The notes under the pieces: generated by a model
Told to the model about the DNA's origin: nothing
Databases searched by the model: none
Seen by the model: the letters and a program-made list of their open reading frames with translations, nothing else
Program-made: the position numbers and the translations under genes
Assembly (NCBI RefSeq): GCF_945952365.1
Contig: NZ_CAMFHX010000020.1
Span: 1-41,592 of the forward strand
Length of the DNA stretch: 41,592 nucleotides
DNA from: an uncultured Cetobacterium sp.
GTDB lineage: Bacteria > Fusobacteriota > Fusobacteriia > Fusobacteriales > Fusobacteriaceae
Direction of reading: 5' to 3'
Shown here: piece by piece, positions 1-41,592 of the stretch
How the letters are laid out: each line of letters opens with the position of its first letter
Position numbering within the stretch: position 1 is the stretch's first letter

Positions 1-1
1 A

Positions 2-568
2 GATTTAGCTGTCACTTCTGATGGAAAAGTATATAAAAATATAAATAAGAAAAAAGTTGTTAAAAAATTAAAGAAAAAATTGAAAAGGCTACAAAAACAA
101 GTTTCACGAAAATATGAAAAATCTCGGGAGGTGAATAACCGTTACGAAAAGAGCCAAAATATCGTGAAGCTAGAGAAAAAAATAAGGCTCGTTCATAGAA
201 GAATTTCTAATATCCGAAACAATAATCTTCATCAAATTACTAATGAGATAGTGAAAACCAAGCCATCTCGAATTGTAATGGAAGATTTAAATGTGAAAGG
301 TATGATGAAAAATAAGCATCTCTCAAAGGCAATAGCTGAACAAAATTTCTATAAGTTTATAACTTATATGAAATATAAGGCTGAATTTAATGGAATAGAG
401 TTTATACAAGTACCTAGATTTTATCCGAGTAGTAAAACTTGTTCAAAGTGTGGAACTATTAAGAAAGATTTAAAACTTTCTGACAGAGTTTTCAAATGCG
501 AATGTGGTCATATTATGGATAGAGATTTAAATGCAAGTATAAATTTAAGCAATTATAGAGTTTCCTAA
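2..568 (+). CDS. tnpB: RNA-guided nuclease TnpB (IS605 OrfB), 5' end outside window
   Basis: TnpB is the accessory nuclease of IS200/IS605 elements. It uses an RNA from the element's right end to cut DNA and is related to Cas12. The reading frame is open to the window edge, so the first visible residue (Asp of DLAVTSDGK) is internal, just after the RuvC-I aspartate, which is off the edge. Visible parts are a Lys-rich helical region, the RuvC-II segment IVMEDLNVKGMMKN with its glutamate, a zinc ribbon (CSKCG ... CECGH) and the RuvC-III segment DRDLNASINL. The 188 visible residues are roughly the C-terminal half of a usual 360-400 residue TnpB. No frameshift is seen. An internal ATG at 80 is not the start, because conserved sequence lies upstream of it. 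Confidence 0.9.
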   Translation, partial: DLAVTSDGKVYKNINKKKVVKKLKKKLKRLQKQVSRKYEKSREVNNRYEKSQNIVKLEKKIRLVHRRISNIRNNNLHQITNEIVKTKPSRIVMEDLNVKGMMKNKHLSKAIAEQNFYKFITYMKYKAEFNGIEFIQVPRFYPSSKTCSKCGTIKKDLKLSDRVFKCECGHIMDRDLNASINLSNYRVS

Positions 569-697
569 AGAAGAAAACTATAATATGTACCGTTCGTTAT
601 GCGGGAATTTAAGCCTTTGAAGAGTTATAAAAACGAGAGTAGTCTTTAAATGTAGACAAAATTGAATTCTATGAAAAAGGAATGATACTTTTGACTT
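560..697 (+). ncRNA. candidate omega RNA (reRNA) of the TnpB element
   Basis: TnpB proteins use a guide RNA made from the 3' end of tnpB and the right end of the element. This non-coding stretch just after the tnpB stop is in the expected place and strand. It contains short possible hairpins (GTCT/AGAC around 640-657 and AAAAG/CTTTT at 675-692). The limits are inferred from position only. If the element ends near 697, the guide would be the AT-rich flank that follows. Confidence 0.4.
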
Positions 698-731
698 TAT
701 ATATTTTATTAAAATAATTATAGAGTTTTAT

Positions 732-1216
732 AAGTATTTGGTAACGGAGATAGTGATGATCTTATGCAAGAAGGCTTTATTGGACTCATGAAAGCCATAA
801 AATCCTACGATGAAACTAGAAATGCTTGCTTTAGTACTTTTGCTAATTTATGTATTAGAAGACAGATGATCACAGCTGTTAAAAATCATAACTCTGATAA
901 ATATAAAAACTTAAATCAAGCTATGCAAGGTGAGGGATACTCAACTCATGAGGAAAATGTTCATTATACATCTCCATCTTTAGGTTTTTATTCTCCTGAG
1001 GATATATTTTTAGGAAAAGAACTCGTTAATCTTCTAACATCTTTTTTAGATGACAATCTAAGTGTTTTAGAAAAAACAGTTTTTAAATATCTATGTAAAG
1101 AATATAGCTATGTAGAGATCGCTATTTTTTTAGATGAATCTCCTAAGAAAATAGATAACACAATTCAAAGAATAAAAAAGAAAATTATTTCATATCTACA
1201 AAATTATTCGAAGTAA
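732..1216 (+). pseudogene. Sigma-70 family factor (SigH-like), 5'-truncated remnant
   Basis: The residues match the alternative sigma factor family of SigH/Spo0H. A region 2 segment (GNGDSDDLMQEGFIGLMKAIKSYD, read from 740, then FSTFANLCIRRQMITAVK) is followed by a C-terminal region 4 helix-turn-helix (LSVLEKTVFKYLCKEYSYVEIAIFL ... IDNTIQRIKKKI). The start of region 2 and everything before it are missing: a TAA at 731 closes the frame only three codons before the conserved part. The ATG at 764 lies inside the conserved DLxQEG motif and its nearest GGAG is about 14 bases away, so it is unlikely to be a real start. In another frame the bases before 740 read Lys-Tyr-Phe-like, as family members do, which would fit a one-base loss, though this may be chance. 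The insertion sequence directly upstream is the likely cause. Confidence 0.75.
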
Positions 1217-1242
1217 TTTATTCCTATACACCCTAAAAACAA

Positions 1243-1274
1243 AAATGGAGAGCTATTTAAACAGCTCTCCATTT
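1243..1274. terminator. bidirectional intrinsic terminator
   Basis: A perfect 12-bp stem (AAATGGAGAGCT / AGCTCTCCATTT) around an 8-base loop lies between the convergent sigma remnant and proS. Read on the minus strand it is followed by TTTTGTTTTT, so it mainly ends proS transcription. Confidence 0.85.
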
Positions 1275-1278
1275 CTTA

Positions 1279-2988
1279 TTAATATTGCTTCATTAACTCT
1301 TTTACTTTTGAAACAACTTCATCTTTAGATACTTCTAAAGTTTCATTTGTTCTTCTGATTTTTAATTCAACGATACCTTCTGCTGCTTTTTTACCAGCAA
1401 CAACTTTGAACGGATATCCAATTAAATCTCCATCTTTAAATTTAAATCCAATTCTTTCGTCTCTGTCATCTAAAGCTACATCTATATTAGCATCTCCAAA
1501 TGCTTTATAAATCTCTTCAGCTAAAGCTACTTGGTCTTCTGCTTTCATATTTGCAGGGATTACTTCAACTACGAATGGAGCTATTGATGATGGCCATATA
1601 ATTCCGTTTTCATCATTATTTTGCTCAATTGATGACGCTAAAGTTCTTGAAACCCCGATACCATAACATCCCATCTCGATAACTTGGCTTCTTCCGTTTA
1701 CATCTAAGAAAGTTGCATTTAAGGCTTTTGAGTACTTATCTCCTAATTTGAAGATATGTCCACTTTCAATTCCTCTTGCACTTGCAAGCTCTCCTTCACA
1801 TTTAGGACACTTCTCTCCAACAGTTACTGTTCTTACATCAGCAACTACTGAAGCTGTATAATCTCTTCCATAGTTAGCGTTTACATAGTGTGTATCCATT
1901 TTATTTCCACCAGCTGTATGATTAGAAATTCCAATTACACTCTTATCAGCTATTAACTTGATTTTCGTTTCATCTATTCCAACTGGACCAATGAATCCTT
2001 TTATTAATCCTAACTCTTCTATTTCTGCGTCGTTTAATAAAACTACATCGATTGTATCGATTATATTTTTTAATTTAACTTCGTTTACTTCGAAATCTCC
2101 TCTGATAAGAACCATGTATACTTCATCAGTTACAACATCTTTATACATCATAGCTTTCACTGTTTGAGCTGTTGGTATATTTAAGAATTCAGCGATTTCA
2201 GTTATTTTTGATACATTTGGCGTATCCATTAATTCTAACTCTTTCGCCTCTACTTTTTCCATATCAGTAATTACACTTGTTGCTGTTTCAACGTTTGCAG
2301 CATATTCACATGATGTACAGTAGATGATTTCGTCCTCTCCTGATTCTGCTAATACGTGGAACTCTTGTGATCCGCTTCCACCGATAGCTCCTGAATCAGC
2401 CTCAACCGCTCTAAACTTCAATCCACATCTTTCGAAAACTCTTGTGTAAGCAGCTTTCATATTTTCGAACTCTTCATCTAAAGACTCTTTTGTTGCATGG
2501 AATGAGTAAGCATCCTTCATAAGGAACTCTCTTCCTCTCATAAGTCCAAATCTAGGTCTTCTCTCATCTCTAAATTTAGTTTGAATTTGGTATAAATTTA
2601 AAGGTAACGCCTTGTATGAAGATATATCGTTTCTGATAATATCAGTTATTACCTCTTCATGTGTTGGTCCTAATGCAAACTCTCTTGAATGTCTGTCTTG
2701 AATTCTCATCATTTCAGCACCCATTACATCCCATCTTCCACTCTCTTTCCAAAGCTCAGCTGGTTGTAATACAGGCATGAATATCTCTTGAGCTCCAGCT
2801 CTATTCATCTCTTCTCTTACAATATTTTCAACTTTCTTTAAAGCTTTTAAACCTAAAGGAAGGTATGTGTAAACTCCACTTGCTAATCTTTTGATCATTC
2901 CTGATCTAAGTAATAGTTTATGACTGATTACCTCTGCCTCTTTAGGAGTTTCCTTTAGAGTCTTTACATAATATCTACTTAATCTCAT
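1279..2988 (-). CDS. proS: Proline--tRNA ligase (ProS, bacterial type with editing domain)
   Basis: This class II aminoacyl-tRNA synthetase charges tRNA-Pro with proline in the cytoplasm. The 569 residues equal the usual length of the bacterial form, which carries an editing domain between motifs 2 and 3. The N-terminal catalytic part has RDERRPRFGLMRGREFLMKD (motif 2 region), and motif 3 is seen as GCYGIGVSRTLASSIEQ. The segment at about 230-390 is the inserted domain that clears mischarged alanine, and the C-terminal part from about 470 is the anticodon-binding domain. The ATG at 2988 follows GTGGAGGAAAT, a good ribosome site. It sits just downstream of recG and has its own likely promoter at the recG 3' end. 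A tRNA-Pro gene (TGG) lies in the tRNA cluster at 12431. Confidence 0.97.
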   Translation of the reverse strand: MRLSRYYVKTLKETPKEAEVISHKLLLRSGMIKRLASGVYTYLPLGLKALKKVENIVREEMNRAGAQEIFMPVLQPAELWKESGRWDVMGAEMMRIQDRHSREFALGPTHEEVITDIIRNDISSYKALPLNLYQIQTKFRDERRPRFGLMRGREFLMKDAYSFHATKESLDEEFENMKAAYTRVFERCGLKFRAVEADSGAIGGSGSQEFHVLAESGEDEIIYCTSCEYAANVETATSVITDMEKVEAKELELMDTPNVSKITEIAEFLNIPTAQTVKAMMYKDVVTDEVYMVLIRGDFEVNEVKLKNIIDTIDVVLLNDAEIEELGLIKGFIGPVGIDETKIKLIADKSVIGISNHTAGGNKMDTHYVNANYGRDYTASVVADVRTVTVGEKCPKCEGELASARGIESGHIFKLGDKYSKALNATFLDVNGRSQVIEMGCYGIGVSRTLASSIEQNNDENGIIWPSSIAPFVVEVIPANMKAEDQVALAEEIYKAFGDANIDVALDDRDERIGFKFKDGDLIGYPFKVVAGKKAAEGIVELKIRRTNETLEVSKDEVVSKVKELMKQY

Positions 2989-3022
2989 ATTTCCTCCACT
3001 CTTTTAATTAATTTTACCTCAT

Positions 3023-3052
3023 ATTTTATCACAACATCTTTTATGAGGTCAA
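3023..3052 (-). promoter_or_regulatory. predicted sigma-70 promoter of proS
   Basis: On the minus strand TTGACC (3047-3052) and TAAAAT (3023-3028) are 18 bases apart, just upstream of the proS ribosome site. The -35 box overlaps the last codons of recG. An inverted repeat ACCTCATA / TATGAGGT spans the same bases and could act as a weak recG terminator or an operator. Confidence 0.55.
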
Positions 3053-5095
3053 ACTTTTGTTAAATTTTTCATCAATATCATCCTCTAAAACTTTATGATT
3101 TATCTTTCCCTCATTCTTAATCAGGTATTCAGTGCAGATATCTTTAACCAGTTTTATTGTTTTTACATCATGAACTATATCAATAAATTTTAAATCACTT
3201 AAACCGCTCTGTTTAACACCAAAAATCTCTCCAGCTTTTCTAAGACGCAAATCCTCTTCAGCTATTTTGAATCCATCCTCAGTGTTTTCTAGAACTTTTA
3301 ATCTTGCACCTGAGTTATCATTTTCTGTAGTTGATAGTAAGAAGCAGTAAGATTGATGCTCTCCTCTTCCAACTCTACCCCTCAATTGATGTAAAGTTGC
3401 CAAACCAAATCTTTCAGAGTTACTAATTACCATTATACTTGAGTTAGGTACATTCACTCCAACCTCTATTACCAAAGTTGAAACAAGAATATCTAGTTCA
3501 TGGTTTTTGAATTGATGCATCACTTCATCTTTCTCTTTATTTCTCATTCGACCATGTAAAACACCGACTCTATAACCTGGAAGATTTTTCAAAACCTCAT
3601 TATATAACTCCTCTGTTGATTTTGCAGATAACTTATCGCTTTCATCTATCAAAGAAGCCACAAAATATGCCTGTCTTCCCTCTTTTAATTTTTTATCTAT
3701 AAAGGTATACATCTTTTCTTCGTCTATCTCTTCACTTATCCACTTTGTTTTTATAGGCTTTCTTCCTGGGGGAAGTTCATCGATTACGGCAACATCTAAG
3801 TCTCCATATATACTAAGAGCTAACGACCTCGGAATCGGAGTAGCACTCATTACTATCAAATTTGCCAAAACACCTTTATCTCTCAATCTTTTTCTTTGAA
3901 GTACTCCAAACCTATGCTGTTCATCGATTACAACTAATCCTAACTTATGAAATTGAACACTTTCCTCTATTATAGCATGTGTTCCTATGATAATATCAAC
4001 CTCTCCACTACTAATTCTTTTTAAAAGCTCGTCTCTTTTCTTACCTTTCACACTTCCAGTTAACAGCTCTACTTTTACTCCTAAGTTTTCTAAAGTTCCA
4101 TAAATTGAAAGATAGTGCTGAGTTGCTAAAATTTCAGTCGGAGCCATTAAAACTCCTTGATATCCATTTTCTACCATATATAATAGTAGTAAAACAGCAA
4201 CTATCGTTTTTCCACTTCCTACATCCCCTTGAATTAGGTAGTTTATAATTTTACCTGCATTTAAATTTTTATAAACCTCTGTTATAACTCTCTTCTGAGC
4301 TGTAGTCAATTTAAAAGATAACTCTGAAAGATATTTTGAAACAAGTTCTTTTTTACCTTCAATTTTATAGATACCGCTATTATTCAAATCAACCTCAAAA
4401 CGTTTCTGTAAAATCCCCATCTCTAAAACTAAAAGTTCCTCTACTGCAAAACGTCTCTTTGCTTCTTCTAAATTTCTAGAGCTACTTGGATAGTGTATTT
4501 CGTTCAAAGCTTTTTTTCTGTTCATCAAACTATATTTTTTTAAAATCTCTTCGGGAATATTTTCTTCAAAAAAATCTCCATACTCTTTTAAAGCCTCTTT
4601 TAATATTCTTCTCAAACTATTTTGAGTAAACTCTTTTATGGCACTGTACACTGGAAGAATCTCTCCGTTATTCTCCTGCCCTTTATATAATCTAAACTCT
4701 GGATTCGTCATTTGAAATGTGTAACCTCTTTTTACATTTCCTATGAAGATATATTCCTCTCCAATTTTCAAACTATTTCTCAAATATGGCCTTTGGAACC
4801 ATACCACTTCAAGAAATCCAGTTCCATCGTTTATTGTTGCTTTTATCATCTTCATTCCACTTCTAGTAGGAGGTGCAGATACATTCATTATACTTCCTTT
4901 TAATACAACATACTCATCACCTTTTAACTCACCTATTTTTTTTAAGTTAGTTCTATCATCATATGCTCTAGGAAAATAATAGATAAGGTCATATAGACTT
5001 TCTATATTCAGTTTCTTTAATTTTGAATATGTAGCTTTTGCAACTCCTTTTAAATTAAAAAGCTCTATCTCCTTATAAATGTCTTTATAAATCAT
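3041..5095 (-). CDS. recG: ATP-dependent DNA helicase RecG
   Basis: RecG remodels stalled replication forks and branch-migrates Holliday junctions. With the ATG at 5095 it has 684 residues, normal for RecG. An N-terminal wedge domain with an OB fold (about 50-150) precedes the superfamily 2 motor: Walker A GDVGSGKT at 290-297, DEQH box at 391-394, then SATPIPRSL, and in the second motor domain HGRMRNKEKDEVM and QLRGRVGRGEHQSYC. The same frame runs back to a GTG at 5104, but AAAGGTGG at 5101-5107 is the ribosome site for the ATG at 5095, so that start was chosen. It precedes proS by about 50 bases on the same strand. An extended -10 element lies just upstream. Confidence 0.96.
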   Translation of the reverse strand: MIYKDIYKEIELFNLKGVAKATYSKLKKLNIESLYDLIYYFPRAYDDRTNLKKIGELKGDEYVVLKGSIMNVSAPPTRSGMKMIKATINDGTGFLEVVWFQRPYLRNSLKIGEEYIFIGNVKRGYTFQMTNPEFRLYKGQENNGEILPVYSAIKEFTQNSLRRILKEALKEYGDFFEENIPEEILKKYSLMNRKKALNEIHYPSSSRNLEEAKRRFAVEELLVLEMGILQKRFEVDLNNSGIYKIEGKKELVSKYLSELSFKLTTAQKRVITEVYKNLNAGKIINYLIQGDVGSGKTIVAVLLLLYMVENGYQGVLMAPTEILATQHYLSIYGTLENLGVKVELLTGSVKGKKRDELLKRISSGEVDIIIGTHAIIEESVQFHKLGLVVIDEQHRFGVLQRKRLRDKGVLANLIVMSATPIPRSLALSIYGDLDVAVIDELPPGRKPIKTKWISEEIDEEKMYTFIDKKLKEGRQAYFVASLIDESDKLSAKSTEELYNEVLKNLPGYRVGVLHGRMRNKEKDEVMHQFKNHELDILVSTLVIEVGVNVPNSSIMVISNSERFGLATLHQLRGRVGRGEHQSYCFLLSTTENDNSGARLKVLENTEDGFKIAEEDLRLRKAGEIFGVKQSGLSDLKFIDIVHDVKTIKLVKDICTEYLIKNEGKINHKVLEDDIDEKFNKSLTS

Positions 5096-5113
5096 AATCA
5101 CCACCTTTTTTTT

Positions 5114-5122
5114 ATTATAGCA
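5114..5122 (-). promoter_or_regulatory. extended -10 promoter element for recG
   Basis: The minus strand reads TATGCTATAAT: a perfect TATAAT (5114-5119) with TG one base upstream. No good -35 box is seen at the right distance, which is common for extended -10 promoters. The leader to recG would be very short. Confidence 0.45.
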
Positions 5123-5174
5123 TAAGGAAATCTGATTTTATAGCAATATATCTTCTAAGTAAATCCACTAAAAC

Positions 5175-5203
5175 TAAAAAAAATGGGAGTCTTTACAGAC
5201 TCC
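5175..5203 (-). terminator. intrinsic terminator after the DUF4402 pair
   Basis: The minus strand shows GGAGTCT / AGACTCC (5186-5203) with a GTAA loop followed by CATTTTTTTTAG. It lies 13 bases past the stop of the second DUF4402 gene. Confidence 0.85.
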
Positions 5204-5215
5204 ACACTAATTTTA

Positions 5216-5635
5216 TTAATTATATCTTATTGCTGCTACTATTTCACCTTCATATACTCCAGCTGCTTGATTACTTGGCACTGTAATATGAACTTTCATA
5301 GGTAAAGTATTCAGTCCATTCGAATCCAATCTTCTAGATAAATCTCCATATTCAAGACTGTAATCTATTGTTATACTATTATCATTTTTATGTGTCAAAA
5401 CATTGTTTCTTTGAATGGCTACAAGAACCCATGCTCCACTTTCACCTTCTATTTCAAATGAGCTTTCAGCTGTTTTATATTCATTTCTTGTTAGCGCTCC
5501 TAATTCTATATCTCCATTTGATTTAATATTTAATGGACGAACTATCTCTGCATTTATTTTCATTGTAGCACTATGGTCACCTGCTAATACTGCTACTGAG
5601 CTCAAGATTCCTAGTATTAATGCTATTTTTTTCAT
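5216..5635 (-). CDS. DUF4402-type secreted protein (second of the pair)
   Basis: This small exported protein has 139 residues. A signal peptide (MKKIALILGILSSVAVLAG) is followed by a beta-rich domain that fits the DUF4402 pattern: xAEIVRPLNI, a short ELGAL segment, a middle region with FEIEGESGAW, and a closing GVYEGEIVAAIRYN. The molecular function of the family is not established; relatives look like small pilus-like or surface beta-sandwich proteins. GGAGGGAAAAG precedes the ATG. It lies 30 bases behind its paralogue at 5666-6088 and shares its transcript, so both should be controlled by the upstream c-di-GMP riboswitch. The two paralogues are quite divergent in the middle, so this is not a recent duplication. 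Confidence 0.8.
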   Translation of the reverse strand: MKKIALILGILSSVAVLAGDHSATMKINAEIVRPLNIKSNGDIELGALTRNEYKTAESSFEIEGESGAWVLVAIQRNNVLTHKNDNSITIDYSLEYGDLSRRLDSNGLNTLPMKVHITVPSNQAAGVYEGEIVAAIRYN

Positions 5636-5665
5636 CTTTTCCCTCCAATACTTAAAAAATATATT

Positions 5666-6088
5666 TTAATATTGAATTCTTGCAGTTATTGTTCCTTCAT
5701 AATCTCCAGCAACTGTAGCTAAAGTAGGATTTAAAGTTCCTGTAAGTGTGTGAGTTAAATTTCCACTTTCAGGAATAGTTGTTGGTATATTATCTAAACC
5801 AGCAAGATTTATAGCTAATGAATTATCTCCACTTGTTAACTCATCAATTTTAGATATAGTAAATTCAAAAGTTTCCCCTGGTTGTCCTGTTATAACATAA
5901 GTTCCTGTAGCTGTAGCTGTAGTTCCTTGGATTATATCTCCAAAAGCCATTGGTGTTGCATTAATAGTTAAAGGTGCTATAACTCTAGCAGTTACTTCCA
6001 TATCTGCAGATTTTTCCGTATTCCCTTGAGGAGCAGCAAAAGCTGTCATCGATAAAGTTAAAGATAATAAAGTTAATAATTTTTTCAT
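5666..6088 (-). CDS. DUF4402-type secreted protein (first of the pair)
   Basis: This 140-residue exported protein has a signal peptide ending AFA|AP, then a DUF4402-like domain: VTARVIAPLTINATPMAFGDIIQGT at the start (a typical PLTI ... FGDI pattern), an ITGQPGETFEFTI strand, and VAGDYEGTITARIQY at the end. It has no cysteines or membrane segment after the signal peptide. A strong ribosome site (AGGAGGGAACACT) precedes the ATG. The 5' leader carries a cyclic-di-GMP class I riboswitch and a terminator, so expression should depend on c-di-GMP. Role unknown; a surface or matrix component made in response to c-di-GMP is an inference from that control. Confidence 0.82.
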   Translation of the reverse strand: MKKLLTLLSLTLSMTAFAAPQGNTEKSADMEVTARVIAPLTINATPMAFGDIIQGTTATATGTYVITGQPGETFEFTISKIDELTSGDNSLAINLAGLDNIPTTIPESGNLTHTLTGTLNPTLATVAGDYEGTITARIQY

Positions 6089-6131
6089 AGTGTTCCCTCC
6101 TATTTTTTATATAAAGTTGTTTTGAAAATGC

Positions 6132-6178
6132 AAAAAAAACCAGTTGCAATTATCTTAAGAAGATAAAACTGCAACTGG
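6132..6178 (-). terminator. expression-platform terminator of the c-di-GMP riboswitch
   Basis: On the minus strand CCAGTTGCA (6170-6178) pairs with TGCAACTGG (6140-6148). An inner stem TTATCTT/AAGATAA completes the hairpin, and eight T follow (6132-6139). Its 5' arm includes the last conserved bases of the aptamer (GCCAG...TTGC), so aptamer and terminator cannot both form fully. This suggests that ligand binding blocks termination and turns the genes on; the direction is inferred. Confidence 0.85.
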
Positions 6179-6236
6179 CTGTCATTTTAAAGACCCTATA
6201 GCTTTGCGTCATAAAGTTTCCTTTATTTTGCCTTAT
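6165..6236 (-). promoter_or_regulatory. cyclic-di-GMP-I (GEMM-I) riboswitch aptamer
   Basis: The minus-strand RNA has the hallmarks of the GEMM-I class in order. GGCAAA is followed by a hairpin AUAAAG-GAAA-CUUUAU whose GAAA is the GNRA tetraloop that docks in this fold. Then come the most conserved run GACGCAAAGC, UAUAGGGUCU as the start of the second helix, and AUGACAGCCAG at the 3' side. It lies between a clear promoter and a terminator, about 80 bases ahead of two DUF4402 genes. The match to the conserved core is strong. The outer limits of the first helix are approximate. Confidence 0.93.
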
Positions 6237-6251
6237 TTATTTTATACAATA

Positions 6252-6280
6252 ATAATATATTAAAAAATAAAAAAAGTCAA
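6252..6280 (-). promoter_or_regulatory. sigma-70 promoter of the riboswitch/DUF4402 unit
   Basis: The minus strand has TTGACT (6275-6280) and TATTAT (6252-6257) with 17 bases between them. Transcription would start just before the aptamer, as expected for a riboswitch-controlled operon. The same -35/-10 pair with the same spacing occurs at 32743-32771. Confidence 0.8.
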
Positions 6281-6335
6281 ATAATTCCTTCAAAAAAAAT
6301 GAAAAAATTTATAGTATCATTCTGTTTTTTTATTT

Positions 6336-7082
6336 CTATAATTGCTCTAATAACTCATCAGATATATCAAAGTTTGAGTAAACATCATTTACATCATCTA
6401 AATCATCTAAAGCTTCATATAAAGCCATAACTTTCTTAGCTGTATCTAAATCAGTGATTTGAACTTTGTTGTCAGGAATCATTGAAACCTCAGCTTCTGT
6501 TACATTGTATCCAGCTTTCTTTAACTCTTCTGCTACAGTGTTACAATCTGCAGGCTCTGTTAAAACAGTGAACTCTCCATCCTCTTCTTTAACATCCTCA
6601 GCACCAGCTTCTAAAGCCGCCATCATTAGCTCATCAGCATCTAAGCCCTCTCCAGCAATGATTATTTCACCTTTCTTAGCAAACATCCAAGCAACAGCAC
6701 CATCTGTTCCAAGGTTTCCATTTCTTCTAGAGAAAGCCGCTCTCACTTCTGAAGCCGATCTATTTTTATTATCTGTTACAACCTCTACTATGAAAGCTGT
6801 TCCTTCTGGACCATACCCTTCATATCTAATCTCCATGTAATCTACACCTTCAAGCTCTCCAGTTCCCTTTTTGATAGCTCTCTCTAGGTTATCTTTTGGC
6901 ATATTAGCAGCCTTTGCTTTATCTATTGCAAGTCTCAATCTAGGGTTAAAGTTAGGGTCTCCTCCAGCTTCCTTAGCTGCGATTGTTAACTCTTTTCCTA
7001 GCTTTGTGAATATTTTTCCTCTTTTAATGTCTTGAGCACCTTTTCTATGCTTAATGTTAGACCATTTACTATGTCCTGCCAC
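6336..7082 (-). CDS. yebC: YebC/PmpR-family protein
   Basis: This belongs to the widespread YebC family, first described as transcriptional regulators and more recently as ribosome-associated factors that help translation of difficult (polyproline) stretches. The 248 residues are typical. The signature N-terminus AGHSKWSNIKHRKGAQDIKRGKIF and the segment NMPKDNLERAIKKGTG are present, as is an acidic C-terminus with LDDLDDVNDVYSNFDISDELLEQL. The start is GTG at 7082, which places the family's usual MAGHSKW at the N-terminus and has AGGAGGAA just upstream. It lies 52 bases behind the glycosyltransferase gene and may be the last gene of that operon. Confidence 0.95.
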   Translation of the reverse strand: MAGHSKWSNIKHRKGAQDIKRGKIFTKLGKELTIAAKEAGGDPNFNPRLRLAIDKAKAANMPKDNLERAIKKGTGELEGVDYMEIRYEGYGPEGTAFIVEVVTDNKNRSASEVRAAFSRRNGNLGTDGAVAWMFAKKGEIIIAGEGLDADELMMAALEAGAEDVKEEDGEFTVLTEPADCNTVAEELKKAGYNVTEAEVSMIPDNKVQITDLDTAKKVMALYEALDDLDDVNDVYSNFDISDELLEQL

Positions 7083-7134
7083 AAAAATTCCTCCTCATTT
7101 TTTAAAAATATCTATTTAAATTCTATCATAACCC

Positions 7135-8187
7135 CTAGTTTTTTTCAATATATTTGGGCACTAACAACATTTTTCTCGCAACCTCTTCTAAAACTCTATC
7201 TGGTGTTATCAAACTATACTTTTCTTCATAAGATAATTTTTCATATTCATCTCCTACCAAAATATCTTTAGGTTCTACTCCTTCATGTCTTGGATTATCT
7301 CTTGATAACCACTCCATTTTTTTAGAGTTTGGACTAAATATTGCAAAACTAGGTATATCTATAGCTTGAGCTAGATGTCTTGGTTCACCTTCATTTCCAA
7401 CAAATAAATCACAGTTAGAAAATAGTGCTCCAAGCTCTCTTATACTTTTTGTTTTTATATCCGATATAACTCTTTTATCCCATCCTAAGTCCTCATGAAA
7501 CTTTTTAGCAAACTCCATCTCATCTGGAGAGTAATAAAGAACTATCTGACAATCAAAAGCATCCAAGATTTTTTTAGCAACCTCTTTCATCAAATGAATA
7601 GGATAAACTTTAGCTTCTCTTCTTGAGTTTATAGCTAAAGGAATTATAATCTTACTGAAGTCAACACCAGCTTCAACCATTCTTTCTTTTAACTCTTCAA
7701 CTTCCTCTTTCAAAAATGTAAGCGAATAGTTTTTATTTAATTTTAAATCAACATTATCCTCTTTTAAAGGCTCTAACATTTTTAAAAATTTTTCAGCTTT
7801 ATCAAAATTATTACTCGGTTCTGGAATTTTATGTGTGTATGAATATCCTCTTTTAGGCTTCATTCTTCCTATTCTGTATTTGGCATTTTTAGAAAACAGT
7901 GTGAACAGCTCACTTTTAGGTGTAGACATTATATCTATAACAATATCGTAATCCTCTCTAGTCACACTCCAAACTTTTTTTAAATATTTAAACGGATTCT
8001 TCTGCTCAGCCTTAGATATTGATATAACTTTATTCAAGTAAGTCTGGTGTTCAAATAAAGGTGCCACATAATCATATAAAACATAATCTATCTTTGCATC
8101 TGGATAAGTCTCTTTCAAACTTTTGCATATTACAGAGGATAAAATTGCATCTCCTATCTGTTTGAATCTAACAACTAATATTTTCAT
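7135..8187 (-). CDS. Glycosyltransferase family 9 (heptosyltransferase-like)
   Basis: The protein resembles ADP-heptose:LPS heptosyltransferases, which build the inner core of lipopolysaccharide at the cytoplasmic face of the inner membrane. Its N-terminus MKILVVRFKQIGDAILSSVICKSL is the family's start, with the conserved IGDxIL, and the C-terminal half has the nucleotide-sugar site motif CDLFVGNEGEPRHLAQAIDIP (usually GNDSGPMHLAAA). It has 350 residues, normal length. The ATG at 8187 was chosen because GAGGAGATTTAAT precedes it; an upstream in-frame start at 8202 would overlap the previous gene more and lacks such a site. The gene starts one base after the stop of the UDG-like gene, so the two are probably translationally coupled. 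The exact sugar cannot be read from sequence. Confidence 0.88.
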   Translation of the reverse strand: MKILVVRFKQIGDAILSSVICKSLKETYPDAKIDYVLYDYVAPLFEHQTYLNKVISISKAEQKNPFKYLKKVWSVTREDYDIVIDIMSTPKSELFTLFSKNAKYRIGRMKPKRGYSYTHKIPEPSNNFDKAEKFLKMLEPLKEDNVDLKLNKNYSLTFLKEEVEELKERMVEAGVDFSKIIIPLAINSRREAKVYPIHLMKEVAKKILDAFDCQIVLYYSPDEMEFAKKFHEDLGWDKRVISDIKTKSIRELGALFSNCDLFVGNEGEPRHLAQAIDIPSFAIFSPNSKKMEWLSRDNPRHEGVEPKDILVGDEYEKLSYEEKYSLITPDRVLEEVARKMLLVPKYIEKN

Positions 8188-8188
8188 A

Positions 8189-8767
8189 TTAAATCTCCTC
8201 AATACTATTTTTTACAGTTTTTAAATCCCCCCAGAACTCTACTGCTACCTTTGCTCTCTTTCCACCGTCATCTCTAGATTTCTTAGCAAAGTTAGCATCA
8301 TATGTTACCAAAATATCTATATTCCCTCTCCAATTTAAAACTGTACCCTTCTCTTGTAAGAACTTAAACTCTCTATCTAAAAGAAGTTCAGCTACATCTT
8401 GTCCTAAAGCTACAATTATTTTAGGATTCATCAGTGAAATTTGCATCATCAGATACTCTTTTAAATCTCTTTTATCTCTTTCCTCTAACTCACGATAATT
8501 TTTTTCTGATTTAGTCAACGTCGTAATATAGTATTCATCAGGTGAAAGACCAACTATATCACATAACTTTATCAAAAACTCTCCACTTGAACCTGATTTT
8601 ACTTTTAAATTTTCATCTATATATAAGTTATTATCATCTCCAATAAACATTATATTTCCAGCAAAATTTCCTGTTCCTAAAACTATCTTCTCTTTTGTAT
8701 TCTTTAAAGCATCCGTTCCTCCAACTTCAAACTTTAACTCCTCTAATAATCTCTCTATCTCATCCAT
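8189..8767 (-). CDS. Uracil-DNA glycosylase superfamily-like protein, divergent
   Basis: The 192 residues follow the layout of family 4 uracil-DNA glycosylases: an early GxGNFAGNIMFIGDD strand, a central YYITTLTKSEKNYRELEERD, then LMNPKIIVALGQDVAELLL, and a late DILVTYDANFA. The motifs that make active enzymes are changed. The GEAPG-type loop is GDDNNLYID, the late TYHPA-type loop is TYDANFA, and the four cysteines that bind the iron-sulfur cluster are missing (only one Cys, in KLCDIVG). The fold is therefore likely but uracil excision is doubtful. It sits between the WalJ-type hydrolase (9 bases upstream) and a glycosyltransferase (1 base downstream). A good ribosome site (TAGGAGGAATTT) precedes the ATG. 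Confidence 0.7.
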   Translation of the reverse strand: MDEIERLLEELKFEVGGTDALKNTKEKIVLGTGNFAGNIMFIGDDNNLYIDENLKVKSGSSGEFLIKLCDIVGLSPDEYYITTLTKSEKNYRELEERDKRDLKEYLMMQISLMNPKIIVALGQDVAELLLDREFKFLQEKGTVLNWRGNIDILVTYDANFAKKSRDDGGKRAKVAVEFWGDLKTVKNSIEEI

Positions 8768-8776
8768 AAATTCCTC

Positions 8777-9550
8777 CTAAAACTCAATTATCTTTGTAGA
8801 TCTGTCCTGTGTTGCAATCTCTACAGAAACATCTATTTTATTTCTAACAAGCTCATCTTTAACTGCATCAAATGCTATTTTAGGATCATTACTATCCTTA
8901 CTCATATGAGCCAAATATATCATCTTTGTTTTTTCACTATATATCTCACATAAAAATCTTGCACAATCATTATTTGAAAGATGACCATTTCTACTTTTTA
9001 CACGAGCTTTCAACTCCCACGGATATGAACATTCCATAAGCTTGTGATAATCATAATTACACTCAATGACAATCACATTTACATCTCTAAAAGCCTCTCT
9101 AACCGTGTTATCAATATAGCCTAAATCAGTAGCTATAGCGACCTTACTTCCTGAACTCTCTTCAATTCTGAAACCAATAGTCCTTTCAGCATCGTGCATC
9201 ACATCAAAAGGATAAACCATACTATCTCCAACCCAAAAAGCTTCCTCTATAAATCTAAGATTTTCTGATTTTATTTTCCCTAGCTTTAATATTCCCGCTT
9301 CATAGCTCTCTTTTGTAATATAGATTGGAATATCATATTTTCTAGAGATTATACCTGCTCCAAGTATATGATCCCCATGTTCATGAGTTATCAAAATCCC
9401 ATCTATATCACAAATATCTACACTTATTTTACTCAATTGTTCCTCTATTTTTTTCCCACTGAACCCAGCATCTATAAGCAATTTTATGTTATCAGTTTCT
9501 AAAAAAATAGAGTTTCCTTTACTTCCACTTCCTAGCACTGCTAATCTCAT
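8777..9550 (-). CDS. MBL-fold metallo-hydrolase, WalJ/YycJ-like
   Basis: This cytoplasmic metallo-beta-lactamase-fold hydrolase has 257 residues, close to Bacillus YycJ/WalJ. The N-terminus MRLAVLGSGSKGNSIFLETD and the metal motif THEHGDHILG are clear. Further metal ligands are likely in VMHDAERT, IATDLGY and LAHMSKD near the C-terminus. Proteins of this family have been linked to 5' exonuclease activity on DNA and to mismatch repair in Firmicutes; which substrate applies here is unknown. The ATG at 9550 follows AAAGGGAAAGAT. It appears to be the first gene of an operon with the UDG-like gene, the glycosyltransferase and perhaps yebC. Confidence 0.88.
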   Translation of the reverse strand: MRLAVLGSGSKGNSIFLETDNIKLLIDAGFSGKKIEEQLSKISVDICDIDGILITHEHGDHILGAGIISRKYDIPIYITKESYEAGILKLGKIKSENLRFIEEAFWVGDSMVYPFDVMHDAERTIGFRIEESSGSKVAIATDLGYIDNTVREAFRDVNVIVIECNYDYHKLMECSYPWELKARVKSRNGHLSNNDCARFLCEIYSEKTKMIYLAHMSKDSNDPKIAFDAVKDELVRNKIDVSVEIATQDRSTKIIEF

Positions 9551-9585
9551 ATCTTTCCCTTTCTTTTATCTCTATTTAAGTCTAT

Positions 9586-9594
9586 ATTATACCA
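9586..9594 (-). promoter_or_regulatory. extended -10 promoter for the walJ-like operon
   Basis: The minus strand reads TATGGTATAAT: a perfect TATAAT (9586-9591) with TG one base upstream. It directly follows the T-tract of the rubredoxin terminator. No convincing -35 box is seen. Confidence 0.45.
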
Positions 9595-9595
9595 T

Positions 9596-9628
9596 AAAAA
9601 AACCTCCTAGCCTACTAGCTAAGAGGTT
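9596..9628 (-). terminator. intrinsic terminator after rubredoxin
   Basis: On the minus strand AACCTCTTAGC pairs with GCTAGGAGGTT (one G-T wobble, six-base loop) and seven T follow. It closes the perR-sor-rubredoxin operon. Confidence 0.88.
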
Positions 9629-9635
9629 ACATATT

Positions 9636-9797
9636 TTACATCTCTTCAAAGTGATCTTTACCTACATAGCACAACGGACATACCCAATCCTCTGGCACTT
9701 CTTCCCACTTTGTTCCTGGAGCGACTCCATTTTCTACATCTCCAACCGTCTCATCATAAACATAATCACATATTACACATCTCATATGCTTTCCCAT
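9636..9797 (-). CDS. Rubredoxin
   Basis: This is a 53-residue iron protein that carries single electrons in the cytoplasm. The two metal loops are [10 protein letters not shown] (Cys7 and Cys10) and [11 protein letters not shown] (Cys40 and Cys43), each C-x2-C, and the conserved core [17 protein letters not shown] lies between them. The order and spacing are those of classic rubredoxins. The ATG at 9797 has AGGGGGAAATAGA upstream; a start four codons later is possible. It lies 18 bases after the superoxide reductase gene and before a terminator. It is therefore the likely electron donor to that reductase, as in other anaerobes. Confidence 0.96.
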
Positions 9798-9815
9798 TCT
9801 ATTTCCCCCTATATT

Positions 9816-10184
9816 TTAGTTATGCCATAATCCATGAATATTGCAGTATTCTCTTGCACAAACACTAGCCCCTTTTGGAACTTTGAAATAAGCTTCTGGA
9901 GCTTCTCCTGGCTTTAAATATTTTCTATATAAGAAATCATCTACACATATCTCTATTATTTGAATGTAATGAGCATCTGTCATTGGGTGAGCTACCTCTT
10001 TTCCAACTTTAACTAAATACCCATCTTCCTTCTCTTCAACATAAGGAACATGTTTTTCTGTTGATGCATCCTCTGTTTTTTCTGGAACTAACTCTAACCC
10101 TTCTACATTAACCTCTGCATCAGCAATTAAAACCTCTAATAAAACTGGATTTTCTTTTACTTTAAAAATTTCAAAAACTTTCAT
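9816..10184 (-). CDS. Superoxide reductase (neelaredoxin/desulfoferrodoxin type)
   Basis: This enzyme reduces superoxide to hydrogen peroxide without making oxygen, a typical defence of anaerobes. The 122 residues hold the catalytic iron centre ligands: [11 protein letters not shown] with its Glu and His, [16 protein letters not shown] with two histidines, and near the end [12 protein letters not shown] with the Cys and His ligands. The N-terminal four-cysteine desulforedoxin domain is absent, so it is the short one-iron form. The ATG at 10184 follows AAGGAGGCTAGA; an upstream in-frame start at 10199 overlaps that ribosome site and was rejected. It lies between perR and rubredoxin on one transcript. 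Confidence 0.95.
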
Positions 10185-10226
10185 TCTAGCCTCCTTCAAT
10201 TAATAAAATATTTTATTTTTTACCAA

Positions 10227-10637
10227 CTATTTATTCTGACAATGTGGACAAATTCCTTTAAAATAAACATGATATTCATCAACTTTAAATCCGTTCATAC
10301 CATCTACTACCAATTGATCTAAAGCCACTGGAATATCATAAACTTTTTTACACTCTATACATTTAAAATGACCATGCACATGAACATCTACATCATATCT
10401 TGTTTCATTTTCCTCTATTGTTATTACTTTCGTTATTCCTTTTTCTATAAAAAGATTTAATGTATTATATACTGTTGTTTTAGAAAGAGTCGGAATCTCA
10501 GGGCATAAAGCCTTATAAATCTCATCTACTGTTGGATGAGTTTTATTTTCTAACAAATATTCAAATATTTTCATTCTCTGATATGAAGGCTTTATGTCAT
10601 GTATTTTTAAATGCTCTCCTATATTTTCAACATACAT
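10227..10637 (-). CDS. perR: Fur-family repressor, PerR-like
   Basis: This metal-dependent DNA-binding regulator has 136 residues. The winged helix is at about 15-75 (PSYQRMKIFEYLLENKTHPT ... LSKTTVYNTLNLFIEKG). The regulatory metal region reads RYDVDVHVHGHFKC, and the structural zinc site is made of two C-x2-C pairs (CIEC and CPHC). Linkage to superoxide reductase and rubredoxin points to a peroxide sensor (PerR) more than an iron sensor. It is the first gene of that operon. A palindrome in its leader could be its own operator, giving autoregulation; that is inferred. GGAG lies nine bases before the ATG. Confidence 0.88.
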   Translation of the reverse strand: MYVENIGEHLKIHDIKPSYQRMKIFEYLLENKTHPTVDEIYKALCPEIPTLSKTTVYNTLNLFIEKGITKVITIEENETRYDVDVHVHGHFKCIECKKVYDIPVALDQLVVDGMNGFKVDEYHVYFKGICPHCQNK

Positions 10638-10658
10638 AATAATCTCCTTTTTGAAACT

Positions 10659-10674
10659 GTTACAATTTTGTAAC
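10659..10674. promoter_or_regulatory. palindrome, candidate PerR/Fur operator
   Basis: The repeat GTTACAA-AA-TTGTAAC (minus strand) lies between the -10 box and the ribosome site of perR. Its size and AT-rich centre resemble PerR/Fur boxes, although the bases do not follow the Bacillus PerR consensus closely. A role as operator is inferred from its position. Confidence 0.55.
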
Positions 10675-10689
10675 TATTCTTTTTAATCT

Positions 10690-10718
10690 AATATACACTT
10701 TTTTAGTATTTTTGTCAA
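10690..10718 (-). promoter_or_regulatory. sigma-70 promoter of the perR-sor-rubredoxin operon
   Basis: The minus strand carries a perfect TTGACA (10713-10718) and TATATT (10690-10695) spaced by 17 bases. It lies just after the stop of the acetyltransferase gene and 16 bases above the palindrome. Confidence 0.85.
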
Positions 10719-10725
10719 GATGTCT

Positions 10726-11175
10726 TTAGAATATTTTGACCATCAAATATCTATCTATACCCTTACCATATTCATCTTTTTGTAACTCTTCTATTTTATA
10801 ACCCGCTTTTTCATACATAGATATTGCTGGTAAGTTTTTAGGGTCTACTGTTAAATAGATTTTTTCAATATCATTTTTTCTTAGTGCCTCATGTGACAAC
10901 TCTAATAATCTCTTTCCATAACCTTTTCCTCTTTGCAATTCTGGAGTTGAAAACCCATATAGGAAAACTGCGTTTTTTCCTAATATAGCTTGATATTGAG
11001 CTACTGATAAAAGTTTACCTTTATTATCTAATAAGACATAAAGTTTTCCATAACGAATAAAACTCATAATCATCCACATATCAGCCCCGCCCATCACTCC
11101 AAAACTATCTATCTCATTTTGATATATTTTTTCTATCAACTCTCGATCTTCTGGATTAACCTCTACTATCTTCAT
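10726..11175 (-). CDS. GNAT-family N-acetyltransferase
   Basis: This 149-residue enzyme moves an acetyl group from acetyl-CoA to an amine; the acceptor is unknown. The acetyl-CoA loop is ELQRGKGYGKRLL (Q/R-x-x-G-x-G/A), preceded by the strand AVFLYGFSTP and followed by the typical helix and IYLTVDPKNLPAISMYEKAGYKI. TAGGAGGATTTT precedes the ATG. It lies nine bases after truA on the same strand and likely shares its transcript. Confidence 0.88.
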   Translation of the reverse strand: MKIVEVNPEDRELIEKIYQNEIDSFGVMGGADMWMIMSFIRYGKLYVLLDNKGKLLSVAQYQAILGKNAVFLYGFSTPELQRGKGYGKRLLELSHEALRKNDIEKIYLTVDPKNLPAISMYEKAGYKIEELQKDEYGKGIDRYLMVKIF

Positions 11176-11184
11176 AAAATCCTC

Positions 11185-11919
11185 CTAATATCCGATATCA
11201 CATAGATGAAGCCCATTTGGTTCTGCTACATCTTTTATATATTTTCCATTTGGATCATTTAACATCTCTATCATATAATTTTCAGGTCTTCTTCTAAAAT
11301 AAATAGATAAAATTGTTCCTACTATTATTCTTATTTGAGATTTTAAAAAAGCATTTGCTTTCACATATAACTTAACCGTTTTTTCATCTACTCTTTCAAA
11401 TCTAGCCTCAAACATCTCTCTTTCAGAAGTTCTACTAGAACAATCCGCAAGTTTAAAGTTACAAAAATCATGAACTCCTACCAAAGGAGCTACAATAGAG
11501 TTTAATCTATCTAAATCTAGTTTTTCATCAACAAAAGTTACATACCTAGATTGAAAAGGATTTCTTTCCTCTCCTAAATAGTATTCATAAGCTCTATATT
11601 TAGCTGAAAATCTCGAATTAAAATCTGCATCACAATCCTCTACATCTAAAATTACTATATCTTTAGGTAGACTGTTATTTAATACATACTTTATTTTCTG
11701 AGGAGGAATTGTTGAATCTATAAAGAAGTTAGATACTTGTTTCTTCGCATGTACACCTCTATCGGTTCTTCCTGCTGAAACTAAATCAATGTCTTTTTTA
11801 AAAAGTATTTTTAAAACTTTTTCAATCTCTCCTTGAACAGTTCTCAGCTTTGGCTGCCTTTGAAATCCGAAAAATTCACTTCCATCATAACTATATGTTA
11901 ACTTTATATTTCTTTCCAA
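11185..11919 (-). CDS. truA: tRNA pseudouridine(38-40) synthase TruA
   Basis: TruA makes pseudouridine in the anticodon arm of many tRNAs. The catalytic aspartate is Asp53 in AGRTDRGVHA. The opening ERNIKLTYSYDGSEFFGFQRQ and the later NAFLKSQIRIIVGTIL are family hallmarks. A TTG at 11919 was chosen as start: it gives 244 residues with the normal TruA N-terminus and has AAAGGGAG seven bases upstream. A longer reading from 11970 would run back through the tRNA terminator. It lies directly after the six-tRNA cluster, whose products it probably modifies. Confidence 0.93.
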   Translation of the reverse strand: MERNIKLTYSYDGSEFFGFQRQPKLRTVQGEIEKVLKILFKKDIDLVSAGRTDRGVHAKKQVSNFFIDSTIPPQKIKYVLNNSLPKDIVILDVEDCDADFNSRFSAKYRAYEYYLGEERNPFQSRYVTFVDEKLDLDRLNSIVAPLVGVHDFCNFKLADCSSRTSEREMFEARFERVDEKTVKLYVKANAFLKSQIRIIVGTILSIYFRRRPENYMIEMLNDPNGKYIKDVAEPNGLHLCDIGY

Positions 11920-11947
11920 TTTTTTCTCCCTTTCCTTTTTTAGATAT

Positions 11948-11974
11948 AAAAAAAAGTCTTGAATAATCAAGACT
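11948..11974 (-). terminator. intrinsic terminator of the tRNA cluster
   Basis: The minus strand shows AGTCTTGA-TTAT-TCAAGACT followed by seven T (11948-11954). It lies between tRNA-Leu and truA. Confidence 0.88.
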
Positions 11975-11989
11975 CTGTAAATTCTTATG

Positions 11990-12072
11990 TGGTGCGAGAG
12001 GAGGGACTTGAACCCTCACGTCGAAACGCCAGATCCTAAGTCTGGTGCGTCTGCCAATTCCGCCACCCTCGC
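11990..12072 (-). tRNA. tRNA-Leu (anticodon TAG)
   Basis: The acceptor stem is GCGAGGG / CTCTCGC with one G-U pair. The anticodon arm is CCAGA-CTTAGGA-TCTGG, giving TAG for CUA codons. A variable arm (CGTTTCGACG) marks a class II tRNA, the T loop is GGGTTCAAGTCCC, and CCA is encoded. It is the last tRNA of the cluster. Confidence 0.97.
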
Positions 12073-12079
12073 AAAAAGA

Positions 12080-12155
12080 TGGTGCGTCATACTGGGCTCG
12101 AACCAGTGACAACACGATTAAAAGTCGTGTGCTCTACCATCTGAGCTAATGACGC
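12080..12155 (-). tRNA. tRNA-Lys (anticodon TTT)
   Basis: The acceptor stem GCGTCAT / ATGACGC is perfect. The anticodon arm CACGA-CTTTTAA-TCGTG gives TTT, and the T arm is ACTGG-TTCGAGC-CCAGT. The encoded CCA gives 76 bases. Confidence 0.97.
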
Positions 12156-12175
12156 ATCTTTATTAAATTATTTAT

Positions 12176-12252
12176 TGGGGTGACCGACGGGGCTCGAACC
12201 CGCGACAACCAGATCCACAAACTGGCGCTCTACCAACTGAACTACGGTCACC
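12176..12252 (-). tRNA. tRNA-His (anticodon GTG)
   Basis: The anticodon loop TTGTGGA gives GTG. The extra 5' G opposite discriminator C, special to tRNA-His, is encoded (GGTGACCG / CGGTCACC). CCA is encoded, for 77 bases. Confidence 0.97.
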
Positions 12253-12255
12253 AAA

Positions 12256-12332
<77 letters not shown>

Positions 12333-12351
12333 ATTTTGATAAATATTTAAT

Positions 12352-12427
12352 TGGAGCGGGAGACGAGGGTCGAACTCGCGACATTCAGCTTGGAAGGCTG
12401 ACACTCTACCAACTGAGTTACTCCCGC
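12352..12427 (-). tRNA. tRNA-Gly (anticodon TCC)
   Basis: The acceptor stem is GCGGGAG / CTCCCGC. The anticodon arm TCAGC-CTTCCAA-GCTGA gives TCC for GGA/GGG codons. CCA is encoded. Confidence 0.97.
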
Positions 12428-12430
12428 AGA

Positions 12431-12507
12431 TGGTCGGAATAGCAAGATTCGAACTTGCGGCCCCCTGCTCCCAAGGCAGGTGCGCTACCGGACTGCGCTA
12501 TATTCCG
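12431..12507 (-). tRNA. tRNA-Pro (anticodon TGG)
   Basis: The acceptor stem is CGGAATA / TATTCCG. The anticodon arm CCTGC-CTTGGGA-GCAGG gives TGG. CCA is encoded. It is the first tRNA behind the promoter and only three bases from tRNA-Gly. Confidence 0.97.
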
Positions 12508-12549
12508 ACTATTTTGTTTTTGCAACTCGCTTTCGCTCGCTACATAATT

Positions 12550-12578
12550 ATAGTATCACAAATTATAATTTCTGTCAA
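12550..12578 (-). promoter_or_regulatory. sigma-70 promoter of the tRNA cluster
   Basis: The minus strand has a perfect TTGACA (12573-12578) and TACTAT (12550-12555) with a 17-base spacer. The start region is followed by an unusually GC-rich patch (GCGAGCGAAAGCGAG), then tRNA-Pro. No other gene is seen in 12508-12723. Confidence 0.85.
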
Positions 12579-12723
12579 CAAACTTTTTTATTTTTTTTTA
12601 TTTTTTTTTAATACCCTTGAAAAGAAGGATTCATTTTACTTAAAAAGAATAATATTCTGTATACTTTTATAAAAATATTTTCTATAATATCTATAACTAT
12701 TTTTAGCTTTAAGGAGGTTTATT

Positions 12724-13371
12724 ATGAAAAATACAAAACTTATCTGTTCAGTGCTTTTAGCTGGTTCTCTTTTAGGTGCTTGTACTGCTTCTAACGGTGG
12801 TTACAACAATCTAAATAACAAAACTACTGGAACTGCTGGTGGAGCTGCTATCGGTGCTCTTCTTGGACAAGCAATCGGTCAAGATACAAAAGGAACTCTT
12901 ATAGGAGCTGGTATTGGTGCTCTTGCCGGTTTAGGATGGGGAGCATACAAGGATCAACAAACAAAAGAGTTACAAGCTAGATTGCAAAATACTTCAGTTA
13001 AAGTTACTGATGAAGGAAATTATATAAATCTTAATCTTCCAGGTGGAGTTACATTCCCTACTAACGGCTCTGTTATTGGAACTGGATTCTACGCTCCTCT
13101 TAACGATATCTCAGCTGTTTTAAATCAATATCCTGAGACAAGAATAGTTATCTCAGGACACACTGATAATACTGGAGCTTATTCTTACAATATGGATTTA
13201 TCTGTAAAAAGAGCAAGAAGTGTTGCTGATTATGTTGTTAGAAGAGGTGTAAACCCTAATAGAATAACTATAAACGGATTTGGACCTGATAGACCTATTG
13301 CTAATAATTCAACAACTTCTGGTAGAGCTCAAAATAGAAGGGTTGAAATTCAAATATTCCCAGCTTATTAA
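12724..13371 (+). CDS. OmpA-family lipoprotein with glycine zipper
   Basis: This 215-residue outer-membrane lipoprotein should link the outer membrane to peptidoglycan. A lipoprotein signal ends in LLGAC with Cys20 as the lipidated residue. Residues about 37-75 form a glycine-zipper segment (GTAGGAAIGALLGQAIG, then GTLIGAGIGALAGLGWG). The C-terminal half is an OmpA-like domain with ISGHTDNTGAYSYNMDLSVKRA, GFGPDRPIANN and the closing GRAQNRRVEIQI. The layout matches E. coli YiaD. TTAAGGAGG precedes the ATG by seven bases. It is a single-gene unit ending in a bidirectional terminator. Confidence 0.92.
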   Translation: MKNTKLICSVLLAGSLLGACTASNGGYNNLNNKTTGTAGGAAIGALLGQAIGQDTKGTLIGAGIGALAGLGWGAYKDQQTKELQARLQNTSVKVTDEGNYINLNLPGGVTFPTNGSVIGTGFYAPLNDISAVLNQYPETRIVISGHTDNTGAYSYNMDLSVKRARSVADYVVRRGVNPNRITINGFGPDRPIANNSTTSGRAQNRRVEIQIFPAY

Positions 13372-13405
13372 TATCTAACAGAACAATTAGAAAATAATTG
13401 ATGCA

Positions 13406-13433
13406 AAAGAGGACCCTAAACAGAGTCCTCTTT
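13406..13433. terminator. bidirectional intrinsic terminator
   Basis: AAAGAGGAC (13406-13414) pairs with GTCCTCTTT (13425-13433). The plus strand continues CTTATTTTCC and the minus strand TTTTGC. It separates the convergent OmpA-type and FMN-binding genes. Confidence 0.85.
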
Positions 13434-13434
13434 C

Positions 13435-13794
13435 TTATTTTCCTATTTTTTCAATTGCATTTTTTACCGCTTCTTTTACACCTTCTGATGTATATGTTGC
13501 ACCTGCAACGATATCTAAATCAGCATTTTGATTTCTTATAACCTGATTTTTTAAAGTTTCTATAGCAGGATCTGCAATAGGTGGCGTATCAGTATGTTTT
13601 ACATTTAATCCTATAATTTTAAACTCTTTACCTTTCGGTTTAACTTGCAGCTCTACCGATAATTCTCCATTATATCCTGTTCCGCTACCCTCTACTAACA
13701 TAGGTCCTGGTCTATTTGATTCATATATCCCTAAAAGTAACCCTAAACCTATAAATCCAAGTACAGCTACCTTTCTAAAATCCTCTTTTGTCAT
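13435..13794 (-). CDS. FMN-binding domain protein
   Basis: The 119 residues hold one N-terminal membrane or signal-anchor helix (VAVLGFIGLGLLLGIY) and one FMN-binding domain as found in NqrC/RnfG and many electron-transfer proteins. The flavinylation motif is DIVAGATYTSEGVKEAV near the C-terminus; FMN would be attached to the threonine by ApbE outside the cytoplasm. The family's usual role is extracytosolic electron transfer. The gene lies 12 bases after the 5'-nucleotidase on the same strand. ApbE is not encoded in this window. Confidence 0.85.
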   Translation of the reverse strand: MTKEDFRKVAVLGFIGLGLLLGIYESNRPGPMLVEGSGTGYNGELSVELQVKPKGKEFKIIGLNVKHTDTPPIADPAIETLKNQVIRNQNADLDIVAGATYTSEGVKEAVKNAIEKIGK

Positions 13795-13806
13795 CTATAA
13801 CCCCTT

Positions 13807-15360
13807 TTATTTTTTTGGTATTAATCTTGGAACTACCTTATCTCTTCCTTCTAACCCAACTTTTTGAATATATTCAATCAATACTTCATCAAGTCCAGGG
13901 TAGTGTCCAATCTCTTTTCCTCCAGCTAAAGATGAATATCCATCTCCACCTGCAGCCATAAAGTCATTTGTAGCTACTACATACGTCTTATTAGGATCTA
14001 ACTTCTTATCTCCCACTTTTATTTCTAAAACTCTTCTATGTGCTGGATTTTTTACATTAAACTTAACTGTCATTCCTGAAACTTGAGCCATCGCTCCTAA
14101 AGATTCTGGGTAAGATTTCAATCCATTTTCAACAGCCTTTTGTAAATCAGATCCTTTTACCTCTTTTGTTATAACATAGTTTCCAAACGGTAGTACACTG
14201 ATTATATCTCCAACTGTTACTTCTCCTGGATTGATAGAGGCTCTTATTCCTCCACCATTTGTTATAGCAACATCAGCACCTGTTTTCCAAACCATTGCAT
14301 CTGTTATAAGGTGAGCTAAGTTTGTTTCTCCTGTTCTTACATACGCTCTATCCCCTTGTAATAAAATTGGGTTGTCTCCAACTTTAACACTTGTTATCAT
14401 CTCTTGCTTTTTAGAGATTTCATCTATAGTCGCTTTTACTTTCGCATCTTCAGGAACTGGATTATCTCCATTCATTATTACATTTTTAGTATACAGTGTA
14501 TAATCTATTGCAGAGTTTCTATCCTTTAATTTATCAAAGTCAACTTTTACAACCCCAACATTTTTTGTGTACTCTCCAGTTTGAACAATTGTAACTCCAT
14601 TTACAACTTTCTTCTCTTTTAACTCTGTATGGCTATGTCCATCTATAATTAAATCTATTTCTGGAACAGCTTCTGCAACTCCTATACTTTGTAAGTGCTT
14701 CGCTGTACTTTCGTCATCTCCTAAGTGAGAGATTAACACAATAAACTTAACTCCCTCTTTCTTCATTTGAGCAACCACTGATTTTGATGTCGCAATCGGA
14801 TCAGCAATCGTTATATTTTTTACATTATTTGGATTTGTTTTGAAATACGTTTCTGGAGTTGCTAATCCAAAGAATCCAACTTTAACTCCATCTATTCTTC
14901 TTATATCATAAGTTCCAGCTACTGGCTTTCCTGTAGTCTTATCTACAACGTTAGCTGCTAATGTTTTATATTTTTGCATTGAAAGTAACTCTTCTAATCT
15001 TTCTTGTCCATAGTTAAAATCGTGGTTTCCTAAAGTTGCATAATCTAATCCAGCAGCGTTTAGTGTTTCAACCATCGACTCACCCTTTGTCAAAGTTGCA
15101 AAAGTTGTTCCATGCATTGTATCTCCTGCATCTATTAATAAAACTTTACCATTTTTTTTATCTTGCTCTAAAGCTTTAGCTATAGTTCTTACTCTAGCTA
15201 ATCCCACACCATCATTTTTAGACTCTATCGCTCTTCCATGAACATCATTTACGTGAACTAAAGTTAGTTCATACTCTCCATCTTTTGGTGGTAACACCTT
15301 ACATGCAGAAAGAGCTAAAACTAATCCCATTAACCCAAAAACTTTTAAATTTTTATTCAT
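13807..15360 (-). CDS. 5'-nucleotidase / UshA-like metallophosphatase, lipoprotein
   Basis: This surface or periplasmic enzyme would remove phosphate from nucleotides. The 517 residues begin with a lipoprotein signal (GLVLALSAC). The metallophosphatase domain shows VHVNDVHGR, LLIDAGDTMHGT, LGNHDFNYG, ISHLGDD and IDGHSHTEL, all metal or active-site motifs. The C-terminal 5'-nucleotidase domain has ITNGGGIRASINPGEVTVGD and AGGDGYSSLAGGK, which bind the nucleoside. The ATG at 15360 follows GGGAGGAAAA and gives the correct lipoprotein signal; an in-frame start at 15390 lies upstream of this ribosome site. It is followed by the FMN-binding gene. A second, distant paralogue is at 29674-31539. Confidence 0.93.
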   Translation of the reverse strand: MNKNLKVFGLMGLVLALSACKVLPPKDGEYELTLVHVNDVHGRAIESKNDGVGLARVRTIAKALEQDKKNGKVLLIDAGDTMHGTTFATLTKGESMVETLNAAGLDYATLGNHDFNYGQERLEELLSMQKYKTLAANVVDKTTGKPVAGTYDIRRIDGVKVGFFGLATPETYFKTNPNNVKNITIADPIATSKSVVAQMKKEGVKFIVLISHLGDDESTAKHLQSIGVAEAVPEIDLIIDGHSHTELKEKKVVNGVTIVQTGEYTKNVGVVKVDFDKLKDRNSAIDYTLYTKNVIMNGDNPVPEDAKVKATIDEISKKQEMITSVKVGDNPILLQGDRAYVRTGETNLAHLITDAMVWKTGADVAITNGGGIRASINPGEVTVGDIISVLPFGNYVITKEVKGSDLQKAVENGLKSYPESLGAMAQVSGMTVKFNVKNPAHRRVLEIKVGDKKLDPNKTYVVATNDFMAAGGDGYSSLAGGKEIGHYPGLDEVLIEYIQKVGLEGRDKVVPRLIPKK

Positions 15361-15437
15361 TTTTCCTCCCTGATAAACCCTAGTTTTCAATTAAATTCGA
15401 ACATATTTTATCATATTTAGACAAGATTGTAAAAGAA

Positions 15438-15461
15438 AAAACTGCATATAAATGCAGTTTT
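15438..15461 (-). terminator. intrinsic terminator
   Basis: AAAACTGCAT and ATGCAGTTTT form a perfect 10-bp stem with a 4-base loop. Read on the minus strand it is followed by TTCTTTTAC, and it ends the transporter/small-gene unit just past the stop at 15472. Confidence 0.75.
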
Positions 15462-15471
15462 CACCTTTATT

Positions 15472-15945
15472 TTACACTAGTATATTTAAAAGTCTTTGAC
15501 TTGTTTCTAAAGCCTCCCCCTTCAAATTCAAAACCTCTATTGTTTTCTTTAAAGTTTCAATCTCTTTAGAACGCATAGATACCTCTTCACTCTCTCCTGA
15601 AAGGTACCTCTTTATTGCCATTCCCTCTTTTATCTGACAAGAATATAACTCTTTATACTTTTCATCTTTCACTAGAACTTTTTCTAATCTCTTTTCTAGT
15701 TCATCATCTAAAAGATCATCTGCCTTTAAAAAATCACATACCAATCTTTTTAAAAATAGATATTCTTTTAAAAAAAACTCTCTTTTATAACGATAAACTC
15801 TTAACTCTTGAATAAAATTAATCAACAGAAAAGGAAATACAACTACCATCACAGATACTTTTGGTTTTTCTATTAATTTTGAAGTAACCTCTAAAGCTAA
15901 CTTTGTTTCTTTTTCCAAAAACTTATCTATCGTCTCTTTTCTCAT
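15472..15945 (-). CDS. Hypothetical membrane-associated protein
   Basis: I do not recognise this 157-residue protein. It is charged at both ends, has one likely membrane segment at about residues 30-45 (VSVMVVVFPFLLINF), and a C-terminal half rich in Glu, Lys and Leu that looks helical or coiled coil. The ATG at 15945 follows TAGGAGAGAGA. It overlaps the end of the preceding small gene by 23 bases, which suggests translational coupling. Both lie behind a YeiH-type transporter and are probably in its operon. Confidence 0.7.
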   Translation of the reverse strand: MRKETIDKFLEKETKLALEVTSKLIEKPKVSVMVVVFPFLLINFIQELRVYRYKREFFLKEYLFLKRLVCDFLKADDLLDDELEKRLEKVLVKDEKYKELYSCQIKEGMAIKRYLSGESEEVSMRSKEIETLKKTIEVLNLKGEALETSQRLLNILV

Positions 15946-16171
15946 TCTCTCTCCTATTCGAATATATAAGAGTATGTCTAACATTTTCTGAACTTGGCTC
16001 TACCTTCTTTACAAATATATAATACCAAGCTCCAGATTCAATATCCTCTTCAGCTAACTTTTGATGAGCTTCTTTAAAACCTAAAACGTCATCTAAAAAT
16101 GGTAAAATAGAAAAACATAAGAAATATATACATAAAAAGCTACTAAATAAAGCTATCCACTTTTTTATCAT
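15923..16171 (-). CDS. Hypothetical small membrane protein
   Basis: This 82-residue protein of unknown function has an N-terminal hydrophobic helix (WIALFSSFLCIYFLCFSILPF) that may be a membrane anchor or signal. A soluble, charged part of about 55 residues ends in RRENEKRDDR. TAGGAGGAGAT precedes the ATG. It starts 19 bases after the transporter gene and overlaps the next gene by 23 bases, so the three are likely co-expressed. Confidence 0.7.
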   Translation of the reverse strand: MIKKWIALFSSFLCIYFLCFSILPFLDDVLGFKEAHQKLAEEDIESGAWYYIFVKKVEPSSENVRHTLIYSNRRENEKRDDR

Positions 16172-16190
16172 ATCTCCTCCTAGGTTATCT

Positions 16191-17948
16191 TTATAAGCTC
16201 ATAAGTGATTTTGTTATGTCTGGGAATATTACGTGGAACATCAGATATGCTGCACCAAAAGTTACCCCTAGATTGATTATCTTTCCTACTATATAAAGAG
16301 TTATTGGTTTTCCACCTTTAAACAACTTGCTTAACTCGCTAAAGTTAGTCGATAATCCAATACTTGTGAAGGCTAAACAGAATAGCCACCCTTGTAATGG
16401 AGAAATTAAACCATTAACCATACCTTTATCGATAACTATTTTAGAACCATCTACTCCTAACATAGCGTAAATTCCAGAAAATACCAGTGAAGCTCCTATA
16501 AATCCTAAAATAAATTTAGGGAATCTATTCCATATTTCAAGTAAAGACCCCTTTAAAGAGAAATCTTTCTCTGCTGCCATAGATGTGTCAACTTTTAAAG
16601 ACCAGTAAGCTGCAACACCTAGTGCCATAACACCAATTATTATATTTTGAATCATCTTTATTGTTGCTGCAACATCTCTTGCTACAGGTCCTAAATACTC
16701 TCCAGCTGCAACTACTGCTCCTGTTGAATCAACAGTTCCTCCAATCCAAGCACCACCTAAAACAGGATCCATATTCAACATTTTTATAAACATAGGCATA
16801 GCTATCATCATAAATGCAGTAAACATAATCGAGATACTTACAGATAGTGTAAGCTCCTCTTTCTTCGCCTTACAAGCCGCTGCAGCCGCTATTGCCGCTG
16901 ACACTCCACTTACAGACATATCTGCTGACATAACCATGTTTAAACTCTTCGATTCCATTTTTAAAACCTTATCTCCAAAAAGGAATGTCAAAACTAGAAC
17001 AATAGGAGTTACAAACCAAGTTACGAAGATTCCTGGAATCCCTATCAATAAAACTTTATTCACTAAAACAGTCGATCCCAATAAAATTAATCCTGTTTTT
17101 ATAAAATACTCTGTTTGTGCTGCAGCAAGTAACTTTTTAGGAGTTCCTACAGTGTTACTAACTATCAGCCCTAAAACTAAGCCCCAGAATACATATCCTA
17201 GTCCCCAAGCTTTCAGTGCTTCTTGCTCTCCTAAAAGATAAGCACTCGTTGCTAATAGAAATACAAACGGGAATCCTTGTAAGAACCCTTCTCTATCTCT
17301 TCCCATTTTCTTCATACCAAAACTAAAGTAAACTCCAATTGCAGCTAATAAAATAACAAGATTTGGTATCAAGTTATATGGCTTTTGAATAGCTTTTGCT
17401 TTTAGCTTAATCTCTTTATCTCTGCTCACTAACCACTCATCTACAGATGTTGTAGCTACCTTATTTAACTCTTCATCTGCAAAGTTTTTTTCTTCAGCCA
17501 AGACTGTAGCAGCTAAAGCATTTTCTCTCATTATAGATGTAGCTTTTTTAAGCTCTTCATACTCTTTAACAAATGGAATTCCCTTCTCTAAAGCTGCACT
17601 TTCACTCAGATACACAGACTCTAAAGGGTTTGTTGTCCACTTTTTAGGTTTCCCTAAAACGTCTCTAACTTTTTGTGAAAGTGATGTTTTTATTGTAAGA
17701 GCATTTTTATCAAATTGTGCTTCATGCCATTCAACTGTTTTAAACGAAGCTCTCTCGCCTTCACTCTTCATTATATCATTATATACTTCAGCCTTTCCTA
17801 ACACAGCGTTAGAGTTAGCTCCCATATAGATAAACATACAAAATACCAATAAGATTGTTGCTAGTAATATTGCCCAGTAATCCTCAAACTTAAATAAATC
17901 TAATATTGTTTCCTTTAAACTTTTTTCGTTCTCTTTAATAGCTTCCAT
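16191..17948 (-). CDS. YeiH-family (UPF0324) putative sulfate exporter-type transporter
   Basis: This integral membrane protein is from the family annotated as putative sulfate exporters. The 585 residues are much longer than E. coli YeiH (about 350). After the first membrane helix (YWAILLATILLVFCMFIYMG) there is a soluble segment of about 150 residues (roughly 46-190) before the conserved membrane core. The core has about ten helices and the family's sequences GLGYVFWGLVLGLIVSN, FIKTGLILLGSTVL, MSADMSVSGVSAAIAAAAA, GGAWIGGTVDSTGAVVAAG and LAFTSIGLSTNFSEL. It lies just downstream of asrABC, separated by a hairpin, and a link with sulfur anion handling is inferred from that. CTAGGGGGTAGAAA precedes the ATG. 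Confidence 0.85.
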   Translation of the reverse strand: MEAIKENEKSLKETILDLFKFEDYWAILLATILLVFCMFIYMGANSNAVLGKAEVYNDIMKSEGERASFKTVEWHEAQFDKNALTIKTSLSQKVRDVLGKPKKWTTNPLESVYLSESAALEKGIPFVKEYEELKKATSIMRENALAATVLAEEKNFADEELNKVATTSVDEWLVSRDKEIKLKAKAIQKPYNLIPNLVILLAAIGVYFSFGMKKMGRDREGFLQGFPFVFLLATSAYLLGEQEALKAWGLGYVFWGLVLGLIVSNTVGTPKKLLAAAQTEYFIKTGLILLGSTVLVNKVLLIGIPGIFVTWFVTPIVLVLTFLFGDKVLKMESKSLNMVMSADMSVSGVSAAIAAAAACKAKKEELTLSVSISIMFTAFMMIAMPMFIKMLNMDPVLGGAWIGGTVDSTGAVVAAGEYLGPVARDVAATIKMIQNIIIGVMALGVAAYWSLKVDTSMAAEKDFSLKGSLLEIWNRFPKFILGFIGASLVFSGIYAMLGVDGSKIVIDKGMVNGLISPLQGWLFCLAFTSIGLSTNFSELSKLFKGGKPITLYIVGKIINLGVTFGAAYLMFHVIFPDITKSLMSL

Positions 17949-18010
17949 TTTCTACCCCCTAGGTTTTTTTAACAAGCTTTTGAACCATAATTCAAAGTCG
18001 TAAACATGAC

Positions 18011-18039
18011 TAATGGGAACCCTTAAAGGGTTCCCATTA
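18011..18039. terminator. terminator-like hairpin between asrC and the transporter
   Basis: TAATGGGAACCC (18011-18022) pairs perfectly with GGGTTCCCATTA (18028-18039). The T-tract is short on the minus strand and better on the plus strand (ATTTTTAG). Read-through from asrABC into the transporter gene is therefore possible. The gap 17949-18074 holds nothing else. Confidence 0.6.
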
Positions 18040-18074
18040 ATTTTTAGAATATTTTTTTGAATAAAAACTACTTT

Positions 18075-19145
18075 TTAGTGTCCTCCACCATAATTAAATG
18101 GCTTCTCTAATGTATATGCTTCACCTGGACTCGGATGTTGAGATATAGGTTTTACATTTATATTCGCTCTATACTCTGTCTCTGCCCAAAGAATTCTTTG
18201 TGCTACTTGTGCTTCTGGATTTAATTCAACTCCATCTAATATTAACTCTTTAAACTTTTGATATCCAGCTCTATCAATTAAATGACCTCCATGAATATAC
18301 ATTGGTTTATGATGTAAAACATTAGCTGAGAACTTTTGCCAGTTTTTGATAACTCCGATAATTACATCTTCTGTTACCCAGTTTAAGAACATCTTACCCA
18401 TTCTTGGGTATTGTTTTCCTGTTCTTCCACCAATAGTCATTCTATAAAGCTTTTGCTCTGGTCTTACCCATGCTGATGATGGACAAGCTTCAACACACTC
18501 TCCACATCCAACACAGCAACAAGAATCCTTAACTATTCTATGATTTTCTAACTTTAAAACTCTAGTAGCTGCATGATCACAAACTTTCACACATCTTCCA
18601 CATCCAATACATCTATCCTTTAAATAAATTGGCTTTGTAACTCCAATTATACCAAAATCATTGAAGTGACCTTTAGCACAGTCATTTGGACACCCTGCTA
18701 TAGCCATCTTTATGTGGTAGTGACTTGGGAAGATCTCTTTTTCAAGCTTTCTTGCTAACTCCCAAGTATTTATGTTTGCTTTAACACAGTGTGAGTTACC
18801 AATACAAGCCATTATATTTCTAGCTCCTATTGTTGGATATCCAGCTTTATTAACTTCCATATCCGCTCCACACATTTCAACATCTACTTCTCTTATATAC
18901 TCTTCTAAGTATGCATTTACAGCATCTACATTTTCAAATTTTATTCCTGGTGCATTAAGAGTTTGTCTCATACCCATATGGAAAGTTCCATCTCCCCATC
19001 TCTCTGCTATTTCTTGTATTACTCTTAAATACTTGGCTTCTATTAATCCCCCTGGAACACGAAGTTGTATCATGAACTCCCCAGGTACTTTTGATTGACG
19101 GAAGCAGTTTAGTTTCATTTTAGTTATATTAATATCGTGGTTCAC
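18075..19145 (-). CDS. asrC: Anaerobic sulfite reductase subunit C (siroheme subunit)
   Basis: AsrC is the catalytic subunit of the dissimilatory-type anaerobic sulfite reductase that forms sulfide. The 356 residues hold the siroheme-[4Fe-4S] cysteines in CIGNSHCVKANINT and AGCPNDCAKGHFNDFG. A ferredoxin insert follows with two [4Fe-4S] motifs, CIGCGRCVKVCDHA and CVGCGECVEACPSSAW. The start is GTG at 19145, with GGGGGGTATAGAA upstream, 13 bases after asrB. Siroheme must be supplied by genes outside the window. It is the last gene of asrABC. Confidence 0.95.
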   Translation of the reverse strand: MNHDINITKMKLNCFRQSKVPGEFMIQLRVPGGLIEAKYLRVIQEIAERWGDGTFHMGMRQTLNAPGIKFENVDAVNAYLEEYIREVDVEMCGADMEVNKAGYPTIGARNIMACIGNSHCVKANINTWELARKLEKEIFPSHYHIKMAIAGCPNDCAKGHFNDFGIIGVTKPIYLKDRCIGCGRCVKVCDHAATRVLKLENHRIVKDSCCCVGCGECVEACPSSAWVRPEQKLYRMTIGGRTGKQYPRMGKMFLNWVTEDVIIGVIKNWQKFSANVLHHKPMYIHGGHLIDRAGYQKFKELILDGVELNPEAQVAQRILWAETEYRANINVKPISQHPSPGEAYTLEKPFNYGGGH

Positions 19146-19158
19146 TTCTATACCCCCC

Positions 19159-19968
19159 TTAGTCGATTAGATATTTAGCTTCAGAATAATTAAATACAGG
19201 TCCTTCTAGACAAACATAAACTTCATCTATTCTACAATGACCACACTTACCTATTGCACAAGACATCTTTCTTTCAAAAGATACCCAAATTTTGTCAGCA
19301 GGTACTCCTAACTTTTCAAACTCTATAGCTGTATATTTCATCATATTAGGTGGTCCAACAATTACAACTTCTAAGTTATCGAATTCATTTGATAACATTT
19401 TTAAATGTGGCACATACTCTGTTACAAGTCCTACGCACTCTCCATCTAATCCACATCCTTTATCTACTGTTAATATCATCGGATGCTTTTTTCTCCACTC
19501 TAGAATCTCATCTCTAAATAGTATTGAATTATCATCTTTAAATCCAAATAGTAGTTCCATCGATTCAACTTCTGCTGGATTTTTGTATATATGATTGATC
19601 AGTGATCTAACTGGAGCTAGTCCTGATCCTCCTGTTACTATAATCACTTTTTTATTTTTTATATCAATTGCATCAAACCCTTTTCCATAAGGTCCTCTCA
19701 TTGGAAGTAAGTCTCCTGCATGAAGATTAAATATCTCATCTGTTACTACTCCAACTTTTCTGATTAAGAACTCTGCCCAACCCTCTTCAGCTGAGAAGTC
19801 AGTAACTGATATTGGACACTCTCCAACTTTAGGAAGAGATAGTTGCATAAATTGTCCAAATTTTATATTTCCAGCTTCTGGATATTCAACTCTAAATAGA
19901 AATTCAATATCAGTAACTTTTTTTACATCTAATAATCTGTATGGCGTTGGCATTATTAAATTTTGCAT
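19159..19968 (-). CDS. asrB: Anaerobic sulfite reductase subunit B (FAD/NAD(P)H subunit)
   Basis: AsrB brings electrons from NAD(P)H through a flavin to the rest of the complex. The 269 residues have a ferredoxin-NADP reductase-like layout: an FAD-binding barrel ending with LLPMRGPYGKGFDAID, then a nucleotide-binding half with VIIVTGGSGLAPVRSLINH and VVIVGPPNMMKYTA. A C-terminal cysteine cluster, SCAIGKCGHCRIDEVYVCLEGP, holds an iron-sulfur centre as in dihydroorotate dehydrogenase B. The ATG overlaps the asrA stop by one base (TAATG), with GGAGGTGC just upstream inside asrA. Confidence 0.95.
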   Translation of the reverse strand: MQNLIMPTPYRLLDVKKVTDIEFLFRVEYPEAGNIKFGQFMQLSLPKVGECPISVTDFSAEEGWAEFLIRKVGVVTDEIFNLHAGDLLPMRGPYGKGFDAIDIKNKKVIIVTGGSGLAPVRSLINHIYKNPAEVESMELLFGFKDDNSILFRDEILEWRKKHPMILTVDKGCGLDGECVGLVTEYVPHLKMLSNEFDNLEVVIVGPPNMMKYTAIEFEKLGVPADKIWVSFERKMSCAIGKCGHCRIDEVYVCLEGPVFNYSEAKYLID

Positions 19969-21005
19969 TATTTAGCACCTCCATTTAGTTTATCAACTTC
20001 TGCTGCTAATTTATTTACAGTAGTTGCAAACGATATAAATACTGGACACTTATCATCACATCTTCCACATCCAACACACATATGGTGCTCTTTGAATCTC
20101 TTTTTGTGGTCGTGAATCTTATGCATAACTTTAAATCTCATTCTTTCTCCACCAGCTTTTCTAAACGAGTGGTTTCCAGCCATATCAGTATATCCATCTA
20201 CATGGCAAGAAGCATTTATTCTTCTTCTTTCCCCTGCATTTGAGTCAGATGTGTAGTTCATATCATATGTTGTAAAGCAAGTACAAGTCGAGCAAGATAC
20301 AGTACAACTTCCACACATTAAACATCTCTTATCAAACTCTTTCCACATCTCTAAACTCTTAACTGCTATTTGAGTTTCTTTATCATTTATCTCTGGTATT
20401 CTAACTGTTCTTACATTCTCAGTAACAGGAGTCACTTTAAATTCTAACTCTTCATTTCCTGCAAAGTAAGTGTTAAATTCAGAGTCTTTAGTTTCTACTA
20501 AAACCTCTCCATCTAAGAATTTAACTCCAAAAGCATACTCATCTGCTGATCCAGTTCCCATTGAAGCGCAGAAGCAAGTATCCCATCCATTTTTAGGGCA
20601 TTCAATTAAAACAAACTTTGTCTTTTCTCTCATTCTTTTATAGTATGAATCCTCAAACCCACCATTTTTTAAGAATATATCATCATATCTTTTAATTGAA
20701 TGTATATCGCAAGCTCTTGCAAATACAAGCATTGGTCTCTCATCAACAACTTTTGATTCTCTGTAATCTGCATCAGTAAAATATAAAACTGTCTCTGTTA
20801 TTGGGCTTAGAGCTTCTTTAGCTGCATAATCAGATTTCTCTTCATGCACAATCTCATTTGCCGAATAAACTCTATCATATCTTACAATATCCGTATCCGA
20901 ATATCTTCCTTGCTTAGGAAATCTCTTTGGAGCGTATACTTTATACTCTTTGCTAAGATTTTTTAACAAGCTATCAAAATTTTCTGCTGTTATTTTGTAT
21001 CCCAT
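19968..21005 (-). CDS. asrA: Anaerobic sulfite reductase subunit A (ferredoxin-like)
   Basis: AsrA is the electron-transfer subunit of the sulfite reductase. The 345 residues include two C-terminal [4Fe-4S] clusters, seen as CLMCGSCTVSCSTCTC and CVGCGRCDDKCPVF, the first with extra cysteines. The N-terminal two thirds resemble the family's metal-binding region (CPKNGWDTCFCASMGTG). The ATG at 21005 follows GGGGAGGCAAAGTAAGA. It is the first gene of asrABC and has a good promoter at 21058-21086. Confidence 0.95.
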   Translation of the reverse strand: MGYKITAENFDSLLKNLSKEYKVYAPKRFPKQGRYSDTDIVRYDRVYSANEIVHEEKSDYAAKEALSPITETVLYFTDADYRESKVVDERPMLVFARACDIHSIKRYDDIFLKNGGFEDSYYKRMREKTKFVLIECPKNGWDTCFCASMGTGSADEYAFGVKFLDGEVLVETKDSEFNTYFAGNEELEFKVTPVTENVRTVRIPEINDKETQIAVKSLEMWKEFDKRCLMCGSCTVSCSTCTCFTTYDMNYTSDSNAGERRRINASCHVDGYTDMAGNHSFRKAGGERMRFKVMHKIHDHKKRFKEHHMCVGCGRCDDKCPVFISFATTVNKLAAEVDKLNGGAK

Positions 21006-21057
21006 TCTTACTTTGCCTCCCCATTATTTGAATTTTTAGTCAACCATTCATGTGTTT

Positions 21058-21086
21058 ATATTACAACCTTTATGTAAATTTGTAAA
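21058..21086 (-). promoter_or_regulatory. sigma-70 promoter of asrABC
   Basis: On the minus strand TTTACA (21081-21086) and TAATAT (21058-21063) have a 17-base spacer, about 50 bases ahead of the asrA start. Confidence 0.7.
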
Positions 21087-21220
21087 TCAATATTTACTAC
21101 TTTTTTATATTTGGTTAAAATTGAATTTTCAGTCGAAACTTAATTGGTCATAGTTTAATTTCTTTATTTTTTTGATAAAGTTTCACTTTCCAAATATCCT
21201 TTCTGCATCTAATTTCATAC

Positions 21221-21248
21221 AACACTAGTATACTTATACACTAGTGTT
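21221..21248. repeat. inverted repeat, possible operator or hairpin
   Basis: AACACTAGT (21221-21229) and ACTAGTGTT (21240-21248) form perfect 9-base arms around 10 bases. No T-tract follows, so it is not a clear terminator. Its place between divergent genes suits a regulator-binding site. Confidence 0.45.
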
Positions 21249-21347
21249 AAAACGATCACTTTTTTGTCACTTTAAAATCAAAAGATTGTTTTTTTCTGCA
21301 TTTCAGTATAAAATATTAGAAAATAATATTATTTAAAAGGTGGACGT

Positions 21348-22223
21348 ATGAAAAAATTTACTGTCGAAGCTGAATTTCACAATATGAAAATCTCTCAATA
21401 CCTAAAAGAAAAAGGATATTCTGGAAGAGGTATTAGAAATGTAGAGGTTTATTTAAATGGAAAAAGAGTTAAAACGACTAAACAAGTTAAGAAAAATGCT
21501 AGACTTCTAGTTAAAGAAAAAGAGAAAGAGGTTGGAATCAAGCCTATTCAAATGGATTTAAAAATAATATACGAGGATAAAAATCTGATTATAATAGATA
21601 AAGATCCATATTTAGTTGTACATCCTACAACTAAAAAAACAGATATCACTTTAGCTAATGGAGTTATATACCATCTTCAAGAGGAAACAGGAAGAATTCA
21701 ACCACCTAGATTTTTCAATCGTTTAGATATGAACACATCTGGTCTTATTGTTGTTGCTAAGAATGCTTATACTCAAGCTTTTTTACAAAGTGATAAAGAG
21801 AAAGTTTCTAAGTTCTATCAAGCTATTGTTAAAGGTGTTGTAAAAGAGGATGAGATGATGATAGAGATTCCTATCGGTAAAGAGGGCGACGAACTTAGAA
21901 GAAAAGAGATGTCTCCTGAAATTGGAGGACAAACTGCTAAAACAAGTATGAAAGTTTTAGAGCGTTTCCCAGAAGAGAATTTAACTCTTATCGAATTAGA
22001 ACTTTTCACTGGCAGAACTCACCAAATACGTGCTCATATGTCCTTAGTTGGATATCCTATTCTAGGAGATGACCTTTATGGTGGTGGAGATTCTAGAGCA
22101 AAAAGACAACTGCTACATGCATTCAAACTTATATTTACAGATGTAGAAACTAACGAAAAAATTAAAGTTGAGGCACCTCTTCCAGATGATTTCAAAGAGA
22201 TTTTACATAAAGTAAAAGATTAA
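21348..22223 (+). CDS. RluA-family pseudouridine synthase (RluD-like)
   Basis: This enzyme makes pseudouridine in rRNA or tRNA. The 291 residues include an N-terminal S4-like RNA-binding part (about 1-65), then the catalytic domain. The catalytic aspartate lies in NRLDMNTSGLIVVAKN (usually HRLDxxTSG), and the family motifs KFYQAIVKG and LFTGRTHQIRAHMSLVGYPILGDDLYGG follow. The histidine of HRLD is asparagine here, a tolerated change. The exact target among RluA, RluC or RluD sites cannot be told. AAAAGGTGGACGT precedes the ATG. It is a single-gene unit. Confidence 0.93.
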   Translation: MKKFTVEAEFHNMKISQYLKEKGYSGRGIRNVEVYLNGKRVKTTKQVKKNARLLVKEKEKEVGIKPIQMDLKIIYEDKNLIIIDKDPYLVVHPTTKKTDITLANGVIYHLQEETGRIQPPRFFNRLDMNTSGLIVVAKNAYTQAFLQSDKEKVSKFYQAIVKGVVKEDEMMIEIPIGKEGDELRRKEMSPEIGGQTAKTSMKVLERFPEENLTLIELELFTGRTHQIRAHMSLVGYPILGDDLYGGGDSRAKRQLLHAFKLIFTDVETNEKIKVEAPLPDDFKEILHKVKD

Positions 22224-22257
22224 TTTTTATTATTATATATATAATAGTAGAAAAAAG

Positions 22258-22288
22258 AAAAGAGAGTGGCTTTAAACCACTCTCTTTT
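22258..22288. terminator. bidirectional intrinsic terminator
   Basis: AAAAGAGAGTGG pairs with CCACTCTCTTTT around a 7-base loop between the convergent genes at 21348 and 22287. The minus-strand read is followed by TTTCTTTTTT. Confidence 0.85.
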
Positions 22289-24365
22289 AAGTATTGCTAT
22301 TAAATAATCTTTCAAATTTCAACTCATTTTCTAAGAAAACCTTTACAATTTCTGGATCAAAACTTTTTCCACTTTCCTCTTTTATTATACTAATGGATTT
22401 ACGATGATCAAACCCTTCTTTATATACTCTTTTTTGTCTCAAGGCATCATACACATCTACAATCGAAACTATCCTAGCTTCTAAAGGAATCTCCTCACCT
22501 TTTAAGCCTTTCGGATAACCTTCTCCATTCCATTTTTCATGATGATATCTTGCTATATTTTCAGCCATCATACTGACACCAGATTTTTTTATTATTTCAT
22601 ATCCTATTTCTGGATGAGTTTTTATTACTTCAAACTCCTCTTCCGTAAGCTTTCCCGGCTTTTTTAAAACACTCCTATCAATCCCTATTTTTCCTACATC
22701 ATGTAACGAGGCAACGCTTCCTATCTCATCACAAAACTTTTTACTACACCCCATTTTATTAGCTAGTAGTTCAGAATACATATTCAATCTTTTTATATGA
22801 TTTCCTGTTTCAAAATCATTGAACTGATTCACAGCTTCTAACGACGATACTAACGACATCATTAAATCTTGATACTTCTTTTTTTCAGTTAAATCTTTTT
22901 TAGCCCTGTACATAAGTATCAAACTTATCAAAAACAGCCCTAATGAAACACCAACAAGTCTTTTATAGTCAGTAACTTCATAACTATTTTTTAACCAATA
23001 TATATTTTTAGTCATATTTTCATTCAAAAAACTTGCCGAAATCTCTTTTAACGCTTCGAAAAGTTCCTCTTCATCTTTACGAATAATCATCGACAAATCA
23101 TATTTTTTATCCAAAATACCCGCAATTTTCAACTCTTGATCATATCCGCTATTGTAAAGTTTATTTATTAATGTTTTATAATCTGCAATACTATAATCAG
23201 CTTCTTTTTTTCTAATTTTTTCAATCGCTTCGTCCATATCATTTACATAAATAAAATTTTCCTCTTTTAAACTTCTTCTAAGGTAATCCATATAATAGCT
23301 ATTATCAACTACAGCAAACCTTTCTTTCCTAGCTTCTATTAAATTAGTTATAAAACCATCTTCTTTTCTATTGAATATAACTGGAGTTAAAGTATAGTAA
23401 GGGTTTGTATAATGGTCTCCTCTTTCAATACTTGTTTCAACTGTTGCTGCTGCTGTTATATGATTCTCTTTCCAATCCTTACTATTTGTGTAAGTAACTT
23501 TATTCATTTTCAATCCTAAAATATCAGCAACGTCTGATAAATATTCAACCGTTAATCCTTTTTCTTTACCATCTTCATTATAGTATAGAGGATAATTACT
23601 TTTCTCTGCTGGAAACAGAACATCTACTTCTTTACCCTTCAAAGATTGATATCTACCTTTAAATTTATCTTTATAATACTCTCTTCTAGATTCACTAATC
23701 ATATTTTTCAAATCATCCGACGAGATATTTTCAAAATATTTTTTTAAATCCTCATATAGCTTTTTCTCACTTTTAGGAACAGCTAATGTTGTAACCATCG
23801 TAGGTATTCTATTCATATCTATTTTATTTAAGGTATCGATAAATCCATATTGATTATCTGCTACAAATCCTTCTATCTCTCCATTTTTGAGCATTTGTAC
23901 ACCTTTTTCTCTCGTTTCAATATCAATAATTTCACTATTTAAAAACTCATATTTTTCAGAAAACTCTTTGTCTATGTACGTTCCTTTTATAACTCCCACT
24001 CTTTTTTTATAGAAATTTGTTACATCTATATGCTGAGCATTTAAAAAGTACATATTAGCTTTTAAATAGAAAAACGTTGGAATAAAATAATACTTTTTTC
24101 TTCTCTCTTCTGTTTCAATTAAATCCATAATCAAAATATCTTTGCCTTTTTCCATATCTAATATTAGGTTCGTATCTAACTCTTTTACTCTCAAATTTAT
24201 ATCTCTTCTATTATATATATCTTGAAATATCTTGGGGTATAAGCCTTTATACTCACTTTGCTCTTTATAAAAGAAGAAACTATTTTCATTTTCCAACAAT
24301 ATCGTATGATCTTTCCCCATTAGACTACAGCATAATACGAAAGAAAACAGTAATACTTTCAACAT
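22287..24365 (-). CDS. HD-GYP domain protein with two periplasmic SBP-like sensor modules
   Basis: This is a membrane-bound signalling protein of 692 residues. After a signal-like N-terminus (MLKVLLFSFVLCCSLMG) come two regions resembling bacterial family 3 solute-binding domains, at about 20-225 and 245-465. A single membrane helix (VGVSLGLFLISLILMYRA, about 472-490) follows, then a short linker. The cytoplasmic HD-GYP domain shows HDVGKIGID, KTHPEIGYEI, RYHHEKWNGEGYPKGLKGEEIPLEARI and VDVYDALRQ. HD-GYP enzymes with these residues degrade cyclic-di-GMP. The periplasmic part probably binds a small molecule such as an amino acid and controls the enzyme. The window also has a c-di-GMP riboswitch (6165-6236). 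GGAGAAGAGAAAC precedes the ATG. Confidence 0.9.
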   Translation of the reverse strand: MLKVLLFSFVLCCSLMGKDHTILLENENSFFFYKEQSEYKGLYPKIFQDIYNRRDINLRVKELDTNLILDMEKGKDILIMDLIETEERRKKYYFIPTFFYLKANMYFLNAQHIDVTNFYKKRVGVIKGTYIDKEFSEKYEFLNSEIIDIETREKGVQMLKNGEIEGFVADNQYGFIDTLNKIDMNRIPTMVTTLAVPKSEKKLYEDLKKYFENISSDDLKNMISESRREYYKDKFKGRYQSLKGKEVDVLFPAEKSNYPLYYNEDGKEKGLTVEYLSDVADILGLKMNKVTYTNSKDWKENHITAAATVETSIERGDHYTNPYYTLTPVIFNRKEDGFITNLIEARKERFAVVDNSYYMDYLRRSLKEENFIYVNDMDEAIEKIRKKEADYSIADYKTLINKLYNSGYDQELKIAGILDKKYDLSMIIRKDEEELFEALKEISASFLNENMTKNIYWLKNSYEVTDYKRLVGVSLGLFLISLILMYRAKKDLTEKKKYQDLMMSLVSSLEAVNQFNDFETGNHIKRLNMYSELLANKMGCSKKFCDEIGSVASLHDVGKIGIDRSVLKKPGKLTEEEFEVIKTHPEIGYEIIKKSGVSMMAENIARYHHEKWNGEGYPKGLKGEEIPLEARIVSIVDVYDALRQKRVYKEGFDHRKSISIIKEESGKSFDPEIVKVFLENELKFERLFNSNT

Positions 24366-24460
24366 GTTTCTCTTCTCCTTTGGTTTTATTTTTTTTATTA
24401 TACTATAATTTTAATGAAAAAGTAATCATAAAAAGATTAATTTTAGTTCCCATGAATAAA

Positions 24461-24489
24461 TTGACAAATTTTAAAAGATAATATATCAT
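24461..24489 (+). promoter_or_regulatory. sigma-70 promoter of the glyceraldehyde-3-phosphate dehydrogenase gene
   Basis: A perfect TTGACA (24461-24466) and TATCAT (24484-24489) are spaced by 17 bases. The leader to the ATG at 24586 is about 90 bases, A-rich, with no clear fold. TAGGAGG is the ribosome site. Confidence 0.8.
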
Positions 24490-24585
24490 TAAGACAGAAC
24501 GAAAGAAAGCATTACAAAAAGAAAAAGAAAAATACTTAATTATGAACTTAAATTAAAAAAATATAAAATATTAGGAGGTTTCCAA

Positions 24586-25593
24586 ATGGCAGTTAAAGTA
24601 GCGATTAATGGATTCGGTAGAATTGGAAGATTAGCATTAAGATTAATGATGAACAACCCTGAGTTTGAGGTAGTAGCAATAAACGATTTAACAGATGCAA
24701 AAACTCTTGCACACTTATTCAAGTATGATTCAGCACAAGGTAGATTCAACGGAACTATCGAGGTTATCGAAGGAGGATTCTCAGTAAACGGACAAGAAAT
24801 TAAAGTTTTAGCTGATAGAGATCCTAAAAACTTACCATGGGCAGAATTAAACGTAGACGTTGTTCTTGAGTGTACTGGATTCTTCACATCTCAAGAGAAA
24901 GCTGGACTTCACTTAGAAGCTGGAGCTAAAAAAGTAGTTATCTCTGCACCTGCAACTGGAGATATCAAAACTGTAGTTTACAACACTAACCACAACATTT
25001 TAGACGGTACAGAAACTGTAATTTCAGGAGCTTCTTGTACAACTAACTGTTTAGCACCAATGGCTAAAGTATTAAACGACAACTACGGAATCGTAGAAGG
25101 TTTAATGACTACAATCCATGCTTACACTAACGACCAAAACACATTAGATGGACCACACGGTAAAGGAGATTTAAGAAGAGGAAGAGCTGCTGCTGCAAAC
25201 ATCGTTCCTAACACAACTGGAGCTGCAAAAGCAATCGGATTAGTAATCCCTGAATTAGCTGGAAAATTAGATGGAGCTGCTCAAAGAGTACCAGTAATCA
25301 CTGGATCATTAACTGAGTTAGTAACTGTATTAGAGAAGCCAGTAACTGTAGCTGAAATCAACGCTGCAATGAAAGCTGCTGCTAACGAATCATTCGGATA
25401 CACTGAAGAGGAATTAGTATCTTCTGACGTTATCGGAATCGAGTTTGGATCTTTATTCGATGCAACTCAAACTAAAGTAATGACAGTTGGAGATAAGCAA
25501 TTAGTTAAGACAGTTTCTTGGTACGATAACGAAATGTCTTACACTGCTCAATTAATCAGAACTTTAAAATTATTCGTAGAAATCTCTAAGTAA
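24586..25593 (+). CDS. gap: Glyceraldehyde-3-phosphate dehydrogenase, glycolytic
   Basis: The enzyme oxidises glyceraldehyde-3-phosphate to 1,3-bisphosphoglycerate with NAD in glycolysis. The 335 residues open with the nucleotide-binding motif INGFGRIGR. The catalytic cysteine is Cys151 in [11 protein letters not shown], and the active-site histidine is in [10 protein letters not shown]. The C-terminal [17 protein letters not shown] is also typical. Codon use is strongly biased, as expected for a highly expressed gene. It is followed by a strong terminator and then pgk. Confidence 0.98.
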
Positions 25594-25627
25594 TTAGAAC
25601 ATCTAGGAAAAACAGAATAAACAGAAT

Positions 25628-25656
25628 AGCGGAACTATCTAGTTCCGCTTTTTTTT
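25628..25656 (+). terminator. intrinsic terminator between gap and pgk
   Basis: AGCGGAACTA / TAGTTCCGCT form a 10-bp stem with a 2-base gap, followed by eight T. It would cut most transcription before pgk unless there is read-through. Confidence 0.9.
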
Positions 25657-25702
25657 AAGAAAATATAATTAGATTTTAAAAATTTTGGGAGGTTCACATA
25701 AA

Positions 25703-26902
25703 ATGGCAAAGAAAATTGTAACTGATTTAAGCGTAGCTGGAAAGAAAGTTTTAATGAGAGTTGATTTCAACGTTCCTATGAAGGATGGAAAAATCACTGA
25801 CGAAAACAGAATCGTAGCTGCTTTACCAACTATAAAGTATGTTTTAGAAAACGGTGGAAAAGTAATAGCTTTCTCTCACTTAGGAAAAGTAAAAGAAGCT
25901 GCTGATTTAGAAAAGAGAAACATCGAGCCTGTTGCTAAGAGATTAGCTGAGCTTTTAGGACAACCAGTAACTTTCATCAACGCTACTAGAGGAGAAGAGT
26001 TAGAAACTGCTGTTGCTAACTTAAAAGATGGAGAAATCCTAATGTTCCAAAACACTAGATTCGAAGATTTAGAAGGTAAAAAAGAGTCTAAAAACGATCC
26101 TGAATTAGGAAAATACTGGGCTTCTTTAGGAGATTTATTCGTTAACGATGCTTTCGGAACTGCTCATAGAGCACATGCATCTAACGTTGGAATCGCTGCT
26201 AACATCGGAGAAGGAAACACTGCTGCTGGATTCTTAATGGAAAAAGAAATTAAGTTCATCGGTGGAGCTGTTGATGCACCTGAAAGACCATTAGTTGCTA
26301 TCTTAGGTGGAGCTAAAGTTTCTGACAAAATCGGAGTTATCGAAAACTTATTAGTTAAAGCTGATAAAATATTAATCGGTGGAGCTATGATGTTCACATT
26401 CTTCAAAGCTTTAGGAAAAGATACAGGAAAATCTCTTGTTGAAGAGGATAAAGTAGAATTAGCAAAATCATTATTAGAAAAAGCAGAAGGAAAAATCATT
26501 TTACCTATCGATACAGTAATCTGTAAAGAGTTCTCTAACGAAGCTCCTCATTCAGTTGTATCTGTAGATGCTATTCCTGCTGATGAGATGGGATTAGATG
26601 TAGGACCTGCTACTGTTGCTTTATTCACTGAGCAATTAGTTGGAGCTAAGACAGTTGTATGGAATGGACCAATGGGTGTATTCGAAATGTCTAACTACGC
26701 TAAAGGAACTATCGGAGTTTGTGAAGCTATCGCTAACTTAGAAAACTCTACAACTATTATTGGTGGAGGAGATTCTGCTGCTGCTGCTATCTCTCTAGGA
26801 TTCGCTGACAAGTTCTCTCACATCTCTACTGGTGGAGGAGCTTCTCTTGAGTATTTAGAAGGTAAAAAGTTACCAGGTGTAGAATCTATATCTAATAACT
26901 AA
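25703..26902 (+). CDS. pgk: Phosphoglycerate kinase
   Basis: This glycolytic kinase transfers phosphate from 1,3-bisphosphoglycerate to ADP. The 399 residues are the normal length. The substrate-binding half has [30 protein letters not shown] and [14 protein letters not shown]. The nucleotide-binding half has [33 protein letters not shown] and [13 protein letters not shown], and [17 protein letters not shown] is near the end. The ATG at 25703 follows GGGAGG and gives the usual N-terminus; an in-frame ATG six codons earlier overlaps that ribosome site. It lies about 110 bases after gap but behind a terminator. Codon use is strongly biased, as in gap. Confidence 0.97.
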
Positions 26903-26912
26903 TATAAATTAT

Positions 26913-26942
26913 AAAGGACACTTTTAACGGTGTCCTTTTTTT
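26913..26942 (+). terminator. intrinsic terminator after pgk
   Basis: AAAGGACAC / GTGTCCTTT with an 8-base loop is followed by a run of T, just past the pgk stop. Confidence 0.88.
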
Positions 26943-26977
26943 ATGCTTTTAAATTTTAATAGCTCTTTTTTTAGAAA

Positions 26978-27068
26978 TAAAAAAAGAACTCCGGGGGGGT
27001 GGAGTTCTTCTGGAATTTACTTTCTCAAATATATATTAGGGGGAATATATTAGAGAAAAGGATTTGTA
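26978..27068 (-). ncRNA. candidate small RNA with two C-rich hairpin loops
   Basis: On the minus strand two hairpins lie between the convergent ends of pgk and the PRD regulator. The first (27021-27058) has TTTCTC/GAGAAA plus an AT stem and a loop with CCCCC. The second (26984-27009) is AAGAACTCC / GGAGTTCTT with loop ACCCCCCC, followed by seven T as an intrinsic terminator. A possible promoter lies above it (TATACA, 17 bases, TATTCT with an extended TG). C-rich loops are typical of small RNAs that pair with Shine-Dalgarno sequences. It could instead be only the 3' untranslated end of the regulator mRNA, whose stop is about 75 bases upstream. Confidence 0.45.
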
Positions 27069-27140
27069 TTACTAGAATACCATTTTTAATGTTAAGTGTA
27101 TATATACTTTTTTTTATTTTTTAACATCAAAAAAAGCATA

Positions 27141-28550
27141 TTATAAAATCCCAGATTTTTTAAATCTTTTATCTAAAGGAAACTCTATCAAACACCTTTG
27201 AATCTCTCTTCCACTAAGAGCATTTACTTTTCTAAGATTCTTTATAGAATAGCTTTCCGTATCGGATATTATTAAATTGTACTCTGAAATCTCCTCTTCA
27301 GTATTAAATCTAAACTCTAGAAAAGATTGATACGAAAACTCAATATTTGGAAAAAGCTCTTTTACACTTTTAATGACCCTCTCGTTATATTCCTCATCTA
27401 AGTTTCTAGATACACTGAGGATTTTAAATCCCTTTACATACTCCTCTTCCATAAAGAATCTAGAGATAGCACCTGCTAATCTCAATACATCAGAGTACAT
27501 CATCTCTAAATTGAGTTCATTCAGTATATTTTCTACAACCTCTCCTAACCTTCGACATTTTAAAGAGTAGGGATTTTTTCTAACCCAAAGAACTCCATAC
27601 TTTTTATCTAGGTATCCTATTGCAAAATAACTTAAAATATAATTTTCCAATCTTTCTGTCTCACCACTATTCAATTCAAATACCTCTTGAATTTTAGATG
27701 AAAACCTATTGAAATGTTTTTTTATAGGATAATCTGAAGATATATAATATTTACCTTTCAATACTATACTTCCAATCACCTTTTTTAAGTTTTCAGATAT
27801 ATCTTTTAGATTTTTTAATTCACCAAGTCTTTTATCTATATCTTCACTCTTTTCTTTCACATCTATATTTTGGCTTTCATAGCATAAAATATTTTTATGT
27901 TTTTCAATAAGAGCCATTGAATATATAGCATAGAATGTAAAGATTGATTTTCTCATTTTAAAAGCTTCTATAATCTCTTTATATATTTTTACAAATTTTT
28001 TCTCATCTAAAATATTAATCTCTTCTAGTAGTTCTCTTCTCTTTTTAGAAAGAAAATCCCTCTCTGCAAATAATTTCATTAATTTTTCACACAATATTTC
28101 AGTTATTTTTGTATTATTAGGTTCTTTTAAAAAAATTCCTTTTGAGTTTCTCGATTCTATAAAAATACTATTTTTTTCTAGAAGTTCTCTCACTCTTTTA
28201 AAATCTTTAATCGCTGTTGTTCTTGAAACCCCCATTTGCTGTCTCTCTTTTTCTAAATTAATATAACCCTTCAATAAAAATCTTATACAATAGATATCTA
28301 TTCTTTCATCCGAAGTCAAAACATCTAGTTTTGAGAAAAAATCAGCAAATCCATCATTTTTATTTTCTAAACTGTAAATATTATTAACTTTTTTCACTAC
28401 ATTCATATTGTTTGCTTTTAAGTATTCATTTAACGTCTGCATATTTCTTTCTATAGCGTTTGTATCCAAATTTATGTATTTCCCAATCTCATCTACATGC
28501 ATATCTCCGTGCAATAAAATTTTTAACAATGTTATTGCTGCTGTTGACAT
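27141..28550 (-). CDS. Helix-turn-helix regulator of the BglG/Mga type (PRD, EIIB-like)
   Basis: This 469-residue cytoplasmic regulator has two N-terminal DNA-binding domains: one at about 1-65 (LLKILLHGDMHVDEIGKYINL) and an Mga-type one at about 85-150 (GVSRTTAIKDFKRVRELLEKN). A long helical middle of about 170-385 suits two PRD-type domains, and a C-terminal EIIB-like alpha/beta region contains FKILSVSRNLDEEYNERVI and YNLIISDTESY. Such proteins are controlled by phosphorylation through the sugar PTS, but the usual conserved histidines are not obvious, so control may be weakened. It lies 18 bases after manA, so the pair probably regulates and serves mannose-type sugar use. GGGGGGATTTT precedes the ATG. 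Confidence 0.75.
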   Translation of the reverse strand: MSTAAITLLKILLHGDMHVDEIGKYINLDTNAIERNMQTLNEYLKANNMNVVKKVNNIYSLENKNDGFADFFSKLDVLTSDERIDIYCIRFLLKGYINLEKERQQMGVSRTTAIKDFKRVRELLEKNSIFIESRNSKGIFLKEPNNTKITEILCEKLMKLFAERDFLSKKRRELLEEINILDEKKFVKIYKEIIEAFKMRKSIFTFYAIYSMALIEKHKNILCYESQNIDVKEKSEDIDKRLGELKNLKDISENLKKVIGSIVLKGKYYISSDYPIKKHFNRFSSKIQEVFELNSGETERLENYILSYFAIGYLDKKYGVLWVRKNPYSLKCRRLGEVVENILNELNLEMMYSDVLRLAGAISRFFMEEEYVKGFKILSVSRNLDEEYNERVIKSVKELFPNIEFSYQSFLEFRFNTEEEISEYNLIISDTESYSIKNLRKVNALSGREIQRCLIEFPLDKRFKKSGIL

Positions 28551-28568
28551 AAAATCCCCCCTTTATTC

Positions 28569-29537
28569 TTATATATAACTTTTCATTACCTCTAATTTCC
28601 CCTCTATTAAAACCTCTTTATTAGCTGGAATGAAGTACGTATCTCCTTTTCTAACTTCATACTTTTCATTTTCTGAAGTCAATACTCCCTCTCCATCTAA
28701 TATTGAATATATTTTAAAGTTCTTGTACTGTGCATCTGTAAAGTTTCCATCTATTAACAATCTATCTATTGAGAAGTACTCTCCTCTTATCATCTCCTCT
28801 ATAGTTGCATCTCCACTCTTTATCTTTTCTCTAGATGCTTCTGAGCTTATTTCAATCTCTTCTCCAAACTTTATAACATCCATAGCTTTATCTAAATGTA
28901 ACTCTCTTTTAACTCCATTTACTTCTCTATCAAAATCATATATTCTATATGTTGTATCTGAGTTCTGCTGAATTTCACATATCAATATCGACCCCTCTAA
29001 AGTTCCATGAACAACTCCAGGCTTTACATCTATAAAGTCACCTTTTTTTACACTAACTTCATTGAATAGTTCAGTGAAATCTTTTTTATCAACTTTTTCT
29101 TTATATATCTCTGGTGTTATCTCTTTTTTTAACCCTAGAATCAGCTTAGCATCCTCACTCGCTTCCATAACATACCAAACTTCACTTTTACCAAACTCTT
29201 TCTCCACTCTTAAAGCGTACTCATCACTCGGATGAACTTGAACTGATAATTTATCATTTATATCTAAATACTTTATCAAAAGAGGAAACTTCTCTTCATA
29301 TTTCTCTACTATCTCTTCACCTACAAGCTCTTTTCCAAATTTTTGGAATAATGTTTCTAAAGATTGCCCCTCTAACTCTCCATTTTCAACGTAAGACATC
29401 CCTGATGGATGACAACTAACTTCCCAAGACTCACCATACAACTCTTCATTAGGTAAATCAAATCCTAAAGTAGTTTCAAATCCTCTTCCTCCCCATACTT
29501 TTTCTACTAAGTTTTTCTTAAATTTCAATAAGTACAT
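28569..29537 (-). CDS. manA: Mannose-6-phosphate isomerase, class I
   Basis: The enzyme interconverts mannose-6-phosphate and fructose-6-phosphate. The 322 residues match the short bacterial form. Zinc and active-site motifs are seen: WEVSCHPSGMSYV, KYLDINDKLSVQVHPSDEYA, KSEVWYVMEA, VKPGVVHGTLEGSILICEIQQNSDTTYRIYDFDR. A cupin-like C-terminal strand region follows. The ATG at 29537 follows GGGAGGAAAA; an upstream in-frame start at 29549 overlaps that site. It precedes the PRD-type regulator on the same transcript. Confidence 0.95.
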   Translation of the reverse strand: MYLLKFKKNLVEKVWGGRGFETTLGFDLPNEELYGESWEVSCHPSGMSYVENGELEGQSLETLFQKFGKELVGEEIVEKYEEKFPLLIKYLDINDKLSVQVHPSDEYALRVEKEFGKSEVWYVMEASEDAKLILGLKKEITPEIYKEKVDKKDFTELFNEVSVKKGDFIDVKPGVVHGTLEGSILICEIQQNSDTTYRIYDFDREVNGVKRELHLDKAMDVIKFGEEIEISSEASREKIKSGDATIEEMIRGEYFSIDRLLIDGNFTDAQYKNFKIYSILDGEGVLTSENEKYEVRKGDTYFIPANKEVLIEGKLEVMKSYI

Positions 29538-29632
29538 TTTTCCTCCCATAATTTATATAAATATTATTTTGTCTATATGTAAATACCACAATCCCTTTTA
29601 TTGTAACTCTATTTCTTATAAAAGTAAATAAA

Positions 29633-29658
29633 AAAAGAGGAGAAACTTCTCCTCTTTT
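29633..29658 (-). terminator. intrinsic terminator
   Basis: AAAAGAGGAGAA pairs with TTCTCCTCTTTT around two bases, with further T on the minus strand (TTTATTTAC). It closes the YibE/F-nucleotidase unit. Confidence 0.8.
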
Positions 29659-29673
29659 ATACTTTTGTTTCTA

Positions 29674-31539
29674 TTATAGAGTGTTAATGTTTACTGATTG
29701 AACATTAAGAGTTCTTCCATCCTCAGACATAGGGATTTTTATCTCTCCATTTCTGATTCTTTCAATAACCTCGGCTCTTCCAGGAACATTCTCATCAAAC
29801 CCTACAATCGACCAGTTATTATCAACTTTTGGAGTTAATTCACCTTTTAAGTTCTCTTGTACGTATCTAACAATTAGATCTCTAATTCTTCCACCATCTT
29901 GTAACTCTTCGTAAGAATCATAGTACTTATCTTCAGTTGTTACAAGCCCTAAGTTTAAAAGAGTTCCGAATCTGTAGTTGTTTACAGCTACCTTGTATAC
30001 TTTAGCAGGATCGATTGCCTCTCCCTTTATTGTAGCATCTACTATTCTCTCTCCAGCTGGTTTTGAAATATCCACTTTATAGTTTACTCCATCAAACATA
30101 TCGTAGTTATATCCTCTAACTTTTGGATTGAACGATATAGTTACATCTCCTAGCTCTGTTGTATTGTAGTAATCCATTGACCACTCCATATACTTTAATA
30201 AGTTAGCTCCAGTCATGTTTACACCCATAAGCGTATTTGTATATTTGTAGATGAATGCAACATCTTTCTTCTTGAAATCTCCTGCATTTAAGTTTGAATC
30301 AAAGTTAAATACTGCTGCTGCTGATACATCTGATTTTGCATAGTGGTTTTGAACCTCATTGATTAACTCAATAATAGCGTTATCCTCTATTTGAGATGTT
30401 GGCATAGTTGTAACTTTATCTTCACCAGTTATGTAGTCAGTTCTTTCAATAAATTTAGCATTTACTTTTCCTACTACTTTATTTGCATCTGCTCTTGACT
30501 CATCATGAACATTTTTAAATTGATCTAACATAGCTGCATCTGCATCAACATCTTTAGTTTCAATATTTTTAGCAACTATATTTTGAACTTGCCACTTTCC
30601 ATCTTTTTTAGCAACTTTAATCTCTCCGTTTGAAACTCCCCATCCGTAAGCTCCAGGCTCAAGAACTGTCGTTCCATTTACATCTGTTACATATCTAGCA
30701 TGCTCATGTCCTGCAAAGATTAAATCAAATTGAGGGTAAGCTTCTGCTAAATCAAATACTCCAGTTTTTCCATACTCATCTTTTCTTCCTAAATGGAATG
30801 CTCCTACAAGTACATCATACTTTCCTTCTAACTCATCTAATGTTTCCTTTACAGCTGTCATAGGATCTTCAAAAGTAAGTCCTTTGAAGTGCTCTGGTGC
30901 TGATGCTTCCCACATAGGAACGTGAGGTGGTATTCCTCCCATTAAAGCAACTCTTACTCCTTCAATCTCATAGATTTGGTAAGGTAATACAAACTTTGAA
31001 CCATCATCTTCATTCTCTATATTTACAGAGATTACAGATCCTTTGAAGTTTTTAACATTTCTTAGTAAGAAATCCTTCTCGAAGTTAAACTCATGGTTTC
31101 CTAAAATCCAAGCATCGTAGTTCATAGTGTTCATAGCTTCTACCATAGGATGTGTTTCTAAGTTATTGAATAACTCAGCACTGTTGTCTTGAACAGTATC
31201 TCCGATATCCATTAGTATTAAGTTTGGATTTTGCTCTCTTAAAGCTTTTACTATTGTATAAGTTTTAGCAAATCCTGCACTTTTGTCCTCAGAGTCTATT
31301 CCATACTCATATGGATAGATTCTTCCGTGAACGTCTGAAGTTGCTGCAAATGATAGAGTTACCTCTTCTGCTCCAACCTCTCCTTTTGTAATAACTTTCT
31401 TTTCTAGGTTAAGTTTGTTTTCTGAATACTCCTTAACCTCTGTGTTTGTAGCTGTTTTAGGTGCTTCTTCTTTTTTACCGCAACCAACTAAAGCTAACGA
31501 TAAAAGTGCCCCTAAAACAAAGAACTTAGTACTTTTCAC
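29674..31539 (-). CDS. 5'-nucleotidase / 2',3'-cyclic phosphodiesterase-like lipoprotein
   Basis: This second metallophosphatase of the UshA/CpdB group is lipid-anchored. The start is GTG at 31539, with GGGGAGG seven bases upstream, giving 621 residues and a lipoprotein signal ending in LSLALVGC. Catalytic motifs are AATSDVHGRIYPYEYG, LILMDIGDTVQDN, WILGNHEFNFEKD, GAFHLGRKDEYG and IFAGHEHARYV. The C-terminal domain includes VAAVFNFDSNLNAGDFKKKDV and NYRFGTLLNLG. The YEYG segment after DVHG resembles 2',3'-cyclic nucleotide phosphodiesterases, so a broad nucleotide substrate is likely. Its start overlaps the stop of the YibE/F gene by one base (TAGTG), so the two are translationally coupled. 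It is only distantly similar to the paralogue at 13807. Confidence 0.9.
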   Translation of the reverse strand: MKSTKFFVLGALLSLALVGCGKKEEAPKTATNTEVKEYSENKLNLEKKVITKGEVGAEEVTLSFAATSDVHGRIYPYEYGIDSEDKSAGFAKTYTIVKALREQNPNLILMDIGDTVQDNSAELFNNLETHPMVEAMNTMNYDAWILGNHEFNFEKDFLLRNVKNFKGSVISVNIENEDDGSKFVLPYQIYEIEGVRVALMGGIPPHVPMWEASAPEHFKGLTFEDPMTAVKETLDELEGKYDVLVGAFHLGRKDEYGKTGVFDLAEAYPQFDLIFAGHEHARYVTDVNGTTVLEPGAYGWGVSNGEIKVAKKDGKWQVQNIVAKNIETKDVDADAAMLDQFKNVHDESRADANKVVGKVNAKFIERTDYITGEDKVTTMPTSQIEDNAIIELINEVQNHYAKSDVSAAAVFNFDSNLNAGDFKKKDVAFIYKYTNTLMGVNMTGANLLKYMEWSMDYYNTTELGDVTISFNPKVRGYNYDMFDGVNYKVDISKPAGERIVDATIKGEAIDPAKVYKVAVNNYRFGTLLNLGLVTTEDKYYDSYEELQDGGRIRDLIVRYVQENLKGELTPKVDNNWSIVGFDENVPGRAEVIERIRNGEIKIPMSEDGRTLNVQSVNINTL

Positions 31540-32666
31540 TAATATTCCTCCCCTTTTCTTTTTATTAATAATATTGATACAACTGCGGTTACAGGTACAG
31601 TTGCTATTATTCCTATACTTCCTGCTAATGCATTGACAATCTCTATAGCTATAGCTGGTATATTGATAAACTGCTGATAGACCATTCCATATCCCCATAT
31701 CATCATCATAAGTGGTAACGAACCACCTGCAAAAGCTAAAATTAAAGTGTTAATCATAGTTCCAACAATATCTTTTCCAATCTCCATAGCCGATTGGAAC
31801 AACTCTTTCCTTGTTAAGCTGCTTTTATGCTGATAAATCTCATTCACTGAAGAGGAAATAGACATAGCCACATCCATAACAGCTCCTAAAGAGGCAATCA
31901 ATATTGAAACAAATAGTAATCCCTCTATCTGCAATCTAAAATCTCTAGTTATATATAATAGTTGCTGTCCTTCTGATAAATTTAGCCCACTCAGTTTCAT
32001 AATTTTTCCAAAACCAAAAGATATAAGACCGGCTATTGTTATTCCACATATTGTTCCTATTATAGCAGAATATGTTTTTCTATCATAGCCCCCTATCAGT
32101 AAAAAACTTACAACAATTATAATTGAAGAAAGCAGTATCGATGTAGAAATCGGGTCTACTCCTTTAAATAGCAGTGGTAACAGTACATAGATTATAACTG
32201 AGCCTGTAAATGCCAACGCTAAAAGAGATTTTACTCCCTTCATCTTTCCTAACAATACAACAGCTCCTATAAAAATAGCTCCTAAAAGATATATTGATCT
32301 ATCTCTTCTTAAATTATAGAGCCAGACTGTAGGCTTAGCGCCCTCTTCTTTCACTGTAAATATCGCCTTCAAACCTTGATCTGCATAAACATTATGCAAA
32401 GCACTCAAAGAGTTATAAACTACAAACTCCTCATTTTTATACTTTCCTTCAAGAATTCTAACTTCTAAAGTTTGACTTCCTCTAAACTTTCCTGCCACAA
32501 CAGGATCTTTCATTAAATCCTCTTTTAAAACTTTTATAACCTCTCCTTGGACAAACTCTTGTGGGAATCTAGCCTTCCCTTTTAAACCTTGACTTAATTT
32601 TGGTGAGTATGTTGCCATCATAAAAATAGAGATTATAACTAATACTGGTAATAATATCTTCTTCAT
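31539..32666 (-). CDS. YibE/F-family membrane protein
   Basis: This inner-membrane protein of 375 residues has about seven to eight transmembrane helices. After an N-terminal signal-like helix comes an extracytosolic part of about 100 residues (QGEVIKVLKEDL ... QTLEVRILEGKYKNEEFVVYN), which is typical of YibE/F. The membrane core contains the family's SILIASLGAVMDVAMSISSSVNE and LAFAGGSLPLMMMIWGYGM. The function is not established; a transport role is often assumed. GAGGTTGGA precedes the ATG. It overlaps the nucleotidase gene by one base, so a role tied to nucleotides or phosphate outside the cell is an inference. Confidence 0.88.
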   Translation of the reverse strand: MKKILLPVLVIISIFMMATYSPKLSQGLKGKARFPQEFVQGEVIKVLKEDLMKDPVVAGKFRGSQTLEVRILEGKYKNEEFVVYNSLSALHNVYADQGLKAIFTVKEEGAKPTVWLYNLRRDRSIYLLGAIFIGAVVLLGKMKGVKSLLALAFTGSVIIYVLLPLLFKGVDPISTSILLSSIIIVVSFLLIGGYDRKTYSAIIGTICGITIAGLISFGFGKIMKLSGLNLSEGQQLLYITRDFRLQIEGLLFVSILIASLGAVMDVAMSISSSVNEIYQHKSSLTRKELFQSAMEIGKDIVGTMINTLILAFAGGSLPLMMMIWGYGMVYQQFINIPAIAIEIVNALAGSIGIIATVPVTAVVSILLIKRKGEEY

Positions 32667-32705
32667 TCCAACCTCTTGTTCTATTAAAAGTTATTTTGCT
32701 TAAAA

Positions 32706-32714
32706 ATTATAACA
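32706..32714 (-). promoter_or_regulatory. extended -10 element for the YibE/F operon
   Basis: The minus strand reads TGTTATAAT: a perfect TATAAT (32706-32711) with TG one base upstream, 39 bases above the YibE/F start. The -35 region is unclear. Confidence 0.45.
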
Positions 32715-32742
32715 TTTTTTTTTAAAAAAATCTCTTTTTTGT

Positions 32743-32771
32743 TTGACTATTCAGTATTTTTTTTGTATTAT
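32743..32771 (+). promoter_or_regulatory. sigma-70 promoter of a 49-codon gene
   Basis: TTGACT (32743-32748) and TATTAT (32766-32771) are spaced by 17 bases, the same boxes as at the DUF4402 unit (6252-6280). It lies back to back with the YibE/F promoter. Confidence 0.75.
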
Positions 32772-32814
32772 TATATTGTGATGAAAAACTTTTTTAGTGA
32801 GGTGTAAAAATATA

Positions 32815-32964
32815 ATGCCAGAAAAAAACATAAAAGAATTGCTAAAAGGTAAAACAATTGACGAACTACTAGATTTGATAATTTTAGGATTAGAAGCTAC
32901 TGATATAAATGATAGTGTTATTCACACTTTCAAAGATGGAAATAAAAAAGTGGAAATAGCTTAA
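32815..32964 (+). CDS. Hypothetical 49-residue protein
   Basis: This small gene has a full set of signals: promoter at 32743-32771, a GAGGTG ribosome site 11 bases before the ATG, and a terminator starting at its stop. The peptide begins MPEKNIKELLKGKTIDEL and has the hydrophobic stretch LLDLIILGLEATDI followed by a polar tail FKDGNKKVEIA. The profile suits a small amphipathic soluble protein more than a membrane one. I do not recognise a family. Confidence 0.65.
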   Translation: MPEKNIKELLKGKTIDELLDLIILGLEATDINDSVIHTFKDGNKKVEIA

Positions 32965-32995
32965 CTCTCTGGATATATTCAGAGAGTTTTTTTTT
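32963..32995 (+). terminator. intrinsic terminator of the 49-codon gene
   Basis: AACTCTCTG / CAGAGAGTT with an 8-base loop is followed by nine or more T. The stem begins at the stop codon. Confidence 0.9.
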
Positions 32996-33013
32996 ATTTT
33001 TCTAAATTTACTC

Positions 33014-33042
33014 TTGATTATTCAGATTTTATGAGCTATATA
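33014..33042 (+). promoter_or_regulatory. sigma-70 promoter of the HutD/Ves gene
   Basis: TTGATT (33014-33019) and TATATA (33037-33042) have a 17-base spacer, about 40 bases before the ATG at 33085. Confidence 0.65.
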
Positions 33043-33084
33043 AAAGTAGTGATATTAACTTCAAGAATACGGAGGAGAAATACT

Positions 33085-33645
33085 ATGGATTATAAAATTA
33101 TTAGAAAAGAAAATGTAAAAGAATCTTCATGGGCTGGTGGAATTTCTAAAGAGTTATATATATTCCCTGATGGTTCGACTTTAAACAACCCTTTTAACTT
33201 TAGAGTTTCAACTGCTACAATAAATCCAGGCGTGTATAAATTCACCACTTTCAACTCGTATAAAAGGCTTTTAATTCTTTTAAAAGGTTCTATAAAGTTA
33301 GAGATTGATAATAATGAATACTCTTTAAATCCTATGTCTCATATTTTTTTCTCAGGCGACAGTATAACTAAAAGTACAACCGAAGAAAACAGTGAAGATT
33401 TTAACCTTATCTTTAAAGATGATGTTGAATTATTAACTTTCCATATTACTGATAGCAATCTTTCAGGAGAGATTTTGTCCAATAAAGCTATCAATATTTT
33501 TTATAATTTAGAAAACAATAAACACGTAAATATAAATAACAACGAATATCTTTTAGAAGTTGGTGACACGATTATCATCTGTGGAAATAACTTTAATATA
33601 GAAGGAAAAGGTTCAGGAATTTTAATATCTTTATATATAAAGTAA
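33085..33645 (+). CDS. HutD/Ves family cupin-like protein
   Basis: This 186-residue protein belongs to the HutD/Ves family of bicupin-fold proteins. The signature start is present: ESSWAGGISKELYIFPDG (W-x-GG-x-x-x-EL), followed by FRVSTATINPGVYKFTTF and KRLLILLKGSIKLEI. HutD is tied to histidine-use genes in some bacteria and Ves to cold or stress response in E. coli, but the molecular role is not settled. No hut genes are next to it here. The ATG at 33085 follows GGAGGAGAAATACT; an in-frame ATG at 33031 lies inside the predicted promoter and was rejected. Confidence 0.82.
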   Translation: MDYKIIRKENVKESSWAGGISKELYIFPDGSTLNNPFNFRVSTATINPGVYKFTTFNSYKRLLILLKGSIKLEIDNNEYSLNPMSHIFFSGDSITKSTTEENSEDFNLIFKDDVELLTFHITDSNLSGEILSNKAINIFYNLENNKHVNINNNEYLLEVGDTIIICGNNFNIEGKGSGILISLYIK

Positions 33646-33676
33646 AAACGCAGCCAATTTAAGGCTGCGTTTTATT
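33645..33676. terminator. bidirectional intrinsic terminator
   Basis: AAAACGCAGCC pairs with GGCTGCGTTTT around AATTTAA. The minus strand also ends in TTTTTAC. It serves the HutD/Ves gene and the small peptide unit on the other strand. Confidence 0.9.
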
Positions 33677-33744
33677 TAAGTATACATTCTCATTAGAATT
33701 GCTGTTGCTAAAACCAACATAGTCATAGTTACTTTTTCTTGCAT
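33676..33744 (-). CDS. Possible 22-residue hydrophobic peptide (or small RNA)
   Basis: A tiny frame starts at ATG 33744 on the minus strand. It has five polar residues (MQEKV) and then a hydrophobic stretch TMTMLVLATAILM ending in RMYT. It lies in its own transcription unit with a promoter at 33789-33817 and a terminator at its stop. AGGAAGG is 13 bases before the ATG, somewhat far. Size and hydrophobicity are like type I toxins or small membrane peptides, but no family is recognised, and the unit could be a plain small RNA of about 130 bases. Confidence 0.4.
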   Translation of the reverse strand: MQEKVTMTMLVLATAILMRMYT

Positions 33745-33788
33745 CTACTGTACCAGACCTTCCTGTTTATAATTATATTTAATATATA

Positions 33789-33817
33789 ATTATATCACCC
33801 TCCTTAAAGTTTTTCAA
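33789..33817 (-). promoter_or_regulatory. sigma-70 promoter of the tiny peptide/RNA unit
   Basis: The minus strand has TTGAAA (33812-33817) and a perfect TATAAT (33789-33794) with a 17-base spacer. The start region overlaps an 11-bp AT-only inverted repeat (TATAATTATAT / ATATAATTATA, about 33768-33794). Confidence 0.7.
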
Positions 33818-33847
33818 ATTTTTGGAGATTTTTTTACAGTTTTTTTA

Positions 33848-36800
33848 CTAGAATTTCCCAATTATATTTATGAACCATCCTTGTGTCTCATAATCTAAAT
33901 CTTTTCCACCGTTTTTATAACGCAAGTCTTTTAAATTATCATCAAACTTACTGAAGTTATACCCCACTCCAACTTGCATATTTTCATTTATATCTCTATA
34001 AACTCCAACCTGAGCACCATGCTTAACTTCATCTGTTTTTCTACTTTCTAATATATGATATTCTGCAAAAACATCCCATCTGTATATTATTTCATATGTC
34101 ATTCTCATCGAATACATATTTATTGTATTACTATGCCAATCTCCTCCAGAAACTAATCTTACTTTATCCTGTCTTATTGCATATTTTCCTGCCACAGTTA
34201 ATCTCTGAGTCCAATCATAAATAGCTTCTACTGTATATAAGTGAGCTTTAAAATTAAAGTCTGTTGAATCTCCTACAGTTCCAGATCCGTTTGTATCATA
34301 GATATAGTTCCATCTTGATATTAAATTTAACCTATCATTAAATACTGGTCTATAACCAAACCCTAACCCTAACTCGTAGAACTTATCATCACCATCAAAA
34401 GTTCTAGATAAGTACTCATTATTATCTTTCTTCAAAGTATAGCTATCACCATCTATTGAAACATAGTTAGCTTCTCCAAATATTGTATACTCTGGAGTTG
34501 GTTTCCATTTTGCGTTATTAATAAATGCCCAACTAGAAGATGACCTAGCTCCTGAATCTCTACCATACTCAAGTCTATGCTTTGAATATAGCTCTTCAGT
34601 TTCATATCTCAAGCTAGTTCCTAAATTATTTCTAGTTACTTTTCCATCTTCAATATCCACATCTCCTCTTTCATATAAGAATCCTAAGAAAATATTTTTT
34701 TCATATTCATAATCAACACCATAACCTTGCAACAATCCTTTTTCTGAATAATTTTTCATTATACTATTCTCTTGGAAAAGAGTTACTCTATCACTGTATA
34801 GGAATCTTTGTCCTATTGTTAAATCTTTAGTTGTATCATCTTCATTTTCATGTGTATAACCTGCATATATCTCATAATCAGGACTATACTTATAACCTAT
34901 AGTTACCTCTGCTGCTTCTCCTCTATTTCCGGTAGTTAAAGCACCTCCAAGTTCTAATTTCTCTGTAGGTGTATATTTTCCTCCAACGGTTATAGAATTA
35001 TTTGGTGCATACCCTTTGTCTCGCCAAACAGAAGATTGTAATTTTAAATATCCGTCTAGCTCTTCATTAAATTTATACCCAACTCTTGTACCTAAAAGAA
35101 CAGCCTCACCGTTATCTAAATCTTCACTGTTTAATGTTACTAATTCTGACTCATCCTCTTTTTCTTCTACATACTTAACTTCAAATCCAATATCTAATTT
35201 TTCTGTCACTTCTCTATTTATTCCTAAAGAAATCTCCTTTTGCTCTTGGAAACCTTCTTTTTTTCCGAGATCATCAAAATCAGTTTCTTTATATTTTGTA
35301 GCTTCTGTAAAGAGTAGAGTTTTCTCATTAATTTTATGCTCTGCTCTAAAACCAATCTCCTCTTTTTCTAAACCACTAGCCTCTGACGCTGTTGAGAATT
35401 CCTTATCTTTTCTAGAATACCAAAAAAGTAAATTGTCATCTAAATTAAACTTTTCACTATAATCACTTGGTGCTAAACTTGCCTCAATATAATAGGCTTG
35501 ACCTTTTCCATTTTCATTTATTATTGGTTGCTGAATAAAATCATAACCACCATTATATGAAAACCAATTTGAATCTTTAGTTAGCTGATTTCCTTCACTT
35601 TCCGAATATTCTCCTTTAATATACGTTCCATTAGATTTTTTCAGTGTTAAATCTGCACTTTTCAATTCATAGTCTGCTAATGAACCTTTTCTATTTTCTT
35701 TAACATAAGTTCCACCAACACCTATATTATCAGTTAGCCAAGTTTTACCTCTTCCACCTGCTGTTAAATTTGAAATATTATCTGCTGAAGAATAGAATTC
35801 ATAATCCGCTATTAAATAAATATTTTTTTCTCCTGATGGAGTATTTTTTACTATATCTGTATTTTTTTCTGAGAAGTAGTTTTGACTCAGAGGTTCTGAA
35901 AGAATAACTCTTCCCGACAGCTCATTTATTGTATAGTCTGCCCCTTCTGTTAGAGTTACTCTATCTAGAATTCTACCTGTTTTCTTATCTTTTATTTCTA
36001 TTGTTAACTTTGCACTTCCTATTACTATATCTCTTTCACTCAAAGCGTAAATACTTCCTCCAGTTCCCAAGAAAGAATCTCTTTTATAACTTGTGTCAGG
36101 ATTAGCTGCAAAGACTTCTATGTGGTGTTTCGATTCTCCAAATGGATTTATCTCCAAACTATTGTATTCACCTCTAGCTCCATAAAGACTACGATTATAA
36201 TTATTAAAGAATCCTGAATCTAAACCTGTTTCATAGTTCCCCCATAAAACTTGAGATTTATCCCAATCAACTCTTAAATACGCCTTACCCTCAGTTTCAA
36301 CATCATAATAACGCTCTGATTCATCTCCATAGTCAAACGGTAAATACTGTCTATCGAGCTTTCTAAAAATAGCATTTTTATCTCTCATATGGAAATCACT
36401 AAACATATTTTTTATTTCATCTTCCCAAGTATCAGCTTGAGCTGTTATTTTATACTTATCTTTTATTCCTTTATAATAAAAAGCTAGTCTTCCAGTATTA
36501 TAGTAACTCTCTCTAAAATCTGGATCATTTTGAAGAATTGAATCACTTCCAGATATTCTATTGTTCCCTAAAGTAAAGTCTGCTAAAGCTACTAAATACT
36601 CATAATCTTTAACTGTTTCTACTTCTATCGGATAGTGTTTATGCTTTCCATCCTTTTCAATTTCAAAATTATATACTTTTGAAGTTTCATCTGAAACAGT
36701 TTCATAAATAAAATCTCCTGTCGAGTCTAACTCAATATTTTGATTATCAATTTTTACTATTGATTTTGGATCAATATCCCTACCGTAGAATCTAATTTTA

Positions 36801-37564
36801 GATCCTACGATGGGTATATTTTGTAAAGCCAAATCATTTGTTCCATAGACTTTCTCTTTTATTGAGCTATCATCTTCATTTAATTTACTTATTACCATAT
36901 CATTTAAATTTAGTGTCTTTATATCTGTTTCATCATAAGTTCCATTTTCACCATAAACTCTAAGAACATAATATAGTTTATTTACATTCTTTAAGTTTTG
37001 ATTTTTTGAAACTAAACCATCCCATACTATTGGAGTATTAAAATCTATTCTCTCTCCAATTACTTTTCCTATAGGATTTCTTCTTAATACATCCCCTTCT
37101 TTATATATTAGCAGTTCATAACTTTTAATACTTTTATCATAGTTTGTATATGTATAGAAAACAACCTCTTCTTTTATATTCCCCATTCCGTCAACCAAAA
37201 CATATGGTTTCGTAAGTATATTCAATCTTGGATCTACTGCTACTGGATCTACTATACTATAGATAACACCTCTTCTATTTTCTAAAAAAGCTCTACCTTT
37301 ATATGTTAAATCCTCTGTTTCTGGTAAACGACTCTCTTTAACAAAAGGTGAATCAAGTTCCAGTTTCTGGAACTCAACACCTCTTACATTTTCTTCTGAA
37401 TCACTCCATTTTTCATTTTGTAAATTTTGAGTTGATACTGTTTCAATTATTTCATACTCTTCAAAAGAGTTTGGAGGTTCAATTACTTGAGCACTTGCTG
37501 TTGTTATTATAAGTCCTAGTAAAATCAAACATATACTCCAATTACTTTGTAAGTGATTACTCAT
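33848..37564 (-). CDS. Large outer-membrane beta-barrel protein of a DUF11-associated operon
   Basis: This 1238-residue exported protein has a signal peptide ending TTASA|QV. About 350 residues of periplasmic strand-rich domains follow (one with KSYELLIYKEGDV ... TPIVWDG like a FlgD/Ig-type fold). The middle region contains YDVETEGKAYLRVDWDKSQ, NRSLYGARGEYNS, GTGGSIYALSERDIVIGS and GRVILSEPLSQNYFS. From about residue 590 to the end it is a succession of amphipathic strands with many aromatic girdle residues (YKYSPDYEIYAGYTHE, GVGYNFSKF), ending in a terminal Phe (FINIIGKF), the usual outer-membrane insertion signal. This suits a barrel of very many strands. Its ATG directly follows the stop of the DUF11 gene, with AAAGGAGG inside that gene, so the two are translationally coupled. 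Its function is not known. Confidence 0.8.
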   Translation of the reverse strand: MSNHLQSNWSICLILLGLIITTASAQVIEPPNSFEEYEIIETVSTQNLQNEKWSDSEENVRGVEFQKLELDSPFVKESRLPETEDLTYKGRAFLENRRGVIYSIVDPVAVDPRLNILTKPYVLVDGMGNIKEEVVFYTYTNYDKSIKSYELLIYKEGDVLRRNPIGKVIGERIDFNTPIVWDGLVSKNQNLKNVNKLYYVLRVYGENGTYDETDIKTLNLNDMVISKLNEDDSSIKEKVYGTNDLALQNIPIVGSKIRFYGRDIDPKSIVKIDNQNIELDSTGDFIYETVSDETSKVYNFEIEKDGKHKHYPIEVETVKDYEYLVALADFTLGNNRISGSDSILQNDPDFRESYYNTGRLAFYYKGIKDKYKITAQADTWEDEIKNMFSDFHMRDKNAIFRKLDRQYLPFDYGDESERYYDVETEGKAYLRVDWDKSQVLWGNYETGLDSGFFNNYNRSLYGARGEYNSLEINPFGESKHHIEVFAANPDTSYKRDSFLGTGGSIYALSERDIVIGSAKLTIEIKDKKTGRILDRVTLTEGADYTINELSGRVILSEPLSQNYFSEKNTDIVKNTPSGEKNIYLIADYEFYSSADNISNLTAGGRGKTWLTDNIGVGGTYVKENRKGSLADYELKSADLTLKKSNGTYIKGEYSESEGNQLTKDSNWFSYNGGYDFIQQPIINENGKGQAYYIEASLAPSDYSEKFNLDDNLLFWYSRKDKEFSTASEASGLEKEEIGFRAEHKINEKTLLFTEATKYKETDFDDLGKKEGFQEQKEISLGINREVTEKLDIGFEVKYVEEKEDESELVTLNSEDLDNGEAVLLGTRVGYKFNEELDGYLKLQSSVWRDKGYAPNNSITVGGKYTPTEKLELGGALTTGNRGEAAEVTIGYKYSPDYEIYAGYTHENEDDTTKDLTIGQRFLYSDRVTLFQENSIMKNYSEKGLLQGYGVDYEYEKNIFLGFLYERGDVDIEDGKVTRNNLGTSLRYETEELYSKHRLEYGRDSGARSSSSWAFINNAKWKPTPEYTIFGEANYVSIDGDSYTLKKDNNEYLSRTFDGDDKFYELGLGFGYRPVFNDRLNLISRWNYIYDTNGSGTVGDSTDFNFKAHLYTVEAIYDWTQRLTVAGKYAIRQDKVRLVSGGDWHSNTINMYSMRMTYEIIYRWDVFAEYHILESRKTDEVKHGAQVGVYRDINENMQVGVGYNFSKFDDNLKDLRYKNGGKDLDYETQGWFINIIGKF

Positions 37565-40500
37565 CTATATCGCCTCCTTTTTGCTTTGAATAAATTGAAC
37601 TTTTACTTTTTCATCACTCAAATACTCTTTTAAAGCTTTCAACAACTCTTGTTTTCTCTTTTCATCTAACTCTTTATTATCGCTTCTATTTAATTCAACT
37701 AATAAATGATCTTTAGATTTTAACTTTTTCATAATTTCACTAAAAACATCTTTATAGACAACAGGCTTTATTTCTGACGAATTTTCATAGAATAAGATTC
37801 CTGGGAAAACTCTAACTCTCAGTAATTTTGTTCCATCCTGTTTTGTTTCGTAAGTTGTTCTAGGTAAAACTACTCCAAAGTTATATTTGATCATCGTTGT
37901 TCCCAATCTTTGAACTTTTGGATTTTCTGTTGTAAATATGCTTCCGATAGGTAATGTTGTTGCATCAACTTTTAAAATATAATTTTTACCTTTTTTATCA
38001 GAAACTTCCGGTATATGGAATCTTCCATATTGATCTGTTATTATTACCAATCCTTCAACATTAGCAACTCTTACTCCTGGAATCCCCTCCTCTATTAATC
38101 CTGTGTTTATTATAGTTATCTTTTGATAATATTTAATTTTATTATCTCTATTTTTATTAGTAGCTTTTTTAAGTATTTGTCTTCTTAAGACGATATTTTG
38201 CGATACCATACCTTTAGCTTTTAAGCCCGTATGATTAGTTATAACTCTATTATCTTTTGTTAGAGTTATATCTGTTCCTTCTGCTGTGGTAACTCTAATA
38301 TCTCCTAAGTTTGAAACATCATTTAATCCTGTGTAAATTTCAACTTTGCTCTTCTCTAAATCTTCTCTTTCACTCATTCTACCATGTAGAATCTCTTTTA
38401 ACTTTATTCCTCTTTCTAAAGGAACACTCTGGTCTTTAATAGCTTTTGTAATCCCATCAACTATATAGTATGTGCTATTTGGAACATATAAATTTTCTGG
38501 AATATCTTGTTTTATTGATATACCTGTTGCTCTATTGTCATCTTGAATTCCGTCTCCATCTCTATCATGGAATACTTTTCCAATTACAGTTGTTGTTTCA
38601 AACAATGGATCTTCAACTACATCAACTTCTGCTGCATCTTCGTTTGAAACTGGTTTTCCTGATGTATTCGTTACAACTGCTACGTTTTTATAAGTTCCTC
38701 TTACCACTCCAATCGATACTTTTGTTAAATAAACCACTTCAATTTGTTCTTTACTTTCTAAATCGAATGGTCCAATAACAATTGTATTTCCTTCGTAAGT
38801 AACATCAATAGTTCCAACTTTCTCTCCATTTTTGATTATTCCTAAAGAATCCTCAATATATTTGAATCCAGCTGGCGGTGTATCTTTTATGTAAAGATTT
38901 TTAATCGGCTGACTTTCGTTATTTGTAATTACTAAACTATAAGGTACAAATTTACCGATTGATGTTTCTTTTACTCCTGCCTCTTTATCTATTGATACTA
39001 AAGGTTTTTTAACTTTTACCTCTGCTTCTGCTTCTATTTCAGGTAATCCAACAATAGCTACTTTAGCTATATTTCTAACTTTTTGTACATTTAAATCTAA
39101 TGATGTTTTAGCTTTAATTGTATAAGTTAACGTTTCACCTGGAGCTATTTCTGCATCCGTAATATTTAAGTTAATATTTGGACCCGGAATAGTTCCTATT
39201 AGTGAATTAGGTCCTGCAACTCCTGTTATAGACCAACTTGTATAAGCTGGTATCTTTGATCCACTATTCGATAACTCTGTCATTTCAGATATGTTATCTA
39301 TTACAGTGAAGTTTAATGCTCTTGTCGATCCACTATTCTTAACTTTTATAATGTACTCTACCTCTTCACCTAATAAAACTTGGTCTTGAGTTGCTACTTT
39401 CGTTAGTTCTAGTTGCATAGCTTTTCCAACTACATCGGCGATATCACTTACAGGTATATCTAAATCATATCCACCATCATTTTGTTGATCATAATTTGCT
39501 GATGCTGTATTCGTTATTTTTTCACCACTTTTTAACGAAACATTATTTTTTACAGTTGCTTTTATTTTTACTACCGCTTCTGTATTTATTCTTGATATTT
39601 TGATTTCAGAAGTTGAACCATTTATATCTCCAGTGTAAGCTATATCACTTTCACCTTCTTTTACAGAAACTATTTTAATTGTTTCTGGATCAAATAATAC
39701 CTCTCCTAACTCATTTTTAATCTCAGAAACCTTATCAATCAACTGTACATTAAATACTATTTTGTCTGTTTTTAATTTAATTGTGTATGTTACCTCTTCG
39801 CCATTTACAATTTTATCATCAGATTCTAACTGGGTAAGTACAGTTTTTTCTATAGCTATCACTGGTTTTCTTGGAGTTGACGTCACTTCAGATTCTAAGT
39901 TTTTATCTTCTCCAAAACCATCTTGACTTAAAATTTTAGCTTTAGCTATATTTACTATACTACCAACTATCGAATCTTTAACTTGAACTTCTATTATATA
40001 AGTTATTTTTGATTTTGGTTTCATATCTAACTTATCTACTATATTTCCTTGAGCCGTTTCAATCGGTGTAACTCTTACTGAATTTTCTGGTTCAATTAAT
40101 CTAGTTATAGTCGATTCTGACTCAAACGGATAAACCATTTCTCCTAAGTTATTTAGAGATCTAATATCGTTAATTATGTCCGTACCTTCAATTCCTATTA
40201 GATTATTATCACCTAAATTTTCTAAAACTACTGTATAAACTAACTTTTCTGAAGGATTAAACTCTTTTAAATCAACTGTTTTAGTCAATGTAACTTCTGG
40301 TATTTTTGCAAATACTTTTACTTTTGTTTCAATAACCTCTTCTTTTTCCCCAACTTTAATGCTTAAAATAGCTTTATTTTCTATTATAGATACTGCTTCT
40401 GTCGACACTCTTATTTTTGCAATAAATGTAATTGTGCTTCCATTTTTTATATCTATCTCAGCTTTTAAATTTGGACTGTCTTCTAATATTGTAATTGAGT

Positions 40501-41592
40501 TTTCAGAGTTTGAAGATATATACTCAATTGATAAAGTTCCGTCTTCAAATGCTGCTCCTAAGTCTCCATTTGGATACAATTTAGTTTGAACTTCTGTAAA
40601 CATATCCGTTAATTTTGCATTTCTAATCCATCCATCTCCATTATTACTTACAACTATAGTGTATTCAACCTCTTCTCCTGGAGAATATAGATATGTTGAT
40701 GTATTTGGTAATAATGTTTTCGTTTTAACTGTTTTTGTCAATCCAAGAAGCCCAATTTTTCCAGTTGAAACAGCTTGTTTTACTATCTCTTTTTCTACTA
40801 TTCCACCTTCTCCTTGCTCAGTATACTTACCTATCGCTGTATTCACTAGCGTTCCAAATACATTAGGTTTTGTTTGCGCCGATAACTTCAATACTACTTC
40901 ATCTCCAACTCCTAAATCTAGTATCGCTTTATATGTATCTCCTTCACTTGAGTCTTTAACTAACTCCTCTTTTAACACCGATGTTACTGGTATTTCTAAA
41001 GAAACTCTTTGCCAAGATACAAATGCTAAGCCTGTCGATGAGCTCTCTCCTGCTATCTCTCCTACAATTTTTCCAATTTCATCAGTTAATACAAAGTTTG
41101 GTATTATTGATAACCCTGGGTTTTTCATTCTTATTGTGTATTCTAATGTATCTCCTGAGTTATATTCTGCTTTATCTACAACTTTTGTTAATTCTGGTAT
41201 AGATTGAGCACTTTTAATAGTTGCTTCTCTTTCATAACTCTCTTTTCCATCTGGATAACTAAATGATGCTATATTTTTTATATCACCATATATGTTACTT
41301 TCTGCTATTCCTTTAATTTCTATTATTATTTTTGTAGCTTTCCCTATATCTACTACTACATCTGGTATATTCATACCATCTTCTAAAATCAATAGACTTT
41401 CTATATTAGAGTTTTCTACATCTCCTTCTACTCTTGATGTTATCTTCCATCCTGGTTTAAAGGCTGGTGTAGTTCCTCCTCCAACTTTGTCTGCTACAAT
41501 ATTAGCTATAAAATCTCTCAATGTAATATTATTAGCCACATTTTCAGTAGAGATATTCTCTAGTACAACTCTAAATCCAATCTCTCCATTTG
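37565..41592 (-). CDS. DUF11-repeat surface protein, 5' end outside window
   Basis: A very long repeat protein, 1341 residues visible. The frame is open to the window edge (NGEIGFRVVLENIS is read before the internal GTG at 41539), so the true start is outside. At least six DUF11/Ig-like repeats are seen, each with a LTKTV-type strand, a G(E/D)xVxYTI strand and an N-x-G turn (for example GEEVEYTIVVSNNGDGWIRN and GEEVEYIIKVKNSGSTRALN). After them come a calcium-type loop GKVFHDRDGDGIQDDN, a linker, a SdrB/carboxypeptidase-like domain (ITDQYGRFHIPEVSDKKGKNYILKVDATTLPIG), and a C-terminal FYENSSEIKPVVYKDVFSEI that resembles a worn OmpA-like domain without its GHTD loop. It precedes the barrel gene with no spacing (stop TAG, then ATG). 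A cell-surface or periplasm-spanning partner of the barrel is inferred. Confidence 0.82.
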   Translation of the reverse strand, partial: NGEIGFRVVLENISTENVANNITLRDFIANIVADKVGGGTTPAFKPGWKITSRVEGDVENSNIESLLILEDGMNIPDVVVDIGKATKIIIEIKGIAESNIYGDIKNIASFSYPDGKESYEREATIKSAQSIPELTKVVDKAEYNSGDTLEYTIRMKNPGLSIIPNFVLTDEIGKIVGEIAGESSSTGLAFVSWQRVSLEIPVTSVLKEELVKDSSEGDTYKAILDLGVGDEVVLKLSAQTKPNVFGTLVNTAIGKYTEQGEGGIVEKEIVKQAVSTGKIGLLGLTKTVKTKTLLPNTSTYLYSPGEEVEYTIVVSNNGDGWIRNAKLTDMFTEVQTKLYPNGDLGAAFEDGTLSIEYISSNSENSITILEDSPNLKAEIDIKNGSTITFIAKIRVSTEAVSIIENKAILSIKVGEKEEVIETKVKVFAKIPEVTLTKTVDLKEFNPSEKLVYTVVLENLGDNNLIGIEGTDIINDIRSLNNLGEMVYPFESESTITRLIEPENSVRVTPIETAQGNIVDKLDMKPKSKITYIIEVQVKDSIVGSIVNIAKAKILSQDGFGEDKNLESEVTSTPRKPVIAIEKTVLTQLESDDKIVNGEEVTYTIKLKTDKIVFNVQLIDKVSEIKNELGEVLFDPETIKIVSVKEGESDIAYTGDINGSTSEIKISRINTEAVVKIKATVKNNVSLKSGEKITNTASANYDQQNDGGYDLDIPVSDIADVVGKAMQLELTKVATQDQVLLGEEVEYIIKVKNSGSTRALNFTVIDNISEMTELSNSGSKIPAYTSWSITGVAGPNSLIGTIPGPNINLNITDAEIAPGETLTYTIKAKTSLDLNVQKVRNIAKVAIVGLPEIEAEAEVKVKKPLVSIDKEAGVKETSIGKFVPYSLVITNNESQPIKNLYIKDTPPAGFKYIEDSLGIIKNGEKVGTIDVTYEGNTIVIGPFDLESKEQIEVVYLTKVSIGVVRGTYKNVAVVTNTSGKPVSNEDAAEVDVVEDPLFETTTVIGKVFHDRDGDGIQDDNRATGISIKQDIPENLYVPNSTYYIVDGITKAIKDQSVPLERGIKLKEILHGRMSEREDLEKSKVEIYTGLNDVSNLGDIRVTTAEGTDITLTKDNRVITNHTGLKAKGMVSQNIVLRRQILKKATNKNRDNKIKYYQKITIINTGLIEEGIPGVRVANVEGLVIITDQYGRFHIPEVSDKKGKNYILKVDATTLPIGSIFTTENPKVQRLGTTMIKYNFGVVLPRTTYETKQDGTKLLRVRVFPGILFYENSSEIKPVVYKDVFSEIMKKLKSKDHLLVELNRSDNKELDEKRKQELLKALKEYLSDEKVKVQFIQSKKEAI

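Follow-up and report, generated by a model that had tools for sequence, protein, structure and literature searches.

The window analysed here is the whole stretch of 41,592 nucleotides from an uncultured Cetobacterium sp. On its minus strand it carries a two-gene unit with a c-di-GMP-I riboswitch and its expression platform in the 5′ leader, on the same strand as the genes and ahead of gene 1. The features, in the order of transcription, are as follows.

6252–6280, minus strand: sigma-70-type promoter, TTGACT-17-TATTAT, with 10 of 12 consensus bases.
6167–6242, minus strand: c-di-GMP-I (GEMM-I) aptamer, RF01051, complete (cmscan, 64.3 bits, E 1.8e-10).
6131–6179, minus strand: intrinsic terminator, a stem from 6179 to 6139 followed by a T-run, the 5′ arm being aptamer bases 6179–6167.
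6095–6101, minus strand: ribosome-binding site AGGAGGG of gene 1, read from the sequence.
5666–6088, minus strand: gene 1 (P0002), 140 aa, predicted secreted, pilin-like and DUF4402-like, below the Pfam cutoff alone.
5216–5635, minus strand: gene 2 (P0001), 139 aa, predicted secreted DUF4402 protein of the pilin family, with a Pfam match.
5186–5203, minus strand: terminator closing the two-gene unit, GGAGTCT-GTAA-AGACTCC with a T-rich tail, read from the sequence.

The first-pass annotation of this DNA had reported a GEMM-I aptamer with a GAAA tetraloop and a core sequence, and had proposed a covariance-model search as a check. With the Rfam c-di-GMP-I model this search was positive, matching the model over its full length (positions 1–87 of 87) at 64.3 bits vs the curated cutoff of 35 bits; the GAAA tetraloop and the GACGCAAAGC core lie within the match, and all core bases are intact. 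Relatives were sampled from 98 Fusobacteriota genomes, in which 144 aptamer neighbourhoods were read. At the ligand-specificity position, where the cGAMP class has A, G is kept in the window and at 143 of the 144 sites; the column taken to be G20 was assigned by our own alignment to the structure numbering. The predicted ligand is c-di-GMP.

Nine bases separate the end of the promoter from the start of the aptamer match. The score of this promoter is by itself at chance level in AT-rich DNA (7 found vs 7.9 expected), but the earlier call is backed by the other copies of the aptamer. Promoters of 10–11 out of 12 bases precede three of the four other copies in this genome, with an identical −35 hexamer and 17-base spacing ahead of riboswitches 2 and 4 (listed below), and over all sites the best upstream promoter reached 10–12 out of 12 at 61 sites vs 6 in shuffles. 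A further structured RNA, RAGATH-18 (RF03064, an Rfam sRNA family), lies at 614–682 on the plus strand of the window, at 62.9 bits.

The terminator (−20.3 kcal/mol, with a T7 tail after the stem) was claimed by the first-pass annotation to overlap the 3′ end of the aptamer in an ON-type layout, and this is borne out. The aptamer 3′ strand GCCAGUUGCAGUU is the 5′ arm of the terminator, its downstream partner strand being AAUUGCAACUGG, and the two structures have 13 nt in common (6167–6179), including the putative ligand-pairing C. Because of this sharing, the aptamer and the terminator are expected to exclude each other. The leader fold is more stable than all 200 shuffles (z = −3.85). An overlapping terminator was observed at 98 of the 144 sites and at 10 of 144 after shuffling of the downstream DNA, and a chance hairpin is therefore rejected. 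Among the 88 overlap-type sites in the Fusobacteriota, the C at −4 from the aptamer end pairs with a terminator G in all 84 scored cases; by our own alignment to the structure numbering, we take it to be the ligand-pairing C. Covarying aptamer/terminator pairs are seen across the sites, at −7 (T-A, C-G, G-C) and at −2 (C-G, G-C, A-T, T-A). Once the terminator is complete, the static fold is strongly in its favour (−30.4 kcal/mol), and any switching would therefore need to be kinetic. The same exclusion architecture is found in the published pilM ON switch, in which the aptamer and terminator are mutually exclusive and the terminator sequesters the 3′ strand and the ligand-pairing C75 (PMC9262584); here too, the terminator takes up the aptamer 3′ strand with the putative ligand-pairing C. 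The layout thus supports a transcriptional ON switch.

The two genes had been described as encoding two DUF4402 proteins. This holds for gene 2, which is above the Pfam DUF4402 (PF14352) gathering cutoff (33.6 vs 25.2 bits), and not for gene 1, which misses it (23.4 vs 25.2 bits) and is placed in the same family by its fold and by a fusobacterial profile that has gene 1 among its own inputs. Both genes start with a signal-peptide-like stretch, and an N-terminal extension follows in the sequence, ahead of an Ig-like fold in the model. Searches of sequence profiles against PDB sequences were weak (the top match of the pilin profile was CsuE, E 0.09, and the usher profile gave only a weak, SdrD-like match), and structure comparison was therefore used. 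The AlphaFold model of gene 1, built from 52 fusobacterial relatives, has a pLDDT of 88.8, and its top solved structures in Foldseek are CsuA/B, FimG, FimA, Caf1, PapH, and PapA (best E 2e-3, TM 0.57). The top 18 fold matches are all chaperone-usher subunits, with many similar Ig-like folds scoring nearby. NCBIfam named no pilin or usher above its cutoffs. On these models, the DUF4402 proteins look like chaperone-usher pilin subunits. The earlier guess, that they belong with adhesion or surface structures, is sharpened in this direction by the fold and by the operon neighbours in this genome and its relatives.

The genome (2.5 Mb in 61 contigs, 98.7 % complete) contains five copies of the aptamer, including that in the window, with 87 % mean column identity and different flanks. 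In all five, the 5′ arm of the terminator overlaps the aptamer, by 6–13 nt. The copies lead the following genes.

Riboswitch 1, window: the two-gene pilin pair.
Riboswitch 2, C32: an operon for HD-GYP, solute-binding, two-domain pilin, usher, MORN, and chaperone proteins.
Riboswitch 3: a 97-aa MarR-type regulator (annotated from its relative).
Riboswitch 4: a further pilin of the window pilin family (P0003).
Riboswitch 5, L009 7355–7430, minus strand: an HTH regulator, then a giant DUF11 repeat protein.

No chaperone or usher gene adjoins the two window genes. The first gene of the C32 operon encodes an HD-GYP protein whose periplasmic sensor is of the solute-binding kind. The genes after it encode, in this order, another solute-binding protein, a protein of two domains, an usher, a protein with MORN repeats, and a chaperone of the PapD type. 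The two-domain protein (279 aa) has a DUF4402-like pilin domain at its C-terminus, as in tip adhesins. The AlphaFold model of the usher (871 aa, pLDDT 79.6) has the N domain, the large barrel with plug, and the C domains of an usher, and matches FimD/PapC with E values down to 4e-24 in Foldseek; the Pfam usher family PF00577 matches neither this protein nor the ushers of the relatives, which indicates a divergent usher. For the chaperone (P0009), direct hmmscan of the protein gave PapD_N at 27.2 vs a cutoff of 23 bits, which is preferred over a PapD_N scan of the whole genome (G000) that found none; operons of relatives also carry PapD_N. The genome has matches to 12 GGDEF, 6 EAL, and 3 HD-GYP domains, and can therefore make and break c-di-GMP.

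Related genes are found elsewhere in the genome. Close upstream of riboswitch 5, and separated from it by a redoxin gene, is a second usher (C18:14034–16574; L009 7981–10629, minus strand) with a pilin-like neighbour. A second HD-GYP gene with a solute-binding sensor, like the first gene of C32, is at 22287–24365 (minus strand) in the window and has no riboswitch ahead. Also in the window, 33848–41539 (minus strand) encodes a large DUF11 repeat protein (37565–41539), then a 1238-aa protein without a Pfam match; both are likely to be surface proteins.

In the relatives, where gene calls were greedy ORF picks and families were BLAST clusters, RF01051 was found in 37 of the 98 genomes, all within the window's own family, Fusobacteriaceae; the 37 genomes from other families of the phylum yielded no match. 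The sites are not independent, the genomes being related. The first-pass annotation had proposed looking for this aptamer at the DUF4402 genes of relatives, and it is indeed common there: among 64 DUF4402 matches in 25 genomes, 24 have RF01051 on their own strand at most 700 bp upstream, where 0.03 would be expected, and 44 at most 6 kb upstream, where 0.26 would be expected. For 20 of the 64 DUF4402 matches, and likewise for 59 of 88 usher-like genes, the 6–7 kb upstream contain no riboswitch. Of the 144 riboswitches, 60, in 25 genomes, stand ahead of genes for pilins, chaperones, or ushers, and at chaperone-usher sites 52 of the 55 detectable terminators overlap the aptamer (ON type). In the Fusobacterium mortiferum lineage the pilin, HD-GYP, two-domain pilin, usher, MORN, and chaperone genes form one operon behind one riboswitch; in Cetobacterium, the pilins are apart from the usher operon and have their own copies of the switch. 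It is mainly because of this joint operon that the window pilins are linked to the C32 machinery. In nine genomes, one of them with the site L007 7074–7149 (minus strand), the same riboswitch also stands ahead of a gene for a MarR-type regulator of 96–112 aa. The terminator overlaps the aptamer in all eight cases in which one was found, and this regulator may extend the reach of c-di-GMP control.

Three alternatives bear on the riboswitch itself. It could be argued that the aptamer answers to 3′,3′-cGAMP (GEMM-Ib) instead of c-di-GMP, as the pilM switch of identical layout senses cGAMP and such switches were originally annotated as c-di-GMP-sensing (PMC9262584). A G20A change lets a class I aptamer accept cGAMP (PMC6274999), but the specificity G is retained in the window and at nearly every other site, and the genome encodes the c-di-GMP enzyme domains counted above; the cGAMP class is rejected, and this ligand is very unlikely. 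An OFF switch, in which bound ligand favours termination, has a precedent in Clostridium difficile Cd1 (PMC9262584) and a parallel in other Fusobacteriaceae: of 24 sites ahead of c-di-GMP enzymes, 14 have the terminator apart from the aptamer, as in the OFF layout. Such sites precede GGDEF/HD-GYP sensor genes at L114, L132, L136, L139, and L150 (genomes G041, G054, and G059), with the terminator ~8–40 nt downstream. The OFF design, however, needs the bound aptamer and the terminator to coexist, as they do in Cd1 (PMC9262584), whereas here they share a strand; an OFF switch is rejected as highly improbable. That the riboswitch is a decayed or chance structure without function is scarcely credible, given the strength of the Rfam match, the intact core, the covarying terminators, and the conservation of the five genome copies in the aptamer, yet not in their flanks.

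The identity of the proteins leaves more room for doubt. The riboswitch may be real and the DUF4402 proteins free periplasmic or surface beta-sandwich proteins, merely co-regulated with pili: the gene pair stands without a neighbouring chaperone or usher, the Foldseek support for a pilin is an E of only 2e-3 with TM ~0.5 and many Ig-like folds close in score, and DUF4402 is uncharacterised, with no mention in the open-licence literature searched. This is nonetheless unlikely, as the best 18 fold matches are chaperone-usher subunits throughout, family members sit within usher/chaperone operons in many genomes, and in the 279-aa operon protein this domain follows another one at the C-terminus, an arrangement like that of tip adhesins. 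The extension ahead of the fold, a low-confidence part of the model, suits the role of a donor strand.

The favoured reading, with a probability of roughly 0.8, is that a two-gene pilin cassette is governed by a transcriptional ON riboswitch for c-di-GMP, and that this cassette supplies pilins to the C32 chaperone and usher, themselves under a second copy of the switch, with feedback by HD-GYP. RNA polymerase would start near 6245 and transcribe the aptamer first. With c-di-GMP bound, GCCAGUUGCAGUU would be held in the aptamer fold, the terminator blocked, and genes 1 and 2 transcribed; without ligand, GCCAGUUGCAGUU would pair with the downstream AAUUGCAACUGG and transcription would end. The products, as pilin subunits, would be exported and passed to the C32 chaperone and usher, the operon for which would run under riboswitch 2. 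The HD-GYP phosphodiesterase, encoded by the first C32 gene, should lower c-di-GMP again, a negative feedback. Pilus assembly, an adhesive function, and the feedback are putative steps. Shared control and the operons of relatives point to the C32 usher as the one used by the window pilins, the second usher at C18 also being present. As a whole, the data are best read as a chaperone-usher pilus regulon, dispersed and activated by c-di-GMP, that Cetobacterium has in common with other Fusobacteriaceae, and these bacteria probably turn on pili at high c-di-GMP. Cetobacterium is a common genus of the fish gut, and a c-di-GMP-switched pilus in it is a natural candidate for gut attachment.

Several known systems resemble parts of this arrangement. 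The archaic Csu pilus of Acinetobacter baumannii has a similar pilin fold, with CsuA/B as the top PDB match, as well as a chaperone, an usher, and a two-domain tip subunit; it differs in sequence (~15 % identity), and the usher here is unrecognised by the Pfam usher family. We know of no riboswitch for the Csu pilus of A. baumannii. Geobacter metallireducens pilM (GEMM-Ib) shares the aptamer family, ON switching, and a terminator that takes the 3′ strand with the ligand-pairing C (PMC9262584), but its ligand is cGAMP and its targets are genes for conductive (type IV) pili, whereas the window has chaperone-usher-type pilins. In C. difficile, Cdi-2-4 is likewise a c-di-GMP ON riboswitch ahead of a pilin gene, pilA1, although of an unrelated aptamer class (c-di-GMP-II) and for type IV pili, according to a review (PMC6366702). 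For the gammaproteobacterium Aeromonas hydrophila, the same review notes putative fimbrial genes preceded by c-di-GMP riboswitches; the passage leaves the fimbrial family unstated and describes no dispersed regulon or in-operon phosphodiesterase (PMC6366702).

The riboswitch class, ON switching by such a layout, and c-di-GMP control of pili are thus already known. What appears to be new, as far as the literature searched goes, is the occurrence in the Fusobacteriota, the family of divergent ushers, the interpretation of DUF4402 as pilins, the dispersal of the regulon, and an operon that opens with the phosphodiesterase gene; among the open-licence papers searched, no title or abstract joins chaperone-usher pili with a c-di-GMP-I riboswitch. 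DUF4402 gains a testable role as chaperone-usher pilins, and such pili would be placed in the Fusobacteriota, which the published distribution of archaic chaperone-usher systems leaves out (PMC4654587). The regulon would also provide a set of direct c-di-GMP targets in a phylum for which the literature searched describes almost none.

Outside the phylum, an usher-profile scan of the genomes of 84,980 species found 14 loci; this was a search with one peptide pattern, its query taken from aptamer-linked ushers, and is not a census. The matches are in Cetobacterium, Fusobacterium, one Psychromonas locus, and three Glaciecola loci. RF01051 lies upstream of the usher in all four Psychromonas and Glaciecola loci, with three copies in tandem in Psychromonas. 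This pairing suggests that module and control move together between phyla. A tentative generalization, for which the odds are somewhat short of even, is a cross-phylum module of an usher operon and unlinked pilin cassettes, each with its own c-di-GMP-I ON switch, in which a solute-sensing HD-GYP closes the loop, c-di-GMP sets both pilus making and subunit choice, and DUF4402 is a chaperone-usher pilin family. The terminators in Psychromonas and Glaciecola are mostly without aptamer overlap, the ON layout being that seen in Fusobacteriota sites. In the two of these loci that were examined (L164 and L168), the PapD-type chaperone comes first.
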